Source: Pseudomonadota bacterium (lineage in GTDB: Bacteria > Pseudomonadota > Gammaproteobacteria > Burkholderiales > Burkholderiaceae_C). Taken from it: 64,000 nucleotides of DNA. The stretch spans positions 1 through 64,000 of the forward strand of contig JAKARB010000002.1 of the NCBI GenBank assembly GCA_021819435.1, in the 5' to 3' direction. Below, piece by piece: positions 1 through 64,000 of the stretch. Position 1 is the stretch's first letter. The number at the start of each line of letters is the position of its first letter. The notes under the pieces were generated by a model. That model was not told the origin of the DNA and ran no database searches. It worked only from the letters and a program-made list of their open reading frames with translations. Both the position numbers and the translations under genes were made by a program.

Positions 1-126
1 GGCTTCTTCGGAGATGCCGAGGCGGAAGAGGGCCTGTTCGCGGTCCGAGCGGATGAGGCTTTGCGCCAGCATCAGGTAGGACAGGTTGACTTCACGGATT
101 TCGGCGAGGATTTGGTCGGCGTTCAT
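1..126 (-). CDS. flhD: Flagellar master regulator FlhD, N-terminal part (runs off the left edge)
   Basis: Forty-two codons are present, beginning MNADQILAEIREVNLSYLML and continuing past the window edge. This matches the N terminus of betaproteobacterial FlhD, which with FlhC forms the activator of class II flagellar genes. An AGGAG ribosome-binding site lies just upstream of the ATG. FlhC would be expected next, outside the window. The call rests on the N terminus only, but the match to the family start is good. Confidence 0.85.
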   Translation of the reverse strand, partial: MNADQILAEIREVNLSYLMLAQSLIRSDREQALFRLGISEEA

Positions 127-296
127 GTCTGGCTCCTGAGAGGGTTCGGCTGAAACGAAGAGGAAGGCGGGCTTGTCGGGTCTGTTTCGCTGGTCAGCGA
201 GGTTTGTCGCTGGCATGGGTTGAATTCTGTTGATCACCCCTGTTTTTCTGAATAGGCAGCCCGCTGTAAGGCGTGTCGGCACCCCACTGAGCTTCG

Positions 297-315
297 TGTC
301 AGAAAAAATCCGACA
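297..315. promoter_or_regulatory. Inverted repeat in the flhD upstream region
   Basis: TGTCAGA-AAAAA-TCCGACA is a 7-bp inverted repeat with one mismatch, about 170 bp upstream of the flhD start. It lies in a 290-bp stretch that otherwise holds only the desaturase terminator and presumably the flhD promoter. It could be an operator for a regulator of motility; no binding protein is assigned. Confidence 0.25.
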
Positions 316-358
316 AATGGGTTTGTGTGCGGGCAAGAACGGGGCAAACCAGGCCCAG

Positions 359-381
359 AAAAAAGCCCGGTCGAACCGGGC
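359..381 (-). terminator. Rho-independent terminator of the desaturase operon
   Basis: On the minus strand a perfect 7-bp stem (GCCCGGT/ACCGGGC, loop of 3) is followed directly by six T residues. It lies 38 bp past the stop codon of the downstream desaturase gene, where the operon should end. Confidence 0.85.
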
Positions 382-419
382 CAGTCTCACCTTGCGCAAA
401 GGGCTGGGCGCCGCTCGCA

Positions 420-1730
420 TCAGCTCTGTGACGGATGTCTCGCCATGCTGGCGGCATGGTTGGGCAAGGCGGGCAGGGGGCTCAGCAGTTGCTCGCCACC
501 CGGAAAGCTGTGGCGCACGATGCGCCGCGCCACGGTCAGGAACTGGCCCGTGAGCGAGCCGGTGTTGTAAGGCACGCCATGCCGGCGGCAGACCTCGCGC
601 ACGGCGGGTGCCACCTCGGCGTAGCGGCGCGCGGGCAGGTCGGGGAAGAGGTGGTGCTCGATCTGGTGGCTGAGGTTGCCCGTCATCAGGTGAAAGAAGC
701 GGCCGCCGCGCAGGTTGCTCGACCCCAGCACCTGGCGCAGGTACCAGTGGCCCCGGGCCTCGCCGGCCACATCGGCCGCCGGGAACAGATGCACCCCATC
801 GGTGAAGTGGCCGCAAAAGATGACGATGAAAGTCCAGAGGTTGCGGATCACGCCCGCCAGCGCATTGCCGACGAAGACCGTGGCACCGGCCAGCCAGGCG
901 CCATGGGCCGCCATGGCCCAACCCACCATGGCATTGGCAGACCCATTGCCATGACTGCCATGACCGCCATCACCAAGCCACCCAGCGGCCGCGCCCAACA
1001 GCGCCGCCAGCAGTGGCCACCAAAGCCCGTCCTTGCGCAACTGCGCGCCCATCTTGGCTCGCGCCCGTGGCCACAGCCGCTGGATGCGCGCCTTCGTTGC
1101 CTCGCGGTCGGTGCGCAGGCGTTCGAACTCCAGGTTGTGGATGGCGATGGCCCACTCGAACAGCAACGCCACGATCACCGCGTAAGGCGCCTGCATCAGG
1201 TGGCGGGGCTCCCACTTCATCTCGGCCGACAGGCGCAGCATGCCGTAGCCGAAGTCGCGATCCACGTCCATCACGTTGGTGTAGTGGTGATGCATGTGGT
1301 TGTGGAAGTCGCGCCAGTCTTCCTTGCTGCAGGCGCTGTCCCACTCATGGGATTTGCCCTCGAAGCGCGGGTCGTTCATCCACTCGTACTGCCCGTGCAT
1401 CACGTTGTGGCCGAACTCCATGTTCTGCACGCACTTCGACAGGCCCAGGCTGACGAGCGATGCCAGCGCGACCCATCCCCAGGGCGCCATCGCGAAGGCA
1501 CCGGTTGCGGCCATCGCCAGCGCGGCGGCCAGCAGCCCAATGCGCCCCGCCGACTCCATGCCACGGATGACCCACAGCAGGCGCACGATGTAGCGCGCGT
1601 CCACCTCGCCCACCTGGGCGCGGGCGCGATCGCGGATGGCGTCGAGTTCAGACGCGAAAGCCGCCAGGCCTTCAGGCGTGGCGGGGCCGGGGGCCTGCGC
1701 CGAGGCGCCCGTTGCGGAAGATGCGGGCAT
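420..1730 (-). CDS. Membrane fatty acid desaturase (second paralogue)
   Basis: A 436-residue integral-membrane diiron desaturase that would introduce a double bond into fatty acyl chains at the inner membrane. The three histidine boxes are visible: HNVMHGQ, HNHMHHHYTNV and HQIEHHLFPD. It is clearly paralogous to the gene immediately upstream but carries an extra segment rich in Gly, His and Ala between the second and third boxes. The start codon lies 22 bp past the stop of that neighbour, and both follow a ferredoxin-type reductase gene, so one operon is likely. Substrate (acyl-CoA or acyl lipid) and regioselectivity cannot be read from the sequence. Confidence 0.85.
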   Translation of the reverse strand: MPASSATGASAQAPGPATPEGLAAFASELDAIRDRARAQVGEVDARYIVRLLWVIRGMESAGRIGLLAAALAMAATGAFAMAPWGWVALASLVSLGLSKCVQNMEFGHNVMHGQYEWMNDPRFEGKSHEWDSACSKEDWRDFHNHMHHHYTNVMDVDRDFGYGMLRLSAEMKWEPRHLMQAPYAVIVALLFEWAIAIHNLEFERLRTDREATKARIQRLWPRARAKMGAQLRKDGLWWPLLAALLGAAAGWLGDGGHGSHGNGSANAMVGWAMAAHGAWLAGATVFVGNALAGVIRNLWTFIVIFCGHFTDGVHLFPAADVAGEARGHWYLRQVLGSSNLRGGRFFHLMTGNLSHQIEHHLFPDLPARRYAEVAPAVREVCRRHGVPYNTGSLTGQFLTVARRIVRHSFPGGEQLLSPLPALPNHAASMARHPSQS

Positions 1731-1752
1731 GGGGCGCCTCAGGAAATGGGCC

Positions 1753-2913
1753 TCAGATCTGGCGCTGCATCACCGGTTCGACTTCCAGGTGCACAGCCTT
1801 TTGCGTGCCACCCGGCAGGCTGTAGCGGCCAATGCGCTTGAACACCGTCCACAGCTGCGGCAGGAAGGCGCCCGTGTTGTAGGGCACCTCGTACTTACGG
1901 CAGACGGCCTGCACCTTGGGTGCCATCTCGATGTAGCGGTTGGCCGGGATGTCGGGGAACAGGTGGTGCTCGACCTGGTGCGACAGGTTGCCGCTCATCA
2001 GATGCAGCAGCTTGCCGCCGCTGATGTTGCTCGAACCCAGGATCTGGCGCAGGTACCACTGGCCCTTGGTCTCGCCCTCGACCGACTCACGGCTGAAGGT
2101 GTAGATCTCTTCGGTGAAGTGGCCGCAGAAGATGATGGCCCAGGCCCAAATGTTGCGGATCAGGTTGGCCACGGCGTTGCCGGCCAGCACCGCCAGGCCC
2201 ACGTCCATGGCAGCGCCAAAAGGTGCGCCTGCCAGAGCGCCCAGCAGCGGCCAGACCACGTAGTCGCGCTTGACGACCTTCCACATCTTGGCGCGCACCA
2301 ACAGCCATTGCGGGCGCACGTCGGACCACTTGCGCCGGCCGATCACCACCTTGTCCATCTGCATGTCGTGGATGGCCACGAACCACTGGAAGTAGGCCGC
2401 CAGCAGCATCGTCAGCAGCAGTTGGAAGGGGTGCAGCCAGCTCCAGCGCAGGTCGTTCGACAGGCGCAGCAGGCCATAGCCGAAATCGCGGTCCTTGCCG
2501 ATGACGTTGGTCCAGGTGTGGTGCACGTAGTTGTGCGAGTGACGCCATTCTTCCTTCGGGCAGGTGTTGTCCCAGTCGAAGGTGTCGCCGTGGAACTGCG
2601 GGTCGTTCATGAAGTTGAACTGACCGTGCATCACGTTGTGGCCCAGCTCCATGTTGTCGATGATCTTGCTCACGCCCAGCAGGCCGGCACCGAGCAGCCA
2701 GGTCGGGGGGAACCAGCCGAACATCAGCAGCGCGCGGCCGAGGGTCTCGGTCACTCGCACGATGCGCTGGATGCGGCGGATGTAGCGCGCATCGCGCTCG
2801 CCCAGCGTGCGGCGGGTTTCTTCACCGATGGCGTCGAGTTCGCGCTCGAAGGCCTGGAGCTCTTCAGCGTTGCGCGGGCCGATGTGGATGCGGGTGGACT
2901 TGGTCGGGCTCAT
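1753..2913 (-). CDS. Membrane fatty acid desaturase (first paralogue)
   Basis: A 386-residue membrane fatty acid desaturase with histidine boxes HNVMHGQ, HSHNYVHH and HQVEHHLFPD and hydrophobic segments between them. These histidines ligate the diiron centre that activates oxygen. It begins 10 bp after the stop codon of the reductase gene, which probably supplies its electrons. The arrangement recalls Pseudomonas DesC-DesB, an acyl-CoA desaturase with a ferredoxin-reductase partner, but the desaturase is doubled here. Start chosen at the ATG close to the upstream stop. Confidence 0.88.
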   Translation of the reverse strand: MSPTKSTRIHIGPRNAEELQAFERELDAIGEETRRTLGERDARYIRRIQRIVRVTETLGRALLMFGWFPPTWLLGAGLLGVSKIIDNMELGHNVMHGQFNFMNDPQFHGDTFDWDNTCPKEEWRHSHNYVHHTWTNVIGKDRDFGYGLLRLSNDLRWSWLHPFQLLLTMLLAAYFQWFVAIHDMQMDKVVIGRRKWSDVRPQWLLVRAKMWKVVKRDYVVWPLLGALAGAPFGAAMDVGLAVLAGNAVANLIRNIWAWAIIFCGHFTEEIYTFSRESVEGETKGQWYLRQILGSSNISGGKLLHLMSGNLSHQVEHHLFPDIPANRYIEMAPKVQAVCRKYEVPYNTGAFLPQLWTVFKRIGRYSLPGGTQKAVHLEVEPVMQRQI

Positions 2914-2923
2914 ATCGGACTTC

Positions 2924-4078
2924 TCAATTCAGGGATTCGAGGTCGACGTCGCTCAGGGCGGCGCTCACGCACAGGCGGATGGGCTGGCCTTCGCCATCGA
3001 TGCGCTGGCCGGTGCTCAGGTCCTGCACCGAACCCCGGTGCAGGCGGCAAGTGCATTCATGGCAGATGCCCTGGCGGCAACCGTGTTTGATCTGCAGGCC
3101 GGCTTGCTCACCTGCGGCGAGCAAAGTCAGGTTGCCTGCGGCTTCGAAATTGGCGGTGTGGCGGTCGCGGCGCAGCGCGACGGCATGGCGGGCGCTCGGG
3201 TCGCCGCTGGCCTGAGGGGGCGCGAAGGCCTCCAGGCGCAGGCGCTGGAAGGCCCCCGCCGTCTGCCAGATTTGGCGGGCGGCGTCCATCAGCGGGGCCG
3301 GGCCGCAGCACCAGGTCGGCAGTTGCGACCAGCCTGGCGCCACCTCGTCGAGCAGGGCCATGTCGAGCACGCGTGCCGCAGAGGTCGCGGCCGTGCGGCC
3401 AGCCTCCTGGCCTGCCGGGGTGTTGGCGCTGCTGTCCACGGGCACGTAGCGAAACAGGTTCCAGCGCTTGGCGAGGTCGGCGAGTTTGTCGGCAAAGATG
3501 CGGTCGCGCTCGCTGCGCGCGAAGTAAATCAGCGTCACGCGGGTCTGGGGGGCGGTCTCGTGGAGGTGGCGCAGCATGGCCATGCTTGGCGTGATGCCCG
3601 AGCCCCCCGCGATGAACAGCACTTCTGGCGGCAGCGCGGCCGGCAGCACGAAGTCGCCCGCCGGAGCCTCGATGTCGAAGACATCGCCCACCTGGGCGTG
3701 CTCATTGAGGTGCTGCGACACCAGCCCGCCAGGCTGGCGCTGCACGGTGATGGCGATGTGGCCCGGCTTGCCCGGCACGGCACGCGGGGAGTAAGCGCGG
3801 CGATGGCGCACGCCCCGGATGGTCACGCCGATGATCACGTACTGGCCTGGGCGCAGCGCCGGGAAAGCCGCGCCGGTTTGCAGGTAAATCGAGGTCGCGC
3901 TGGGCGTTTCGGCGCGGCGCTCGACCACGCGGGCTTGCAGGCGGTGCACGCGCAGCAGCGGGCTCAGCAGGCCCACGGTGTCGTCGAAGGCATCCCGGCT
4001 GACACCCAGGTGGGTCAGCCAGCCCGACAGGCGCCGGGCGGCGACGGCGGGCAAGGGCAGGGAGGCGGATGCGGACAT
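2924..4078 (-). CDS. Ferredoxin reductase with C-terminal 2Fe-2S domain, electron donor for the desaturases
   Basis: A 384-residue flavoprotein of the phthalate dioxygenase reductase/ferredoxin-NADP reductase type. The FAD motif RRAYSPRA and the nucleotide-binding segment FIAGGSGITPSMAMLRH come first. The C-terminal third is a plant-type ferredoxin domain with cluster cysteines in CRQGICHECTCRL and a final Cys in IRLCVS. It would pass electrons from NAD(P)H through FAD and the 2Fe-2S cluster to the diiron desaturases encoded directly downstream. The ATG at 4078 is preferred because a GGAG site precedes it; a longer start at 4138 adds 20 residues without family resemblance. Confidence 0.88.
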   Translation of the reverse strand: MSASASLPLPAVAARRLSGWLTHLGVSRDAFDDTVGLLSPLLRVHRLQARVVERRAETPSATSIYLQTGAAFPALRPGQYVIIGVTIRGVRHRRAYSPRAVPGKPGHIAITVQRQPGGLVSQHLNEHAQVGDVFDIEAPAGDFVLPAALPPEVLFIAGGSGITPSMAMLRHLHETAPQTRVTLIYFARSERDRIFADKLADLAKRWNLFRYVPVDSSANTPAGQEAGRTAATSAARVLDMALLDEVAPGWSQLPTWCCGPAPLMDAARQIWQTAGAFQRLRLEAFAPPQASGDPSARHAVALRRDRHTANFEAAGNLTLLAAGEQAGLQIKHGCRQGICHECTCRLHRGSVQDLSTGQRIDGEGQPIRLCVSAALSDVDLESLN

Positions 4079-4342
4079 GTGGGGGACTCCAGGGACTCGG
4101 GTGCTACAGCAGATGCCCCGGAGGGTACGGACAGGCATGAGCCGCTCACAACGGGGGAACTCCCCGCCAAGGGCTCCATTCCCCTCAAACGGGGGGCGTT
4201 AAAGGCTGATCGGAATCAACCGGGCGTCTGAAAGGGACCACGCTTGTTTCCAGAGCCGCGCCGGCTGGCGTGATGGATCGGCGTGGCGATAATGGGGACA
4301 GATCACCCCTTGCCGGATCCTGCCGGATCCCCATCCCGCCCC

Positions 4343-5038
4343 ATGGCCCGACTGCCCCGACTCGGCGTGGCCGGCTGGCCCCACCTGCTCACCCAGCAGG
4401 TGCACGATGGCCAGTTGCTCGCCCGCGATGACACCGACCGCCAGGACCTGCTGGACACCTTGCGCGAGGCCGCGCGCCAGCATGGCGTGGCCGTGCACGC
4501 CTACCAATTGGGAGCGTCTTCGCTGGTGCTGCTGGTGACGCCCGAGCGCGCCGACTCGGCCAGCCTGTTCATGCAGGCGGTGGGGCGCCGTTACGTCGCG
4601 CATCACAACCGCCGTCACGGCAGACAAGGGGGGCTTTGGTCGGGGCGTTACCGGGGCACGGTGCTCGACCCGGCACGGTACCTGCTTGATGCCATGGTGT
4701 TCACCGAAACGCGTGAGAGCGGGGCGGTCGACTGGGGTCAGGGCGAGGCGGCCTGGTCCAACTGGTCGAGCGCGCCCCATCACCTGGGCTTGCGCACCGA
4801 CCCGCTGGTCACCGATGCGCCCGGCTTCTGGGCCTTGGGCAACACGCCTTTCGAGCGGCAGGCGGCGTGGCGGCAGCGCTTGCAAGAAGGCCTGAGCGAG
4901 TCGCTGCGCCGCGAACTGGCCGAAGCCATGCACAAAGGTTGGGCGCTGATGCCAGCCGAGCAGCAGCGGGCGATGGAGGCGGCCTTGGGGCGGCCGCTCT
5001 CGCCTCGCCCACGTGGACGCCCTCGGGAGTTGATCTGA
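4343..5038 (+). CDS. RayT-like (REP-associated tyrosine transposase) relative lacking the HUH motif
   Basis: A 231-residue protein of the Y1_Tnp/IS200-like fold. The family start MARLPRL, the segment VAVHAY, the tyrosine helix RRYVAHHNRRHG (Tyr84) and GLWSGRY are recognisable. The metal-binding HUH motif, normally in a context like MPNHVHLL, reads GASSLVLL here, so both histidines are gone. The early His-rich strand is also altered. The frame is intact. It is therefore probably not a working transposase but a domesticated or decaying relative. The start at 4343 fits the family; an in-frame ATG at 4283 is less likely. Its stop codon lies inside a TTGATCTGACCCT repeat that recurs 50 bp downstream, before gltB. 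Confidence 0.75.
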   Translation: MARLPRLGVAGWPHLLTQQVHDGQLLARDDTDRQDLLDTLREAARQHGVAVHAYQLGASSLVLLVTPERADSASLFMQAVGRRYVAHHNRRHGRQGGLWSGRYRGTVLDPARYLLDAMVFTETRESGAVDWGQGEAAWSNWSSAPHHLGLRTDPLVTDAPGFWALGNTPFERQAAWRQRLQEGLSESLRRELAEAMHKGWALMPAEQQRAMEAALGRPLSPRPRGRPRELI

Positions 5039-5046
5039 CCCTATTT
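5030..5046 (+). repeat. TTGATCTGACCCT repeat, copy 1
   Basis: TTGATCTGACCCTATTT overlaps the stop codon of the RayT-like gene. The same 13-base core recurs at 5080. From memory, similar GATCTGACCC motifs flank IS200/RayT-type transposase genes in proteobacteria, so the pair may be a remnant of the element's end. Confidence 0.55.
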
Positions 5047-5079
5047 TCAAAGTGGTGCGGTGTCGCATCCCGTTATAAA

Positions 5080-5096
5080 TTGATCTGACCCTGTTT
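5080..5096 (+). repeat. TTGATCTGACCCT repeat, copy 2
   Basis: TTGATCTGACCCTGTTT differs from copy 1 by one base over 17 and lies exactly 50 bp downstream. It sits between the RayT-like gene and the gltB ribosome-binding site. Confidence 0.55.
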
Positions 5097-5182
5097 AGTT
5101 CTGCTTGTGTCCTCTGCATGACGGCAGTATCCTCCGGGGTTCCCCGCGTTGTTTTTCCACACTTCACTCTGGAGCGCCCCCC

Positions 5183-9952
<4,770 letters not shown>

Positions 9953-9974
9953 TACAGCGCGTTAGGAGTTTGAA

Positions 9975-11438
9975 ATGGGAAAAGTCACTGGCTTTCTGGA
10001 ATTTGAGCGCCTGGAAGAGGGCTACGAGCCCGTCGAGAAGCGCGTCAAGAACTACAAAGAGTTCGTCATCGGTCTGACGCCCGAGCAGGCCAAGCAACAA
10101 GGCGCGCGCTGCATGGACTGCGGCACGCCCTTTTGCAACAACGGCTGCCCGGTCAACAACATCATCCCCGACTTCAACGACCTGGTTTACCAGCAGGACT
10201 GGAAGGCGGCGATCGAGGTCCTGCACAGCACCAACAACTTCCCCGACTTCACCGGCCGCGTCTGCCCGGCGCCCTGTGAAGCCGCCTGCGTGCTGAACAT
10301 CAACAACGACCCGATCGGCATCAAGTCGATCGAGCACGCGATCATCGATCGCGCCTGGGCCGAAGGTTGGGTCAAGCCCCAGCCCGCCAAGGTCAAGACC
10401 GGCAAAAAGGTCGCCGTCGTGGGTTCTGGCCCCGCTGGCATGGCTGCGGCTCAGCAACTGGCCCGTGCCGGCCACGCCGTCACCGTGTTCGAGAAGAACG
10501 ACACCATTGGTGGCCTGCTGCGCTTTGGCATCCCCGACTTCAAGTTCGACAAGTCGCACATTGACCGCCGCGTCAAGCAGATGGAAGCCGAAGGCGTGGT
10601 CTTCAAGACCAACACCATCGTGGGCGACATGCCCAAGGGGTCGAAGGTCACCAACTGGGCCAAGGAAACCGTCACGCCCGAACAACTCAACAAGGAGTTC
10701 GACGCCGTGATCCTGGCCGGTGGCGCAGAACAATCTCGCGACCTGCCCGTGCCGGGCCGCGACCTGGCCGGCATCCACTTCGCCATGGAGTTCCTGCCGC
10801 AGCAGAACCGCATCAACGCCGGCGGCAAGGTCAAGGACCAGATCATGGCCACGGGCAAGGACGTCATCGTCATCGGCGGCGGCGACACCGGCTCCGACTG
10901 CGTGGGCACCTCGAACCGCCACGGCGCCAAGAGCGTCACCCAGTTCGAAGTGATGCCCATGCCGCCCGAGCAGGAGAACAAGGAGCTGACCTGGCCCTAC
11001 TGGCCGATCAAGCTGCGCACCTCCTCCAGCCACGAAGAAGGTTGCGCCCGCGAGTTCGCCATCGCCACCAAGGAATTCTTTGGCGAGAACGGCAAGGTCA
11101 CCGGTCTGAAGACCGTGCAGGTCGAGTTCAAGGACGGCAAGTTCTCCGAAGTGGCCGGCACCGAGAAGACCTACAAGGCCGACCTGGTGCTGCTGGCCAT
11201 GGGCTTCACCAACCCGGTGACCACCCTGCTCGAAGGCTTCGGCGTCGAGAAGGACGCGCGCGGCAACGCCAAGGCCTCGACCGACATCGGCGGCTACAAG
11301 ACCAACGCCGCCAAGGTGTTCGCCGCTGGCGACGTGCGCCGTGGCCAGTCGCTGGTGGTGTGGGCCATCCGCGAAGGCCGCCAGGCTGCTCGCGAGGTCG
11401 ATGCCTTCCTGATGGGTTCGACCACGCTGCCCCGCTGA
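9975..11438 (+). CDS. gltD: Glutamate synthase (NADPH) small subunit
   Basis: A 487-residue iron-sulfur flavoprotein that oxidises NADPH and feeds electrons to GltB. N-terminal cluster cysteines are seen in [14 protein letters not shown] and CPAPCEAAC. The FAD-binding Rossmann motif is [18 protein letters not shown] and the NADPH-binding motif is [13 protein letters not shown]. The ribosome-binding site is TTAGGAGTTTG. It is co-transcribed with gltB and ends before a strong terminator at 11556. Confidence 0.97.
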
Positions 11439-11555
11439 AGCGGGCTGATGCCACCCCCTGCGAAAGTAGGGGGGCGCTGCGTGGCGCTCACGCCCCGTGT
11501 TGCGCGGAGGTCTCGCCCCCGTCAGCACGCCGATGGTGAATCCCCTATGATCAAG

Positions 11556-11583
11556 GAGCCGGTGAAGTCACCGGCTCTTTTTT
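11556..11583 (+). terminator. Rho-independent terminator after gltBD
   Basis: GAGCCGGTGA-AG-TCACCGGCTC is a perfect 10-bp stem with a 2-base loop, followed by six T residues. It ends eight bases before the mlaF start codon, so it separates gltBD from the mla operon. The mla promoter must overlap it or lie around it. Confidence 0.9.
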
Positions 11584-11591
11584 CTTGGCCC

Positions 11592-12443
11592 ATGACCCCA
11601 CCCGTGATCCCAACCCCCGATGCTGCAGCGAGCGGCGAGGCCCAGGCGCCCGCCTTCATCGAGCTGCGCAACGTCACCTGCGGCTACGGTGATCGCGTCA
11701 TCCTTTCGGACATCAACCTCGTGGTGCCACGCGGCAAGGTGGTGGCGCTCATGGGCACCTCCGGCGGCGGCAAGACCACGGTGTTGCGCCTGATCGGCCG
11801 CCAGATCCAGCCCATGAAGGGCGAGGTGCTCATCGGCGGGCAAGACATCTCCCGCCTGCAAGGCGAAGAACTCATGGCCCTGCGGCGCCGCATGGGCATG
11901 CTGTTCCAGCAAGGCGCCTTGTTCACCGACCTGACCGTGTTCGAGAACGTGGCCTTTCCGCTGCGCGAGCACACCAAGCTGCCCGAGTCCATCCTGCGTG
12001 ACCTGGTGCTCATGAAGCTCAACGCGGTCGGCCTGCGCGGCTCGCGTGACCTGTTGCCCAGCGAGATCTCGGGCGGCATGGCGCGCCGCGTGGCCCTGGC
12101 ACGCGCCATGGCGCTCGACCCCGAACTCATGCTTTATGACGAGCCCTTCGCCGGCCTCGACCCCATCTCCCTGGGCGTGGCCGCGCGGCTCATCCGCGAA
12201 CTCAACGACACCATGGGCCTGACCACGGTGGTGGTGTCCCACGACGTTCATGAAACTTTCATGATCGCCGACCACATCGTGCTGGTGGCCAATGGGCGCA
12301 TCGTCGCCCAGGGCACGCCGGCCGAGATGACGGCCAGCGAAGACCCGCTGGTCAAGCAGTTCGTCCACGCCGAGGCCGATGGCCCGGTGCGGTTCCACCA
12401 GCCGGCCGTCGACGCCGGCGTCGACTTCGGGGTGCGCGGATGA
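11592..12443 (+). CDS. mlaF: Phospholipid ABC transporter ATP-binding protein MlaF
   Basis: A 283-residue ABC ATPase that drives the inner-membrane MlaFEDB complex moving phospholipids between the membranes. Walker A is GTSGGGKTT, the signature is [13 protein letters not shown], Walker B is [13 protein letters not shown] and the switch histidine is in VVVSHDVHE. Its ATGA junction overlaps the mlaE start. The ATG at 11592 lies just past the gltD terminator; longer in-frame starts would translate the terminator hairpin and are rejected. Confidence 0.93.
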
Positions 12444-13225
12444 TGCGCTGGCTGTCTCCCGCGCGCATCGGCATGTCGGTGCGCGGCAAGCTTGCCGACA
12501 TGGGCTATGGCGCGCGGCTGTTCCTGACCTTGCTCGGCATGTTGGGCGCCACGTTCCGGCGGCCCCGCCTGCTGGCTGAGCAGGTGTTCTTCCTGGGCAA
12601 CTATTCGCTCGCCATCATCGTGGTTTCCGGCCTGTTCGTCGGATTCGTGCTGGGGCTGCAGGGCTACTATGTGCTGCAACGCTATGGTTCGAGCGAGGCC
12701 CTGGGCATGATGGTGGCCCTGTCGCTGGTGCGCGAGCTGGGGCCGGTGGTCTCGGCGCTGCTGTTCGCCGGCCGGGCCGGCACGGCGCTGACCGCTGGCA
12801 TCGGCCTGATGAAGGCGGGCGAGCAGCTTGCCGCCATGGAGATGATGGGCGTCGACCCGGTGCGCCGGGTGCTGGCGCCGCGCTTCTGGGGCGGTGTCAT
12901 CGCCATGCCGCTGCTGGCGGCGGTGTTCTCGGCGGTCGGCGTGCTGGGCGGCTGGGTCGTGGGCGTGGTGATGATCGGGGTCGACCCCGGCGCCTTCTGG
13001 TCTCAGATGCAAGGCGGCGTCGAGGTGTTCGCCGATGTCGGCAACGGCATGCTCAAGAGCCTGGTGTTCGGCCTGACCGTCACCTTCGTGGCCCTGTTGC
13101 AAGGTTTCGAGTGCCAGCCCACGCCGGAAGGTGTCTCGCGGGCCACGACCCGCACGGTGGTGATGGCTTCGCTCGCCGTGCTGGGCCTGGATTTCGTGCT
13201 GACGGCCATGATGTTCTCGATCTGA
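12440..13225 (+). CDS. mlaE: Phospholipid ABC transporter permease MlaE
   Basis: A 261-residue inner-membrane permease with about five hydrophobic segments and the family features LVRELGPV and [15 protein letters not shown]. It forms the membrane core of the Mla transporter with MlaF, MlaD and MlaB. The start overlaps the mlaF stop by four bases, indicating translational coupling. mlaD follows after 31 bp with its own AGAAGGA ribosome-binding site. Confidence 0.93.
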
Positions 13226-13256
13226 TCGGGGTTGGCACACAAGAAGGAAGAACAAA

Positions 13257-13739
13257 ATGCAGAAGTGGAAACATGACGTTTGGGTGGGTTTGTTCGTGCT
13301 GTTGGGCGCCGGCGCCATCCTGTTTTTGGCCTTGCAGGCGGGCAACCTGCTGAGCCTGAATTTCGACACGGGCTACACCGTCAGTGCGCGCTTCGACAAC
13401 ATCGGGGGCTTGAAGCCCAAAGCGGCAGTGCGCAGCGCTGGCGTGGTGGTGGGGCGGGTCGGCAAGATCACGTTCGACACCAAGGGCTACCAGGCCGTGG
13501 TCGAGCTCAAGCTCAACAAGGACGTGACCTTCCCCAAGGACACCTCGGCCAAGATCCTGACCTCGGGCCTGCTGGGTGAGCAATACATTGGCCTGGAGCC
13601 AGGTTTCGAGGAAAGCAACCTCGCCCAGGGTGACGCCATCAAGACCACTCAATCGGCCATCGTGCTCGAGAACCTGATCTCGCAGTTCCTCTTCAGCAAG
13701 GCCGCCGATGGCGACACCAACAAGGGGGCCAGCAAGTGA
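13257..13739 (+). CDS. mlaD: MCE-domain substrate-binding protein MlaD
   Basis: A 160-residue protein with a single N-terminal transmembrane helix (about residues 8-28) and one MCE domain in the periplasm. Family features are ARFDNIGGLKPKAAVRSAGV and the SGLLGEQYIGLEPG loop. MlaD forms the hexameric ring on the transporter through which lipids pass. It is slightly shorter than E. coli MlaD. Its TGA overlaps the next gene's ATG by one base. Confidence 0.94.
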   Translation: MQKWKHDVWVGLFVLLGAGAILFLALQAGNLLSLNFDTGYTVSARFDNIGGLKPKAAVRSAGVVVGRVGKITFDTKGYQAVVELKLNKDVTFPKDTSAKILTSGLLGEQYIGLEPGFEESNLAQGDAIKTTQSAIVLENLISQFLFSKAADGDTNKGASK

Positions 13740-14737
13740 TGAACCGCCATGCATTGCGCCACCTGGCTGTGACGGCTGCCCTCGTGGCTGGTGCGGTTCT
13801 GCCTGGCTGCGCCACGCGTCAGCAGCCCGATCCCTACGAAAACTGGAACCGCCGGGTGTTCTCCTTCAACGAAACCGTTGACGAGAACGTCTTGCAGCCG
13901 GTGGCCAAAGGTTATGTGTACGTCACCCCTGAGCCGGTGCGCACGGGTGTGCGCAACTTTTTCAACAACCTGCGCGATGTCTGGTCCACGGTCAACCTCT
14001 TCCTCCAGGGCCGTTTCGGAGAGGGAGCGACGGCGATCATGCGCGTGAGCATGAACACCACCTTCGGCCTGGCGGGCCTGATCGACATCGCCACGCCCAT
14101 GCGCCTGGAGCGCCCCAACGAAGACCTGGGCCAGACCCTGGGTGTGTGGGGTTTCGGCCCGGGCGCCTACATCGTCTGGCCCTTCCTGGGCTCGTCGACG
14201 GTGCGTGACTCGTTCGACATCCCGCCTTCCTACATGCTGTCGAGCAGCCTGCTGGTCGACGACGAAGGCACGCAGTTCGCCCTCGCGGGTTTGAACATCA
14301 TCAGCCTGCGGGCCGATTTGCTGGACGCAGGCAACCTGGTGAGCGACATCGCGCTCGACAAGTACGCCTTCATCCGCGACGCCTACCTGCAGCGCCGCCA
14401 GAACTTGATCTACGACGGCGAGCCGCCTGATTCCGGCAACGAGGACGAAGAGCCCTTCATCGACGAATCGAAAGATCCGGAGCCCGCGCCTGCGGCGACC
14501 GCGCCCCGCCCGGGCGCCAGCCTGACCCCCGGCAAATCGCCCGACGTGGTGGTGATCACACCGCTGGTGCCGGCGCTTGCCGTCGCCGAGCCTCAGGCGG
14601 TCCCCACGGCACGTCGGTTGCTATCGGTGGTGGACCCCGAGTGGGCGCTGTTCCCGCCGCTCACCGACGCCACCTCGAACGTAAACGGAAGTGAAATGCC
14701 GCGCGAAGGTCGTTCCGACCTCGCTCTCGCGCGTTGA
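13739..14737 (+). CDS. mlaA: Outer-membrane lipoprotein MlaA (VacJ)
   Basis: A 332-residue lipoprotein with lipobox LPGC after an N-terminal signal, then the MlaA core: DPYENWNRRVFSFNE, RFGEGATAIMRVSMN and GVWGFGPGAYIVWPFLG. MlaA removes mislocalised phospholipids from the outer leaflet of the outer membrane and passes them to MlaC. The core matches the usual length of about 250 residues; an extra acidic and Pro/Ala-rich tail of roughly 80-90 residues follows. The ATG at 13739 overlaps the mlaD stop; a GTG one codon earlier is also in frame. Confidence 0.92.
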   Translation: MNRHALRHLAVTAALVAGAVLPGCATRQQPDPYENWNRRVFSFNETVDENVLQPVAKGYVYVTPEPVRTGVRNFFNNLRDVWSTVNLFLQGRFGEGATAIMRVSMNTTFGLAGLIDIATPMRLERPNEDLGQTLGVWGFGPGAYIVWPFLGSSTVRDSFDIPPSYMLSSSLLVDDEGTQFALAGLNIISLRADLLDAGNLVSDIALDKYAFIRDAYLQRRQNLIYDGEPPDSGNEDEEPFIDESKDPEPAPAATAPRPGASLTPGKSPDVVVITPLVPALAVAEPQAVPTARRLLSVVDPEWALFPPLTDATSNVNGSEMPREGRSDLALAR

Positions 14738-14792
14738 TAACCAGGGATGCCGCTCAAAAAGGGCGGTCCATGACAGACAGGAGCTGCTCACC

Positions 14793-15491
14793 ATGAATCA
14801 ACCCCGTCAGACTGCCATCCGCTGGGCTGTTGCCTCGGCCCTCGGCCTGGCCCTGGCCTCGCCCATGACCACGGTGTTCGCCCAGTCGACGCCTGCCGCG
14901 CCGGCTGCCACCGGCCAGGCTGCCCAGCCCGTCCAGGCCGCCGCGCCAGATGCCTTCATCAAGCGCATCACCGACGAGGTGTTCGCCACCGTCAAGGCCG
15001 ACAAGGGCATCCAGCAGGGCGACCTGCGCAAGGTGCAGGCCATGGTCGAAACCAAGATCCTGCCCAATGTCGACCTCCAGCGCATGACCTCGGCCGCCGT
15101 CGGCCGTCCTTGGCGCCAGGCCACGCCCGAGCAGAAGCAGCGCCTGCAGGAAGAGTTCAAGAACCTGCTGATCTACACCTACGCCGGTGCCGCCGCCCAG
15201 ATCAAGGACCAAACCATCGAGTACCGCCCTATGCGCAGCAGCCCGTCGGACAACGAGGTCATCGTGCGCACCCTGGTGCGCAACAAGGGTGATGCCATCC
15301 AGCTCGACTACCGCCTGGAAAAGGCCGATGGCGGCTGGAAGATCTACGACGTCAACGTGCTGGGCGCCTGGCTGGTGCAGACCTACCAGAGCAGCTTCGC
15401 GCAAGAGGTCAGCGCGTCGGGCATCGACGGCCTGATCGCCAAGCTGGTCGAGCGCAACAAGCAGTTGGCCGCGCGCAAGGTGGCGAGCTGA
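14793..15491 (+). CDS. mlaC: Periplasmic phospholipid-binding protein MlaC
   Basis: A 232-residue exported protein with a signal peptide ending near SPMTTVFAQS. Family features include NVDLQRMTSAAVGRPWRQATPEQ, the segment around LLIYTYAG, and GWKIYDVNVLGAWLVQTYQSSF. MlaC carries phospholipid across the periplasm between MlaA and the MlaFEDB complex. An AGGAG ribosome-binding site precedes the ATG at 14793. It sits between mlaA and mlaB in the same operon. Confidence 0.93.
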   Translation: MNQPRQTAIRWAVASALGLALASPMTTVFAQSTPAAPAATGQAAQPVQAAAPDAFIKRITDEVFATVKADKGIQQGDLRKVQAMVETKILPNVDLQRMTSAAVGRPWRQATPEQKQRLQEEFKNLLIYTYAGAAAQIKDQTIEYRPMRSSPSDNEVIVRTLVRNKGDAIQLDYRLEKADGGWKIYDVNVLGAWLVQTYQSSFAQEVSASGIDGLIAKLVERNKQLAARKVAS

Positions 15492-15492
15492 G

Positions 15493-15780
15493 ATGCTGCT
15501 GCTGCCACCGGTGATCACGCACGCGGAGGTGCCGCATGTGCTCAGCCTGTTCCGCGAAACGCTGGAACAGGCCGCTGCCCAGGGCGACACCCAGGCAGCG
15601 ATGCTGACGGTCGATGGCTCAGACCTGAAGCAGTTTGATTCGAGCGCACTGGCCGTGCTGCTGGAATGCCAGCGCATGGCGCGCGTCAGAGGACGCGCGT
15701 TCTCAGTGCAGGGCCTGCCGACCAAGCTGACCGAGCTGGCCCGCCTCTACGGCGTGGACGGTCTGCTGCAATCCGCTTAA
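15493..15780 (+). CDS. mlaB: STAS-domain protein MlaB
   Basis: A 95-residue single STAS domain with the characteristic segment VDGSDLKQFDSSALAVLLEC. MlaB binds MlaF in the cytoplasm and is needed for assembly and activity of the transporter. It starts 1 bp after the mlaC stop and is the last gene of the operon. It would be hard to assign alone; the context makes the call firm. Confidence 0.88.
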   Translation: MLLLPPVITHAEVPHVLSLFRETLEQAAAQGDTQAAMLTVDGSDLKQFDSSALAVLLECQRMARVRGRAFSVQGLPTKLTELARLYGVDGLLQSA

Positions 15781-15856
15781 TCGGCGGCTTGAGCTTTGGC
15801 TCGCACCAGGCTGTGACCCGGCCCGGTAACGCTCGCTTGGATCGCTCAAACCGCTG

Positions 15857-17332
15857 TCAAGCCTCTTCGGCCCACGCGAAGCCGTCACGCGCCACCAGCG
15901 CACTGGCCGCAGCAGGCCCCCATGTGCCCGCCGCATAAGGCCTTGGCCCCACACCGTCATGCCGCCAGGCGTCTAGGATGGGCTCCACCCAACGCCAAGC
16001 CTGCTCCTGTTCGTCGGAGCGCACGAACAGGTTGAGCCGGCCCGCCAGGGCGTCGAGCAGCATGCGCTCGTAGGCGCCCACGCGTTCGCTCGAAAACGCC
16101 TTGTGGAAGTCCAGGTCGAGCGACACGGGCGAGAGGCTTTCCTGGCCTGAGCTGGCCCAGGCGTTGTCGACCTCGCCGCGCGCGGCCATCAGGCGCAGCT
16201 CCAGCCCGTCTTCCGGTTGCAGCTTGATCACCAGTTGATTGGGCGCTTGCGCTCCGGGGAAGATGGCGTGCGGCGTGGGCCGGAAGGTCACCACGATCTC
16301 GGCGTGGTAGTGCGTCATGCGCTTGCCGGTGCGCAGGTAGAAGGGCACGCCGGCCCAGCGCCAGTTCTGCACCTCGCAGCGCAGGGCCACGAAGGTCTCG
16401 GTCTGGCTGTTGGCGGGCACCTTGGCCTCTTCGCGGTAGCCGCAGACGGCCTGGCCCGCCACGGTGCCCGCGCGGTACTGGCCGCGCACCACATCGCGCG
16501 CCACCGAGGCCGCGTCGAAGGGCTTGAGCGAGCGCAGCACCTTGAGCTTCTCGTCGCGGATGGCGTCGGCATCGGAGCTGGAGGGCGGCTCCATCGCGAT
16601 CATGGTCAGCAGTTGCAGCGCGTGGTTCTGCACCATGTCGCGCAGGGCGCCGGTGCGGTCGTAAAAATCGCCACGTGTGCCCACGCCGAGCGATTCAGCC
16701 AGCGTGATCTGGATGTGGGCAATGCTCTCGCGCCGCCACAGCGGCTCGAACAGGGCGTTGCCGAAGCGCAGCGCCATGAGGTTCTGCACCGAGGGCTTGC
16801 CGAGGTAGTGGTCGATGCGCAGCGCCTGCCGCTCGGTGAACACCGATGCCACCGCCCGGTTGATGGCTTGTGCGCTGGCCAGGTCGTGGCCAAGGGGCTT
16901 TTCGAGCACCACGCGCACGCGCTCGTCGTTCAGGCCGATGGCGCCCAATTGCTCGCAGATCATGGGGAAAAGGTGCGGGCTGGTGGCCAGGTACATGACC
17001 ACGGTGTCGGCCTGGCGGGTGCCCAGCCAGTCTTTCAGGCGCTGGTAGTCGGCCGGCTGCGACAGGTCCATGCGCAGGTAGTGCACCTGCTGGGCGAAAC
17101 GGGCGTACTCGTCGTCGGTCGGGCGCTTGGCGCTGTCGGCGGCTTGCAGGCGCTCGTGCAGCCAGTCGCGGTAGCGCGCGTCGTCCTGCTCGTCGCGGGC
17201 CACCGCGAGGATGCGGCCGCCTGCGGGCAGCTTGCCGTGGCGCCAGGCCTGGAAGAGCGCGGGCATGAGCTTGCGCCAGGTGAGGTCACCGGTGCCACCG
17301 AAGAAGACCAGGTCGAAAGTCTGTGAAGCCAT
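15857..17332 (-). CDS. zwf: Glucose-6-phosphate 1-dehydrogenase
   Basis: A 491-residue Zwf, oxidising glucose-6-phosphate to 6-phosphogluconolactone with NADP+. The coenzyme motif is FFGGTGDL near the N terminus, followed by [11 protein letters not shown] and the substrate-binding RIDHYLGK. It is transcribed divergently from tal-pgi, so the three genes link the oxidative pentose phosphate/Entner-Doudoroff entry to the non-oxidative branch and glycolysis. The ATG at 17332 fits the family N terminus; an in-frame GTG at 17380 has a better ribosome-binding site (AAAGGG) and cannot be excluded. Confidence 0.95.
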
Positions 17333-17432
17333 GGAGATGAGGGGGCGCCTGACGTGGCGTTTTGAATCGATGCCTGCCACTTTCGCACCCTTTTGGGATC
17401 AGAATCAAGGAAACAAGCCGATCATTGCCTCC

Positions 17433-18386
17433 ATGACGTCTCAACTCGACCAACTCCGGGCCCACACGACCGTGGTGGCCGACACCGGCGACTTCCGCCA
17501 GCTCGCCCAATTCGCCCCGCAGGACGCGACGACCAACCCCTCCTTGATCCTCAAGGCCGTGCAGAAGCCCGAGTACGCGCCCTTGCTGGCTGAAACCGTG
17601 GCCGCGCACCGGGGTGCCGCGCGAGATGAAATCGTGGACCACGTGCTGGTGCGCTTCGGCCTTGAGATCCTCAAGGTGGTGCCTGGCCGCGTCTCGACCG
17701 AGGTCGATGCCCGCCTGAGCTTCGACACCGCCGCCACGCTGTCGCGCGCGCGCCGCATCATGGCCTTGTACGAAGCCGCTGGCGTGCCGCGTTCGCGGGT
17801 GCTCATCAAGGTGGCGGCCACCTGGGAAGGCATCCAGGCCGCCCGCGTGCTCGAAGCCGAAGGCATCCACTGCAACCTGACGCTGCTGTTCGCGTTCGCC
17901 CAGGCCCGCGCCTGCGCCGATGCCAAGGTGCAACTGATCTCACCCTTCGTGGGCCGCATCTACGACTGGCACAAGAAGGCCGCCGGGGCCCAGTGGGACG
18001 AAGCCGCGCGCGCGGGCGTGAACGACCCGGGCGTGCAATCGGTGGCGCGCATCTGGCAGCACTACAAGCAACACGGCGTGCGCACCGAGGTGATGGGCGC
18101 GAGCTTCCGCAACGTGGGTCAGATCCTGGCCTTGGCGGGTTGCGACCTGCTGACCATCAGCCCCGACCTGCTGGCGCAACTGCAGGCGTCAGACGCCGCT
18201 GTGGCACCGCAATTGCTTGCCCCGGCTCAGGTGCTGCCCCCCGAGGCGGCGCTGACCGAAGCCGAGTTCCGCTACCAGCTCAACGAAGACGCGATGGCCA
18301 CCGAGAAACTGGCCGAGGGCATCCGACTCTTCGCGGTGGACGCGGGCAAGCTCGACACCCTCATCGACGCCGCCCTGGGCACCTGA
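17433..18386 (+). CDS. tal: Transaldolase
   Basis: A 317-residue TalB-type transaldolase transferring a dihydroxyacetone unit in the pentose phosphate pathway. The motif [12 protein letters not shown] and the Schiff-base lysine segment [17 protein letters not shown] are clear, as are [13 protein letters not shown] and [11 protein letters not shown]. The length is typical. The chosen ATG gives the family N terminus MTSQLDQLR. It is followed closely by pgi and divergent from zwf. Confidence 0.95.
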
Positions 18387-18400
18387 GCCCCATCCAGACC

Positions 18401-20077
18401 ATGTCGCCCCGAGACCCAGCCATGCCCTTGAGTGCTCCCCGCTGTGACGAGACCGTGGCCTGGTCGGCCCTGGCCGGGCACGCGCAGGGCCATGGGCGCG
18501 AGCTCGATTTGCGGCAACTTTTCCAGGATGACCCCGAGCGCGTGCGGCGCCTGAGCCTGCAAGCGCCCGAAGTGTGGGCTGACCTGTCGCGCGCGCACTG
18601 GGACGTGGCCACGCAGCGCCACCTGCTGGACCTGGCTCGCGAATGCCTGCTTGCCGAGCGCCGCGATGCGCTGCTGGCGGGTGCCCCCCTCAACACCACC
18701 GAAGGCCGCGCGGTGCTGCACACGGCCTTGCGCGCGCCCCGAGGGCAGGGCCCGCATGCCGATGTGGTGCACGCCGAGCTCGACCACATGCTGGCTTTTG
18801 CCGAGCGCATCCGCGCCCGCGCGGGTGGCGACCAGCCTGGCGACATCCACGATGTGGTGAGCATCGGCATCGGCGGCTCCGACCTGGGCCCCCGCATGGC
18901 CATCGCGGCCCTGTCGCACCGCCTGCATCCGGGGCTGCGCCTGCATTCGATCTCCAACGTCGATGGCCAGGACCTGGGCAAGTTGCTGCCCAAGTTGAAC
19001 CCGGCGCACACCCTGTTCGTTGTCGCCTCCAAGACCTTCACCACACAGGAGACGCTGGCCAACGCCACCACGGCGCGCCAGTGGTTCCTCGATCAGGGCG
19101 GCCGCGACATCGACCGCCACTTCGTGGCCGTGAGCACGGCGGTCGAGCGCGTGCGCGCTTTCGGCATCTCCGAGATCTTCACTTTCTGGGACTGGGTGGG
19201 CGGCCGCTTCTCGATGTGGTCGGCCATCGGGCTGCCGATCGCGCTGGGCATCGGCGCGGAGGGCTTCCGAGAGCTGCTGGGCGGTGCCCACGCCATGGAC
19301 CGCCACTTCGCCGAAGCGCCGCTGGAAGCCAACCTGCCGGTGCTGCTGGGCCTGCTCGATGTCTGGTACCGCAACTTCAAGGGCTACACCAGCCGCTGCG
19401 TGGCGCCTTATGCGCAAGGCCTGAGCAGCCTGCCGGCCTACCTCCAGCAACTGGTGATGGAGAGCAACGGCAAGTCGGTTGATGCGCAAGGGCAGCCGCT
19501 GCCTTACGCCACCAGCGACGTGCTTTGGGGCGAGCCCGGCACCAACGGCCAGCATGCCTTCTTCCAGATGCTGCACCAGGGCAGCGACGTGGTGCCGGTG
19601 GAGTTCATCCTCGTGGCGCGGCCGAACTACCCCGACGCGCTGCATGCCTCACCCGCCTTGCAAGCCTCGCTCAAGCAGCAGCACGAAGCCCTGCTGGCCA
19701 ATGGCTTGGCCCAGGCCCAGGCGCTGATGTGGGGCAAGACACAAGCCGAAGCGCTCACCGAGCAGGCGCCCACCGCCTCGCCCAACCTGGCCCCCGAAGT
19801 CATCGCCCGGCACCGCACCTTCCCCGGCAACCGGCCGAGCCTGACGCTCGTGCTCGACGAGGTGAGCCCCCGTTCGCTGGGCGCCTTGATCGCGCTCTAC
19901 GAGCACCGCACCTTTGTGGCGGGCGCTGTGTGGGGCATCAACAGCTTCGACCAGTGGGGCGTGGAGCTGGGCAAGGCGCTGTGCCAGCAGCTGCTGCCGC
20001 GCCTGCAATCAGGTGACACGGCGGGGCTGGATGCGTCGAGCGCGGCCTTGATTGGGCGGTTGCGGCAGGGCGGTTGA
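18401..20077 (+). CDS. pgi: Glucose-6-phosphate isomerase
   Basis: A 558-residue phosphoglucose isomerase interconverting glucose-6-phosphate and fructose-6-phosphate. Family motifs are VSIGIGGSDLGPRM, VASKTFTTQETLANA, LVMESNGKSVD and WGEPGTNGQHAFFQ. The start lies 14 bp after the tal stop. An in-frame ATG at 18422 gives a 551-residue protein closer to the family length and is almost as likely. It converges on rpoH across a shared hairpin. Confidence 0.95.
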   Translation: MSPRDPAMPLSAPRCDETVAWSALAGHAQGHGRELDLRQLFQDDPERVRRLSLQAPEVWADLSRAHWDVATQRHLLDLARECLLAERRDALLAGAPLNTTEGRAVLHTALRAPRGQGPHADVVHAELDHMLAFAERIRARAGGDQPGDIHDVVSIGIGGSDLGPRMAIAALSHRLHPGLRLHSISNVDGQDLGKLLPKLNPAHTLFVVASKTFTTQETLANATTARQWFLDQGGRDIDRHFVAVSTAVERVRAFGISEIFTFWDWVGGRFSMWSAIGLPIALGIGAEGFRELLGGAHAMDRHFAEAPLEANLPVLLGLLDVWYRNFKGYTSRCVAPYAQGLSSLPAYLQQLVMESNGKSVDAQGQPLPYATSDVLWGEPGTNGQHAFFQMLHQGSDVVPVEFILVARPNYPDALHASPALQASLKQQHEALLANGLAQAQALMWGKTQAEALTEQAPTASPNLAPEVIARHRTFPGNRPSLTLVLDEVSPRSLGALIALYEHRTFVAGAVWGINSFDQWGVELGKALCQQLLPRLQSGDTAGLDASSAALIGRLRQGG

Positions 20078-20114
20078 GCTGCGGCCTGGCCTGCCGCGCA
20101 GAACGGGCCAAGGC

Positions 20115-20144
20115 AAAGAAAAAGGGCCTGCGATGCAGGCCCTT
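20115..20144 (-). terminator. Terminator between rpoH and pgi
   Basis: AAGGGCCTGC-GAT-GCAGGCCCTT is a perfect 10-bp stem. On the minus strand it is followed by TTTTTCTTT, so it ends rpoH transcripts. It may also help stop pgi transcription from the other side, although the T-run there is poor. Confidence 0.85.
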
Positions 20145-20173
20145 GTTGCGTGTGCGCGAGGTGGTCAGCCGGC

Positions 20174-21109
<936 letters not shown>

Positions 21110-21144
21110 GGATGGCTCCTTTTCTGGATCCTTCTCGGTGAATG

Positions 21145-21171
21145 TTAGCACTCTTGGTTGGAGAGTGCTAA
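21145..21171 (-). promoter_or_regulatory. CIRCE element (HrcA operator) upstream of rpoH
   Basis: TTAGCACTC-N9-GAGTGCTAA is a perfect match to the CIRCE consensus. It ends 35 bases before the rpoH start codon, in the leader or promoter region. HrcA binding here would repress rpoH in the absence of heat shock. Confidence 0.92.
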
Positions 21172-21277
21172 GGCCGGAAAGTTCCAGGGGATGCTGGACA
21201 CGCATGCCTTCGCACGTCTGTCGATCGCCGTTCATTCTTGAACTGTCGGACATGCCGACGGCGCGCGCCTGACACTC

Positions 21278-21297
21278 TTACACGATATATCATGTAA
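21278..21297. promoter_or_regulatory. Candidate hipBA operator, site 1
   Basis: TTACACGATATATCATGTAA is an inverted repeat matching at 9 of 10 positions per arm, in an AT-rich patch 71 bp upstream of hipB. HipB-type antitoxins bind palindromes in front of their own operon. Confidence 0.55.
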
Positions 21298-21331
21298 TGT
21301 TGCTTTACACGTTGTATTGAGTATCTCTGCA

Positions 21332-21351
21332 TTACATAATATACTGAGTAA
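21332..21351. promoter_or_regulatory. Candidate hipBA operator, site 2
   Basis: A weaker palindrome (7 of 10) that starts TTACATAATA and ends GAGTAA. It resembles site 1, lies 54 bp further downstream and ends 16 bp before the hipB start. Confidence 0.4.
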
Positions 21352-21367
21352 AACGTACATACATCGA

Positions 21368-21688
21368 ATGACGTGTATGCAGCACTACCCCCTACAGACG
21401 CTTGACCAGCTGCCGGAGCTCCTCCGAGCCTTTCGCAAGCTGCGGGGCCTTACCCAGGCAGAAGCAGCGGAGAAGCTCGGGGTGACACAGCAGGTGCTGT
21501 CGTCCGTCGAGCGAGACCCAAGGAAGACCAGCGTTGGCCGCCTCTACAAGCTGCTGAGCGCACTCAACGTCAGCATCACCCTCTCTTGCGCGGACGCCCC
21601 GTCTGAGCAAGGTGAAGTTGCCGCAAACACACCCGCAAACCAAGCTGCCCCGGGTACCGATTCGGCGGACAGCGAAGTGCAATGGTGA
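21368..21688 (+). CDS. hipB: HipB-like antitoxin, XRE-family DNA-binding protein
   Basis: A 106-residue protein with an XRE helix-turn-helix: LRAFRKLRGLTQAEAAEKLGVTQQVLSSVE. The C-terminal third is polar and probably disordered, as in HipB proteins that clamp HipA. It lies 4 bp upstream of a hipA gene. It would neutralise HipA and repress the operon through the palindromes upstream. The upstream DNA is notably AT-rich compared with the surroundings, a sign of horizontal acquisition. Confidence 0.85.
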   Translation: MTCMQHYPLQTLDQLPELLRAFRKLRGLTQAEAAEKLGVTQQVLSSVERDPRKTSVGRLYKLLSALNVSITLSCADAPSEQGEVAANTPANQAAPGTDSADSEVQW

Positions 21689-21692
21689 CCAC

Positions 21693-23057
21693 ATGGCCAG
21701 GCACTCGCGTCGCAAGAAGGCACTGAACCTGTGGATGAACGGTGTCCTCGTGGGCACCTGGAGCACGAATGCGACAGGTGTTGACGTGCTCACCTACGAC
21801 AAAGACTGGGTGGACAGTCATCAGGGGCGCCCCATCTCCCTGTCTTTGCCGTTTCTGCCCGGCAATGAGGCTCACCGTGGCGACAAGGTGCGCTTTTACT
21901 TCGAGAACCTGCTGCCAGACAACGTCGAGATCCTCAAGCGAATCGCTTCGCGGCACAAACTCGATGACACGAAGGCCATGAGCCTGCTCTCCGAAATCGG
22001 ACGCGACTGCGTTGGTGCCATCCAGTTGCTGCCCGACGGGATTGAGCCGGGCCCGCTGGCCATCGACGCAAGCGATGAACTGTCTGAGCACCAGATTGCG
22101 GCCATCCTTCGAAACACCGTGGCGCCATCCAGCCTTGGAGGGGCTTTGGAGGACGATGACTTCCGCATCTCGATCGCCGGCGCTCAGGAGAAGACTGCCC
22201 TGCTGCGCCTCGATGACCGGTGGCATGTCCCGCTTGGCGCGACGCCAACAACGCACATCCTCAAGCTCCCCATGGGGCTCATCGGGGGAATCAGAAACAT
22301 CGACATGCGGCACTCGGTGAAAAACGAGTGGCTGTGCTCACTGATCCTCAGGGCCTACGGCCTTCCTGCGGCCGAATGTGAGCCGCAGACCTTCGAAGAC
22401 ATCACGGTGCTGAGCGTCAAGCGCTTTGATCGCACGCTCACCACGCAATTGCGCATCAGCAATGGCCAGCCTGTCATCCTTAGGTTGCCACAAGAGGACA
22501 TGTGCCAGGCATCTGGTGCGTCTCCGCTCAAGAAGTACGAGCAGGATGGTGGGCCAAGCATGGACGCAATCATGGGGCTGCTGAACAGGTCCGAGAACGC
22601 TGCACAAGACAAGGCAAACTTCTTCAAGGCACAGTTGGTCTTCTGGATGCTCAACGCAACCGACGGGCACGCCAAGAACTTCAGCATCTTCTTGCGCCCA
22701 GGTGCTCGGTTTGCCCTGACACCTCTCTACGACGTGCTCTCTGCTTCGCCAATCATGGGCGCAGGACCCAATCGGCTTGACCCTCGCGCGGTGAAGCTGG
22801 CCATGGCTGTGCGTTCCAAGAATCCTCACTGGAAGATGCGCGAGATCATGCATCGCCACTGGGCGGCCTTCGGCCGACGACACTCCGTCGACGCCGAGGG
22901 CATCATGGAAGACGTCATCGCCCGAACGCCCCAGGTGATCGACGAGGCCTCCAGCAAGCTGCCTGCCAAATTCCCCAGCTCCATCTCTGACCCGGTCTTC
23001 GACGGGCTCCTCTTGGCAGCCAAGAAGCTCGGAGTGGTTGCCTCTCCTGCGGCCTGA
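21693..23057 (+). CDS. hipA: HipA-family serine/threonine kinase toxin
   Basis: A 454-residue HipA. The N-terminal subdomain has LPFLPGNEAHRGDKVRFYFENLLPDN. The kinase core shows ISIAGAQEKTALL (nucleotide-binding loop), HILKLP (conserved lysine), VKRFDR, MCQASG, the catalytic loop NATDGHAKNFS and the metal-binding PLYDVLS. HipA kinases phosphorylate tRNA synthetases and induce dormancy. All key motifs are intact, so the toxin is probably functional. It is coupled to hipB with a 4-bp gap. Confidence 0.9.
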   Translation: MARHSRRKKALNLWMNGVLVGTWSTNATGVDVLTYDKDWVDSHQGRPISLSLPFLPGNEAHRGDKVRFYFENLLPDNVEILKRIASRHKLDDTKAMSLLSEIGRDCVGAIQLLPDGIEPGPLAIDASDELSEHQIAAILRNTVAPSSLGGALEDDDFRISIAGAQEKTALLRLDDRWHVPLGATPTTHILKLPMGLIGGIRNIDMRHSVKNEWLCSLILRAYGLPAAECEPQTFEDITVLSVKRFDRTLTTQLRISNGQPVILRLPQEDMCQASGASPLKKYEQDGGPSMDAIMGLLNRSENAAQDKANFFKAQLVFWMLNATDGHAKNFSIFLRPGARFALTPLYDVLSASPIMGAGPNRLDPRAVKLAMAVRSKNPHWKMREIMHRHWAAFGRRHSVDAEGIMEDVIARTPQVIDEASSKLPAKFPSSISDPVFDGLLLAAKKLGVVASPAA

Positions 23058-23109
23058 TGACGACGCAACCTCACGCCAGCAAGGCCAAGTGCGAACGCAC
23101 AGAGCCGGT

Positions 23110-23268
23110 CATGGTCTGGGCGCTGCGCTTGAATGAGCGTCGCCGCCCCGTCCACACTCGGATCTCAAGGCCCATGAGAATGGGAAGGCTTGCGGGTGCG
23201 TGTGCTACGCCTGCGGCGACAAGCTGCGCGTGATCAACCTCGACAAGCCCGTGCGCACTTCGAGCTGA
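23110..23268 (+). pseudogene. Remnant ORF with a CxCxxC zinc-ribbon, frameshifted
   Basis: A reading MVWALRLNERRRPVHT starts at an ATG and continues, after a shift of frame near 23160, as DLKAHENGKACGCVCYACGDKL and a short tail ending in a stop at 23268. The CxCxxC cysteine pattern looks like the start of a zinc-ribbon domain. Neither frame alone gives a plausible gene. I read it as the front end of a degraded gene at the border of the hipBA region, with low certainty. Confidence 0.3.
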
Positions 23269-23284
23269 AGGGCAGCCATGCTCT

Positions 23285-23716
23285 TCAACGCTGCCGGTAC
23301 ACCACGCCGCGACCTGCCGCCTGCGGCTGTTCGAGTGTTTCGTCGAAGCGCTTCTGCGATTCCGCGATGACCGGCTTGTTCTTCTCTGCCCAGGCCACCA
23401 GCGCCATCACCGGCTCCAACAGCGTCTGTCCCAACTCGGTGAGCTCGTAGTCGACGCGCGGCGGGATGGTCGGAAACACCGTTCGGGTGACCAGGCCGTC
23501 GCGCTCAAGCCCGCGCAATGTCAGCGTCAGCATGCGCTGGGAGATGCCTTCGATTCCGCGCCGCAATTCATTGAACCGTCTTGGGCCGCTCTGCAACTTC
23601 GCGACGATGTACAGGCTCCACTTGTCGCCGATGCGATCGAGGATCTCGCGCGTTGTCTCGCACGCGCGCTCGGAAGGCTTCGGAATCTCGGAGAGGTTGA
23701 TGTGACTCGGTGACAT
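23285..23716 (-). CDS. HxlR-family transcriptional regulator
   Basis: A 143-residue winged-helix regulator. The HxlR features are [40 protein letters not shown] and the wing [19 protein letters not shown]. The family usually has an N-terminal redox-sensitive Cys, and one is present just before the first helix. The gene is divergent from an azoreductase; HxlR regulators of the YodB type control such enzymes in response to quinones or diamide. The ATG at 23716 has an AGAAGG ribosome-binding site. Confidence 0.88.
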
Positions 23717-23774
23717 TCGTGTGCCTTCTTGTGGGGCTCTCTTGGGAACCATACCATCCTTCGTATCGATAGGT

Positions 23775-23793
23775 AATCAAGTTCTCTTTGATT
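23775..23793. promoter_or_regulatory. Candidate operator between the HxlR gene and azoR
   Basis: AATCAA-N7-TTGATT is a perfect 6-bp inverted repeat in the divergent intergenic region, with a TATCGATA palindrome just to its left. It is a reasonable site for the HxlR regulator; the assignment is from position only. Confidence 0.4.
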
Positions 23794-23827
23794 GCCTGGT
23801 TCCTATTTTATCCTTTTGGGGAAGTTC

Positions 23828-24448
23828 ATGAGTCACATCCTCCTCGTCACCTCCAGCCCGCGTGGATCGGAGGGCCTGTCCACTCGGTACGCCCACCTGT
23901 TGGCAACGCAGCTTGCAGCGCAGCGACCCGGCACCACGCTCACTGTCCGCGATCTGGCGGCTACTCCGCTGAACCACATCGGTGAGGCCTACGTGGTAGG
24001 CCGCTCCACGCCGCCCGATGCGCGAACTGTGGCGCAGGCGGAAGCCGTCCGGCTGGCCGAGGAACTGGTCGCCGAACTGGTTGAGGCAGACACGGTCGTG
24101 ATCGGTTCGGCCATGATCAACTTCGGGCCGCCCTCGTCCTTGAAGGCCTGGTTCGACCACGTGGTCTGGCCCGGCGTCACGTTCCGGTATGCAGACAACT
24201 CGGTCGAAGGCCTGCTCAAGGGCAAGAAGGTCTACCTGGTCACTGCCGCGGGGGGCCATTTTTCCGAAGGGCCACTGGCCGCTTGGGATCACCAGTCCGG
24301 CTACCTCAAGCACTTGCTCGGCTTCATCGGATTGACCGACATCGAGCACTTGCGCGTGGAGGGCACGGCACACGGACCGGAGGCTACCCAACTCGCACTC
24401 GCCTCGGCGGACAAGGCCTTGCAATCGCTGCTGAAGCAGGCTGCCTGA
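23828..24448 (+). CDS. azoR: FMN-dependent NADH-azoreductase
   Basis: A 206-residue flavodoxin-fold enzyme of the AzoR family. It reduces azo dyes and quinones with NADH through bound FMN. The phosphate-binding N terminus is [13 protein letters not shown], followed by [19 protein letters not shown] and [10 protein letters not shown] around the flavin. GGGGAAG precedes the ATG at 23828. Divergence from an HxlR regulator suggests induction by electrophiles or quinones. Confidence 0.9.
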
Positions 24449-24556
24449 CGCGGAGCCCAACGGCTTCAAGAGCGCGGCTGTTCAAGGGCATCGAGGATGC
24501 CAGGCTCATTCGAGCGGCCCCGAGCCATCGCGCATCACGGAGAAGGAAACGCTGCC

Positions 24557-25219
24557 ATGCTTCACATCGACCTCTACGCCGAGATCACATGCCCGTGGTG
24601 CTTTGTTGGCCTCCATCGGCTCGACAAGGTTCTGCATGATCACTTCAGCGATGTGTCCGTGGATATCCGACATCGCCCTGTCGTGCTGCTACCCGACGCA
24701 CCTGTCACCGGGCTCTACATTCCCGACCTGCTTCGTGCACGCTATGGCGAGACCGATCCGAAGGCGTCGTTTGCACGACCCGAGGCTGAGGCGCGCGCCT
24801 CCGGCTTTTATCTCGACCTCAGTCGACAACAGTGGACATATCCGACCCAGCCTGCTCACGCGCTCATCCTTGCTGCGAGTGCACGGAGGACTCAGCATCA
24901 ACTCGCGGTCGCCATCACCGACGCCTATTTTCTTGATGCGTGCAACATCGGGGATGTCGATGTCCTTGCGGACATCGCCGCCCACCATGGATTCGATCGC
25001 CAGGAGGCTCGGGATGTCGCGCTCGATCCTGCTGCTCGCAAACAGGTCGAAGAGGAAGTCGCCAGGTCCGCAACTTCGGGCATCAGATCGGTTCCTCACT
25101 TCGAATTCGGTCATGGTGTCGCCATCAGCGGTGGCCGCAGCGAGGTCGAGATGGCGTCGGCCATTCGCGAAGCCATGCGTCGGCGCGGCCGGTCACGAGT
25201 GGGCTTTCCGACTGAATGA
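24557..25219 (+). CDS. DsbA-family (FrnE/DSBA-like) oxidoreductase
   Basis: A 220-residue cytoplasmic thioredoxin-fold protein of the 2-hydroxychromene-2-carboxylate isomerase/FrnE group. The redox motif CPWC is at residues 12-15. The conserved end GIRSVPHFEFGHGVAISGG follows an all-helical insertion. No signal peptide is seen. The ATG at 24557 follows GGAGAAGGA. It follows azoR in the same direction after about 110 bp, so a shared redox-stress role is plausible. The stop overlaps the next ORF by four bases. Confidence 0.85.
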   Translation: MLHIDLYAEITCPWCFVGLHRLDKVLHDHFSDVSVDIRHRPVVLLPDAPVTGLYIPDLLRARYGETDPKASFARPEAEARASGFYLDLSRQQWTYPTQPAHALILAASARRTQHQLAVAITDAYFLDACNIGDVDVLADIAAHHGFDRQEARDVALDPAARKQVEEEVARSATSGIRSVPHFEFGHGVAISGGRSEVEMASAIREAMRRRGRSRVGFPTE

Positions 25220-25476
25220 ACCCAGTCCGCAAAGCAGACCTTGGAGTTGGAGCGCTTTTGCTCGTAAGGTGGCGCTACGCCAACCTCACGCTGCAGTGCG
25301 AATACATGGTCGATGTGATCGATTACTCGATTCGCCACGGGTTCAAAGACGAGGCGGTGCTCCTGCTGCGCTGGGACAAGGCGCTGGGCAGCATCAAGGA
25401 GATCATCGAGGGCCGGGACGAGGATTACGCAAAGATCATCCGCTCGCTGGTCATGGGCAACGCCATGCCGGGCTGA
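25216..25476 (+). CDS. Small hypothetical protein, possibly the tail of a larger gene
   Basis: An 86-residue ORF whose ATG overlaps the previous stop (ATGA). The last 56 residues, from MVDVIDYSIRHGFKDEAVLL, are strongly helical and look like the C-terminal part of a longer protein, while the first 30 have little character. I do not recognise the family. It may be a fragment joined by chance to the upstream gene's stop. An internal ATG at 25306 would start the well-formed part. Confidence 0.4.
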   Translation: MNPVRKADLGVGALLLVRWRYANLTLQCEYMVDVIDYSIRHGFKDEAVLLLRWDKALGSIKEIIEGRDEDYAKIIRSLVMGNAMPG

Positions 25477-25539
25477 TCGTGGCATCATTGCCCTCGGTTT
25501 TGTGCGTTGCCTTCGGCAGCCGGGCCGCAATGGGTTGTC

Positions 25540-25902
25540 ATGCGTCGTCGCCTCGTGACTTTTTTGATGTTGGTGATCTTGCCGCTGCAGTTTTGCTATG
25601 CAGTGGCAGCGATGTATTGCCAGCACGAGAACGTTCAGGGGGCGGGCCATTTCGGTCACCATGCCCATGTCCACCAGGGTGTAGACCATGGCGGCGGAGC
25701 CGGCAAGGCCGATCAAAAGGCCAAGCTGGTCGTCGACAACGACTGTTCGGGTTGCCACTTGAGCAAACCGGAATTGCTGGCTGACCGCCTGAGCATCCCC
25801 ACGCTCCAACCGGAGTCGGCGTCTCTCCCTAGCGCCTTGGCGTCATACCAATCGGTCGATCCTCATCGGCTTGAACGCCCCAACTGGCTGCAACCGCTCT
25901 GA
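25540..25902 (+). CDS. czcI: CzcI-like periplasmic metal-resistance protein
   Basis: A 120-residue exported protein. A signal sequence (RRLVTFLMLVILPLQFCYAV) is followed by a His-rich segment with HFGHHAHVHQGVDHG and a CSGC pair. CzcI is a small periplasmic protein encoded just before czcCBA in metal-resistant Burkholderiales and thought to act in regulation. Position and pattern match. The chosen ATG places the arginines directly before the hydrophobic core. Confidence 0.75.
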   Translation: MRRRLVTFLMLVILPLQFCYAVAAMYCQHENVQGAGHFGHHAHVHQGVDHGGGAGKADQKAKLVVDNDCSGCHLSKPELLADRLSIPTLQPESASLPSALASYQSVDPHRLERPNWLQPL

Positions 25903-26001
25903 CCGACGAGCGGACGACAGCCTTCCCTTCTTCTTTCTGGGAGCGCCCTCGCTGGCGCTGTGTCCCTCGTCGAATTGCTCCCCTTCTTTTTGGAGAATTC
26001 G

Positions 26002-27390
26002 ATGGAAATTTCTTGGAGCGTGCGGCTTCGCGCTTGCGCGTTGACGATCCCCTTTGCATGCAGCCTGCTCGTGCTGGCTGCTGACCTGACGAGCACCGTT
26101 CGGGCTCAAGGCCTTTCAGCCACCAACGCAGCGGCTGAGCCGCTCGCGGCAGCGCCCCTTGCCAAGGCGGGAGCGCCTTTGTCGTTGGAGCAGGCCGTCG
26201 AGCTGGCGCTTGGCCGTCATCCTGATCTGGCCATGGCCCGGCGCGAAGTCGAGGCGGCCATGGGGGCGACCGAACAAGCCGGTGTTCTGCCCAACCCTTC
26301 GCTGTCCGTGTCGGCTGAGGACACGCGCAAGGCCACCCGGACCACGGCCTACCAGCTGAATCAGTTGATTGAGCTGGGTGGCAAGCGATCCAGCAGGGTC
26401 CAGGCCGCCCAGCTTCTGGAGGAGTTGAACCGCGCGCAACTGCAAGGGCGCGTGCTTCAGGTCCGTGCGCGGGTGCGGGCGGCTTTTGGGGATGCGCTGG
26501 CCGCGCGGTCTCGCTTGTTGCTCGCGCAGCAGTCTGACGAGTTGGCTCAAGCCGCTCTGGATGCGGCGTCGAAGCGTGTTGCTGCGGGCAAGGTCTCGCC
26601 GGTGGAGGAGACCCGCGCGCGCGTGGCCTTGTCGGGCGTGGCGATGGAGACCGCTCAAGCCCAGCAAGAGCTCATGGCGGCAAATGGCCGCTTGGCTGGC
26701 TTGATCGGCCTGCCCGCAGAGCAGTTGCCGGAGCTGGTCGGGTCGATCCTCACCCCGGCGCAAGCGCCCACGCAAGCTGAACTGGCTCAGCTCGTCGAGA
26801 GCGCGCCGGACTTGGTCCAGGCCGCGATCGAGGTGAAACGGCGGGATGCCCTGGTTGAGGTGGAGCGCAGCAAAGCGGTTCCTGACGTCACGCTCGGTGT
26901 GGGCCGGCAGCGCAACAACGAGATGGGCCAGGACCAGACGCTGCTTAGCTTGGCTGTGCCGCTTCCCTTGTTCGATCGCAACCAGGGCAACTTGCGGGAG
27001 GCCATCGCGCGTGCGGACCAGGCTCGCGACGACGCCCGTGGCCGCAAGCTGCGCTTGATGACCGAGGTGCAGATCGCCGCTAGCCGCCTGGACAACGCGA
27101 GGCAACAAGCATTGCTGGCGCAGGAGCGTTTGCTCCCCGATGCCACGCGCACGCTGGAGGCCAGCACACAGGGGTTCAGCCTGGGGAAGTTCGGCTTCCT
27201 GGACGTGCTCGATGCCCAGCGCACGCTGTTTCAAGCCCGCGCGCAGCACTTGAGGGCCTTGTCCGATGCGCAACAGGCTGCATCGGATCTCGAAGCCTTG
27301 CTGGGGGTGTCCCTCCTGGTGTCAAACAACACGAGCAAATCTGCCCCGCATGCAGCGGCGCACCTGATTTCTCGCGAAACGGAACAGTGA
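26002..27390 (+). CDS. czcC: Outer-membrane channel of the Czc efflux system (TolC family)
   Basis: A 462-residue outer-membrane factor with a signal peptide and two outer-membrane efflux repeats. Typical segments are LSLEQAVELALGRHPDL, LPNPSLSVSAED, VPLPLFDRNQGNLREA and the closing SLGKFGFLDVLDAQRTLF. It provides the exit duct for metal cations pumped by CzcA. TGGAGA precedes the ATG at 26002. The next gene starts 1 bp past the stop. Confidence 0.9.
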   Translation: MEISWSVRLRACALTIPFACSLLVLAADLTSTVRAQGLSATNAAAEPLAAAPLAKAGAPLSLEQAVELALGRHPDLAMARREVEAAMGATEQAGVLPNPSLSVSAEDTRKATRTTAYQLNQLIELGGKRSSRVQAAQLLEELNRAQLQGRVLQVRARVRAAFGDALAARSRLLLAQQSDELAQAALDAASKRVAAGKVSPVEETRARVALSGVAMETAQAQQELMAANGRLAGLIGLPAEQLPELVGSILTPAQAPTQAELAQLVESAPDLVQAAIEVKRRDALVEVERSKAVPDVTLGVGRQRNNEMGQDQTLLSLAVPLPLFDRNQGNLREAIARADQARDDARGRKLRLMTEVQIAASRLDNARQQALLAQERLLPDATRTLEASTQGFSLGKFGFLDVLDAQRTLFQARAQHLRALSDAQQAASDLEALLGVSLLVSNNTSKSAPHAAAHLISRETEQ

Positions 27391-27391
27391 G

Positions 27392-28570
27392 ATGGCCGTG
27401 AACAATCAACAAAAAGTCATCGTTGCGGCCATCGCCGCTGCAACCATCGCGGCAGGGGCCGCCATCTGGGTGTTCAGCGGCGCGCCATCGAAGCAAGACG
27501 CGCGCGTGGGTGAGCATGCCGAAAAAGCGCATGGCGACGAAGACGTCGTCAAGCTGAGCGATGAGCAGATCAAGCTCAGTGGCATCAAGCTGGGCCAGGC
27601 GCAAGCAGGCGTGGTGAGGGTGGGGGCCGAGTTCCAGGGCGAGGTCCGCTTTGATGCTGACAGGACGGCTCAGGTGGTGCCGCGTGTTGCGGGTGTCATC
27701 GAGCTGGTGAAGGCGGACCTGGGCCAACAGGTGAAGAAGGGTGATGTGCTGGCCGTCATTTCAAGCCCTGAACTGTCTGGGCAGCGTGCCGCTTTGTTGG
27801 CTGCACGCGAGCGCGCGTCGGCGGCCCGCGCCACCCATGCCCGCGAGAAGCAACTGTGGGAACAAAAGATATCGGCGCAGCAAGACTTCCTGGCTGCGCA
27901 GCAGCAGTTGCGCGAGGCGGAGATCGAGCTTCGCAACGCCGAGCATCGCCTGCTTGCCATCGGGGCAGGGCCGACTCGCGCAGAGGGGTTGAGTCGCTAC
28001 GAGATTCGCGCGCCTTTCGACGGCACGATCGTGGAAAAGAGCCTGGCCCTGGGTGAAACGGTGGCCGCTGATGCGAAGGTGTTCGTCATTTCGAACCTGT
28101 CGAAGGTGTGGGTGGAGTTCCATGTGCCGGCCCAAGACATCGAGAAGGTGGGGGTGGGTGCGAGCGCCAGTGTGAAAGCCTCGGGCTCCGATGCCGCAGT
28201 CGAAGGAAAGGTCCGCCATGTTGGCTCCTTGTTGGGTGCTGACACCCGATCCGCGACCGCGCGCATCGCGATGGCCAACCCCGGTGGTGCCTGGCGACCG
28301 GGCTTGTTCGTCAGTGTCCGTGTCTTGAGCGAGCAGCGCGAGGTTCCAGTTGCCGTGCTCAACACGGCGCTCCAGAACGTCGGGGACAAGGTCTGTGTGT
28401 TCGTGCGAACCGGTGAAGGGTTCAAGGCCCAGCCGGTGAAGATCGGCCGCACCGATGGCGCGGTCTCGGAGGTGTTGGGTGGTTTGTCTGCGGGCGCTGA
28501 GTACGCCGTCGAGAACAGCTTCGTCCTGAAGGCTGAGCTCGGCAAGGGCAGCGCCGAACACAGCCATTGA
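27392..28570 (+). CDS. czcB: Periplasmic adaptor subunit of the Czc efflux system
   Basis: A 392-residue membrane-fusion protein with an N-terminal membrane anchor (about residues 8-30) and a His/Asp/Glu-rich stretch EHAEKAHGDEDVV. Lipoyl-like halves flank an alpha-helical hairpin, including ADLGQQVKKGDVLAVISSPE and YEIRAPFDGTIVEKSLALGE. It bridges CzcA and CzcC. It ends in a His-containing tail (EHSH) consistent with metal handling. Tightly packed between czcC and czcA. Confidence 0.9.
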   Translation: MAVNNQQKVIVAAIAAATIAAGAAIWVFSGAPSKQDARVGEHAEKAHGDEDVVKLSDEQIKLSGIKLGQAQAGVVRVGAEFQGEVRFDADRTAQVVPRVAGVIELVKADLGQQVKKGDVLAVISSPELSGQRAALLAARERASAARATHAREKQLWEQKISAQQDFLAAQQQLREAEIELRNAEHRLLAIGAGPTRAEGLSRYEIRAPFDGTIVEKSLALGETVAADAKVFVISNLSKVWVEFHVPAQDIEKVGVGASASVKASGSDAAVEGKVRHVGSLLGADTRSATARIAMANPGGAWRPGLFVSVRVLSEQREVPVAVLNTALQNVGDKVCVFVRTGEGFKAQPVKIGRTDGAVSEVLGGLSAGAEYAVENSFVLKAELGKGSAEHSH

Positions 28571-28584
28571 TGCGGGAGATCAAC

Positions 28585-31500
28585 ATGTTTGAACGCATCA
28601 TCCAATTCGCCATCGCGCAGCGGTGGCTCGTCATGGTGGCTGTTTTTGGCATGGCCGCGCTCGGGGTGTTCAGCTACCAGAAGCTGCCCATCGACGCGGT
28701 GCCGGACATCACCAACGTTCAGGTCAACACCTCCGCCCCTGGCTACTCGCCGCTCGAAACGGAGCAGCGTGTGACTTACCCCGTCGAGACGGTCATGGCG
28801 GGTTTGCCCAAGCTGGTGCAGACCCGATCCATCTCACGTTATGGCTTGTCGCAGGTGACCGTCATTTTCAAGGATGGCACCGACGTCTACTTTGCGCGGC
28901 AACTGGTGTCCGAGCGGCTGGCGCAGGCACGCGAGCGCCTGCCAAGCGGCATCAGCCCCGAGATGGGGCCGATTTCGACGGGCTTGGGCGAAATCTTCCT
29001 CTGGACGGTTGAGTCCAAGGACGGTGCCAAGAAGCCGGACGGCACTGCTTACACGCCAAGCGACCTGCGTGAAATCCAGGACTGGATCATCAAGCCGCAG
29101 TTGCGCAATGTGCCAGGTGTCACGGAGATCAACGCCATCGGTGGCCATGCGAAGCAATACCTGGTCGCGCCGGATCCGGGCAAGCTCTCGTCCTATGGTT
29201 TGAGCCTGAGCGACCTGATCAGATCCATCGAGCAGAACAACGCGAACGTGGGGGCCGGGTACATCGAGAAGCAAGGCGAGCAGTACCTGGTTCGGGCGCC
29301 AGGTCAAGTCAGCACGCCGCAAGACATCGCCAACATCGTCATCAAAAGCGTCAACGGGCAGGGCATCCGCATGGGTGACGTGGCCACGGTGGGCGTGGGC
29401 AAGGAGCTTCGCACGGGAGCGGCCACGGACAACGGTCGCGAGGTCGTGCTTGGCACCGTGTTCATGCTGATCGGCGAGAACAGCCGCACCGTGGCCCAGG
29501 CGGTTTCTAAGAAGATGGTGGAGATCAACCGCACGCTGCCCGAAGGGGTGCATGCGATCACCGTTTACGACCGCACGAACCTGGTGGACAAGGCGATCGC
29601 CACGGTTCGCAAGAACCTGGTCGAAGGGGCGATTCTGGTGATCGTGGTGCTCTTCCTGTTCCTGGGTAACATCCGCGCTGCGCTGATCACGGCGATGGTC
29701 ATCCCCTTGTCGATGCTGTTCACCTTCAGTGGGATGGTCAGCCGTGGTGTCAGCGCCAACCTGATGAGCCTCGGTGCGTTGGACTTCGGGATCATCGTGG
29801 ACGGTGCCGTCGTCATCGTCGAGAACTGCGTGCGTCGCCTGGCGCATGCGCAGGCCCATCATGGCCGAGCGCTGACGCTCAAGGAGCGGTTTGACGAGGT
29901 GTTTGCCGCAGCCCAGGAGGCCCGCCGGCCGCTGATCTTCGGTCAGCTCATCATCATGGTGGTGTACCTGCCGATCTTTGCCTTGAGTGGGGTCGAGGGG
30001 CGGATGTTCCACCCCATGGCCTTCACGGTGGTTGCCGCCCTCGTGGGCGCCATGATTTTGTCGGTCACGTTCATCCCTGCGGCGGTGGCGATCTTCATCG
30101 GCCGCAAGGTCGATGAGCAGGAGAACCGCCTGGTCGCGGCCAGCAAGCGCCTGTATGAGCCCTTGCTCAAGCGTGCGTTGCGCAACGTGCCGGTTGTCGT
30201 GGCCAGTGCCTTGGCCATCGTCGCCATTTCAAGCGTGGTCGCCTCGAAGATGGGCAGCGAGTTCGTGCCAAGCCTGAACGAGGGGGACTTCGCCATGCAG
30301 GCGCTGCGTGTTCCGGCCACGAGCCTGACGCAATCCGTCGAGATGCAAAAGCAGCTTGAGAAGACGCTCACGGCCAAGTTCCCGGAGATCGAACGCATCT
30401 TCGCGCGCACCGGTACAGCGGAAGTCGCGTCCGACCCCATGCCCCCGAACATCTCTGATGCCTACGTGATGCTCAAACCGCGAGACGAATGGCCCGAACC
30501 CAGGAAGTCGCGAGACGAACTCATGGCGGCTGTTCAGGCGGAGGCGGAGAAGATACCGGGCAATGCCTACGAGTTCTCGCAACCGATCCAGTTGCGGTTC
30601 AACGAACTCATTTCAGGCGTTCGCAGCGACGTGGCGATCAAGGTGTTTGGCGATGACATGGAGGTGCTCAATGCAGAGGCGGTGAAGATCGCGGCCATGC
30701 TGCAGCGGATCAACGGCGCTTCCGAAGTCAAGGTTGAGCAAACCACTGGTTTGCCGATGCTGACGGTGGACATCAACCGAGCCATGGCCGCGCGTTACGG
30801 ACTGAATGTGTCCGATGTGCAGGAAGCCTTGGCCATCGCGCTGGGAGGCAAGCAGGCGGGCACGATGTTCGAAGGCGACCGCCGGTTTGACATCGTGGTC
30901 CGGCTGCCCGATGGCTTGCGTGAGAACCTCGAGGCCATCAGCCGCCTGCCCATCGCTGTTCGCAGTGGGTCTGAGGGCGGGGTAGGGTACATCCCTTTGT
31001 CGGCGGTCGCGACGCTGAAACTTGCGCCTGGCCCCAATCAGGTCAGCCGGGAAAACGGGAAGCGCCGCGTTGTGGTCACCGCGAATGTGCGTGGCACCGA
31101 TCTGGGTTCGTTCGTGTCCAGGGCTCAAGAGGCCGTTGGTCAACAGCTCAAGCTGCCCGCCGGCCACTGGATCGAGTGGGGCGGCACCTTCGAGAACTTG
31201 CAGTCCGCGAGCCGACGTTTGCAGATCGTCGTGCCCGTGGCGCTGGCCATGGTGTTCTTGCTGCTCTTCATGATGTTCAACAACGTCAAAGATGGCATCG
31301 TGGTGTTCACGGGTGTGCCCTTTGCACTCACCGGCGGGGTGCTGGCCTTGTGGATGCGTGGCATCCCCTTGTCCATCTCCGCGGCCATTGGTTTCATCGC
31401 GCTTTCGGGCGTGGCAGTGCTCAATGGGCTGGTGATGATCTCGTTCATCAGGGGCCTCAGGGACGAGGGCAAATCGCTGCATGAAGCCGTGATCGAAGGG

Positions 31501-31752
31501 GCCTTGACCCGCCTGCGTCCGGTGCTGATGACTGCGCTGGTCGCTTCGCTTGGCTTCGTGCCCATGGCGATGGCAACGGGAACCGGTGCCGAGGTGCAAC
31601 GCCCCCTCGCCACCGTTGTCATCGGGGGCATCATCTCTTCCACGCTGCTGACGCTGTTGGTCTTGCCCATCCTTTACTGGCTTGTGCATCGAAAAGAGGA
31701 GGGGGGCGACGTGAACCGTGATCAGTCATCGTCGTCGTCGTCGTCATCCTGA
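28585..31752 (+). CDS. czcA: Heavy-metal RND efflux pump CzcA
   Basis: A 1055-residue RND pump exporting divalent cations such as Co2+, Zn2+ and Cd2+ by proton antiport. The heavy-metal signature DFGIIVDGAVVIVEN, with the acidic residues of the proton path in TM4, is intact, and 12 hydrophobic segments are visible. GGGAGA precedes the ATG at 28585. The protein ends in eight consecutive serines encoded by a TCG-type repeat. That tail overlaps the end of the opposing cytochrome b gene by 31 bp. Confidence 0.92.
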   Translation: MFERIIQFAIAQRWLVMVAVFGMAALGVFSYQKLPIDAVPDITNVQVNTSAPGYSPLETEQRVTYPVETVMAGLPKLVQTRSISRYGLSQVTVIFKDGTDVYFARQLVSERLAQARERLPSGISPEMGPISTGLGEIFLWTVESKDGAKKPDGTAYTPSDLREIQDWIIKPQLRNVPGVTEINAIGGHAKQYLVAPDPGKLSSYGLSLSDLIRSIEQNNANVGAGYIEKQGEQYLVRAPGQVSTPQDIANIVIKSVNGQGIRMGDVATVGVGKELRTGAATDNGREVVLGTVFMLIGENSRTVAQAVSKKMVEINRTLPEGVHAITVYDRTNLVDKAIATVRKNLVEGAILVIVVLFLFLGNIRAALITAMVIPLSMLFTFSGMVSRGVSANLMSLGALDFGIIVDGAVVIVENCVRRLAHAQAHHGRALTLKERFDEVFAAAQEARRPLIFGQLIIMVVYLPIFALSGVEGRMFHPMAFTVVAALVGAMILSVTFIPAAVAIFIGRKVDEQENRLVAASKRLYEPLLKRALRNVPVVVASALAIVAISSVVASKMGSEFVPSLNEGDFAMQALRVPATSLTQSVEMQKQLEKTLTAKFPEIERIFARTGTAEVASDPMPPNISDAYVMLKPRDEWPEPRKSRDELMAAVQAEAEKIPGNAYEFSQPIQLRFNELISGVRSDVAIKVFGDDMEVLNAEAVKIAAMLQRINGASEVKVEQTTGLPMLTVDINRAMAARYGLNVSDVQEALAIALGGKQAGTMFEGDRRFDIVVRLPDGLRENLEAISRLPIAVRSGSEGGVGYIPLSAVATLKLAPGPNQVSRENGKRRVVVTANVRGTDLGSFVSRAQEAVGQQLKLPAGHWIEWGGTFENLQSASRRLQIVVPVALAMVFLLLFMMFNNVKDGIVVFTGVPFALTGGVLALWMRGIPLSISAAIGFIALSGVAVLNGLVMISFIRGLRDEGKSLHEAVIEGALTRLRPVLMTALVASLGFVPMAMATGTGAEVQRPLATVVIGGIISSTLLTLLVLPILYWLVHRKEEGGDVNRDQSSSSSSSS

Positions 31753-32483
31753 GCGGACTGAGCGGGCCAATCTGCGCTCAACGCCGGATCGGCTACAGGG
31801 GCTTGCGACAGCTGCCAGGCCACGAAACCTACGAAGGCGGCGATCACCAGCAGCCCCAGCCAACCCCGGTTGGCCTTGACCAGATCGGGCCCGCTGCCGG
31901 TTGCACGACCGCTCAGCATGGGCAGCGCCATGTTCTTGCGCCGCACGGTCGACACCAACGCGATCAGGGCCAGGTGAACGATCACCAGGGTCAGGGCCGC
32001 GTTGGCCATGAATTCGTGCACTTCTTCCAAGGCGTCTTCCTGGCCCAGCCAGTCCACATGGCCTGCATAACCCGACAGCACAAGGGGCGCTGCGACGAGC
32101 AGGAGCAGGACCATCGCCACAGGCATGCCCAGTGTGGCGAGCCGGGTCAGGTCTGGCCGCCCCGAGATGGCGTGGCGCAGCCACTCACCGATGCCGCCAG
32201 CACGTCGCCAAAGCAGGGCGAGGCGAGCGTGGCGGGGGCCCATCAGGCCGTACAGCAGCCGAAACAGCAGCAGGCCACCGAACGCGTAGCCCAGCGTGAT
32301 GTGGACGGCCTGCCAGCGCTCGGACTCCGCCGTGAGCCAGGCCCCTGTGAAGCTCAAGGCGAACAGCCAGTGAAAGGCCCGCACGGGGGCGTCGATGGTT
32401 CGCCGGCCTCGTGTCACTGGGGCATCGAGTCGGGTGGAAGCGGTGTTGTTCACGGTGTTCTCCATGTGATGCGGGTCAGTCAT
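31722..32483 (-). CDS. Cytochrome b561-type membrane protein
   Basis: A 253-residue di-heme cytochrome b with four membrane helices. Candidate heme ligands are the histidines in VRAFHWLFAL, AVHITLGYAF, VHEFMANAAL and IVHLAL. It would move electrons from the quinone pool to the two c-type cytochromes encoded just upstream. It ends in eight aspartates, read from the opposite strand of the repeat that gives CzcA its serine tail. The ATG at 32483 overlaps the DHC stop; an ATG at 32465 is also possible. Confidence 0.87.
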   Translation of the reverse strand: MTDPHHMENTVNNTASTRLDAPVTRGRRTIDAPVRAFHWLFALSFTGAWLTAESERWQAVHITLGYAFGGLLLFRLLYGLMGPRHARLALLWRRAGGIGEWLRHAISGRPDLTRLATLGMPVAMVLLLLVAAPLVLSGYAGHVDWLGQEDALEEVHEFMANAALTLVIVHLALIALVSTVRRKNMALPMLSGRATGSGPDLVKANRGWLGLLVIAAFVGFVAWQLSQAPVADPALSADWPAQSAQDDDDDDDD

Positions 32484-33000
32484 CCCAGGCCGACCGCTGG
32501 CTCGCGCTGAGCCCTGCTGGCATGCGCAGCTCGCGTTCGCGGAAGCTGCCCTGGTCGGCCGCTGTGTGGCAGGCGATGCAGTTCGACGCCGAACGAACGC
32601 TGGGCAAGCGCCATGTGGTGGGTTCGATGTGCCGGTGCTCGCGGACAAACCAGTCGGTGCGCGTGATGCGGTCTTGCGGCACCGGTGGCGATGTCGTGTT
32701 TCGCGTGTCGGCGTGGGTCATCAGCCATTGGCTGATGAAGCGAAGGTCTTGTTCGTCCAGGGTGGCGTTGGTGCCGAAGTGCTTGTCCAGGCCGGACATG
32801 AGGCGGCGCCAGGATGCGGCGGGCAACATCCCAGCTGGGTAGGCGACATGGCAGGACGCGCACTCCTGAACGTAGATCTGAGGCAGTGGCACGCGGCGGT
32901 TGTGCTCGTGTTCCCCGGCTTGCGTGGCCTGGCTCACCAAGGCAGCGGCCAAGGCCAAGCAGGTTGAGAGGTGCATGAGTGGGCGGGTTGGCGCTTGCAT
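32476..33000 (-). CDS. Diheme cytochrome c (DHC)
   Basis: A 174-residue periplasmic protein with a signal peptide and two heme-binding motifs, CASCH (about residue 47) and CIACH (about residue 138). It matches the diheme cytochrome c that accompanies SHP in Rhodobacter and other proteobacteria. It lies 15 bp after the SHP gene and overlaps the cytochrome b gene, so the three make one electron-transfer operon. Confidence 0.9.
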   Translation of the reverse strand: MQAPTRPLMHLSTCLALAAALVSQATQAGEHEHNRRVPLPQIYVQECASCHVAYPAGMLPAASWRRLMSGLDKHFGTNATLDEQDLRFISQWLMTHADTRNTTSPPVPQDRITRTDWFVREHRHIEPTTWRLPSVRSASNCIACHTAADQGSFRERELRMPAGLSASQRSAWDD

Positions 33001-33015
33001 GTGTCTCTCCCGATG

Positions 33016-33411
33016 TCAGCGCAGCGTTTGCAGCCAGGCGAGCACGTCGGCCTTTTCAGCGGCCGAGCATTCGCGTTGCACCACGTCCTTGCAGTTGCGG
33101 CGGAACCACTTCTCAACCCGCCGCTCGTCGGTGAAGGCCTTGGGGTTGAAGGCGGGTGCCAGCGGATCGAGTGGCTTGTTTGTGACGGCATGCCGGCCGG
33201 CCCCCGTCGGGCGTTGGCCATGGCAAGACGCGCAGGACCATTCGCCGCCGTGCCTGCTCGTGAAAAACACCTGGCCTCTGTCGGCTCGGCCAGGCTCGCC
33301 TGCGGCGGCCTCGTAGCCGCGTTGCAGCAGCATGGGCGAGGTGGCTTGGGCATGTGCCAGCGCGATGGCCGCCAGCGGCAGCAGCGATGCGGTGAAGTAT
33401 TTGGGTTTCAT
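33016..33411 (-). CDS. SHP-type monoheme cytochrome c (DUF1924)
   Basis: A 131-residue exported cytochrome with a signal peptide ending near ALAHAQA and a single CASCH motif at residues 60-64. The later segment WFRRNCKDVVQREC fits the conserved Asn and disulfide cysteines of the SHP (sphaeroides heme protein) family, in which Asn can leave the heme to let oxygen or other small ligands bind. It is the first gene of the SHP-DHC-cytochrome b operon. The ATG at 33411 gives a compact signal peptide. Confidence 0.87.
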   Translation of the reverse strand: MKPKYFTASLLPLAAIALAHAQATSPMLLQRGYEAAAGEPGRADRGQVFFTSRHGGEWSCASCHGQRPTGAGRHAVTNKPLDPLAPAFNPKAFTDERRVEKWFRRNCKDVVQRECSAAEKADVLAWLQTLR

Positions 33412-33515
33412 CGGGACTTCCTGATGTGGCGGTGTCATGATCGAGGTCCGTGCTTGAACGAGGCCTGAATCGCTCGTTCATCTGCCGTTCAGCCTGGTTG
33501 CCGCACACTGCAACG

Positions 33516-33896
33516 ATGAAGATGCCCACCCTGCTCCGGATGCCCCGCCTGTGGACGTGTGTCGTGGCCCTGGGTGTCGGCGCCTCGCTGGTTGCCCCGG
33601 CGTGTGCGGGGGGCTCGGCAGACCACGAGCGGGCGCGTGCCGCCTTGCAGGCAGGCGAGATCCTCCCGCTGCAGAAAGTACTCGATCGCGTGCAGGTCAG
33701 CCACCCGGGTGACGTGCTGGAGGTCGAACTGGAGCGTGAAGGCGGGCGCTGGGTGTACGAGCTCAAACTCCTGCAACGCAGTGGCGCCTTGCTTCGCCTG
33801 GACGTGGATGCCCGCACGGCCGAGGTGCTTCGAAGCAAGCAACGGCCACCTCTGGCCGCATCGCCATCTGAACCCGCTCAGCGGAAAACGCCATGA
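33516..33896 (+). CDS. PepSY-domain periplasmic protein
   Basis: A 126-residue exported protein: signal peptide ending near VAPACAGG, then one PepSY domain (LPLQKVLDRV, GRWVYELKLLQRSGALLRLDVDARTAEVL). PepSY proteins near two-component systems are thought to modulate signalling. It is divergent from the SHP operon and its stop overlaps the response-regulator start by four bases, so it belongs with that system. Confidence 0.85.
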   Translation: MKMPTLLRMPRLWTCVVALGVGASLVAPACAGGSADHERARAALQAGEILPLQKVLDRVQVSHPGDVLEVELEREGGRWVYELKLLQRSGALLRLDVDARTAEVLRSKQRPPLAASPSEPAQRKTP

Positions 33897-34555
33897 GGGT
33901 GCTGTTGGTGGAAGACGAGTCGCTCCTGCGTGCCCAGCTCAAGGCCACGCTGGAGCAGGCTGGCTACGCGGTTGACGAGGCGGCCGATGGGCGCGAGGGC
34001 CTGCACCTCGGCTCCACCGAGCCGCATGACGCCATCGTGCTCGACCTCGGCCTGCCCGTGCTGGACGGCTTGACGGTGCTGCAGCGGTGGCGCGCTCAGG
34101 GCTGTGACACGCCCGTGCTGATCCTCACCGCGCGTGACAGCTGGCACGAGAAAGTGGCCGGCATCGATGCCGGGGCGGATGATTACCTCGCCAAACCCTT
34201 CCACACGGCGGAGCTGCTGGCGCGGCTTCGGGCCTTGGTCCGGCGATCCCACGGCCTGGCCTCGCCGCTGCTGCAACACGGCGACATCACGCTGGACACG
34301 CGCAATGGCATGGTCACGCGGCAGGGGATGCCGGTGAACCTGACCGCACACGAGCATCGGCTGCTGTCCTACCTGATGCATCGGCGTGGTCAGGTGGTGT
34401 CCCGCTCCGAGCTCATCGAACACCTGTACGCGCAAGACTTCGACCGCGACTCGAACACCATCGAGGTGTTCGTGGCCCGGCTGCGCCGCAAGTTGGGGGC
34501 CGACAGCATCGAGACCGTCCGAGGCATGGGCTACAGGCTCATGCCGGCGGCTTGA
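33893..34555 (+). CDS. OmpR/PhoB-family response regulator
   Basis: A 220-residue regulator with a receiver domain (acidic pocket ED at residues 8-9, phospho-acceptor Asp51, Lys101 in YLAKPF) and a C-terminal winged helix ending RLRRKLGADSIETVRGMGYRL. It is coupled to the PepSY gene upstream and the kinase downstream. Likely targets are the divergent SHP-DHC-cytochrome b operon or the czc genes; this is inferred from position. Confidence 0.92.
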   Translation: MRVLLVEDESLLRAQLKATLEQAGYAVDEAADGREGLHLGSTEPHDAIVLDLGLPVLDGLTVLQRWRAQGCDTPVLILTARDSWHEKVAGIDAGADDYLAKPFHTAELLARLRALVRRSHGLASPLLQHGDITLDTRNGMVTRQGMPVNLTAHEHRLLSYLMHRRGQVVSRSELIEHLYAQDFDRDSNTIEVFVARLRRKLGADSIETVRGMGYRLMPAA

Positions 34556-34577
34556 AAGCGCGCTGCAGGGGACGTCG

Positions 34578-35945
34578 TTGGAACAACTGCGCTCGCTCAA
34601 GCATCGCCTGTTGGCGTTGACGCTCGTGATGGCGGGGTTGACGCTGGTCGTGTCGGGGGTGGTGCTCTCTGCGTTGTTTCGCGAGCACGTGCGACAGCAG
34701 TTCATCGACCGCATGAACGCCGATCTCGAACAGGTCATGGCGCGCCTCGAGGTGGACGCGCGCGGCCTCCCGGCGCTCGATGCCGCGCGGCTTTCCGACC
34801 CGCGCTGGACGCGGCCCCATTCGGGCCTGTACTGGCAGGTGGATGGCGCTGGTCCCCAAGGCGTCGCCGGCCTGCTGCGCTCACGCTCTTTGTGGGATGA
34901 GCAAATCGATGCGCCACATGACATGCCCGACAACGGCGAGGCCCACGTTCATGAGCTCGTTGGGCATCGGGGCGAGGCCTTGCTGCTGATTGAACGCACC
35001 CTGCGAGCCGAGGGGGCGACGGTGCCTTGGCGCGTGATGGTGGTGGCCGAGATGGGGCCGCTGGAGCAGGCGGTCGCGCGTTTCAACACGGTGTTGGCCT
35101 GGTCACTGCTGGTGTTGCTGACCCTCTTGGCGGCTGGTGCGTTGCTGCAAGTCCGTGTGGGCCTGGCCCCCCTGGAGCGCCTTCGGCTGGCCCTGTCCGA
35201 CTTGCGGCAAGGGCGCACCCAGCGGCTGGAGGGGCGCTACCCTGAAGAGGTCCAGCCCTTGGTCGACGACCTCAATGGTTTGCTCTCACGTCACGCCGAA
35301 GGCTTGCAACGCGCGCGTGCGCAGGCGGGCAACCTGGCGCATGCGCTGAAGACGCCGCTGACGATCCTGGCGCAGGGGGCGGCTCAGGCCGCCGCGAGTT
35401 CACCGAACGAGTTGTCGACGCTCGTGGCCGATCAGGTTCAGGTGGCACGTCGGCACATCGACTGGCACCTGGCGCGCTCGCGGGCGGCGGCGGCGCAGGC
35501 AACGGTCGGCCTTTGCACGCCGCTTCAGCCTGTTGTCGAAGGGTTGGTGAGGGTGATGCGCAAAGTCCATGCTGAGCGGGGCCTCACCTTGGCGGCGGAC
35601 ATCGACGCTCAGCTCGCCTTCGCTGGCGAATCGCAGGATTTGCAGGAGATGCTGGGCAACCTCCTGGACAACGCGTGCAAAGCGGCGCGCACGCAAGTGC
35701 GTGTCAGCGCGGTGCGTGATGGCATGGCGCTGCGCATATGGGTCGAGGACGATGGGCCGGGCATCCCCGAGGGGCAGGTGGCGCATGCCTTGCTGCGCGG
35801 CGGGAGGCTCGACGAGTCGACCCCGGGCAGCGGTCTGGGGTTGGCCATCGTGCAAGAGTTGGCCACGCTTTATGGCGGCACCCTCGCTTTGAGCCAGCAC
35901 CCGCCATCGGGTCTGACCGCGGTGCTGACCTTGCCAGCAGCGTGA
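34578..35945 (+). CDS. Sensor histidine kinase, TTG start
   Basis: A 455-residue membrane kinase: TM1 (about 12-34), a periplasmic sensor of about 130 residues, TM2 (about 172-192), a HAMP linker, the phospho-acceptor His255 in NLAHALKTPLT, and an ATPase domain with NLLDNACKAA, DDGPGIP and GSGLGLAIVQE. The H-box resembles the PhoQ group. No ATG is well placed; a TTG at 34578 preceded by AGGGGA, 22 bp past the regulator stop, is the best start. Confidence 0.88.
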   Translation: MEQLRSLKHRLLALTLVMAGLTLVVSGVVLSALFREHVRQQFIDRMNADLEQVMARLEVDARGLPALDAARLSDPRWTRPHSGLYWQVDGAGPQGVAGLLRSRSLWDEQIDAPHDMPDNGEAHVHELVGHRGEALLLIERTLRAEGATVPWRVMVVAEMGPLEQAVARFNTVLAWSLLVLLTLLAAGALLQVRVGLAPLERLRLALSDLRQGRTQRLEGRYPEEVQPLVDDLNGLLSRHAEGLQRARAQAGNLAHALKTPLTILAQGAAQAAASSPNELSTLVADQVQVARRHIDWHLARSRAAAAQATVGLCTPLQPVVEGLVRVMRKVHAERGLTLAADIDAQLAFAGESQDLQEMLGNLLDNACKAARTQVRVSAVRDGMALRIWVEDDGPGIPEGQVAHALLRGGRLDESTPGSGLGLAIVQELATLYGGTLALSQHPPSGLTAVLTLPAA

Positions 35946-35984
35946 GGCGCTCACTCGGCCACGCGCAGTCTCTTGCTTGCATTG

Positions 35985-36010
35985 ATTCGATATTTCGAAT
36001 ATATTTGAAT
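35985..36010. promoter_or_regulatory. ArsR operator with three half-sites
   Basis: ATTCGA-TATT-TCGAAT-ATAT-TTGAAT: a perfect 6-bp inverted repeat followed by a further, nearly identical half-site at the same 4-bp spacing. It ends one base before the arsR ATG, so bound ArsR would block promoter and start together. Confidence 0.75.
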
Positions 36011-36011
36011 T

Positions 36012-36332
36012 ATGGAAGAATCGGAAGTCATCGCCTCCCTGGCCGCCCTGGCCCAGCCTGTGCGCCTGCGTGTGTTTCGCGCTCTCGTGGTGGCCGGGCC
36101 GGCCGGGCTCACCCCCACGGCCTTGGCTGAGCAACTGGGGGTGGGCGCCACCACGCTGTCCTTCCACCTCAAGGAGCTCACCCACGCCGGCCTGATCGAC
36201 CAGGAGCGCGAGGGCCGGCACCTGATCTACCGCGCGGTGTTCATCCGCATGAACGCCTTGCTGTCCTACCTGACCGAGCACTGCTGTGCCGGCCAGCCTT
36301 GCGGCCCCACGCCGACCTGTTCATCCTGTTGA
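36012..36332 (+). CDS. arsR: ArsR-family arsenite-responsive repressor
   Basis: A 106-residue winged-helix repressor (ALAQPVRLRVFRALV, TTLSFHLKELTHAGLIDQEREGRHLIYR). Cysteines are clustered at the C terminus (HCCAGQPC and CSSC) instead of the alpha-3 CxC of the E. coli type, the arrangement used by C-terminal-site ArsR proteins to bind As(III). It is the first gene of the arsenic operon. No Shine-Dalgarno sequence precedes the ATG, since the operator runs up to it. Confidence 0.88.
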   Translation: MEESEVIASLAALAQPVRLRVFRALVVAGPAGLTPTALAEQLGVGATTLSFHLKELTHAGLIDQEREGRHLIYRAVFIRMNALLSYLTEHCCAGQPCGPTPTCSSC

Positions 36333-36343
36333 GGAACCCCGCC

Positions 36344-36877
36344 ATGAAGCGTTTCCACGTTCACGTCCACGTCGAAGACCTGAGCCGCAACATCGACTTC
36401 TATTCGAAGATGTTTGGTGCCCAACCTGCCCGCGTCGAGTCTGACTACGCCAAGTGGATGCTCGACGATCCGGCTGTGAACTTCGCCATCTCGACGCGCG
36501 GCCATGGTCACACCGGTGTCGACCACCTGGGCTTCCAGGTCGACAACGATGCCGATCTATCTACCTTGAAGGCACGCGCTCAGGCAGCCGATCTGTCGCT
36601 GATCGACGAAGGCGCCACCACCTGCTGCTACGCCCGCAGCGACAAGCACTGGGTGGTCGACCCCCAGGGCCTGCCGTGGGAGCACTTCCAGACGCTGGGC
36701 TCCATCCCGGTGTTCCGCGAAGCCGAGGCCGCCGTGGCTGCGCGGGCCGAGAGTGCCCAGCCGGGCATGGCAGCCACCAACGAGCCAGCAGCCTCCGCGT
36801 CGGCCTGCTGCACGCCCCGCGTCACGTGCAAGCCCATCGGCCTCCCCGTCAAACCTGCCGGATCGTCCTGCTGCTGA
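36344..36877 (+). CDS. arsI: ArsI-like C-As lyase (glyoxalase-fold dioxygenase)
   Basis: A 177-residue glyoxalase/bleomycin-resistance-fold protein. It has the features of ArsI, the Fe(II)-dependent dioxygenase that cleaves the carbon-arsenic bond of trivalent organoarsenicals. His5, His61 and Glu113 are candidate metal ligands, and the vicinal pair Cys94-Cys95 in TTCCYARSDKHW is the arsenic-binding site. A C-terminal tail rich in Ala and ending in CC adds further cysteines. It lies 11 bp after arsR. Confidence 0.85.
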   Translation: MKRFHVHVHVEDLSRNIDFYSKMFGAQPARVESDYAKWMLDDPAVNFAISTRGHGHTGVDHLGFQVDNDADLSTLKARAQAADLSLIDEGATTCCYARSDKHWVVDPQGLPWEHFQTLGSIPVFREAEAAVAARAESAQPGMAATNEPAASASACCTPRVTCKPIGLPVKPAGSSCC

Positions 36878-36881
36878 AGCC

Positions 36882-37385
36882 ATGACCACCCACGTCCTCA
36901 TCCTCTGCACCCACAATTCCGCGCGCAGCGTGCTATCGGAGGGCATGCTCAACCACCTGGCCGCCAAGCTCGGCAAGGACGTGAAGGCGCACAGCGCCGG
37001 CAGCGCACCCAGCGGCCGGCTCAACCCCTTCGCCATCGATGCGCTCAACAACGCCGGCATCGACACCTCGGCGTACCGCAGCAAGAGCTGGGACGAGTTC
37101 ACATCGCCCGAAGCGCCACCGCTGTCCATCGTCATCACCGTGTGCGACAGCGCTGCGGCCGAGGCCTGCCCGGTGTTCTTCGGGGGCCATCGGCAACCCG
37201 TCAAGGTCCATTGGGGCTACCCGGACCCGTCCAACGCCGAAGGCGGGGACGAAGGCAAGCGCTGTGCTTTCGAACTGACTCGCCAGGCCATCGGCTACCG
37301 GATGCTGCAACTGCTGGCCCTGCCGCTCGGTGAACTGAGCCAGGACGCCTTGCTGGCAGCCCTCAACGACATCGCCCGCAGCTGA
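36882..37385 (+). CDS. arsC: Arsenate reductase, low-molecular-weight phosphatase family
   Basis: A 167-residue reductase converting As(V) to As(III). The phosphatase-like loop CTHNSARS (CX5R) is at the N terminus, and the resolving cysteines are in VCDSAAAEACPVFF. The later WGYPDPS motif is also typical. It lies 4 bp after arsI. A second, unrelated arsenate reductase closes the operon. Confidence 0.9.
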   Translation: MTTHVLILCTHNSARSVLSEGMLNHLAAKLGKDVKAHSAGSAPSGRLNPFAIDALNNAGIDTSAYRSKSWDEFTSPEAPPLSIVITVCDSAAAEACPVFFGGHRQPVKVHWGYPDPSNAEGGDEGKRCAFELTRQAIGYRMLQLLALPLGELSQDALLAALNDIARS

Positions 37386-37395
37386 GGAGTCAACG

Positions 37396-38478
37396 ATGAA
37401 CGTCCATGTTGCCTCCACGTCGTCGCGCAAGGCCGGACCTGAACCCATGAGCATCTTCGAGCGCTACCTGACCGTCTGGGTCTTCCTTTGCATCGTGATC
37501 GGGATCGCGCTGGGCCAGGTCTGGCCCGGTGTTTTCCAGGCCATTGGCCGCATGGAATTGGCCAAGGTCAACCTGCCGGTGGGCCTGTTGATCTGGGTGA
37601 TGATCATCCCGATGCTGCTCAAGGTGGACTTCGCCAGCCTCTCCCAGGTCAAGCGGCACTGGAAAGGCATTGGCGTGACCCTGTTCGTCAACTGGGCGGT
37701 CAAGCCGTTCTCGATGGCGCTGCTGGGCTGGTTTTTCGTGCGGCACCTCTTCGCCCCCCATTTGCCCGCTGACCAGTTGGACAGCTACATCGCCGGTTTG
37801 ATCCTGCTGGCTGCGGCGCCCTGTACCGCCATGGTGTTCGTGTGGAGTCGATTGACCGGCGGCAACCCCATGTTCACCTTGTCGCAGGTGGCCTTGAACG
37901 ACGCCATCATGGTGTTCGCCTTCGCGCCGATCGTGGCGCTGTTGCTGGGGCTGTCATCCATCGTGGTTCCCTGGGATACCCTTGTGACCTCCGTGGTGCT
38001 GTACATCGTGATCCCGGTGATGCTGGCCCAAGTGCTGCGCAAGGCCTTGCTCAAACGTGGTCAGGCCGCCTTTGACGCGGCGCTGGCGAGGATTGGTCCC
38101 TGGTCGATCGGGTCCTTGCTGATCACACTGGTGTTGTTGTTCGCCTTCCAGGGTGAAGCCATCATCCAGCAGCCCTTGGTGATCGCCTTGCTGGCCGTGC
38201 CCATCCTGATCCAGGTTTTCTTCAACTCGGCGCTGGCTTACTGGCTCAACCGTCGCGTGGGCGAGTCGCATGACGTGGCCTGCCCATCGGCCTTGATCGG
38301 GGCCAGCAATTTCTTCGAGCTGGCCGTGGCTGCCGCCATCAGCTTGTTCGGCTTCGAATCCGGTGCTGCCTTGGCCACCGTGGTGGGGGTGCTCATCGAG
38401 GTGCCCGTCATGTTGCTGGTGGTTCGCGTGGTCAACCAGAGCAAAGGCTGGTACGAGCAAGGACAATGCAAGCCATGA
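37396..38478 (+). CDS. acr3: ACR3-family arsenite efflux transporter
   Basis: A 360-residue membrane protein with ten hydrophobic segments, including VNLPVGLLIWVMIIPMLLKV and AAAPCTAMVFVWS, which carries the conserved transport cysteine of ACR3. It exports As(III) made by the two reductases flanking it. The first ATG gives a short polar leader; an in-frame ATG at 37447 (MSIFERYLTVW) is close to many family starts. Its stop overlaps the next gene by four bases. Confidence 0.93.
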   Translation: MNVHVASTSSRKAGPEPMSIFERYLTVWVFLCIVIGIALGQVWPGVFQAIGRMELAKVNLPVGLLIWVMIIPMLLKVDFASLSQVKRHWKGIGVTLFVNWAVKPFSMALLGWFFVRHLFAPHLPADQLDSYIAGLILLAAAPCTAMVFVWSRLTGGNPMFTLSQVALNDAIMVFAFAPIVALLLGLSSIVVPWDTLVTSVVLYIVIPVMLAQVLRKALLKRGQAAFDAALARIGPWSIGSLLITLVLLFAFQGEAIIQQPLVIALLAVPILIQVFFNSALAYWLNRRVGESHDVACPSALIGASNFFELAVAAAISLFGFESGAALATVVGVLIEVPVMLLVVRVVNQSKGWYEQGQCKP

Positions 38479-38900
38479 GCACCGTCACGATCTATCACAA
38501 CCCGCGCTGCGGCACCTCGCGCAACACCTTGGCCTTGATCCGCAATGCGGGCATCGAGCCCTCCGTGGTGCTTTACCTGGAAACCCCGCCGACGCGTGAG
38601 CAACTGGTGGCATTGATCGCCGCCAGCGGGCTGCCTGTGCGCGAGGTGCTGCGTTCAAAAGAGGCGCTGTGCGCCGAACTCGGGCTGGCCGACCCTGCTT
38701 GCACGGACGCGCAATTGATTGACGCGATGTTCATGCACCCTGTGCTGATCAATCGCCCGATCGTCGTGACCGAGCTGGGTACCCGGTTGTGCCGGCCGTC
38801 TGAGCTGGTGCTTGACATCTTGCCTGCACCCCAGCAAGGTCCGTTTACCAAGGAGGATGGCGAGGTGGTGATCGATGCGCAGGGGCGGCGTGTGCGTTGA
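38475..38900 (+). CDS. arsC: Arsenate reductase, glutaredoxin-dependent (Spx/ArsC family)
   Basis: A 141-residue ArsC of the R773 type: YHNPRCGTSRNTLAL with the catalytic Cys near the N terminus, ILRP-like region NRPIVVTELGTRLCRP, and the usual length. It uses glutathione and glutaredoxin to reduce As(V). The ATG at 38475 overlaps the acr3 stop. It converges on the HD-GYP gene, 11 bp away. Confidence 0.92.
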   Translation: MSTVTIYHNPRCGTSRNTLALIRNAGIEPSVVLYLETPPTREQLVALIAASGLPVREVLRSKEALCAELGLADPACTDAQLIDAMFMHPVLINRPIVVTELGTRLCRPSELVLDILPAPQQGPFTKEDGEVVIDAQGRRVR

Positions 38901-38911
38901 TCTGCTATCGC

Positions 38912-40183
38912 TCAGGCCGCTTCGACCTCGAAGCCTGCATCGACGCTTTGCCAAAGCCGGTCGAGTTCTTCGGTTTCTTCAGGCTGCCAGCTTTCATCGA
39001 TCCAGCAGGTGATGCGTCGCAGGGCCTGAACCCTGAAGGCCAGCTCCTGTCGGGCCAGGTGCAGCTCATGCAGGTGGTTGCCTGCGAGGTGACGGGGGGC
39101 CCACAAGCCGAGCGAATCGCAGGAGCGCAGCAACTGCTCCAGGATGGGCGTCACCAGGCGGGCTGTTCCGCTGACCTTGGGAGAGGTGGAGCTGGCGGCC
39201 AGCACCCAAGACTCCCTCAGCGAGGCACGCAGCCCGTTTTTGAGTTCTTGCGCAGCTTCCCAGACAGTTTCTCCATCGGGGCACGGCGCGATGCGGCCGT
39301 GACTTTGATGGCGCCGCGCTGCCTGGCTGGCGAACGACGCGGCCGAACCATCGAACTCGCCCGGCACGAGCCGCACAGCCAGCGCCGCGTGCTCCCAGGC
39401 ATCAGGCTGCTGGGTGGTGAGCACGCCCATGAAGGTTTCGACGGCGCTGAGCCGTGCGCCCAACCATGACAGGTATCGCACGCGGGCCGGGTAACCCAGG
39501 CCATTGCCTCGCTCGTGGTGCTCGCCCACGGCCCGGCACAACTCCTTCGGGTAGTCGGTCTGCCGCTGAAGCAGCATTTCGCCGACGCGGGGGTGCACGC
39601 AGATGCTGCGCCATGCCTCGGGCCCCATGGAGAGGTCGTCGCGCAAGTGATCTGGCTGGATGTAGAGCTCGCCGATGTCGTGCAAGAGGCCGCCGAGCAT
39701 GCTCAAGCGTTGCTGGTAGCGGTCGCCGCCGGCATGCACGGCCAGCGCGCCGGCCAGCAACATAGACTGGATCGAGTGCTCATAGGCCTGTGGATTGCTG
39801 CCGCGCGCAGCGGTCAACAGCAGCTGCGCAACCGGGTGCATGGGCAGCCGGGGGACGTCGTTGAGCAGGTCGCTGGCCCAGGGGCTGACAGCACTGTGCA
39901 GCAAGGGCTGAGCATCGATCAGGCGCCGTGCCACTTCGACGATTTCGCCGTGGGTGACACCCTCTTCCGCCCGCAAGCACGATTCGAGCGGCTGGCTGAG
40001 CTTGCGCTCGATGAGTCGCTGCTGCAAGGCCCGTGAGACCGGCTGACCTTTGGCCCACAGCTTGACGCCATGCTCGTCCAGGATGTCCTCCTGGGCGACG
40101 ATCTGACACGTTTCACTGGCCTTCATGATGCATGCCAGTGCGTGGGGGTTCGTGACCCCTGGGGTCTGTGCCGTTGCCTGCAT
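38912..40183 (-). CDS. HD-GYP-domain protein, putative c-di-GMP phosphodiesterase
   Basis: A 423-residue protein with an HD-GYP domain in its middle: HDIGE at about 168-172, then HHERGNGLGYP at about 222-232. The usual Asp in HHE-x-x-D-G is Asn here. Such domains hydrolyse c-di-GMP. The N-terminal 130 residues resemble the extension found before HD-GYP domains but show no receiver. The start at 40183 has AGGTGG upstream. A sigma54 promoter and a palindrome lie in its upstream region, shared with a divergent sigma54 activator. Confidence 0.82.
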   Translation of the reverse strand: MQATAQTPGVTNPHALACIMKASETCQIVAQEDILDEHGVKLWAKGQPVSRALQQRLIERKLSQPLESCLRAEEGVTHGEIVEVARRLIDAQPLLHSAVSPWASDLLNDVPRLPMHPVAQLLLTAARGSNPQAYEHSIQSMLLAGALAVHAGGDRYQQRLSMLGGLLHDIGELYIQPDHLRDDLSMGPEAWRSICVHPRVGEMLLQRQTDYPKELCRAVGEHHERGNGLGYPARVRYLSWLGARLSAVETFMGVLTTQQPDAWEHAALAVRLVPGEFDGSAASFASQAARRHQSHGRIAPCPDGETVWEAAQELKNGLRASLRESWVLAASSTSPKVSGTARLVTPILEQLLRSCDSLGLWAPRHLAGNHLHELHLARQELAFRVQALRRITCWIDESWQPEETEELDRLWQSVDAGFEVEAA

Positions 40184-40309
40184 TTTTCGCAGCCACCTGT
40201 TCCACAAGCGCGGGTTCCCTGAGCAGATGCCTTCTTCTGTGATTGACCGTTGCCGTGTGGTGCTTGCGCTGGGGCGCCACGGGCTTCGGTCGGGCATTGC
40301 TTTACGTAT

Positions 40310-40325
40310 TGCAACGGTTGTGCCA
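40310..40325 (-). promoter_or_regulatory. Sigma54 (RpoN) promoter of the HD-GYP gene
   Basis: On the minus strand TGGCACAACCGTTGCA matches the sigma54 consensus TGGCACG-N4-TTGCA, with the required GG-N10-GC spacing. It lies about 125 bp upstream of the HD-GYP start, giving a leader of about 115 bases. A sigma54 activator is encoded divergently. Confidence 0.75.
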
Positions 40326-40377
40326 ACGCTTTTCTCCCTGGGTACAAGGTTTGCCGAGGCTTTTCTTGGCTTTTTCA

Positions 40378-40393
40378 TGGACGAAATCGTCCA
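40378..40393. promoter_or_regulatory. Palindromic upstream site, candidate enhancer for the sigma54 activator
   Basis: TGGACGA-AA-TCGTCCA is a perfect 7-bp inverted repeat. Its centre is about 75 bp upstream of the -12 element of the sigma54 promoter, a typical enhancer distance, and about 70 bp upstream of the divergent activator's start. Confidence 0.6.
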
Positions 40394-40407
40394 ATTTGTC
40401 GCCAAGG

Positions 40408-40419
40408 CATGGACGAAAT
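40408..40419. promoter_or_regulatory. Second half-site of the candidate enhancer
   Basis: CATGGACGAAAT repeats exactly the 12 bases at 40376-40387. The spacing is 32 bp, close to three helical turns, so two dimers would sit on the same face of the DNA. Confidence 0.5.
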
Positions 40420-40456
40420 GGGTAGGATGATGCTTCGTTGACAGGAACTGCCCCCC

Positions 40457-42721
40457 ATGCGCGACATCCCCACCGGTTTGCCGGCGATCGAACCCCGTGT
40501 GGTAGGGCGCGCGCCTGCTTTCCTGCACCTGTTGCGCTTGCTGGATCGTGTGGCTCACACCGATCGGGCGGTGTTGATCTCGGGGCCCACCGGCTCGGGC
40601 AAGGAGGTGATGGCGCAGCTCATCCACCACCGCAGCCGCGAGCCGCAGGCGCCTTTCCTAGACATCAACTGCGGGGCCTTGCCCGAACACCTGGTCGAAG
40701 CCGAGCTCTTCGGTTACGCGAAGGGGGCGTTCACGGGCGCGGTGGCCAACCACCCTGGCTACTTTGAGCGCGTGGGCACCGGCACCTTGTTCCTCGACGA
40801 AATTGGCGAGCTGCCCCTGTCGCTGCAACCCAAGCTGCTGCGTGTGCTGGAGACGAGATCTTTCCGGCCATTGGGATCGACCGAGGTGCGTCGTTTCATG
40901 GGGCGGGTGGTGGCGGCCTCCCACCGCGACCTGGAAGCACTGGTGCGCACCGGGCACTTCCGTGAAGACCTGTATTACCGCCTGGCGGTGTTCGTGCTCG
41001 ATGTGCCCGGGCTGGATCAGCGCCGAGAGGACATCCCCGAACTGGCGGTGCACTTCGCCTCCCTGCAACCTCGCCCGCTCACCTTCAGCGATGCCGCCCT
41101 GCAACGCTTGCAGCACCATGCCTGGCCCGGCAACATCCGCCAGTTGCGCAGCGTGGTTGATCGCCTGGGCGTGTTGTCCGAGAAGTCGCACATCACTGCC
41201 GAGGAACTGGCCGATTTCCTCGATCCGCAATCGGTCGCAGAGCGGGTTGACCCCGTGTCGCTGGCCGACGCCCTGCTGGCCTTGCCAGGCGAAGACAAGC
41301 TGGCCGCAGCCGAACAGTTGCTCATCGACCGGGCCATGCTGCTGAGCGAAGACAACAAGTCCGCCGCTGCCCGCTTGCTCGGTGTCAGCCGCAAGGCCGT
41401 CGAACGCCGGCTGGCCGCGCGCAGCGAACGCCAGCGCACGGCCGAGGACTGCCTGGAGGAGGCCCAGCGCCACATCCAGGCGGCGGCCTTCAAGGAAGCC
41501 GTGCCGCTGTTGCGCATGGGCCTCGATCGCGTGCGCAACGTCGCGCCTTCGCTGGAAACCCGCCGCCTCAGCTATGACCTCCATCGCCTGCTCGGTGTGT
41601 GCCTGCGCAGCCTCGAAGGCTGGTTGAGCGCCGATGCGCTGCACGCCTACGAAGCCGCTTTCCATGCGGGAGATGGCGTCGTCGACAACGCCGAGCTGAG
41701 CTCCATCCTCTTTGGCATCTGGACGACGCAGCTCATGGCCATGGACCTGGGCAAGGCCCGTGGCACCGTGCAGGAGATGCTTCAGCGCGCCCAAGGCAGC
41801 GGCGACGTCGACCTCGTGGCCGAGGCCCACGTGGCCATGGCCAACACCCTGTTCTGGCTGGGTGACAGCGCCGAGGCCCTGGCTTGCCTGCAGCGTGGCG
41901 GCTTGGCGCCGGTGGCCGACCAGGAGCGCGGCCGCACCCAGGGCTTCGACCTGGTGGGCCTGGCGCTGAACTTTGAAGGGCTTGCCGCTTTCCAGGTGGG
42001 TGATTTCGAACGCGCCGAGGCCGTGCGCCAGCGCCTGATGCGGCGTGTCGGGCAGACGGCAGATCATCCGCTCAACCAGGCCATTGCATTGCAAGGCGCG
42101 GCTTGGCTGACCTGCCTGTTCGACGACATGGATGCCCTGGGTCCGCTGGCTTCGGACCTGGAGAAGTTGTCTGCGCGCCATGGCTTTGTGTTCTACCTTG
42201 GCGTGGGCCAGATCTTCCGTGGCGTGCACCTCACGTCGCAAGGCCGCTTCGACGAGGCCGAGACCGCCATCCGCGATGGCTTCGAGGTGCACATGCTGCG
42301 CAATGGCGGCAAGCTCTTCTACTCCTTCCATGCCTGGAAGCTCGGCGAGGCCCTGCTGCTGGCTGGCCACGCGGCCGAGAGCGACCGCCTGATGAGCCAG
42401 GCCATGGATGTCTGCCTGGACCATCAAGATCGGGCCTACCTCGGCGAGTTGCTCGATGTGCAGGGCCGGGCACGTCAGGCGATGGGCGACCTCGAAGGCG
42501 CCGAAGATGCGCTGCGCAGCGCCATGTCGACATCGCTGGCGCTGGGCGCGGTGCCGGCGCGCATCCGCACCGCGACGCACCTGGCTGAACTGCTGCAAGC
42601 GTCAGGCCGCACCCGTTCTGCCCGCGATTTGCTGGACAAGACCCTCAAGACCGTCGGAAAGAAAGCCCCTTTTTCAGGTGTGCATCGGGCTTTGGAAGTG
42701 CTCGAACAACTTGCACCATGA
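40457..42721 (+). CDS. Sigma54-dependent activator with a TPR-like C-terminal half
   Basis: A 754-residue bacterial enhancer-binding protein of unusual order. The AAA+ domain starts almost at the N terminus, with no receiver or GAF domain: Walker A GPTGSGKE (43-50), the sigma54 loop GAFTGA (90-95), Walker B TLFLDEIGE. A Fis-type helix-turn-helix follows in the middle (NKSAAARLLGVSRKAVERRL, about 300-320). The rest, some 430 residues, is helical with TPR-like repeats such as ALNFEGLAAFQVGDFERAEAVR, probably the signal-sensing part. A ribosome-binding site (AGGA) precedes the ATG. Two metabolic genes follow directly. Confidence 0.88.
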   Translation: MRDIPTGLPAIEPRVVGRAPAFLHLLRLLDRVAHTDRAVLISGPTGSGKEVMAQLIHHRSREPQAPFLDINCGALPEHLVEAELFGYAKGAFTGAVANHPGYFERVGTGTLFLDEIGELPLSLQPKLLRVLETRSFRPLGSTEVRRFMGRVVAASHRDLEALVRTGHFREDLYYRLAVFVLDVPGLDQRREDIPELAVHFASLQPRPLTFSDAALQRLQHHAWPGNIRQLRSVVDRLGVLSEKSHITAEELADFLDPQSVAERVDPVSLADALLALPGEDKLAAAEQLLIDRAMLLSEDNKSAAARLLGVSRKAVERRLAARSERQRTAEDCLEEAQRHIQAAAFKEAVPLLRMGLDRVRNVAPSLETRRLSYDLHRLLGVCLRSLEGWLSADALHAYEAAFHAGDGVVDNAELSSILFGIWTTQLMAMDLGKARGTVQEMLQRAQGSGDVDLVAEAHVAMANTLFWLGDSAEALACLQRGGLAPVADQERGRTQGFDLVGLALNFEGLAAFQVGDFERAEAVRQRLMRRVGQTADHPLNQAIALQGAAWLTCLFDDMDALGPLASDLEKLSARHGFVFYLGVGQIFRGVHLTSQGRFDEAETAIRDGFEVHMLRNGGKLFYSFHAWKLGEALLLAGHAAESDRLMSQAMDVCLDHQDRAYLGELLDVQGRARQAMGDLEGAEDALRSAMSTSLALGAVPARIRTATHLAELLQASGRTRSARDLLDKTLKTVGKKAPFSGVHRALEVLEQLAP

Positions 42722-42763
42722 GCCTCCTTGCAACAGGGCCCATGGTGGGCCTGGGAGAGCACG

Positions 42764-44005
42764 ATGGCAATGACACTCAGGCGAGTCGACCTGGAGCCTT
42801 TGCTCCTGGGCGGTTGTTTTTTTGGCAGCGGCGGCGGCGGCACGATCGAATCGGCCAAGGGGCTGGTCGCGCATTTCGAGAAGGGGTCTTACTACCCGAC
42901 TGACGAGGTCAGGGTGGTGACCGTGGCCGAGGCCACCGAGGGCGAGTCCGTCATGGTGGCTTACATGGGTTCGCCCGAGGCCATCGATGGCGCGGCCTAC
43001 CCGGTGGGGCCGGTGCTGGCGGTGGAGCAGATCCAGGCTCACCTCAAGAGCCAGGGACGCAAATTGGGCTACGTGGTGCCGCCGGAAAGCGGTGCCCTGG
43101 GGTTCTCGGTGGCCTGCCTGGTGGCGGCCAAGTTGGGCCTCGCTGTGGTCGATGGCGACGGCGCGGGCCGTGCGGTGCCTTCGTTGCCCATGCTGACGTT
43201 CGCGGCGCGCCATGTGGATCCGCGTCCCGCCATCCTGGTCAGCCAGGATGGTTTGGCCGTCGAGCTCGATGTGACGCCCTCGAAGGGCACCGGCGGCGAC
43301 CGCCAGCACCAGCAGGACGTTTCCGTCATCGTTGAGCAGATGATGCGCCCCATCGTGGCGGCACCCGAGTTCAAGCAGTTCGGCGGCCTGGCCATGTGGG
43401 TGATGACGCCCGCCAAGTTGCGCGAGGCCCTGCCCATCACCGGCACGCTCACGCGCGCGCTGGAGTTCGGCCGGGCCGTGGGCGCCGGCGAACTGAAAAC
43501 CGTTGACCAGGTGATCCGCCAACTGCATGACCGCTGGGGCGTGCAGGCCCGCGCGTTGTTTCCCACCGGGGAGCTGTGGGAGGCGGCGGTCGACACCACG
43601 GGTGGCTTCGACCTGGGCACCGTGACGGTCAAGTCCGGTGCCCACTCGGCCGAGGTGCTCTATCAGAATGAATCGCTGCTGGCCTGGGCCAGCGACCGCG
43701 CGCAGCCGCTGTGCATGGCGCCCGACAGCATCTGCTGGTTCTTCGAAGGCGATGGCGAAGTGGTTGCTTCGAACGGCGACATCGTGCAGCCCGATGGCAG
43801 CTTGAACCCGGCCTACCGGGGGCGCCCCGTGACGCTGCTGGGCCTGTCGGCCAACCCGCTGCTGCGCGTGCCAGGCGGGCTCATCCTCGACAGCTTCATG
43901 CAACAGGTCAACACGCTGGGCTACCGGGGGCCTTATGTGCCGGTGGAAAAGCTCGGTGCCATGCCGCCTGTCCACGCATCGCACGAGGAGGTGAAGCATG
44001 GCTGA
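42764..44005 (+). CDS. DUF917-family protein, possible (thio)hydantoin-processing enzyme
   Basis: A 413-residue DUF917 protein. The N terminus LEPLLLGGCFFGSGGGGTIESAKGL and the segment GYVVPPESGALG are characteristic. Members include an S-methyl thiohydantoin desulfurase, and the family often sits near hydantoinases and racemases. GGGAGAG precedes the ATG at 42764, 42 bp past the sigma54 activator, and the stop overlaps the racemase start by eight bases. A role with the racemase in hydantoin or amino-acid-derivative breakdown is inferred from context only. Confidence 0.78.
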   Translation: MAMTLRRVDLEPLLLGGCFFGSGGGGTIESAKGLVAHFEKGSYYPTDEVRVVTVAEATEGESVMVAYMGSPEAIDGAAYPVGPVLAVEQIQAHLKSQGRKLGYVVPPESGALGFSVACLVAAKLGLAVVDGDGAGRAVPSLPMLTFAARHVDPRPAILVSQDGLAVELDVTPSKGTGGDRQHQQDVSVIVEQMMRPIVAAPEFKQFGGLAMWVMTPAKLREALPITGTLTRALEFGRAVGAGELKTVDQVIRQLHDRWGVQARALFPTGELWEAAVDTTGGFDLGTVTVKSGAHSAEVLYQNESLLAWASDRAQPLCMAPDSICWFFEGDGEVVASNGDIVQPDGSLNPAYRGRPVTLLGLSANPLLRVPGGLILDSFMQQVNTLGYRGPYVPVEKLGAMPPVHASHEEVKHG

Positions 44006-44732
44006 CCCGACCCGCCGACTGCGCATCGCGATCATCGCGCCCGTCAACACCAGCCAGTTCAACGACCTGCTGCTGAAAGCCGTGCAGCCCGTGCTGCCGC
44101 CCGATGTGGACGTGAGCGTGCACAACATCGACCAGGGCCACGACTGCATCCAGAACCGCAAGGACTGGCTGGAGAACGGCTTCCCGGTGGTGAAGCTGGC
44201 CAAGGCGCTGCAGGACGAAGGCTTCGACGGCATCTGGCTGAGCGACTTCGACATGTGCGGCGTGGAGGCCGCGCGCGAGGTCATCGACATCCCCATCATC
44301 GGCGGCTTCCCGACCTCGGCGTTCACGGCGCTGGGGCTGTGCCAGCGCTTCGGCATCCTGACGATCTTGCCGAGCACGCTGGCCATGCAGCAGGGCCACG
44401 TGCTGACGTATGGGCAGCAAGACAACTTCGCCGGCATCGCGCCGATCGACTGCCCGGTCGATCAGCTGTCGAATGTCGATGTGGTGGTGGCGAAGTCCTT
44501 CCCGGTGGCGCTCAAGCTGATCAACGAGCATGGAGCCCAGTCGCTGCTGCTGGGCTGCACGGGTTTCGTGGGCGTGGCAGAGAAGCTCTCGCTGCTGCTG
44601 ACCGAGGCCCTGCAGGCCTATGTGCCGGTGATTGACCCCAATCAGGCTGGCATCAGCTACCTGATCTCGCTGGTGCGCATGGGCATCAGGCCGAGCCGGC
44701 TGTGCTACAGCCCAGCCACGTTGACGGGCTGA
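43998..44732 (+). CDS. Asp/Glu/hydantoin racemase family protein
   Basis: A 244-residue cofactor-independent racemase-fold protein. The two expected catalytic cysteines are in DFDMCGVEA and LLGCTGFVG. It could racemise an amino acid or a hydantoin. It overlaps the DUF917 gene by eight bases, so the two are translated together. The true substrate is unknown. Confidence 0.82.
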   Translation: MADPTRRLRIAIIAPVNTSQFNDLLLKAVQPVLPPDVDVSVHNIDQGHDCIQNRKDWLENGFPVVKLAKALQDEGFDGIWLSDFDMCGVEAAREVIDIPIIGGFPTSAFTALGLCQRFGILTILPSTLAMQQGHVLTYGQQDNFAGIAPIDCPVDQLSNVDVVVAKSFPVALKLINEHGAQSLLLGCTGFVGVAEKLSLLLTEALQAYVPVIDPNQAGISYLISLVRMGIRPSRLCYSPATLTG

Positions 44733-44850
44733 AGCCGCGTAACGTGAGTGGACCGGTCGGTGGGTGAGATGCCCACTGTGCCGGACCACCGCAGCCGTCC
44801 GGTGTCCGACGGGGCTGCGTCGTGCCGAACGCGTGCCTGGCGGACCTCGC

Positions 44851-45660
44851 TCAAAGCCAGCCGACCACGCGCGCCAGCATCAGCATGGCGGTGAGCGCGC
44901 AAAGTGCCGCGAAGATCCGTTTCATCCAAATGGCGCTCAGGCGGCTGGCCCAGCGCTGACCGATCAGCAAGGCCAGCACGGCGCCCCCCGCGAAGGGCAG
45001 CGCCAACGCCATTGACACGGCGCCGTGCCCCATGGCCGCGCCCACGCCACTGACCGACACCAGCGCGATCACCGCCAGCGAGGTGGCTTGCACGCTGCGC
45101 AGGTCGAGGTCGGTGTGGCGCTGCAGGGCGGGCACGATGACGAAGCCGCCCCCCACGCCCACCAAGCCGCTGAGCAGGCCCGATTGCAGGCCGGTGGCGG
45201 CCAAGGCGCGTGCGCAGGGAGCCGTCCATTGGAGGGGCTGCCCTGGCGCGATGACCTGGCAGGGCACCCTTGCCAGGTTAGGGGCCTCGCCACCGGGCGA
45301 GGAGGTGCTGTCGCGCCAGGCTCGCCAGCCCAGCCAGGCCAGCAAAGCCGCCATGCTCAGCAGCAAGGGCGTGGCGGGCAGGCGATGCGCCAGCCACACG
45401 CCCAATGGCGCGGCCAGCATCCCCATGAGGCCAATCAGCAAGGCCGCGCGATAACGCACGATGCCTTGCCGCAAGCCGATCACCGCGCCGAAGGCAGCGG
45501 CCAGCCCGACCGCCAGCAGCCCGACGGGTGCAGCCTCGGCCATGGGACGGTGCAATACCAACACCAGCAGGGGGATGGACAACACACCGCCACCCGCGCC
45601 GGTGAAGGCCAGCACAAGGCCGATGAGGGCGCCGAGCAAGATCGTGGTCAGCATGTTCAT
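44851..45660 (-). CDS. TauE/SafE-family sulfite/sulfur-anion exporter
   Basis: A 269-residue membrane protein with about eight hydrophobic segments and the two family half-repeats, GALIGLVLAFTGAGGGVLSIP and SGLLSGLVGVGGGFVIVPAL. TauE/SafE proteins export sulfite, thiosulfate or related anions. The ATG follows directly on the stop of the BigR-like regulator. In other bacteria the same pair accompanies a persulfide dioxygenase, so it probably exports the sulfite that enzyme makes. Confidence 0.88.
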   Translation of the reverse strand: MNMLTTILLGALIGLVLAFTGAGGGVLSIPLLVLVLHRPMAEAAPVGLLAVGLAAAFGAVIGLRQGIVRYRAALLIGLMGMLAAPLGVWLAHRLPATPLLLSMAALLAWLGWRAWRDSTSSPGGEAPNLARVPCQVIAPGQPLQWTAPCARALAATGLQSGLLSGLVGVGGGFVIVPALQRHTDLDLRSVQATSLAVIALVSVSGVGAAMGHGAVSMALALPFAGGAVLALLIGQRWASRLSAIWMKRIFAALCALTAMLMLARVVGWL

Positions 45661-46020
45661 TCAGCCGGGCATGGCCTGGCTGCACATGCGTTCGTGCAGC
45701 ACGGTGAGCACGGCCAGCGCGTCTTCGCTGGCCAGCTTGTAAAAGATGTGCTTGCCTTCGCGGCGGGTGGTGACCAGGCCCTCCTGCCTGAGCACGCCAA
45801 GCTGCTGCGACAGCGTGGGCTGGCGGATGCCGAGGTCTTCTTCCAGCTCGCCGACGCAGAACTCGCCTTGCGCCAAGCGGCACAGGATGATGAGCCGGTC
45901 GCCATGGGCCAGCACCTTGAGCAGCGCGCAAGCCTGGTTGGCCGACTCCTGGAGGGCTGCAAGGTCGGGTTTGGGTGGGCGGGGGCGCGTGAACTCTGTC
46001 GGGTCTGTTTTCACTTTCAT
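45661..46020 (-). CDS. bigR: BigR/SqrR-like ArsR-family regulator
   Basis: A 119-residue ArsR-fold repressor (LLKVLAHGDRLIILCRLAQGEFCVGELEE, QPTLSQQLGVLRQEGLVTTRREGKHIFYKL). Cysteines in the second helix region (LCRL, EFCV) and near the C terminus (ERMCSQ) could form the di-Cys persulfide sensor of the BigR/SqrR type. It is divergent from a persulfide-dioxygenase-like gene and followed by TauE/SafE, the arrangement of BigR loci. A 23-bp palindrome lies just upstream of its start. Confidence 0.8.
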   Translation of the reverse strand: MKVKTDPTEFTRPRPPKPDLAALQESANQACALLKVLAHGDRLIILCRLAQGEFCVGELEEDLGIRQPTLSQQLGVLRQEGLVTTRREGKHIFYKLASEDALAVLTVLHERMCSQAMPG

Positions 46021-46033
46021 GTTTTAAATTATG

Positions 46034-46056
46034 TTGACGAATATATTGTTTGTCAA
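46034..46056. promoter_or_regulatory. BigR-type operator
   Basis: TTGACGAA-N7-TTTGTCAA, matching at 7 of 8 positions per arm with an AT-rich centre. It lies 14 bp upstream of the bigR start and within the promoter region of the divergent hydrolase gene, so it can control both. Confidence 0.65.
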
Positions 46057-46208
46057 TAAAGTGAAGGCATCCTCCCCACCACCACTGCCCCCCAGTCGTC
46101 GTCCACCCCGCCCGATCGCCAACCCAACCCGCCAAACCCGCGCCCCACCCAGCAGGCCACGCTGGCCGCACGTTCTGACCCGGCACGGGCAGGCCCAGGA
46201 GCTTCGCC

Positions 46209-47078
46209 ATGAGTCAACCCAGCCCCTTCGTGCAGTCCTTTTTCGATGAGGACACCAGCACCTTCACCCACGTCGTGTACGAGCACGCGGGTGGTCACGC
46301 CGCCATCGTCGACCCGGTGCTGGACTTCGATCCCGCCAGCGGCCGCACGCGCCACGATTCGGCCGATGCCGTCATCGCCTTCGTGCACGAACAGGGGCTC
46401 ACGGTGGACTGGATTCTCGAAACCCACGCCCACGCCGATCACCTGAGTTCTGCGCCGTACCTCCAAACCTGCTTGGGCGGGCGCATCGCCATCGGCGAGG
46501 CCATCCGTCGCGTGCAGGGCGTGTTCAAGCCGATCTTCAACCTGGAGCCCGGTTTCGCGACCGACGGCTCGCAGTTCGATCACCTCTTCAAAGATGGCGA
46601 GGTGTTCCACATCGGCGGCTTGCAGGCCCAGGCCTGGCACGTGCCGGGGCACACACCGGCCGACCTCGCTTATGTCATCGGTGACGCGGTCTTCGTGGGG
46701 GACACCATTTTTCCGCCCGACGTGGGCACGGCGCGATGCGACTTCCCCGGTGGCGACGCGCACGCGCTGTATCGCTCCATCCAGCGCCTGCTGGGCCTGC
46801 CGGCCGACACGCGCCTGTTCATGTGCCACGACTACCCGGTCACCGATCGCGCGCCCTCGGCGATGTGCACCGTGGGCGAACAGCGGCAAGGCAACATCCA
46901 TGTGCACGAAGGCGTGGGCGAGGCCGAGTTCGTGGCCATGCGGCAAGCTCGCGACGCCACGCTGTCCATGCCCCGCCTGATCCTGCCGTCCATCCAGGTC
47001 AACGTGCGCGCGGGGCAGTTGCCGCCGCCCGAGGCCGATGGCCGCCGCTACCTCAAGTTGCCGGTGGACGTGCTCTGA
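46209..47078 (+). CDS. blh: Metallo-beta-lactamase-fold hydrolase, persulfide-dioxygenase-like (Blh)
   Basis: A 289-residue MBL-fold protein with THAHADHLSSAPYL (HxHxDH), WHVPGHTPADLAY and VFVGDTIFPPDVGTARCDFPGG, the last typical of ETHE1/Blh persulfide dioxygenases. These oxidise glutathione persulfide to sulfite in sulfide detoxification. The neighbouring BigR-like repressor and sulfite exporter support this. The 3' end overlaps the convergent neighbour by 31 bp. Confidence 0.85.
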   Translation: MSQPSPFVQSFFDEDTSTFTHVVYEHAGGHAAIVDPVLDFDPASGRTRHDSADAVIAFVHEQGLTVDWILETHAHADHLSSAPYLQTCLGGRIAIGEAIRRVQGVFKPIFNLEPGFATDGSQFDHLFKDGEVFHIGGLQAQAWHVPGHTPADLAYVIGDAVFVGDTIFPPDVGTARCDFPGGDAHALYRSIQRLLGLPADTRLFMCHDYPVTDRAPSAMCTVGEQRQGNIHVHEGVGEAEFVAMRQARDATLSMPRLILPSIQVNVRAGQLPPPEADGRRYLKLPVDVL

Positions 47079-47827
47079 AGCCAGCGTGCCTCCGGGGGCA
47101 CGGGGCCACCGTAGGTGATCACCACCTGCTTGTAGACCTGCTGGGTCTTGGGGTCGATGATGTTGGAGACGCCCCGGTAGCTGATCAGGCGCGTGCCCTG
47201 GCGGTCGTAGACCAGCTCAAGCGGATCGACCAAGAGCCGCAGCAGCGAGTCCGGTTCGACGCTCAGTTTCACGGCGGGTGTGTCGTCAACGGTGGTCTCG
47301 CCCACCTGTTTCGCGCGGAAGCGGAAGCTGTCCGTCTGACCCGCGACGATGAGCCGAAAGTTCACCGTCTGGCCTTGCAGCAGGCGCGGTAGCTGGTCCA
47401 TCAGCAGGTGGTTGAAACCCGAGTCGGCGGCCTCCAGGCCAGGCTCGCGTGGCAGGCGCTTGACCTCCTCGCGTTCGCCGTCCTGCTTGAACACCACCAC
47501 CGGGTCCGCGTTGCTGCGGATGCCTTCGGCGTATTGCTGAGCGGGCACTTCCATCTTGTAGATGGGGATGTAGCGGTTGGCGCGGTAATCGAGCGACTTG
47601 CGTGCGATCTCGCGGCCCTGGGCGTCCCGGTAGCGCGATTGGGCCGTGAGCACCTTGCCATCTGCGGAGCGCGTGAACTCGTGCACTTCGGCGTAGAGGA
47701 AGCGCTGCGTGGTGGCGTCACGCGCGAAGCCGATCACGGTTTCGGCGTGGCCGCGCTGGTGGGCCAGCAGCACCACGGCGGTCAGGGCGATGAGGCGGAG
47801 CTGGTTGGCGAAGCTCATGCTGCGCAT
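47048..47827 (-). CDS. Exported protein of unknown function next to the CFA-like gene
   Basis: A 259-residue protein with a signal peptide (LIALTAVVLLAHQRGHA) and no membrane segment afterwards. It has a beta-rich body with RYIPIYKMEVPAQQYAEG and a C-terminal GVSNIIDPKTQQVYKQVVITYGG. I do not recognise a named family beyond similarity in style to periplasmic DUF3108-like proteins. It starts 4 bp after the CFA-like gene and is probably in one operon with it and the DUF1295 gene. Starts at 47827 and 47818 are both possible. Confidence 0.65.
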   Translation of the reverse strand: MRSMSFANQLRLIALTAVVLLAHQRGHAETVIGFARDATTQRFLYAEVHEFTRSADGKVLTAQSRYRDAQGREIARKSLDYRANRYIPIYKMEVPAQQYAEGIRSNADPVVVFKQDGEREEVKRLPREPGLEAADSGFNHLLMDQLPRLLQGQTVNFRLIVAGQTDSFRFRAKQVGETTVDDTPAVKLSVEPDSLLRLLVDPLELVYDRQGTRLISYRGVSNIIDPKTQQVYKQVVITYGGPVPPEARWLQSTSTGNLR

Positions 47828-47831
47828 GCGA

Positions 47832-48884
47832 TCAACGGGCCTCGAAAAGCAGGTGGGTCACGCCCCACTCGCTGCCGTGCTCGTAGCCGAAGAACTCGGC
47901 CACGGCCATGTAGAACATGCGCCAACGCTGCACCCAGCGCTCGGCGTCGTCGCCGTAGCACTCGCGGAAGGTCTGCAGGACGGCTGCCTTGTTGCCGTCC
48001 ATGCCTTGCAGCCAGTGCTCGGCCGTCTTCTGGTAGTGCGTGCCGTCCACCCACCATTGGTTCACCAGCTTCACGTCATCCTGGAACTGCGCCAGCAGGT
48101 GCTCGCTGGGCATGATGCCGCCCAGGAAGAAGTGCTGCGTCATCCAGTCGCTCTTGTCCTTGACCTCGTACGGGTAGGCCAGCGTGGGGTGGGCGAAGAT
48201 GTGCACGAAGAGCTTGGCGTCGTCTTTCATCCAGCCGCGCACCTTCTTGAGCAGCAACTGGTAATTGCGCATGTGCTCGAACATCTCGATGGAGATGACG
48301 CGGTCGAAGCCTTGTTGCAAAGCGTCAACGGGCATGGGGTCGGTGGCCACGTTGCCGGTGACGATGCGCAGGTTGCCCAAGCCGAGCTCGCGGGCTTGGG
48401 CTTCGATGAATTCGCGCTGGCCGTGCGAGTTGCTGAAGCCCACGATTTGCAGCTGCGGGTAGCGCTCGGCCAGCCACAGGCTCAGCGAGCCCCAGCCGCA
48501 GCCGAGATCGAGCACGCGGGCGCCGGCGGGCAGCGCATCGAGCTGCGCGCGTTCGGCGTAGATGCGCAGCATGGCTTCTTCGGCCTGGGCCAGGGTTTCG
48601 TTGCCGCGTTCGTACCAGCAGCACGAGTACTTCAGGCGCGGGCCCAGGTGCTGGTGAAAGAACTTCGATGGCACCTCGTAGTGCTGCTCGTTGGCGTCGG
48701 CCGTGTGGATGGCGATCGGGCTGGCCTTGAGCTGATCGACAAAGGCGCGGAACTCGGCCGTGCGGCGCGAAGGCGGCATGTCGCGGTGGGCGGCCAGGCG
48801 CTGGGCCATGAGGCGGCGCATGCCCGCGCGGATCACGGCATCGGGCAACAGGCCGGCTTCGGCCCAGTCGAGTGCGAACATCAT
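47832..48884 (-). CDS. Cyclopropane-fatty-acyl-phospholipid synthase-like methyltransferase
   Basis: A 350-residue SAM-dependent methyltransferase of the CFA synthase superfamily. The SAM motif is VLDLGCGWGSLSLWLAERYP, followed by ISIEMFEHMRNY and HYQKTAEHWL near the C terminus. It lacks the full N-terminal lipid-binding domain of E. coli Cfa (382 residues). It probably modifies unsaturated acyl chains or a related lipid. GGAG precedes the start codon. It lies 65 bp after a DUF1295 gene, a pairing often seen. Confidence 0.82.
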   Translation of the reverse strand: MMFALDWAEAGLLPDAVIRAGMRRLMAQRLAAHRDMPPSRRTAEFRAFVDQLKASPIAIHTADANEQHYEVPSKFFHQHLGPRLKYSCCWYERGNETLAQAEEAMLRIYAERAQLDALPAGARVLDLGCGWGSLSLWLAERYPQLQIVGFSNSHGQREFIEAQARELGLGNLRIVTGNVATDPMPVDALQQGFDRVISIEMFEHMRNYQLLLKKVRGWMKDDAKLFVHIFAHPTLAYPYEVKDKSDWMTQHFFLGGIMPSEHLLAQFQDDVKLVNQWWVDGTHYQKTAEHWLQGMDGNKAAVLQTFRECYGDDAERWVQRWRMFYMAVAEFFGYEHGSEWGVTHLLFEAR

Positions 48885-48949
48885 GGTTGGGTCTCCTCGG
48901 TTGTCTGGCTGACTGGCGTGATGCAGGGGGAAATCGGGGTGGCGGGACT

Positions 48950-49732
48950 TCAGCGGTTTTTGGGCGGCCACGGGACCAGCATGCTGGTGCGGCGCATGTA
49001 TTCGGCATAACCGGGTTTGCGGCGCGCCATCTCGGCTTCCAGCAGCGGCACGCCCGAGATCTTCAGCAGCAGGCCGACCATGACCAGGGGCGCGATCAGG
49101 CCCCAGGGCCACAGTGCGCTGCCCCAGGCCAAGGGCAGGTAGGCGAGCCAGTGCAGGCATTCGAAGAAGTAGTTGGGGTGGCGGCTGTAGCGCCACAGGC
49201 CGACGTCGCAGACACGGCCTCGTGTGGCCGGGGCGGCCTTGAAGCGCTGCAGTTGCGCATCGGCCAAGCCTTCGCCCCAGACGGACAGCAGCAGGATGGC
49301 GACCGCCAGGGCCATGGCAGACGGCGGGGGCGAGCCTTCGCGGTAGGCGGCGGGCAGGAAGGCGCTGCAGGCCAGGGCCAGTGTGAAGATGTTCTGGAAC
49401 TGGAAGAACCAGAACATCTTCGACTGGGCGTTCGCACCCCATTCCGCGCGGAACTTGGCGTAGCGCCAGTCTTCAGGTGCGCGCCAGTTGCGGCGCCAGA
49501 GGTGGGTGCCCAGGCGCAAGCCCCAAAGGCCGCCCATGGCAGCGAGCACGCCGCGCACTTCAGGCGCGGCGCTGCCGGTGAAGGCGAACCACACGGCCAG
49601 GCCACCGAGTGCCCATGCCCAGATGGCGTCGACTATGCCGCCGTTGCCTTGTTGGCGCTGGATCAGCCAGGCGATGGTCTTGGCCAGGAAGAGCAGGGCG
49701 GCGGCGATGAGCACCGCTGTCGGCATCGGCAT
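48950..49732 (-). CDS. DUF1295 / steroid 5-alpha-reductase-like membrane protein
   Basis: A 260-residue membrane protein with six to seven hydrophobic segments. The C-terminal motif GLWRYSRHPNYFFECLHWLAY, followed by EAEMARRKPGYAEYMRRTSMLVP, is that of the DUF1295/isoprenylcysteine methyltransferase-like superfamily. Its reaction is not established. It is the upstream gene of an operon with the CFA-like methyltransferase, so a lipid-linked role is likely. Confidence 0.82.
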   Translation of the reverse strand: MPMPTAVLIAAALLFLAKTIAWLIQRQQGNGGIVDAIWAWALGGLAVWFAFTGSAAPEVRGVLAAMGGLWGLRLGTHLWRRNWRAPEDWRYAKFRAEWGANAQSKMFWFFQFQNIFTLALACSAFLPAAYREGSPPPSAMALAVAILLLSVWGEGLADAQLQRFKAAPATRGRVCDVGLWRYSRHPNYFFECLHWLAYLPLAWGSALWPWGLIAPLVMVGLLLKISGVPLLEAEMARRKPGYAEYMRRTSMLVPWPPKNR

Positions 49733-50396
49733 GGGGCTTTGCGGTCCTGGGATGGTGGTTGTTCCATTCTAGGAAGCGACAAAAAGCCCCTTGTGGGATT
49801 TTGGCTTGGTCGAAGGTTGGTCAAAAGGTTGTCGGTTTTGGTTTGGGCATTTTGGGGTGGCTTGCATGCGGGGGGTTGTGAGCGCTTTTTCGGGGCAGCG
49901 CGGGGCGGGCTGCGCCGGCATCGGCTCGGGCGCCACGCGGGTGGTCACGCCTTTGGCGTGACTGCCCTCCGGTGCTCGCGGCGAGGTGGGGCCTTCGAAC
50001 TCGCTGCGCGCCCCTTGGGCGCTCCGCTCAAACAACTCAGGCCAGTCAGATGACGAAGCGCGCTGGCGCGCGCCCACCTCGCCGCTGCGCTCCTCGGCAC
50101 CCGCGAGGCGCCCGAGCCGATGCCGGCTTCGCCCCCGATGCCCCGCTTTCCGCGTGCGGGGAAGGCAGCGTCGTGCTGCTTGATGGCTGGAATTGGCAAG
50201 GCACCCAATGCGATGAGGTGAGGTGTTCTTCCAACGAACAGCAGCTCAGCGAGTATCAGCATGCGAACAGCTGACAGCGAGCAGTGAACGAACACACCAG
50301 CACAACCGGCAAGCCTTCACCCATGCTCAACGCAGAGAACAGCGCAACATGCCGCCTTGCACCGGCCAAGTGTGAAAGCTCCTCAGCCCACCTGAA
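49733..50396. other. Intergenic region of 664 bp containing a large inverted-repeat element
   Basis: No credible gene is found in any frame. The left 180 bp are unusually G/T-rich on the plus strand, the middle holds the inverted-repeat element at 49914-50127, and the right 270 bp are ordinary in composition without a recognisable feature. Promoters for the DUF1295 operon should lie near its left end. Confidence 0.7.
49914..50127. repeat. Inverted-repeat element with 21-bp perfect ends and internal hairpins
   Basis: The 21 bases at 49914-49934 are the exact reverse complement of 50107-50127. Inside lie a hairpin GTCACGCC-TTT-GGCGTGAC (49944-49962) and a further pair of complementary blocks (CGGCGAGGTGGG near 49979 with CCCACCTCGCCG near 50072), so the 214 bp can fold into a branched structure. 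The centre, with AACAACTCAGGCCAGTCAG, resembles dispersed intergenic repeats I recall from Burkholderiales. No coding potential. Confidence 0.8.
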
Positions 50397-51275
50397 TCAA
50401 TCAGACTTCAACACCCCAGGCGTCACCGCCCGATGAAACCCGTTGTAGCTCGGCGCCCCCGCATGATCAGGCGTCGGCATCACCGGGCTGTGCAGCGGCG
50501 CACCACCATCGATCGCCAGCGTGATGCCCGTGACGAACGCAGCCCCCGGGCTCAGCAAAAAGCAGATCACCGAGCTCACCTCCGCCTCCAGCCCCATCCG
50601 CTTGGCCGGCAGGTTGTCCTTGAGCATGCGGATCATCGGTGCCATGGCAGGCCCATAGCTGTCCATGCCGCTGGAAGCGATCCACCCTGGCGCCACCGCG
50701 TTCACTCGCACATGCGATGCGGCCCACTCGTAAGCCGCTGTCTTCGTCAGGTTGGCCATGCCCGCGCGCGCCGCGCCCGAATGCGCCATGCCCGGCATGC
50801 CATTCCACATGTCGGCCGTCATGTTGACGATCGCGCCGCCATGCTTGGCCATGCTCTGGTTGTAGACCTCACGCATCATCAAGAAGCCGCCGGTCAGGTT
50901 GTTGGTGACCACCGCGTCGAACCCCCGCTTCGAGATGGCCGAGACGGGCGATGGAAACTGCCCACCCGCGTTGTTGACCAAGCCATGGATGCGCCCATGC
51001 TGCTTGACGATGTCGGCCACCGCCGCCTTCACCTCGTCTTCGTCACGGATGTCGAAAGCGGCGGTGAACACCTTGCCGCCGTCTTCGGTGATCTCGGCGG
51101 CGGTGCGCGCCAGCTTCTCCACGTTGCGCCCGGTGATGACCACCGTCGCGCCCAAGGCGGCCAGCTCGTGAGCCGTGCAGCGCCCGATGCCCGAGCCGCC
51201 GCCCGTCACGATGTGGACCTGGTCCTTGAACAGGCCAGGGCGGAAGATGCTGTCGTAATGTGCAGGGGCGCTCAT
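50397..51275 (-). CDS. SDR-family reductase, PECR-like (trans-2-enoyl-CoA reductase type)
   Basis: A 292-residue short-chain dehydrogenase. The cofactor motif is VTGGGSGIGRCTAHELAALG and NNAGGQF follows. The usual YxxxK region reads HSGAARAGMANLTKTAAYEW, the variant typical of peroxisomal trans-2-enoyl-CoA reductase and dienoyl-CoA reductases, which lack the classical tyrosine. It probably acts on enoyl-CoA thioesters. It is divergent from an acyl-CoA dehydrogenase. The ATG at 51275 fits the family N terminus, though no good ribosome-binding site is seen. Confidence 0.82.
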   Translation of the reverse strand: MSAPAHYDSIFRPGLFKDQVHIVTGGGSGIGRCTAHELAALGATVVITGRNVEKLARTAAEITEDGGKVFTAAFDIRDEDEVKAAVADIVKQHGRIHGLVNNAGGQFPSPVSAISKRGFDAVVTNNLTGGFLMMREVYNQSMAKHGGAIVNMTADMWNGMPGMAHSGAARAGMANLTKTAAYEWAASHVRVNAVAPGWIASSGMDSYGPAMAPMIRMLKDNLPAKRMGLEAEVSSVICFLLSPGAAFVTGITLAIDGGAPLHSPVMPTPDHAGAPSYNGFHRAVTPGVLKSD

Positions 51276-51348
51276 GGGAGGAATGGGCAAAGGAGGTGCG
51301 AGCGGACGCATGCACCCCAGGTTGATCGATGCGTCGATTCTGGGTTTG

Positions 51349-51366
51349 ATTGACGTATACGTCAAT
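51349..51366. promoter_or_regulatory. 18-bp perfect palindrome between the SDR and acyl-CoA dehydrogenase genes
   Basis: ATTGACGTATACGTCAAT is perfectly palindromic and lies in the divergent promoter region, 74 bp from the SDR start and 91 bp from the dehydrogenase start. Similar ACGT-centred palindromes are operators for regulators of acyl-CoA catabolism, such as LiuR-type MerR proteins. The regulator is not encoded nearby. Confidence 0.7.
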
Positions 51367-51456
51367 TGGTGGTCATATAGGTAAACTACCGATGGAGGGC
51401 GCGAAGGGATTCCCTAGGCTGCGCCTGACTCAACCGCCTTCGCCACGAGCTCGCCG

Positions 51457-52611
51457 ATGACCCACCCCAGCTACCCTGCCTACTTCAACGAAACTCACGA
51501 GATGGTGCGCGAGACCACGCGCCGCTTCGTGCAACAGGAAATCCTGCCGCACATCGCCGAGTGGGAGGAAGCCGGCACCTTCCCGCGCGAGCTCTATCGC
51601 AAAGGCGGCGAGCTGGGCATCCTGGGCATCGGCCACCCCGAGCACCTGGGCGGCACGGCCGAGCACGACGTGTTCATGAAGGTGGCGGTCAGTGAAGAGT
51701 TGATGCGCAGCACCTCGGGCGGCCTGGTGGCCAGCCTGGGCTCGCTCGACATCGGCCTGCCGCCCGTGTGGCGTGGCGCCTCGCCCGAGGTGCAGCAGCG
51801 CGTGGCGCCTGCCGTGCTGCGCGGCGAGAAGATCATGGCCCTGGCCATCACCGAGCCGGGCGGTGGTTCCGACGTGGCCAACCTGCGCACCCGCGCCGTG
51901 CGCGATGGCGATCACTACGTCGTCAACGGCAGCAAGACCTTCATCACCTCCGGCGTGCGCGCCGATCACTACACGGTGGCCGTGCGCACCGGCGGCGAAG
52001 GCTACGCCGGCGTGTCGCTGCTGCTGATCGACAAGGGCACGCCCGGCTTCAGCGTGGGCCGCAACTTGAAGAAGATGGGCTGGTGGGCCTCCGACACGGC
52101 CGAGCTTTTCTTCCAGGATTGCCGCGTGCCGGTGGGCAACCTCATCGGCCCCGAGAACGCCGGCTTCATGCTGATCATGGCCAACTTCCAGGCCGAGCGG
52201 CTGGCCTTGGCCATCATGGCCTACATGACCGCACAGATGGCACTCGAAGCCTGCCTCGGCCACGTGAAAGACCGCGTCACCTTCGGCAAGCCGCTGGCCA
52301 AGCACCAGGTCATCCGCCACAAGCTCGCCGAGATGGCCACCCAGGTGGACGTGGCCCGCGAGTACACCTATCGCGTCGCCGCGCGCATGCAGGCCGGCAA
52401 GCCGGCGGTGCAAGAGGTCTCGATGGCGAAGAATTTCGCCACCGAGGTCGCTGACAAGGTCACCTACGAAGCGGTGCAGATCTTCGGCGGCATGGGCTAC
52501 ATGCGCGAATCGGTGGTCGAGCGCCTCTACCGCGACAACCGCATCCTCTCCATCGGCGGTGGCACGCATGAAATCATGAACGAGATCATCGCCAAACAGC
52601 TCAACATGTAG
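51457..52611 (+). CDS. Acyl-CoA dehydrogenase
   Basis: A 384-residue FAD enzyme making the 2,3-double bond of an acyl-CoA. Family motifs are ALAITEPGGGSDVANLRT, KTFITSGVRADHYTV, QIFGGMGYMRE and the C-terminal YRDNRILSIGGGTHEIMNEI. The position of the usual catalytic Glu in short/medium-chain enzymes is Gly here, so the base may be the Glu in FQAERLALAI, as in isovaleryl- and long-chain-type enzymes. Divergent from the PECR-like reductase. Confidence 0.9.
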   Translation: MTHPSYPAYFNETHEMVRETTRRFVQQEILPHIAEWEEAGTFPRELYRKGGELGILGIGHPEHLGGTAEHDVFMKVAVSEELMRSTSGGLVASLGSLDIGLPPVWRGASPEVQQRVAPAVLRGEKIMALAITEPGGGSDVANLRTRAVRDGDHYVVNGSKTFITSGVRADHYTVAVRTGGEGYAGVSLLLIDKGTPGFSVGRNLKKMGWWASDTAELFFQDCRVPVGNLIGPENAGFMLIMANFQAERLALAIMAYMTAQMALEACLGHVKDRVTFGKPLAKHQVIRHKLAEMATQVDVAREYTYRVAARMQAGKPAVQEVSMAKNFATEVADKVTYEAVQIFGGMGYMRESVVERLYRDNRILSIGGGTHEIMNEIIAKQLNM

Positions 52612-52692
52612 TCACAAAAACTTCATGTGACAGCTCATCAAGCAAGCACCGGCCCGCTCCGATATCCAGGGTGCTTGTCCATGGGAGTTGTC

Positions 52693-54579
52693 ATGACCCG
52701 TCCTGCATCGCCGACCGATTCGCCCCGTCTCCCCCGCCTCTTCTCGCTGCAAGGAGCCTTGTCACAGCGGGCCTCGATCGCCACGGAGATTTCAGGCCAG
52801 GTGACCGAGCTGATGGCGGAAGGCCAGCTCAGCACGCACCTCCAGCCTCTGGGCTGGCTGCGGGATGGCGAAGTCATGGGGCATGAGGCCCTGTTGCGCG
52901 GGCCGCGAGGCCACGTGCTGGCGGCGCCCGATGCTTTGTTCGCGGCGGCGGCCAGCGAAGGCGTTTCGTTCGACCTCGAAGTCCAGGCCGTGAAGCTGGC
53001 GCTCATGGCCTGGCGCCAGCAAGGCATGCCCGGCCACCTCTTCGTGAACCTGAGCGCGGGCGCGCTCACGGCGCTGGTGGCGCACCCGGTGGCCCATGGC
53101 ATCTGGGGCCTGATTCGGTCGCATCAATTGCCAACACAGCAGCTTGTCGTCGAGATCACCGAGCACGAACGCGTGGCCGACCTGTCGGGCCTGCTGGAGG
53201 CCGTCGAGGTGCTCAAGCGGCTGAAGGTCCAGCTCGCGCTCGACGACTTCGGTGACGGGCGCTCCAGCCTGCGCCTGTGGGCCGAACTCAAGCCCGAGTT
53301 CGTCAAGATCGACAAGTACTTCACCCGCGACATCGCCACCCATCCCGACAAGGTGCAGACCATCACCGCGCTGCGCCGCATCGCGGAAACCTTCGGCACG
53401 CAGATGGTCGCCGAGGGCATCGAAAGCACCGAAGAGCTGCGCGTGCTGCGCGATCTCGGCATCGAGCTGGGGCAGGGCTACCTGCTGGGGCGGCCTCAGC
53501 CCGCCGCCGTCGACACGCTGCTGCCCGAGGCACGCGAAGTCATCCACAGCCGGCAGATCGCCGTGCTGCCCAGCCGGCCTCGTCAGGCTCGCCACGACTT
53601 CACGCTGGAGGCGCTTTCGCAACCCGTTGAGCCCTTGCCGGCCGACGCCACGCATCGTCAGGCCGCCAAGCGTTTTCTGGCCGATGAGCACCTCAAGGCC
53701 GTGGCCCTGGTGAGAGACGGCCGCCCCGTCGGTCTGGTGAACCGGCAGGGCTTCTTCAACCATTACTCCAGGCCCTATTTCAAGGAGCTTTACGACCAGC
53801 ACCCCTGCTTGCTGTTCGCCAACACCGAGCCGTTGATGCTGGAGGCGCACATCGGCCTGGAGCAGCTCACCGATGTGCTGACCTCGGAAGACCAGCGCTA
53901 CCTCAGCGAAGGCTTCATCGTCACGCGCAACGGCCGCTACCACGGCATGGGCACGGGTGAGCGCCTGGTGCGCGCCGTCACCGAGCTGCGCATCGAAGCC
54001 GCGCGTCACGCCAACCCGCTGACCTTCCTGCCCGGCAACATCCCGCTGACGCTGCACATCGCCCGCCTCTTGCAGATGGGCACGCCCTTCGTGGCCTGCT
54101 ATGCCGACCTCAACCACTTCAAGCCCTTCAACGACCACTACGGCTATTGGCGTGGCGACGAGATGATCTGCCTGCTGGCGCGCACGCTGGTGGCCCACTG
54201 CGACCCGCTGCGCGATTTCGTTGGGCACGTGGGCGGTGACGACTTCGTCGTCCTCTTCCAGAGCGAAGATTGGCGGCAGCGCATCGAAGCCCTCGTGGCG
54301 GCGTTCAACAACGAGGCCAGAAGCCTGTTCGACGAGGATGCGCGCCGCCGTGGCGGCATCGAAGCCGAGGACCGCGATGGCGTGATGCGCTTCTTCCCCA
54401 TGACCACGCTGTCCGCCGGTGTCGTTCCCATCGGGGCGGGCACCTTCGCACAGCCGGAGATGGTCGCCAGTGCGGCGGCCGTGGCCAAGCACAAGGCCAA
54501 GCAGAAGGCGGCGGGGCTCCACGTCGAGCCCTGGGTGGTGGCCTCGGCCGTGGCGGCGATGCCCGAGGCGGTGACCTGA
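52693..54579 (+). CDS. c-di-GMP protein with EAL, CBS-pair and GGDEF domains
   Basis: A 628-residue cytoplasmic protein. The EAL domain comes first (GHEALLRG, NLSAGAL, ITEHE, DDFGDGRSSL, VKIDKYFTR, EGIES), then a pair of CBS-like modules (DATHRQAAKRFLADEHLKAVALV), then a diguanylate cyclase domain with GGDDF. Catalytic residues of both enzymes appear present, and no RxxD inhibitory site precedes GGDDF. The EAL-CBS-GGDEF order is known but less common than PAS-GGDEF-EAL. The ATG at 52693 follows GGGAG; an ATG at 52681 is the alternative. Confidence 0.87.
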   Translation: MTRPASPTDSPRLPRLFSLQGALSQRASIATEISGQVTELMAEGQLSTHLQPLGWLRDGEVMGHEALLRGPRGHVLAAPDALFAAAASEGVSFDLEVQAVKLALMAWRQQGMPGHLFVNLSAGALTALVAHPVAHGIWGLIRSHQLPTQQLVVEITEHERVADLSGLLEAVEVLKRLKVQLALDDFGDGRSSLRLWAELKPEFVKIDKYFTRDIATHPDKVQTITALRRIAETFGTQMVAEGIESTEELRVLRDLGIELGQGYLLGRPQPAAVDTLLPEAREVIHSRQIAVLPSRPRQARHDFTLEALSQPVEPLPADATHRQAAKRFLADEHLKAVALVRDGRPVGLVNRQGFFNHYSRPYFKELYDQHPCLLFANTEPLMLEAHIGLEQLTDVLTSEDQRYLSEGFIVTRNGRYHGMGTGERLVRAVTELRIEAARHANPLTFLPGNIPLTLHIARLLQMGTPFVACYADLNHFKPFNDHYGYWRGDEMICLLARTLVAHCDPLRDFVGHVGGDDFVVLFQSEDWRQRIEALVAAFNNEARSLFDEDARRRGGIEAEDRDGVMRFFPMTTLSAGVVPIGAGTFAQPEMVASAAAVAKHKAKQKAAGLHVEPWVVASAVAAMPEAVT

Positions 54580-54596
54580 TTGATAGATTGTTTGGA

Positions 54597-55508
54597 TCAG
54601 CGCGCCGGCCGCGAAGCCAGCCAAGCCCCGCCTGACACCAGCGCCATCCCGGCCACCAGCCAGGGTGTCAGCGGCTCATCGAGCAAGGGCACCGCGCCCA
54701 GTCCGGCGAGCACGGGCACCAGGGCCACCAGCGCACCCGTGCGCTCGGCCCCGAGGATGGACACCGCCTTGAGGAACAGCACCATCGCCACGATGGTCGG
54801 CCCGATGCCCTGGTACAGGGCCTGCAGCACCAGCATCGAAGTGGGCACCTGGTCGAGGCCCTTTGGCAGCCACAGCAAATACACCGGCAGATAGACGGCG
54901 GTCGAGGCCAGCGCCACGAAGCGCGTCAGCAGCCAGGGGTCGTGCACCCATTTCTTGACCAGCACGCTGTAGATGGCCCACGCGATGGAGGCACCCAGCA
55001 GCAGGGCATCGCCTGGCAGGCTCGAAGGCCCATGCCCCAGCCCGCTGACAACCGGGACGGCCACGCACACCACCCCCAGCGCAATCGGCAACAGGCTCAG
55101 CACGCGCTGACGCGTGGGCCGCGTTCCGAGCAAGGCCCAAGCCAATGCCGTGACCAGGAAAGGCTGCATGCCCGGGATCAGGATGCCGCCATGCGCGGCC
55201 GGCGCGAGCTTGAAGCCCGCGTAGGCGAACACCAGGAACGCTAGCCCGCCGACCAGGGCCAGCGTCCACAGCCTGGGGCTGCGCCATGTGCTCGCTGGCA
55301 GCTTCAACGAAAACGGCAGCAAGATGAGCGAAGCCGTGCCCAGCCGCAGCGCCACGATGTCCCAGCCGGTCAGGGCGCTCTTGCCACCCAGCCGCGAAAT
55401 CAGGATGAAGCCCGCCCAGATCGCCACCGTGCCGAGCGCGGCGGCGTAGCCCAGCGCCAGGCTGGGAGCGGGGGATGCGGTGGGGGATGGGACTGCGGAC
55501 TGGGTCAT
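54597..55508 (-). CDS. EamA/DMT-family transporter
   Basis: A 303-residue membrane protein with ten hydrophobic segments in two EamA repeats (GTVAIWAGFILISRLGGKSALTGWDIVALRLG and the second starting near GDALLLGASIAWAIYSVLVKK). Members export metabolites and amino acids; the substrate cannot be told here. It is convergent with the EAL-CBS-GGDEF gene, 17 bp away. Confidence 0.87.
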   Translation of the reverse strand: MTQSAVPSPTASPAPSLALGYAAALGTVAIWAGFILISRLGGKSALTGWDIVALRLGTASLILLPFSLKLPASTWRSPRLWTLALVGGLAFLVFAYAGFKLAPAAHGGILIPGMQPFLVTALAWALLGTRPTRQRVLSLLPIALGVVCVAVPVVSGLGHGPSSLPGDALLLGASIAWAIYSVLVKKWVHDPWLLTRFVALASTAVYLPVYLLWLPKGLDQVPTSMLVLQALYQGIGPTIVAMVLFLKAVSILGAERTGALVALVPVLAGLGAVPLLDEPLTPWLVAGMALVSGGAWLASRPAR

Positions 55509-55588
55509 CGCCGCAGTCTAGGCGCTGCACCGAAGTCGTGCAGCGCCCACCTCGGACAACCTCTCGGCGCCCGAGGCCTCACGCCGGC

Positions 55589-57913
55589 TCAGCGAGCCTG
55601 GGCGGGCGTGCCGTGCCCCACGGCCACCGCGGTCATGTTGACGATGCGGCGCACGGTCGCCGAAGGCGTCAGGATGTGCACCGGCGCGGCCGCGCCCATC
55701 AAAATCGGGCCCACCGTCACGCCATTGCCGCCGGTCATCTTCAACACGTTGAAGAGGATGTTGGCCGCGTCCAGGTTCGGGCAGATCAGGATGTTGGCCG
55801 TGCCGTCCAGCGTGCTGTCGGGCAGCAGCTTGTGGCGCACCGACTCGCTCAAAGCGGCGTCGCCCTGCATCTCGCCATCGGCGGGGATGTGCGGCATGCG
55901 CTTGACGAACAGGTCGCGCGCCTGGCGCATCTTCTTGGCCGAGGGCCGGTTGCTGGAGCCGAACATCGAGTGCGACAGGAAGGCCACGCGCGGCGGCAGG
56001 CCGAAGCGCTGCACCTCTTCTACCGCCATCACGGCGATGTCGGCGAGCTGCTCGGCCGTCGGGTCTTCGTTGACGAAGGTGTCGGCGATGAACAGGTTGT
56101 GCTGCTCCAGGATCAGCGCGTTCAGCGCGGCCAGGCCATGGGCGCCCTCGCGCACGCCGATCACATCGCGGATGTGTTCGAGGTGGAAGTCGTAGCGGCC
56201 GATGACGCCGCAGATCATGCCGTCGGCGTCGCCCATCTTCACCAGCAGGGTGGCGATCAGCGAGTTCGAGCGGCGCACCACCACCTTGGCCAGGTCGGGG
56301 CTGATGCCATCGCGGGCACGCAGCTTGTGATAGGCCTCGTAGTACTGCTTGAAGCGGTCGTCCTTGCCCGGGTTGACGATCTCGCAATTCACGCCCGGCT
56401 GCAGGCGCAGGCCGGCGCGCTCGATGCGCGTGAGGATCACGTCGGGGCGGCCGACCAGGATCGGGTGGGCCAGCTCTTCGTCCACGGCCACCTGGGCGGC
56501 ACGCAGCACGCGGTCGTCTTCGCCCTCGGCGTAGGCGATGCGCTTGCGCTGCGACGCAGCCTTGGCGCCGATGAACAGCGGGCGCATGAACAGGCCGGTG
56601 TTCGAGACGAACTGCGACAGCGAGTCGCGGTAGGCGTTCAGGTCGGCGATCGGGCGGGTGGCCACGCCGGACGCGGCGGCCGCCTCGGCCACGGCCGGCG
56701 CGATGCGCAGGATCAGGCGCGAATCGAACGGCGTCGGGATCAGGTAGTCGGGGCCGAAGCGCAGCTCGCGGCCCGGGTAGGCGGCTGCCACCTCGTCGGA
56801 GATCTCGGCCTTGGCCAGGTCGGCGATCTGGCGCACGCAGGCCAGCTTCATGGCCTCGGTGATTTTGGTGGCGCCGCAGTCCAGCGCACCCCGGAAGATG
56901 TACGGGAAGCACAGGACGTTGTTGACCTGGTTCGGGTAGTCCGAGCGACCGGTGGCGATGATGCAATCGGGCCGCGCGGCCTTGGCGATCTCGGGGCGGA
57001 TCTCGGGCTCGGGGTTGGCCAGCGCCAGGATGATGGGCTTGTCGGCCATGGTCTTGACCATGTCGGCGCTCAGCACGCCAGCGGTCGAACAGCCCAGGAA
57101 GACATCTGCGCCTTCGACCACGTCGGCCAGCGTGCGCGCGCTGGTGACCTGGCAGAAGCGCTGCTTCGATTCATCGAGCTTGCCGGCCAATGCGTCGGCG
57201 CGCTCGCTCTGGATCAGGCCCTTCGAGTCGCACACGTAGACGTTCTTGCGCTGCACGCCCAGGCCCACCATTACCTCCAGGCAGGCGATGGCTGCAGCCC
57301 CCGCGCCCGAGACGGCGATCTTGACCGAGCCGATGTCCTTGCCCACCAGTTCCAGGCCATTGAGCAGCGCGGCGCTGGAGATGATGGCCGTGCCGTGCTG
57401 GTCGTCATGGAAGACGGGGATGTTCATCCGCTTGGACAACTCGCGCTCGATGTAGAAGCACTCGGGCGCCTTGATGTCTTCCAGGTTGACGCCGCCCAGC
57501 GTGGGCTCCAGCGCGGCGATGATGTCGATGAGCTTGTCCGGGTCGCGCTCGGCCAGCTCAATGTCGAACACGTCGACGCCAGCGAACTTCTTGAACAGGC
57601 AGCCCTTGCCTTCCATCACCGGCTTGGACGCCAGCGGGCCGATGTCGCCCAGGCCCAGGACCGCCGTGCCGTTGGTGACCACGGCCACCAGGTTGCCGCG
57701 CGATGTGTATTCGGCCGCCAGGGCCGGCTCCTGCTCGATGGCCAGGCAGGGGTAGGCCACGCCTGGCGAGTAGGCCAGCGACAGGTCGCGCTGGTTGACC
57801 AGGGGCTTGGTGGGGTTCACGGCCACCTTGCCGCGGCTGGGCAGGCGGTGGTATTCCAGGGCGGCGTCGCGCAAAGAGCGCTCGGCGTCAGACAGATTTT
57901 TGTCGGAATTCAT
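55589..57913 (-). CDS. maeB: NADP-dependent malic enzyme with C-terminal phosphotransacetylase-like domain
   Basis: A 774-residue MaeB-type enzyme decarboxylating malate to pyruvate. The malic-enzyme half shows [44 protein letters not shown] and the NADP fold [14 protein letters not shown]. The C-terminal half, from about residue 440, resembles phosphate acetyltransferase ([32 protein letters not shown]) and is regulatory in known homologues. The ATG at 57913 matches the family start; longer in-frame reading is not supported. Confidence 0.94.
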
Positions 57914-58100
57914 GACAGCATCGGCATGCGGGGAGCCGGAGATGGTACGCCATCCTCGGCAGTGAGCCGATGGGGCATCTGGCACCGCGGTGTATCCACA
58001 TGGCCGGGCGCGATGAGGCGCGTATCGTGTGGCAATCGAACGATCGCGGCACTGATCTGGTGCCGAGCGGTCAAGTTTTCCTGGCGGAAGCCGAATTCAT

Positions 58101-60560
58101 GTGCAGCTTTTGCCTCACCCAGCCATGACAGGGATGACCTCTTCTCAGCAATCCTGGTCGACCCAATGGAAGACACGTGTCGAGCACTGGATGCTGGACG
58201 CCATGCCCGGCGAGTCCCTGGACGGACCCCTCGCCCGGTATTTCCGCGCCCGTCAGATCCTGGCCTTGCTCAACATCATGCCCTTCGTGTCGGTGGGCAA
58301 CGCCATCAACACCTTGGTCATCTGCGGCGTCTTTTGGGACTCTTTGCCCCATGTCTGGCTGATCGTCTGGGGGCTGACGGTCTCGCTGGCACTGCCGGTG
58401 GCCATCCTGTGGTGGCGCCAGCTCATCACCTCCGGGCACCGGCCGGTAGCGATGCCGGGTGCCACGCGCACGATCGTCGCCCACGTCATCGCTTTCGGCG
58501 CGCTGTGGTCGGTGATGCCCGCCATCGTTTTCCCACAGGCCGACCACGCCCAAGCCTTGCTGATCGCCACCGTGGTGGTCGGCATGATCTGCAGCGGTGC
58601 CTTCATGCTCAGCCCCACGGTGCTGGCCGCCTGGGCCTACGTGGCCACCCTGGGCGTGTGCAGCGTCATGGGCCTGCTCAGCTCCAGCTACGCCACCAGC
58701 GCTTCGCTGCTGTTGCTGCTGGTGGTCTACACCCTGGTGATGGGTGGGGTGGTTTTTGCCAACGCTCGCACCTTCATGAGCCGGCTGCGTGCCGACGCCG
58801 AAACCGACCGCCAGAAGCAGCTCATCGACCTGCTGCTGCGCGACTTCGAAGAGCACGCCTCCGACTGGTTGTGGGAAATTTCGGCCACGGGCCACCTGCG
58901 CCACGTCTCGGCGCGCCTGGCCGAATCCTTCGGCATGACGCAGCGGCAGTTGCAGCAGCAGCCCTTCCTGGAGTTGCTGGGCACCTTGCTACCGCCGCAC
59001 GATGCCGCCGCGCGGGAGTCCCTGGCCAGCCTGACCACCTCCATCCGCATGGGCCAGCCCTTTCGCGACCTGGAGCTGCCGGTGGCGGTGGGGCCTCACC
59101 TGCGCTGGTGGTCGTTGACGGCCAAACCCTTGTTCGATGAGCGGGGGCGGGCGGCTGGCTGGTGTGGCGTGGGCTCGGACATCACCCAAGCCCGCGAGGC
59201 CCGCGAGGAACTCGCCCGCCTGGCCAACCAGGATTCGCTCACTGGCCTGGCCAACCGCCACCGCTTCAGCACCGAATTGGAGCGTCTGGGCACGGCGCAG
59301 GGCGTGGCGCAGCGCCCCTGTGCGCTGCTGTTCATCGACCTGGACAACTTCAAGAACATCAACGACACCTTCGGCCACGGTGTGGGCGACCAGTTGCTGC
59401 GCAGGGTCAGTGCGCGCCTGAAGAGCTGCGTCGTCGACGGTGACCTGCTGGCTCGCCTAGGCGGCGACGAGTTCGCCCTGCTGACCTGGCGTTACGCCGA
59501 TGCGACCGAGGCCGCCGCCCTCGCCGAGCGCCTGTTGGTGCTGCTGGCCGAGCCCTACCAATGCGACAACGTGATGCTGGAGTCGCGCGCCAGCGTGGGC
59601 GTGGCACTGGCCCCGCGCGACGGGGCCGACCCGCAGTCGCTGCTGCAATGTGCCGACTTGGCTCTCTACGCCGCCAAGGCCGCCGGGCGCAACACCTACC
59701 GCTTCTTCGACCTGCCCATGGCCGAGTCCGCCCGCTCGCGGGTGCGGCTGCAACAGGAGCTCGGTCTGGCCCTGGCTGCCGAGCAATTCACCCTTTACTT
59801 TCAGCCCCAGTTGCACCTGCGCACGGGGGCCGTCATCGGTTTCGAGGCCCTGGTGCGCTGGCAGCACTCCGAACGTGGCCTCATCAGCCCCGGCGAGTTC
59901 ATCCCCGTTGCCGAGGAGACCGGCCAGATCGTCAACCTGGGCACCTGGGTGCTGCGCGAGGCCTGTCGCATCGCGACCCAGTGGCCAGGCGAGTTGCGCG
60001 TGGCCGTCAACCTGTCGGCGGTGCAGTTCCGCAGCTCGTCCCTCATCGACCTGGTCGACGAGGTGCTGCAGCACACCGGCCTCTCGCCCGAGCGGCTGGA
60101 GTTGGAGATCACCGAATCCGCCCTGATCGAGGACCACGATGGTGCCCAGGCCACCCTGGTGGCGCTGCGCAGCCGGGGCGTGCGGGTGGCGATGGACGAC
60201 TTCGGCACCGGCTACTCGTCGCTGGCCTACTTGCGGCGCTTCCCGCTGGACAAGCTCAAGATCGACGGCATGTTCGTGCGCTCGCTCGACAGCGACACCG
60301 ACGCGCAGGCCGTGGTCACCGCCATCATCAGCCTGGCGCGGGCCTTGCATCTGGATACCACCGCCGAAGGCATCGAAACCGAGGAGCAACTGGTCATGCT
60401 GCGCGCGCTCGGATGCGATGACATCCAGGGCTACCTGATCGCCCGCCCCATGCCGGCCACCTCGGTGGTTGAGTACCTGTCCCGCACACAGGGGGGGCGA
60501 GAGAAGGGAACCCGCAAGGCTGTCAGCGATCCATCAGGGGGCGGTGTCGCGGTGCGGTGA
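58101..60560 (+). CDS. Membrane c-di-GMP protein with PAS, GGDEF and EAL domains
   Basis: An 819-residue protein. Six hydrophobic segments fill the first 230 residues, followed by a PAS domain (SDWLWEISATGHLRHVS), a diguanylate cyclase with GGDEF intact (LARLGGDEFALL) and an EAL phosphodiesterase (FEALVRWQHSERGLISPGEF, DDFGTGYSSLAYLRRF, EGIET). Both active sites look complete. The next gene exports polysaccharide, so this protein may control exopolysaccharide through c-di-GMP. The start is uncertain: GTG at 58101 with GGAAG upstream, or ATG at 58125 or 58134. Confidence 0.88.
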   Translation: MQLLPHPAMTGMTSSQQSWSTQWKTRVEHWMLDAMPGESLDGPLARYFRARQILALLNIMPFVSVGNAINTLVICGVFWDSLPHVWLIVWGLTVSLALPVAILWWRQLITSGHRPVAMPGATRTIVAHVIAFGALWSVMPAIVFPQADHAQALLIATVVVGMICSGAFMLSPTVLAAWAYVATLGVCSVMGLLSSSYATSASLLLLLVVYTLVMGGVVFANARTFMSRLRADAETDRQKQLIDLLLRDFEEHASDWLWEISATGHLRHVSARLAESFGMTQRQLQQQPFLELLGTLLPPHDAAARESLASLTTSIRMGQPFRDLELPVAVGPHLRWWSLTAKPLFDERGRAAGWCGVGSDITQAREAREELARLANQDSLTGLANRHRFSTELERLGTAQGVAQRPCALLFIDLDNFKNINDTFGHGVGDQLLRRVSARLKSCVVDGDLLARLGGDEFALLTWRYADATEAAALAERLLVLLAEPYQCDNVMLESRASVGVALAPRDGADPQSLLQCADLALYAAKAAGRNTYRFFDLPMAESARSRVRLQQELGLALAAEQFTLYFQPQLHLRTGAVIGFEALVRWQHSERGLISPGEFIPVAEETGQIVNLGTWVLREACRIATQWPGELRVAVNLSAVQFRSSSLIDLVDEVLQHTGLSPERLELEITESALIEDHDGAQATLVALRSRGVRVAMDDFGTGYSSLAYLRRFPLDKLKIDGMFVRSLDSDTDAQAVVTAIISLARALHLDTTAEGIETEEQLVMLRALGCDDIQGYLIARPMPATSVVEYLSRTQGGREKGTRKAVSDPSGGGVAVR

Positions 60561-60630
60561 TACATTGGCCCCGCTGGCGACCCCTGGGGGGCGCTGGCCT
60601 CCAGGATTTTTCAAGACAAGGATCGTGCAC

Positions 60631-61497
60631 ATGAAATGGATGCGTGACATGCTCAAGTGGTTGATGGTCGCCCTGATGGCGCAGGCCGGCGCGGGGGCGT
60701 TTGCCCAGGCCGCGCAGCCTCCCCAGGCGCCTCAGCAAGCTCCTGCGGCCGCCCCGCAGGGCACCAAGGACTATGTGCTGGGTCCGGGCGATTCCATCCG
60801 CGTCACCGTCTACCAAAACGTCGACCTGACGCTCGAAACCCGCATCAACGAGAACGGCACGATCTCCTATCCGCTGCTGGGCCAGGTCAAGCTGGGCGGG
60901 CTCAGCATCAACGATGCCGAGCGGGCCATCGCCAATGGCTTGAAAGAAGGCAACTTCATCAAGCAGCCCCAGGTGTCCATCCTGCTGATGACGGCTGCGG
61001 CCAACCAGGTGTCCGTGCTCGGCATGGTCAACAAGCCTGGCCGCTACCCGGTGATCGCCGCGAGCAACAAGCTCAGCGAAATCATGGCCATGGCCGGCGG
61101 CATCATCCCCGGCACGGGCTCTGACATCGTGGTGGTGTCGGGCACGCGTGACGGCCAGCCCTTCCGCAAGGAAATCGATTTCACCAAGGTGTTCGCTTCT
61201 TCGGGGTCCGAGCCGGATTTCGAGTTGCGCAATGGCGACACCATCTGGGTGGATCGTGCCCCGCAGGTCTACATGTACGGCGAAGTGCAGCGCCCGGGTG
61301 CCCAGGTGCTGATGCGTGGCACCACGGTGCTGCAAGCCCTGGCGAACGCCGGCGGCCTGACCCTGCGTGGCACGCAGCGCGGCATCAAGGTGCACCGCCG
61401 CGACGAGGCCACGGGCCAGGTCAAGGTCATTGAGCCCGGCTTGAATGACATCCTCATGCCCAACGACATCATCTACGTCAAGGAAAGCCTGTTCTGA
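60631..61497 (+). CDS. Polysaccharide export protein (Wza/EpsE-like)
   Basis: A 288-residue periplasmic/outer-membrane polysaccharide export protein. A signal peptide ends near AGAFAQA; no lipobox Cys is seen, unlike Wza. The export domain has DYVLGPGDSIRVTVYQNVDL and ENGTISYPLLGQVKLGGLS, followed by two SLBB-type repeats (VSVLGMVNKPGRYPV, VYMYGEVQRPGAQVL). AAGGA precedes the ATG. No other capsule gene is in the window. A terminator follows directly. Confidence 0.9.
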   Translation: MKWMRDMLKWLMVALMAQAGAGAFAQAAQPPQAPQQAPAAAPQGTKDYVLGPGDSIRVTVYQNVDLTLETRINENGTISYPLLGQVKLGGLSINDAERAIANGLKEGNFIKQPQVSILLMTAAANQVSVLGMVNKPGRYPVIAASNKLSEIMAMAGGIIPGTGSDIVVVSGTRDGQPFRKEIDFTKVFASSGSEPDFELRNGDTIWVDRAPQVYMYGEVQRPGAQVLMRGTTVLQALANAGGLTLRGTQRGIKVHRRDEATGQVKVIEPGLNDILMPNDIIYVKESLF

Positions 61498-61521
61498 TCT
61501 GAAGACAGCTTTGCTGGATGT

Positions 61522-61550
61522 GAGAGGGCCCTTCGGGGCCCTTTCTCTTT
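61522..61550 (+). terminator. Terminator after the polysaccharide export gene
   Basis: AGGGCCC-TTCG-GGGCCCT, a stable 7-bp stem capped by a TTCG tetraloop, followed by a T-rich tail TTCTCTTT. It lies about 25 bp past the stop codon. Confidence 0.8.
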
Positions 61551-61601
61551 GGCGGCGGGCTTGTGTTGCGGGGTTTGAGGTGGTTTGCCACGGGTGAGCG
61601 A

Positions 61602-61750
61602 CGGTCAGGGGGCGAGGGGCGCCTGCGCCGGCCCTGCGCGGGGCGCCACCGAGCTTGGTCACCATCACCCCTTGAACACGAGCCTGGCTGTTGTCGAGCC
61701 ATGACACCGCACATGTCGGGCCGGCGCAGGCACCCCTCGCCCCCTGACCG
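61602..61750 (+). repeat. Structured hairpin element, copy A
   Basis: A 149-bp element bounded by 33-bp inverted ends (61602-61634 and 61718-61750) that pair at 32 of 33 positions. The apical part holds conserved blocks TGCGCGGGGCGCCACCGAGC, TCACCCCTTGAACAC and CCATGACACCGCACATGTC. These recur in copy B in opposite orientation, whose stem sequence differs but still self-pairs. No gene is seen. Function unknown; a structured RNA or a small mobile palindromic element are the main options. Confidence 0.8.
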
Positions 61751-61774
61751 CGATACAGCGTGGCAGGCGGAGAA

Positions 61775-61809
61775 GGAAGAAGGGCGACGCTTTGCGTCGC
61801 CCTTCTTCC
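61775..61809. repeat. 16-bp perfect hairpin between the twin elements
   Basis: GGAAGAAGGGCGACGC-TTT-GCGTCGCCCTTCTTCC. It lies midway between copy A and copy B of the twin elements. It resembles a bidirectional terminator but has no T-run on either side. Confidence 0.8.
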
Positions 61810-61839
61810 GCCAACACCGCCGTGTGCGCGGGTGGTTCG

Positions 61840-61989
61840 GGTCCGGTGGGTGGGGTGGGTGTGAGCCGGCCCGACATGTGCGGTGTCATGGCTCGGCAAC
61901 CACTTGGTCGGTGTTCAAGGGGTGAAGGCTCAACCAGCTCGGTGGCGCCCCGCGCAGGGCCGGATCACACCCACCCCACCCATCGGACC
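61840..61989 (-). repeat. Structured hairpin element, copy B (inverted)
   Basis: A 150-bp element with 33-bp inverted ends (61840-61872 and 61957-61989) pairing at 31 of 33 positions, one of the two exceptions being a G-T wobble. Read on the minus strand, its apical core matches copy A in the outer blocks while the central 20-25 bases differ. The stem is built on GTGGGTGGGGTGGGTG instead of the GGGGGCGAGGGG of copy A. It lies 33 bp from the rsmB stop codon. Confidence 0.8.
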
Positions 61990-62022
61990 GTGCATCAGCC
62001 GGCGCACGCAAAACCCCGACCA

Positions 62023-63288
62023 TCAATCCTTCTTCTGCCAAACCGCCGCAAAGAACCCATCGGTCGAGTGCTTGTGCGGCCACAGGCGCAGGTAGCCGGC
62101 AGGTGTCACCAGGTCGGCGGCGTTTTCCACACCGGCCGAGCTCAGGGCTTCTGCGGCGTTCAGGGGCACGAAGTCGGTGTGCGCTGCGGTGAACGCATCG
62201 GCGATGCCTTCGTTCTCATCTGGGATCACGCTGCAGGTGGCGTAGACCAGGCGGCCACCCGGCTTGAGCAGGCGGGCCGCGCTGTCCAGGATGGCGGTCT
62301 GCTTGACCTTGAGCTCTTCCAGCGCCTTCGGAGACTGGCGCCACTTCAGGTCGGGGTTGCGACGCAGCGTGCCCAGGCCGGAGCAGGGCGCGTCCACCAG
62401 CACGCGGTCGATCTTGCCGCGCAGGCGCTTGATGCGGTCGTCGTTTTCGTGGGCGATCTGCGTGGCGTACACGTTCGAGAGCCCGCTGCGCGCCAGACGC
62501 GGCTTGAGGTTGTCGAGCCGATGCGCCGACACGTCGAAGGCGTACAGGCGGCCGGTGTTGCGCATCAGCGCGCCCAGGGCCAGGGTCTTGCCGCCGGCGC
62601 CGGCGCAGAAGTCCACCACCATCTCGCCCCGCTTCGGGGCAGTCAGCAGCGACAGCAACTGGCTGCCCTCGTCCTGCACTTCCACGTGGCCTTCGGTGTA
62701 GATCGGCATCTTCTGCAAGGCCGGCTTGCCGGGGATGCGGATGCCGATGATGGAGAAAGGCGTGGGCGTGGCTTCGATTTGTGCGGCGGCCAGCGCTTCG
62801 AGCACGGCCTCGCGCTTGGCCTTCTGCGTGTTCACGCGCAGGTCGAGCGGGGCCGAGGCCGAGAAGGTTTCGACCAGGGCCCAGAAGCCTTCGTCGTCGA
62901 GCTGCTCGCGCAGGCGGTTGGCCAGCCAGTCGGGCAGGTTGTGGCGCAGCTTGTCTTGCAGCTGGGTGCGGTCGATGGTGGCGGTGCGCTCCAGCCAGGT
63001 CAGTTCATCGGGCGTGGCGCCGTTCTTGAGCACGTGGGGCTGGCCTTGCCAGGCCAGCAGCGCCAGGCGGCGTTCTTGCGGGCCGTGGCCCGATTGCGCA
63101 AGGTGGGCCCACAGCAGGCGCTGGCGCAGCACGGCGTAGGCCGTTTCGGCCAGGGCGTGGCGCTCGCGCTGGCCCAGGGCCTTGTGCTTGCGGAAGAAGT
63201 AAGAAACGATGCTGTCGGCGGGGGCGTCGAGCTTGAGCACCTCACGGACGAGCTGGGTCGCGAGGTCGAGGAGCGCTTTCGGATGCAT
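62023..63288 (-). CDS. rsmB: 16S rRNA (cytosine-5)-methyltransferase RsmB-like
   Basis: A 421-residue RNA m5C methyltransferase of the NOL1/NOP2/Sun family. An N-terminal NusB-like region is followed by VQDEGSQLLSLLTAPKRGEMVVDFCAGAGGKTLALG (SAM site), VDAPCSGLGTLRRNPDLKWR and the catalytic cysteine in VYATCSV. It methylates C967 of 16S rRNA in E. coli. The start overlaps the end of the upstream gene by 47 bp. Confidence 0.88.
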   Translation of the reverse strand: MHPKALLDLATQLVREVLKLDAPADSIVSYFFRKHKALGQRERHALAETAYAVLRQRLLWAHLAQSGHGPQERRLALLAWQGQPHVLKNGATPDELTWLERTATIDRTQLQDKLRHNLPDWLANRLREQLDDEGFWALVETFSASAPLDLRVNTQKAKREAVLEALAAAQIEATPTPFSIIGIRIPGKPALQKMPIYTEGHVEVQDEGSQLLSLLTAPKRGEMVVDFCAGAGGKTLALGALMRNTGRLYAFDVSAHRLDNLKPRLARSGLSNVYATQIAHENDDRIKRLRGKIDRVLVDAPCSGLGTLRRNPDLKWRQSPKALEELKVKQTAILDSAARLLKPGGRLVYATCSVIPDENEGIADAFTAAHTDFVPLNAAEALSSAGVENAADLVTPAGYLRLWPHKHSTDGFFAAVWQKKD

Positions 63289-64000
63289 GGGCGCGATTAT
63301 CCGCTGCTTGCGCCTTGGGCAGTGGCGGACGCTCCCATTCCGGCGGACCCCAGACGTGTTTGAGTCGCATGGCCAGCGGGCCGGGCCGCATCACGTCACG
63401 CAGCATGGCCGCCCACTCGTGCAGCGTCAGCCACAAGGGGTTGTGTGTGTGTACCTGGCGCACCAGGCCATAGTCCACCGCTTCTTTCTCGGCCACGAAG
63501 GTGCCGAACAACCGGTCGAACACGATCAGCGTGCCGCCGTAGTTCTTGTCGATGTAGCGCGCGTTGCGGCCGTGGTGGGCGCGGTGGTGCGAAGGGGTGT
63601 TGAAGACCAGCTCGATCAGCGGGTGCAGCTTGCCCACCCACTGCGTGTGCACGAAGAACTGGTAGGCCAGGTTGATCGACAGCGCCAGCAGCACCGCCCG
63701 GGGCTCGAAGCCGATCCACACCATGGGCAGGTAAAACAGCCAGTTGCCGGCGAAGCTGTAGAGCCAGCTCTGGCGCATGGCGGTGGTGAAGTTCATGTGC
63801 TCCGAGCCGTGGTGCACCACATGCGCGCACCAGAACCAGCGGATGCGGTGGCTGGCGCGGTGGAACCAGTAGTAGCAGAACTCCACGCCCAGGTAGAGTG
63901 CCGCGAAGCTCGCTGGCGTCAGCTCGATGGTGGCCAGCCGGTGGTGTTCGTGCACCCAGCCCATGGCCGGCAGCACGAAGGCCAGCACGAGCACCACGTC
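63242..64000 (-). CDS. Sterol desaturase / fatty acid hydroxylase family protein (N terminus beyond the right edge)
   Basis: At least 251 residues of a membrane diiron hydroxylase. The His motifs HRASH, HVVHHGSEHMN and HHRAHHGRN are intact. The frame stays open to the window edge and the family usually has another 50-70 N-terminal residues, so the gene is cut. Members hydroxylate or desaturate lipids. Its 3' end overlaps rsmB by 47 bp in a different frame on the same strand. Confidence 0.85.
   Translation of the reverse strand, partial: DVVLVLAFVLPAMGWVHEHHRLATIELTPASFAALYLGVEFCYYWFHRASHRIRWFWCAHVVHHGSEHMNFTTAMRQSWLYSFAGNWLFYLPMVWIGFEPRAVLLALSINLAYQFFVHTQWVGKLHPLIELVFNTPSHHRAHHGRNARYIDKNYGGTLIVFDRLFGTFVAEKEAVDYGLVRQVHTHNPLWLTLHEWAAMLRDVMRPGPLAMRLKHVWGPPEWERPPLPKAQAADNRAHASESAPRPRDPARP

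What the first reader, a model, noticed from the sequence alone, without database searches (positions are those of the whole stretch)
61602..61989. Twin 150-bp hairpin elements with different but self-pairing stems
Two elements lie in inverted orientation around a 16-bp perfect hairpin. Each has 33-bp inverted ends that pair almost perfectly (32 of 33 and 31 of 33), yet the stem sequences of the two copies differ at many positions. Both ends of each copy changed together, which is covariation, the mark of selection or mechanism acting on pairing. The apical cores are conserved in blocks with a variable middle. Neither copy codes for protein. This could be an undescribed structured RNA, a palindromic transposon-like element, or a protein-binding cruciform.
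Basis: seen in the sequence. Interest (0 to 1): 0.78.

Follow-up and report, generated by a model that had tools for sequence, protein, structure and literature searches.

The report
Mobile twin-hairpin element in Burkholderiales
This is one copy of an apparently undescribed, non-coding, probably mobile DNA element of environmental bacteria, built from two back-to-back hairpins whose stems keep changing in step so that one particular strand can still fold.

Summary
The ~430-bp unit (window ~61586-62016) has two long hairpins with related ~84-nt apical cores, inverted around a short central hairpin. It is a dispersed repeat: hits in 18 of 42 genomes of its genus (probably Aquabacterium), and in 21 of 150 genomes (20 of 141 genera) of its family. 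Stem covariation is real: in 95 distinct halves 96.8% of cells pair and 23 of 32 pairs change on both sides; 12 pairs pass a tree-aware null, all in the stem. Non-Watson-Crick cells are strand-biased (distinct G.U events 122, A.C 15), so one strand of each half is the selected fold; this argues against a cruciform or palindrome correction. In 75 of 75 twins examined these strands point outward. In a second genus, copies at unrelated loci are up to 100% identical. Of 11 loci compared with a sibling species, 5 are empty there, 4 hold a different palindromic element with similar ends, 2 were not opened. Best reading: a non-autonomous, REPIN/MITE-like mobile element acting through a folded RNA or single-stranded DNA. 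It is not a REP/RAYT member: units too large, no GTAG tag, no Y1 transposase in eight copy-bearing genomes tested. No Rfam match. Mobiliser unknown.

The parts
61586..62016 (.). whole twin-hairpin element (outer limits approximate)
   Evidence: extent of similarity among 23 aligned copies (window plus 22) of four genomes; own-genome and relative matches
61586..61766 (-). left half-element (A type); selected folding strand is the - strand
   Evidence: covariance-model hit 61599-61754 on the - strand, 149.5 bits against 39 bits on the other strand (the window was among the model's sequences); fold z -9.3; strand-biased mismatches of the family
61602..61634 (.). left stem, outer arm
61718..61750 (.). 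left stem, inner arm
61635..61717 (-). left apical core: conserved blocks, with a hypervariable stretch of nearly fixed length at about 61654-61665
   Evidence: core lists and alignments; per-column variability
61775..61809 (.). central hairpin (16 bp, 3-nt loop); among 23 aligned copies GGCGACGC is kept in 23 and GCGTCGCC in 22, while the outer arm varies with pairing kept
61836..61993 (+). right half-element (B type); selected folding strand is the + strand
   Evidence: covariance-model hit 61836-61992 on the + strand, 153.7 bits against 45.3 on the other strand (the window was among the model's sequences)
61840..61872 (.). right stem, inner arm
61957..61989 (.). right stem, outer arm
61873..61956 (+). 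right apical core; hypervariable stretch at about 61926-61937

Best explanation
The feature is one copy of a non-autonomous mobile element found in the bacterial family that includes Aquabacterium. Shown: it is dispersed, intergenic, non-coding and multi-copy. Each half folds on one fixed strand into a stem of about 24-35 bp with a conserved apical core. The two folding strands point outward in every twin examined. Pairing is conserved while the sequence drifts. Near-identical copies sit at unrelated loci of one genome, and between sibling species the same intergenic site can hold this element, nothing, or a different palindromic element with similar ends. Inferred: the folded single strand (RNA, or ssDNA as in IS200/IS605-type systems) is what an unknown mobilising machinery recognises in trans. 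Because the unit is a near-symmetric inverted pair, a transcript or exposed strand entering from either side carries one correctly folded half, which suits sites behind genes in either direction, above all between convergent genes. The outer ends are the units of exchange, shared with at least one other palindromic family.
For: Copies: 26 BLAST pieces in the own genome; 18 of 61 genomes by DNA, own included; 18 of 42 genus genomes and 21 of 150 family genomes in 20 of 141 genera by covariance model, own included. Covariation: 95 distinct halves, 96.8% of cells paired against 71.9% shuffled and 40-44% when slid; 670 double-changed cells against 206 shuffled; 12 pairs above the maximum of 20 tree-based null runs, all 12 in the stem. 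Strand selection: (130 halves, 20 genomes; distinct events G.U 122 / A.C 15, G.A 90 / C.T 15; no C>T excess in loop columns); same direction (56 halves picked by sequence pattern, no model; A.C 94 against G.U 16 on the opposite strand). Orientation: 56 of 56 twins plus 19 of 19. Mobility: identity of 100% over 448 bp and 99% over 453 bp between copies at unrelated loci of G305. Sibling comparison G305/G443: of 11 loci, 5 empty in the other species, 4 occupied there by another palindromic family, with the shared flank running into the common end motif on 6 of 8 sides, 2 not opened. At the L171 locus three more relatives have only 33-35 bp between the aligned gene stretches. Placement: G305 13 convergent, 6 tandem, 0 divergent of 19; window baseline 9 convergent of 51 gene pairs.
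Against: No mobilising gene was found, and no target-site duplication could be read. Filled and empty sites also differ in roughly 10-80 nt beyond the recognised ends, so deletion rather than insertion is not excluded for any one site. Eight places are shared among four Aquabacterium genomes (the window's place by its right-hand gene), and three more between G305 and G443. Between orthologues at seven of those places 34 of 98 differing stem cells are compensated (pairwise counts, not independent), which could mean selection in place, i.e. a host function, although gene conversion between copies would give the same. The outer ends did not pair better within a copy than between copies (13 loci, p 0.27). 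The same site holding different elements in siblings could be exchange by ordinary homologous recombination in shared ends rather than transposition. RNA versus ssDNA is undecided.
Confidence: 0.6

Rival explanations
1. Host-serving cis RNA at gene 3' ends (transcript end protection, processing or bidirectional termination) that has been multiplied by duplication and gene conversion; the folded transcript is the product of selection.
For: Strand-specific pairing with G.U wobble; preference for convergent or downstream positions; eight places shared between Aquabacterium genomes, with compensated changes in the seven compared.
Against: In the window the left gene has its own terminator-like hairpin before the element (61526-61541 with a T-rich tail; not flagged by the scan). 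Two deleted derivatives at shared places have badly paired stems (L064 and L074, scores 22 and 18 against a median of 46). Presence varies between sibling species, and 24 of 42 genomes of the genus gave no hit.
Confidence: 0.22
2. No selection on pairing: long inverted repeats are kept alike by template-switch (quasipalindrome) correction or by gene conversion among copies, and both arms change together for that reason.
For: Such correction also yields paired changes (recalled); copies are similar enough for conversion (core divergence 14% between orthologues, 16% between paralogues).
Against: These processes are blind to which strand reads G.T and which A.C, yet the bias is 122 to 15 distinct events, with no C>T excess in the loop. 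The conserved cores, with 3 invariant pairs and many fixed bases, are not explained.
Confidence: 0.08
3. Double-stranded protein-binding site or cruciform for chromosome organisation.
For: Conserved core blocks with a nearly fixed-length variable stretch of about 10 nt; dispersed intergenic sites.
Against: Strand asymmetry of stem mismatches; patchy presence among relatives.
Confidence: 0.05
4. Member of the REP/REPIN system mobilised by a RAYT (Y1) transposase.
For: Same plan: two palindromic units inverted around a spacer, intergenic, 3'-end placement (passages).
Against: PF01797 not found in G000, G001, G017, G033, G022, G026, G305 and G443, all of which carry copies; units and stems far larger; GTAG in 3 of 130 halves. 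It is present in some other genomes with few or no copies.
Confidence: 0.05

Closest known systems
REPINs / dimeric REP elements (BIMEs) with RAYT transposases
   Same: two inverted palindromic units with a spacer, compensatory stem changes, intergenic, often at 3' ends and between convergent genes, heterodimers with different stems, G.T pairs in stems, strand-specific recognition (passages of PMC3116915, PMC3733652, PMC8266576)
   Different: unit ~155 nt against 20-60; stem about 24-35 bp against 5-13; conserved ~84-nt apical core; no GTAG tag; no Y1 transposase in the eight copy-bearing genomes named in the membership table; about ten to thirty halves per genome in the richest genomes seen, as far as capped searches show
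CIR (Caulobacter CerM-associated intergenic repeats)
   Same: two long stem-loop arms joined by a linker, intergenic, non-coding (passages of PMC2229807)
   Different: no regular GANTC in the loop (3 of 35 rows at one place, 5 of 35 anywhere in the core); other lineage; arms here are inverted copies of one unit; CIR sequences were not compared directly
Bacterial MITEs (Correia/NEMIS, ERIC, RUP, YPAL)
   Same: non-autonomous, intergenic, palindromic, filled and empty sites (passages of PMC2229807)
   Different: about 430-460 bp (perhaps ~570 with outer ends in G305, by eye) against ~100-200; no target duplication read; terminal repeats weak; two internal hairpins under strand-specific selection
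Structured RNA families of Rfam
   Same: conserved core, covarying stem, G.U tolerance
   Different: nothing reached its gathering score or E 0.03 in window 60000-63500 or in six related loci; the Burkholderiales-1 motif, named in PMC2864571 without an Rfam accession (passage), could not be compared

Membership tests
REP/REPIN-RAYT | inverted doublet of palindromic units with spacer | tested here: met
   75 of 75 twins in one arrangement (56, 19)
REP/REPIN-RAYT | unit of 20-60 bp, stem 5-13 bp | tested here: not met
   model of the half-element 155-156 positions; mean paired arm 35 nt
REP/REPIN-RAYT | GTAG or CGTC tag at the foot of the unit | tested here: not met
   GTAG in 3 and CGTC in 26 of 130 halves within 37 nt at the 5' foot; eight G+C-rich 4-mers occur in 69-86
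REP/REPIN-RAYT | RAYT (Y1, PF01797) in the genome | tested here: not met
   absent in G000, G001, G017, G033, G022, G026, G011, G305 and G443; present in G002, G003, G005, G019, G028, G062, which carry few copies, and in G013, G031, G442; G447, G513, G540 not tested
MITE | non-coding, dispersed, empty sites in relatives | tested here: met
   5 of 11 sibling comparisons empty, 4 hold another element, 2 not opened
MITE | terminal inverted repeats | tested here: inconclusive
   G305 ends share a degenerate motif with each other and with a second family, but own-copy ends pair no better than cross-copy ends
MITE | target-site duplication | tested here: inconclusive
   none readable in five filled/empty comparisons; flanks differ by roughly 10-80 nt
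MITE | autonomous partner with transposase and the same ends | tested here: inconclusive
   end search in two genomes gave known copies, remnants, the second palindromic family and short weak hits, of which only some were opened; 26 genes flanking 14 G305 loci: no transposase, integrase or reverse transcriptase family, 7 without any family
CIR | two arms plus linker | tested here: met
CIR | GANTC in a terminal loop | tested here: not met
   3 of 35 rows at the likely place, 5 of 35 anywhere in the core
Rfam RNA family | score above a curated threshold | tested here: not met
   (window 60000-63500 and six loci)
expressed structured RNA | transcript detected | not testable with these tools
   no RNA-seq held; no promoter-like site inside the element in a simple scan

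The most novel reading that the evidence does not exclude
A system of interchangeable palindromic cassettes: the element's mobility determinant is a pair of divergently oriented structured RNAs (or strand-specific ssDNA folds) with a conserved ~84-nt core of a new fold, and an unknown enzyme acting on ends shared with other palindromic families inserts and swaps them at the same intergenic sites: a mode of non-autonomous mobility outside RAYT/HUH and classical DDE-MITE systems.
Probability: 0.2. Interest if true: 0.85.

Novelty: new variant of a known kind. Interest (0 to 1): 0.65.

Why it matters
Bacterial palindromic repeats have long been argued over: selfish DNA, RNA signals or chromosome sites. 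Here a simple comparative test (which strand keeps G.U) says that a fixed single strand is what selection sees, in a family with visible recent gain, loss and exchange between sibling species, a constant head-to-head architecture, and no REP transposase in the copy-bearing genomes tested that are richest among those checked. That makes the mobiliser and the RNA-or-ssDNA question directly testable, and gives annotators a covariance model for a family seen in about one in seven sampled genera of its bacterial family.

Tried and rejected
Guide hypothesis (the hypervariable ~10-nt loop matches the insertion flanks, as in bridge-RNA systems): 128 loops, own flanks 9.51 against 9.40 matches for other loci, p 0.16. 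No support.

RAYT as driver: PF01797 search in 15 and 10 genomes. Rejected for G000, G001, G017, G033, G022, G026, G305 and G443; G447, G513 and G540 were not tested.

Autonomous version: the apparent inward pair in G447 proved to be a twin and a half-element cut by the contig end, either side of a chemoreceptor gene (PF00015); two further twins flank a mechanosensitive-channel gene (PF00924). Two ORFs in the 492-nt gap between halves in G566 match no Pfam family. Of genes flanking G305 copies, 26 from 14 of 19 loci were scanned; none is a transposase.

Extra helices inside the core: no core pair passed the tree-aware test (the next pairs below the cut are stem pairs or stacked on the stem). 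Small hairpins seen by eye were dropped.

Copy-specific outer palindromes: not supported (13 loci, p 0.27 and 0.18).

Promoter and terminator scan: nothing inside the element; the central hairpin was not flagged as an intrinsic terminator.

Results that lean: the alignments behind searches were fitted to the model's structure; one search was not and points the same way; one search used a strand-symmetric aligner on halves found by the model. Of 159 model hits 150 were aligned and 20 antisense rows dropped before the counts, 7 of the 49 hits were left out as antisense. The end alignment lines up only 4 of its 7 ends; one search is the better test. Orthologous loci are counted more than once. 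The G305 background (4 convergent of 55) leaves out the element gaps and so understates convergence; the window's 9 of 51 is the fairer figure. The order-wide search (2 of 399, own included) scored 7 candidates per genome and the family search 20 per genome, saturated in G305, G447 and G540, so both are lower bounds.

Full report
What is there. One search confirms the two 33-nt stems (32 and 31 of 33 pairs) and the 16-bp central hairpin at the stated coordinates. The unit lies between convergent genes, a polysaccharide-export gene ending at 61497 and an RsmB/F methyltransferase gene ending at 62023. Single-strand folds are far better than shuffles. Aligning the window with 22 copies from four genomes shows the unit is about 430 bp, that the stems continue outward past an internal loop, and that the two halves are two long-separated versions of one hairpin (A and B), each recognisable from copy to copy.

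Where else it is. The window's genome gives 26 matching pieces, including several whole twins, pieces cut by contig ends and internally deleted derivatives. Of 61 genomes searched by DNA, own included, 18 match. A covariance model of the half-element, built from 35 halves, finds it in 18 of 42 genomes of the genus and in 2 of 399 genomes of the order, own included (7 candidates scored per genome). The other one, G305, is a one-contig genome of another genus with 33 half-element hits. A second model finds it in 21 of 150 genomes, 20 of 141 genera, of the family (20 candidates scored per genome, saturated in G305, G447 and G540).

Covariation. On 95 distinct halves 96.8% of cells pair, against 71.9% after shuffling and 40-44% when the partner is slid; 23 of 32 pairs change on both sides somewhere, and 670 cells are double-changed against 206 expected. 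Because related copies inflate such counts, I simulated each column on the tree of 125 distinct sequences. Twelve pairs exceed the maximum of 20 null runs, and all twelve are stem pairs. No pair inside the core passes. The core is kept by sequence, apart from a hypervariable stretch of about 10 nt whose length hardly changes; that stretch does not match the insertion flanks.

Which molecule is selected. If the duplex, a cruciform or template-switch correction were responsible, G.T and A.C mismatches would be equally common when one strand is read. They are not. With a strand-symmetric aligner and 56 halves found by sequence pattern, the strand first read gives 94 A.C and 16 G.U cells. On 130 model-found halves from 20 genomes the opposite strand gives 122 distinct G.U against 15 A.C events, and 90 G.A against 15 C.T. 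Loop columns show no C>T excess (10 columns C>T, 21 G>A), so a mutation bias of that strand is not the reason. The A.C cells that do occur are mostly in G305 (37 of 55). One fixed strand of each half is therefore the folding molecule under selection. RNA is the simplest reading, but ssDNA, as in IS200/IS605 and REP systems (PMC8266576, passages), is not excluded.

Architecture. In every locus with two halves the selected strands point outward: 56 of 56 (18 further loci had one half) and 19 of 19 in further genera. A strand entering from either side thus always carries one correctly folded half and one antisense half. Placement fits: of 40 loci in seven genomes of the genus, 20 are convergent, 13 tandem, 4 divergent (all one orthologous place) and 3 at contig ends (orthologous loci counted each time). 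In G305 it is 13 convergent, 6 tandem, 0 divergent. In the window 9 of 51 neighbouring gene pairs are convergent. Gene calls are from my own script.

Gain, loss and exchange. In G305 elements are 100% identical over 448 bp and 99% over 453 bp at unrelated loci. Three places are occupied in both G305 and the sibling species G443, some by derivatives. Of eleven other loci compared, ten through joined flanks and L171, five are empty in the other species (L169, L182, L200, L202, L204), four hold no twin half there but a second palindromic family (L171, L173, L176, L201; 89-94% over the longer pieces to the copy in L268), and two (L177, L178) were not opened. At these four places the flank shared by the siblings runs into the common end motif GCTTGCGGCCC-like on 5 of 8 sides and up to 61-95 nt short of the half-element on the other three (on one of these three the motif still follows in the second family only). 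At the L171 locus three more relatives have 33-35 bp between the aligned gene stretches. Insertion ends are not sharp: filled sites also differ by roughly 10-80 nt outside the recognised ends, and no target duplication could be read. No transposase, integrase or reverse transcriptase family was seen in 26 genes flanking 14 of the 19 G305 loci, 7 of which match no Pfam family. The REP-type Y1 transposase is missing from G000, G001, G017, G033, G022, G026, G305 and G443; other copy-rich genomes were not checked. Note: the For line says 6 of 8 sides; that counts the motif being present in either sibling at the junction, 5 of 8 being joins within it in both.

Against this reading. Eight places are shared among four Aquabacterium genomes (the window's place by its right-hand gene). 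Between orthologues at seven of them 34 of 98 differing stem cells are compensated, 32 remain paired through one change and 32 are broken (pairwise counts). That is compatible with selection in place or with conversion among copies. Two deleted derivatives at shared places have badly paired stems, so pairing is not required everywhere. A host function at gene 3' ends remains the main rival, and ordinary recombination in shared ends could explain the exchanged sites.

Known kinds. The plan is that of a dimeric REP or REPIN (passages of PMC3116915, PMC3733652) or of the two-armed CIR repeats (passage of PMC2229807), but unit size, stem length, tag and transposase fail the REP definition, and GANTC is not regular. 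Rfam gives nothing above threshold. Searches for a prior description showed none that I recognised from titles and abstract starts; only open-licence PMC papers are covered, and the Burkholderiales-1 motif could not be compared. I therefore call it a new variant of a known kind, with a possible new mechanism.

Noticed in passing
L268, L269, L198 (reverse strand), L217, L218, L219: A second long palindromic non-coding family in G443/G305 with a different interior but ends resembling those of the twin element; at four places the two siblings hold different families at the same site.
   Followed up: partly
   Followed up: partly
L042, L048: The exact 19-nt core pattern also occurs once each in a record labelled Acetobacteraceae MAG and one labelled Mycolicibacter heraklionensis; chance, contamination or transfer was not checked.
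   Followed up: no
L064, L074, L075, L082, L088: Internally deleted derivatives joining the A arm to the B arm or losing the core, at places where relatives keep whole twins; suggests recombination within the palindrome.
   Followed up: partly
window 61526-61549: G+C-rich hairpin with T-rich tail just after the polysaccharide-export gene, looks like that gene's own terminator outside the element (sequence; not flagged).
   Followed up: no
L016, L021, L022, L033: Single half-element with a nearly perfect but quite different stem in four genomes of the genus, at what looks like one shared place, flanked by terminator-like hairpins of both convergent genes (by eye).
   Followed up: no
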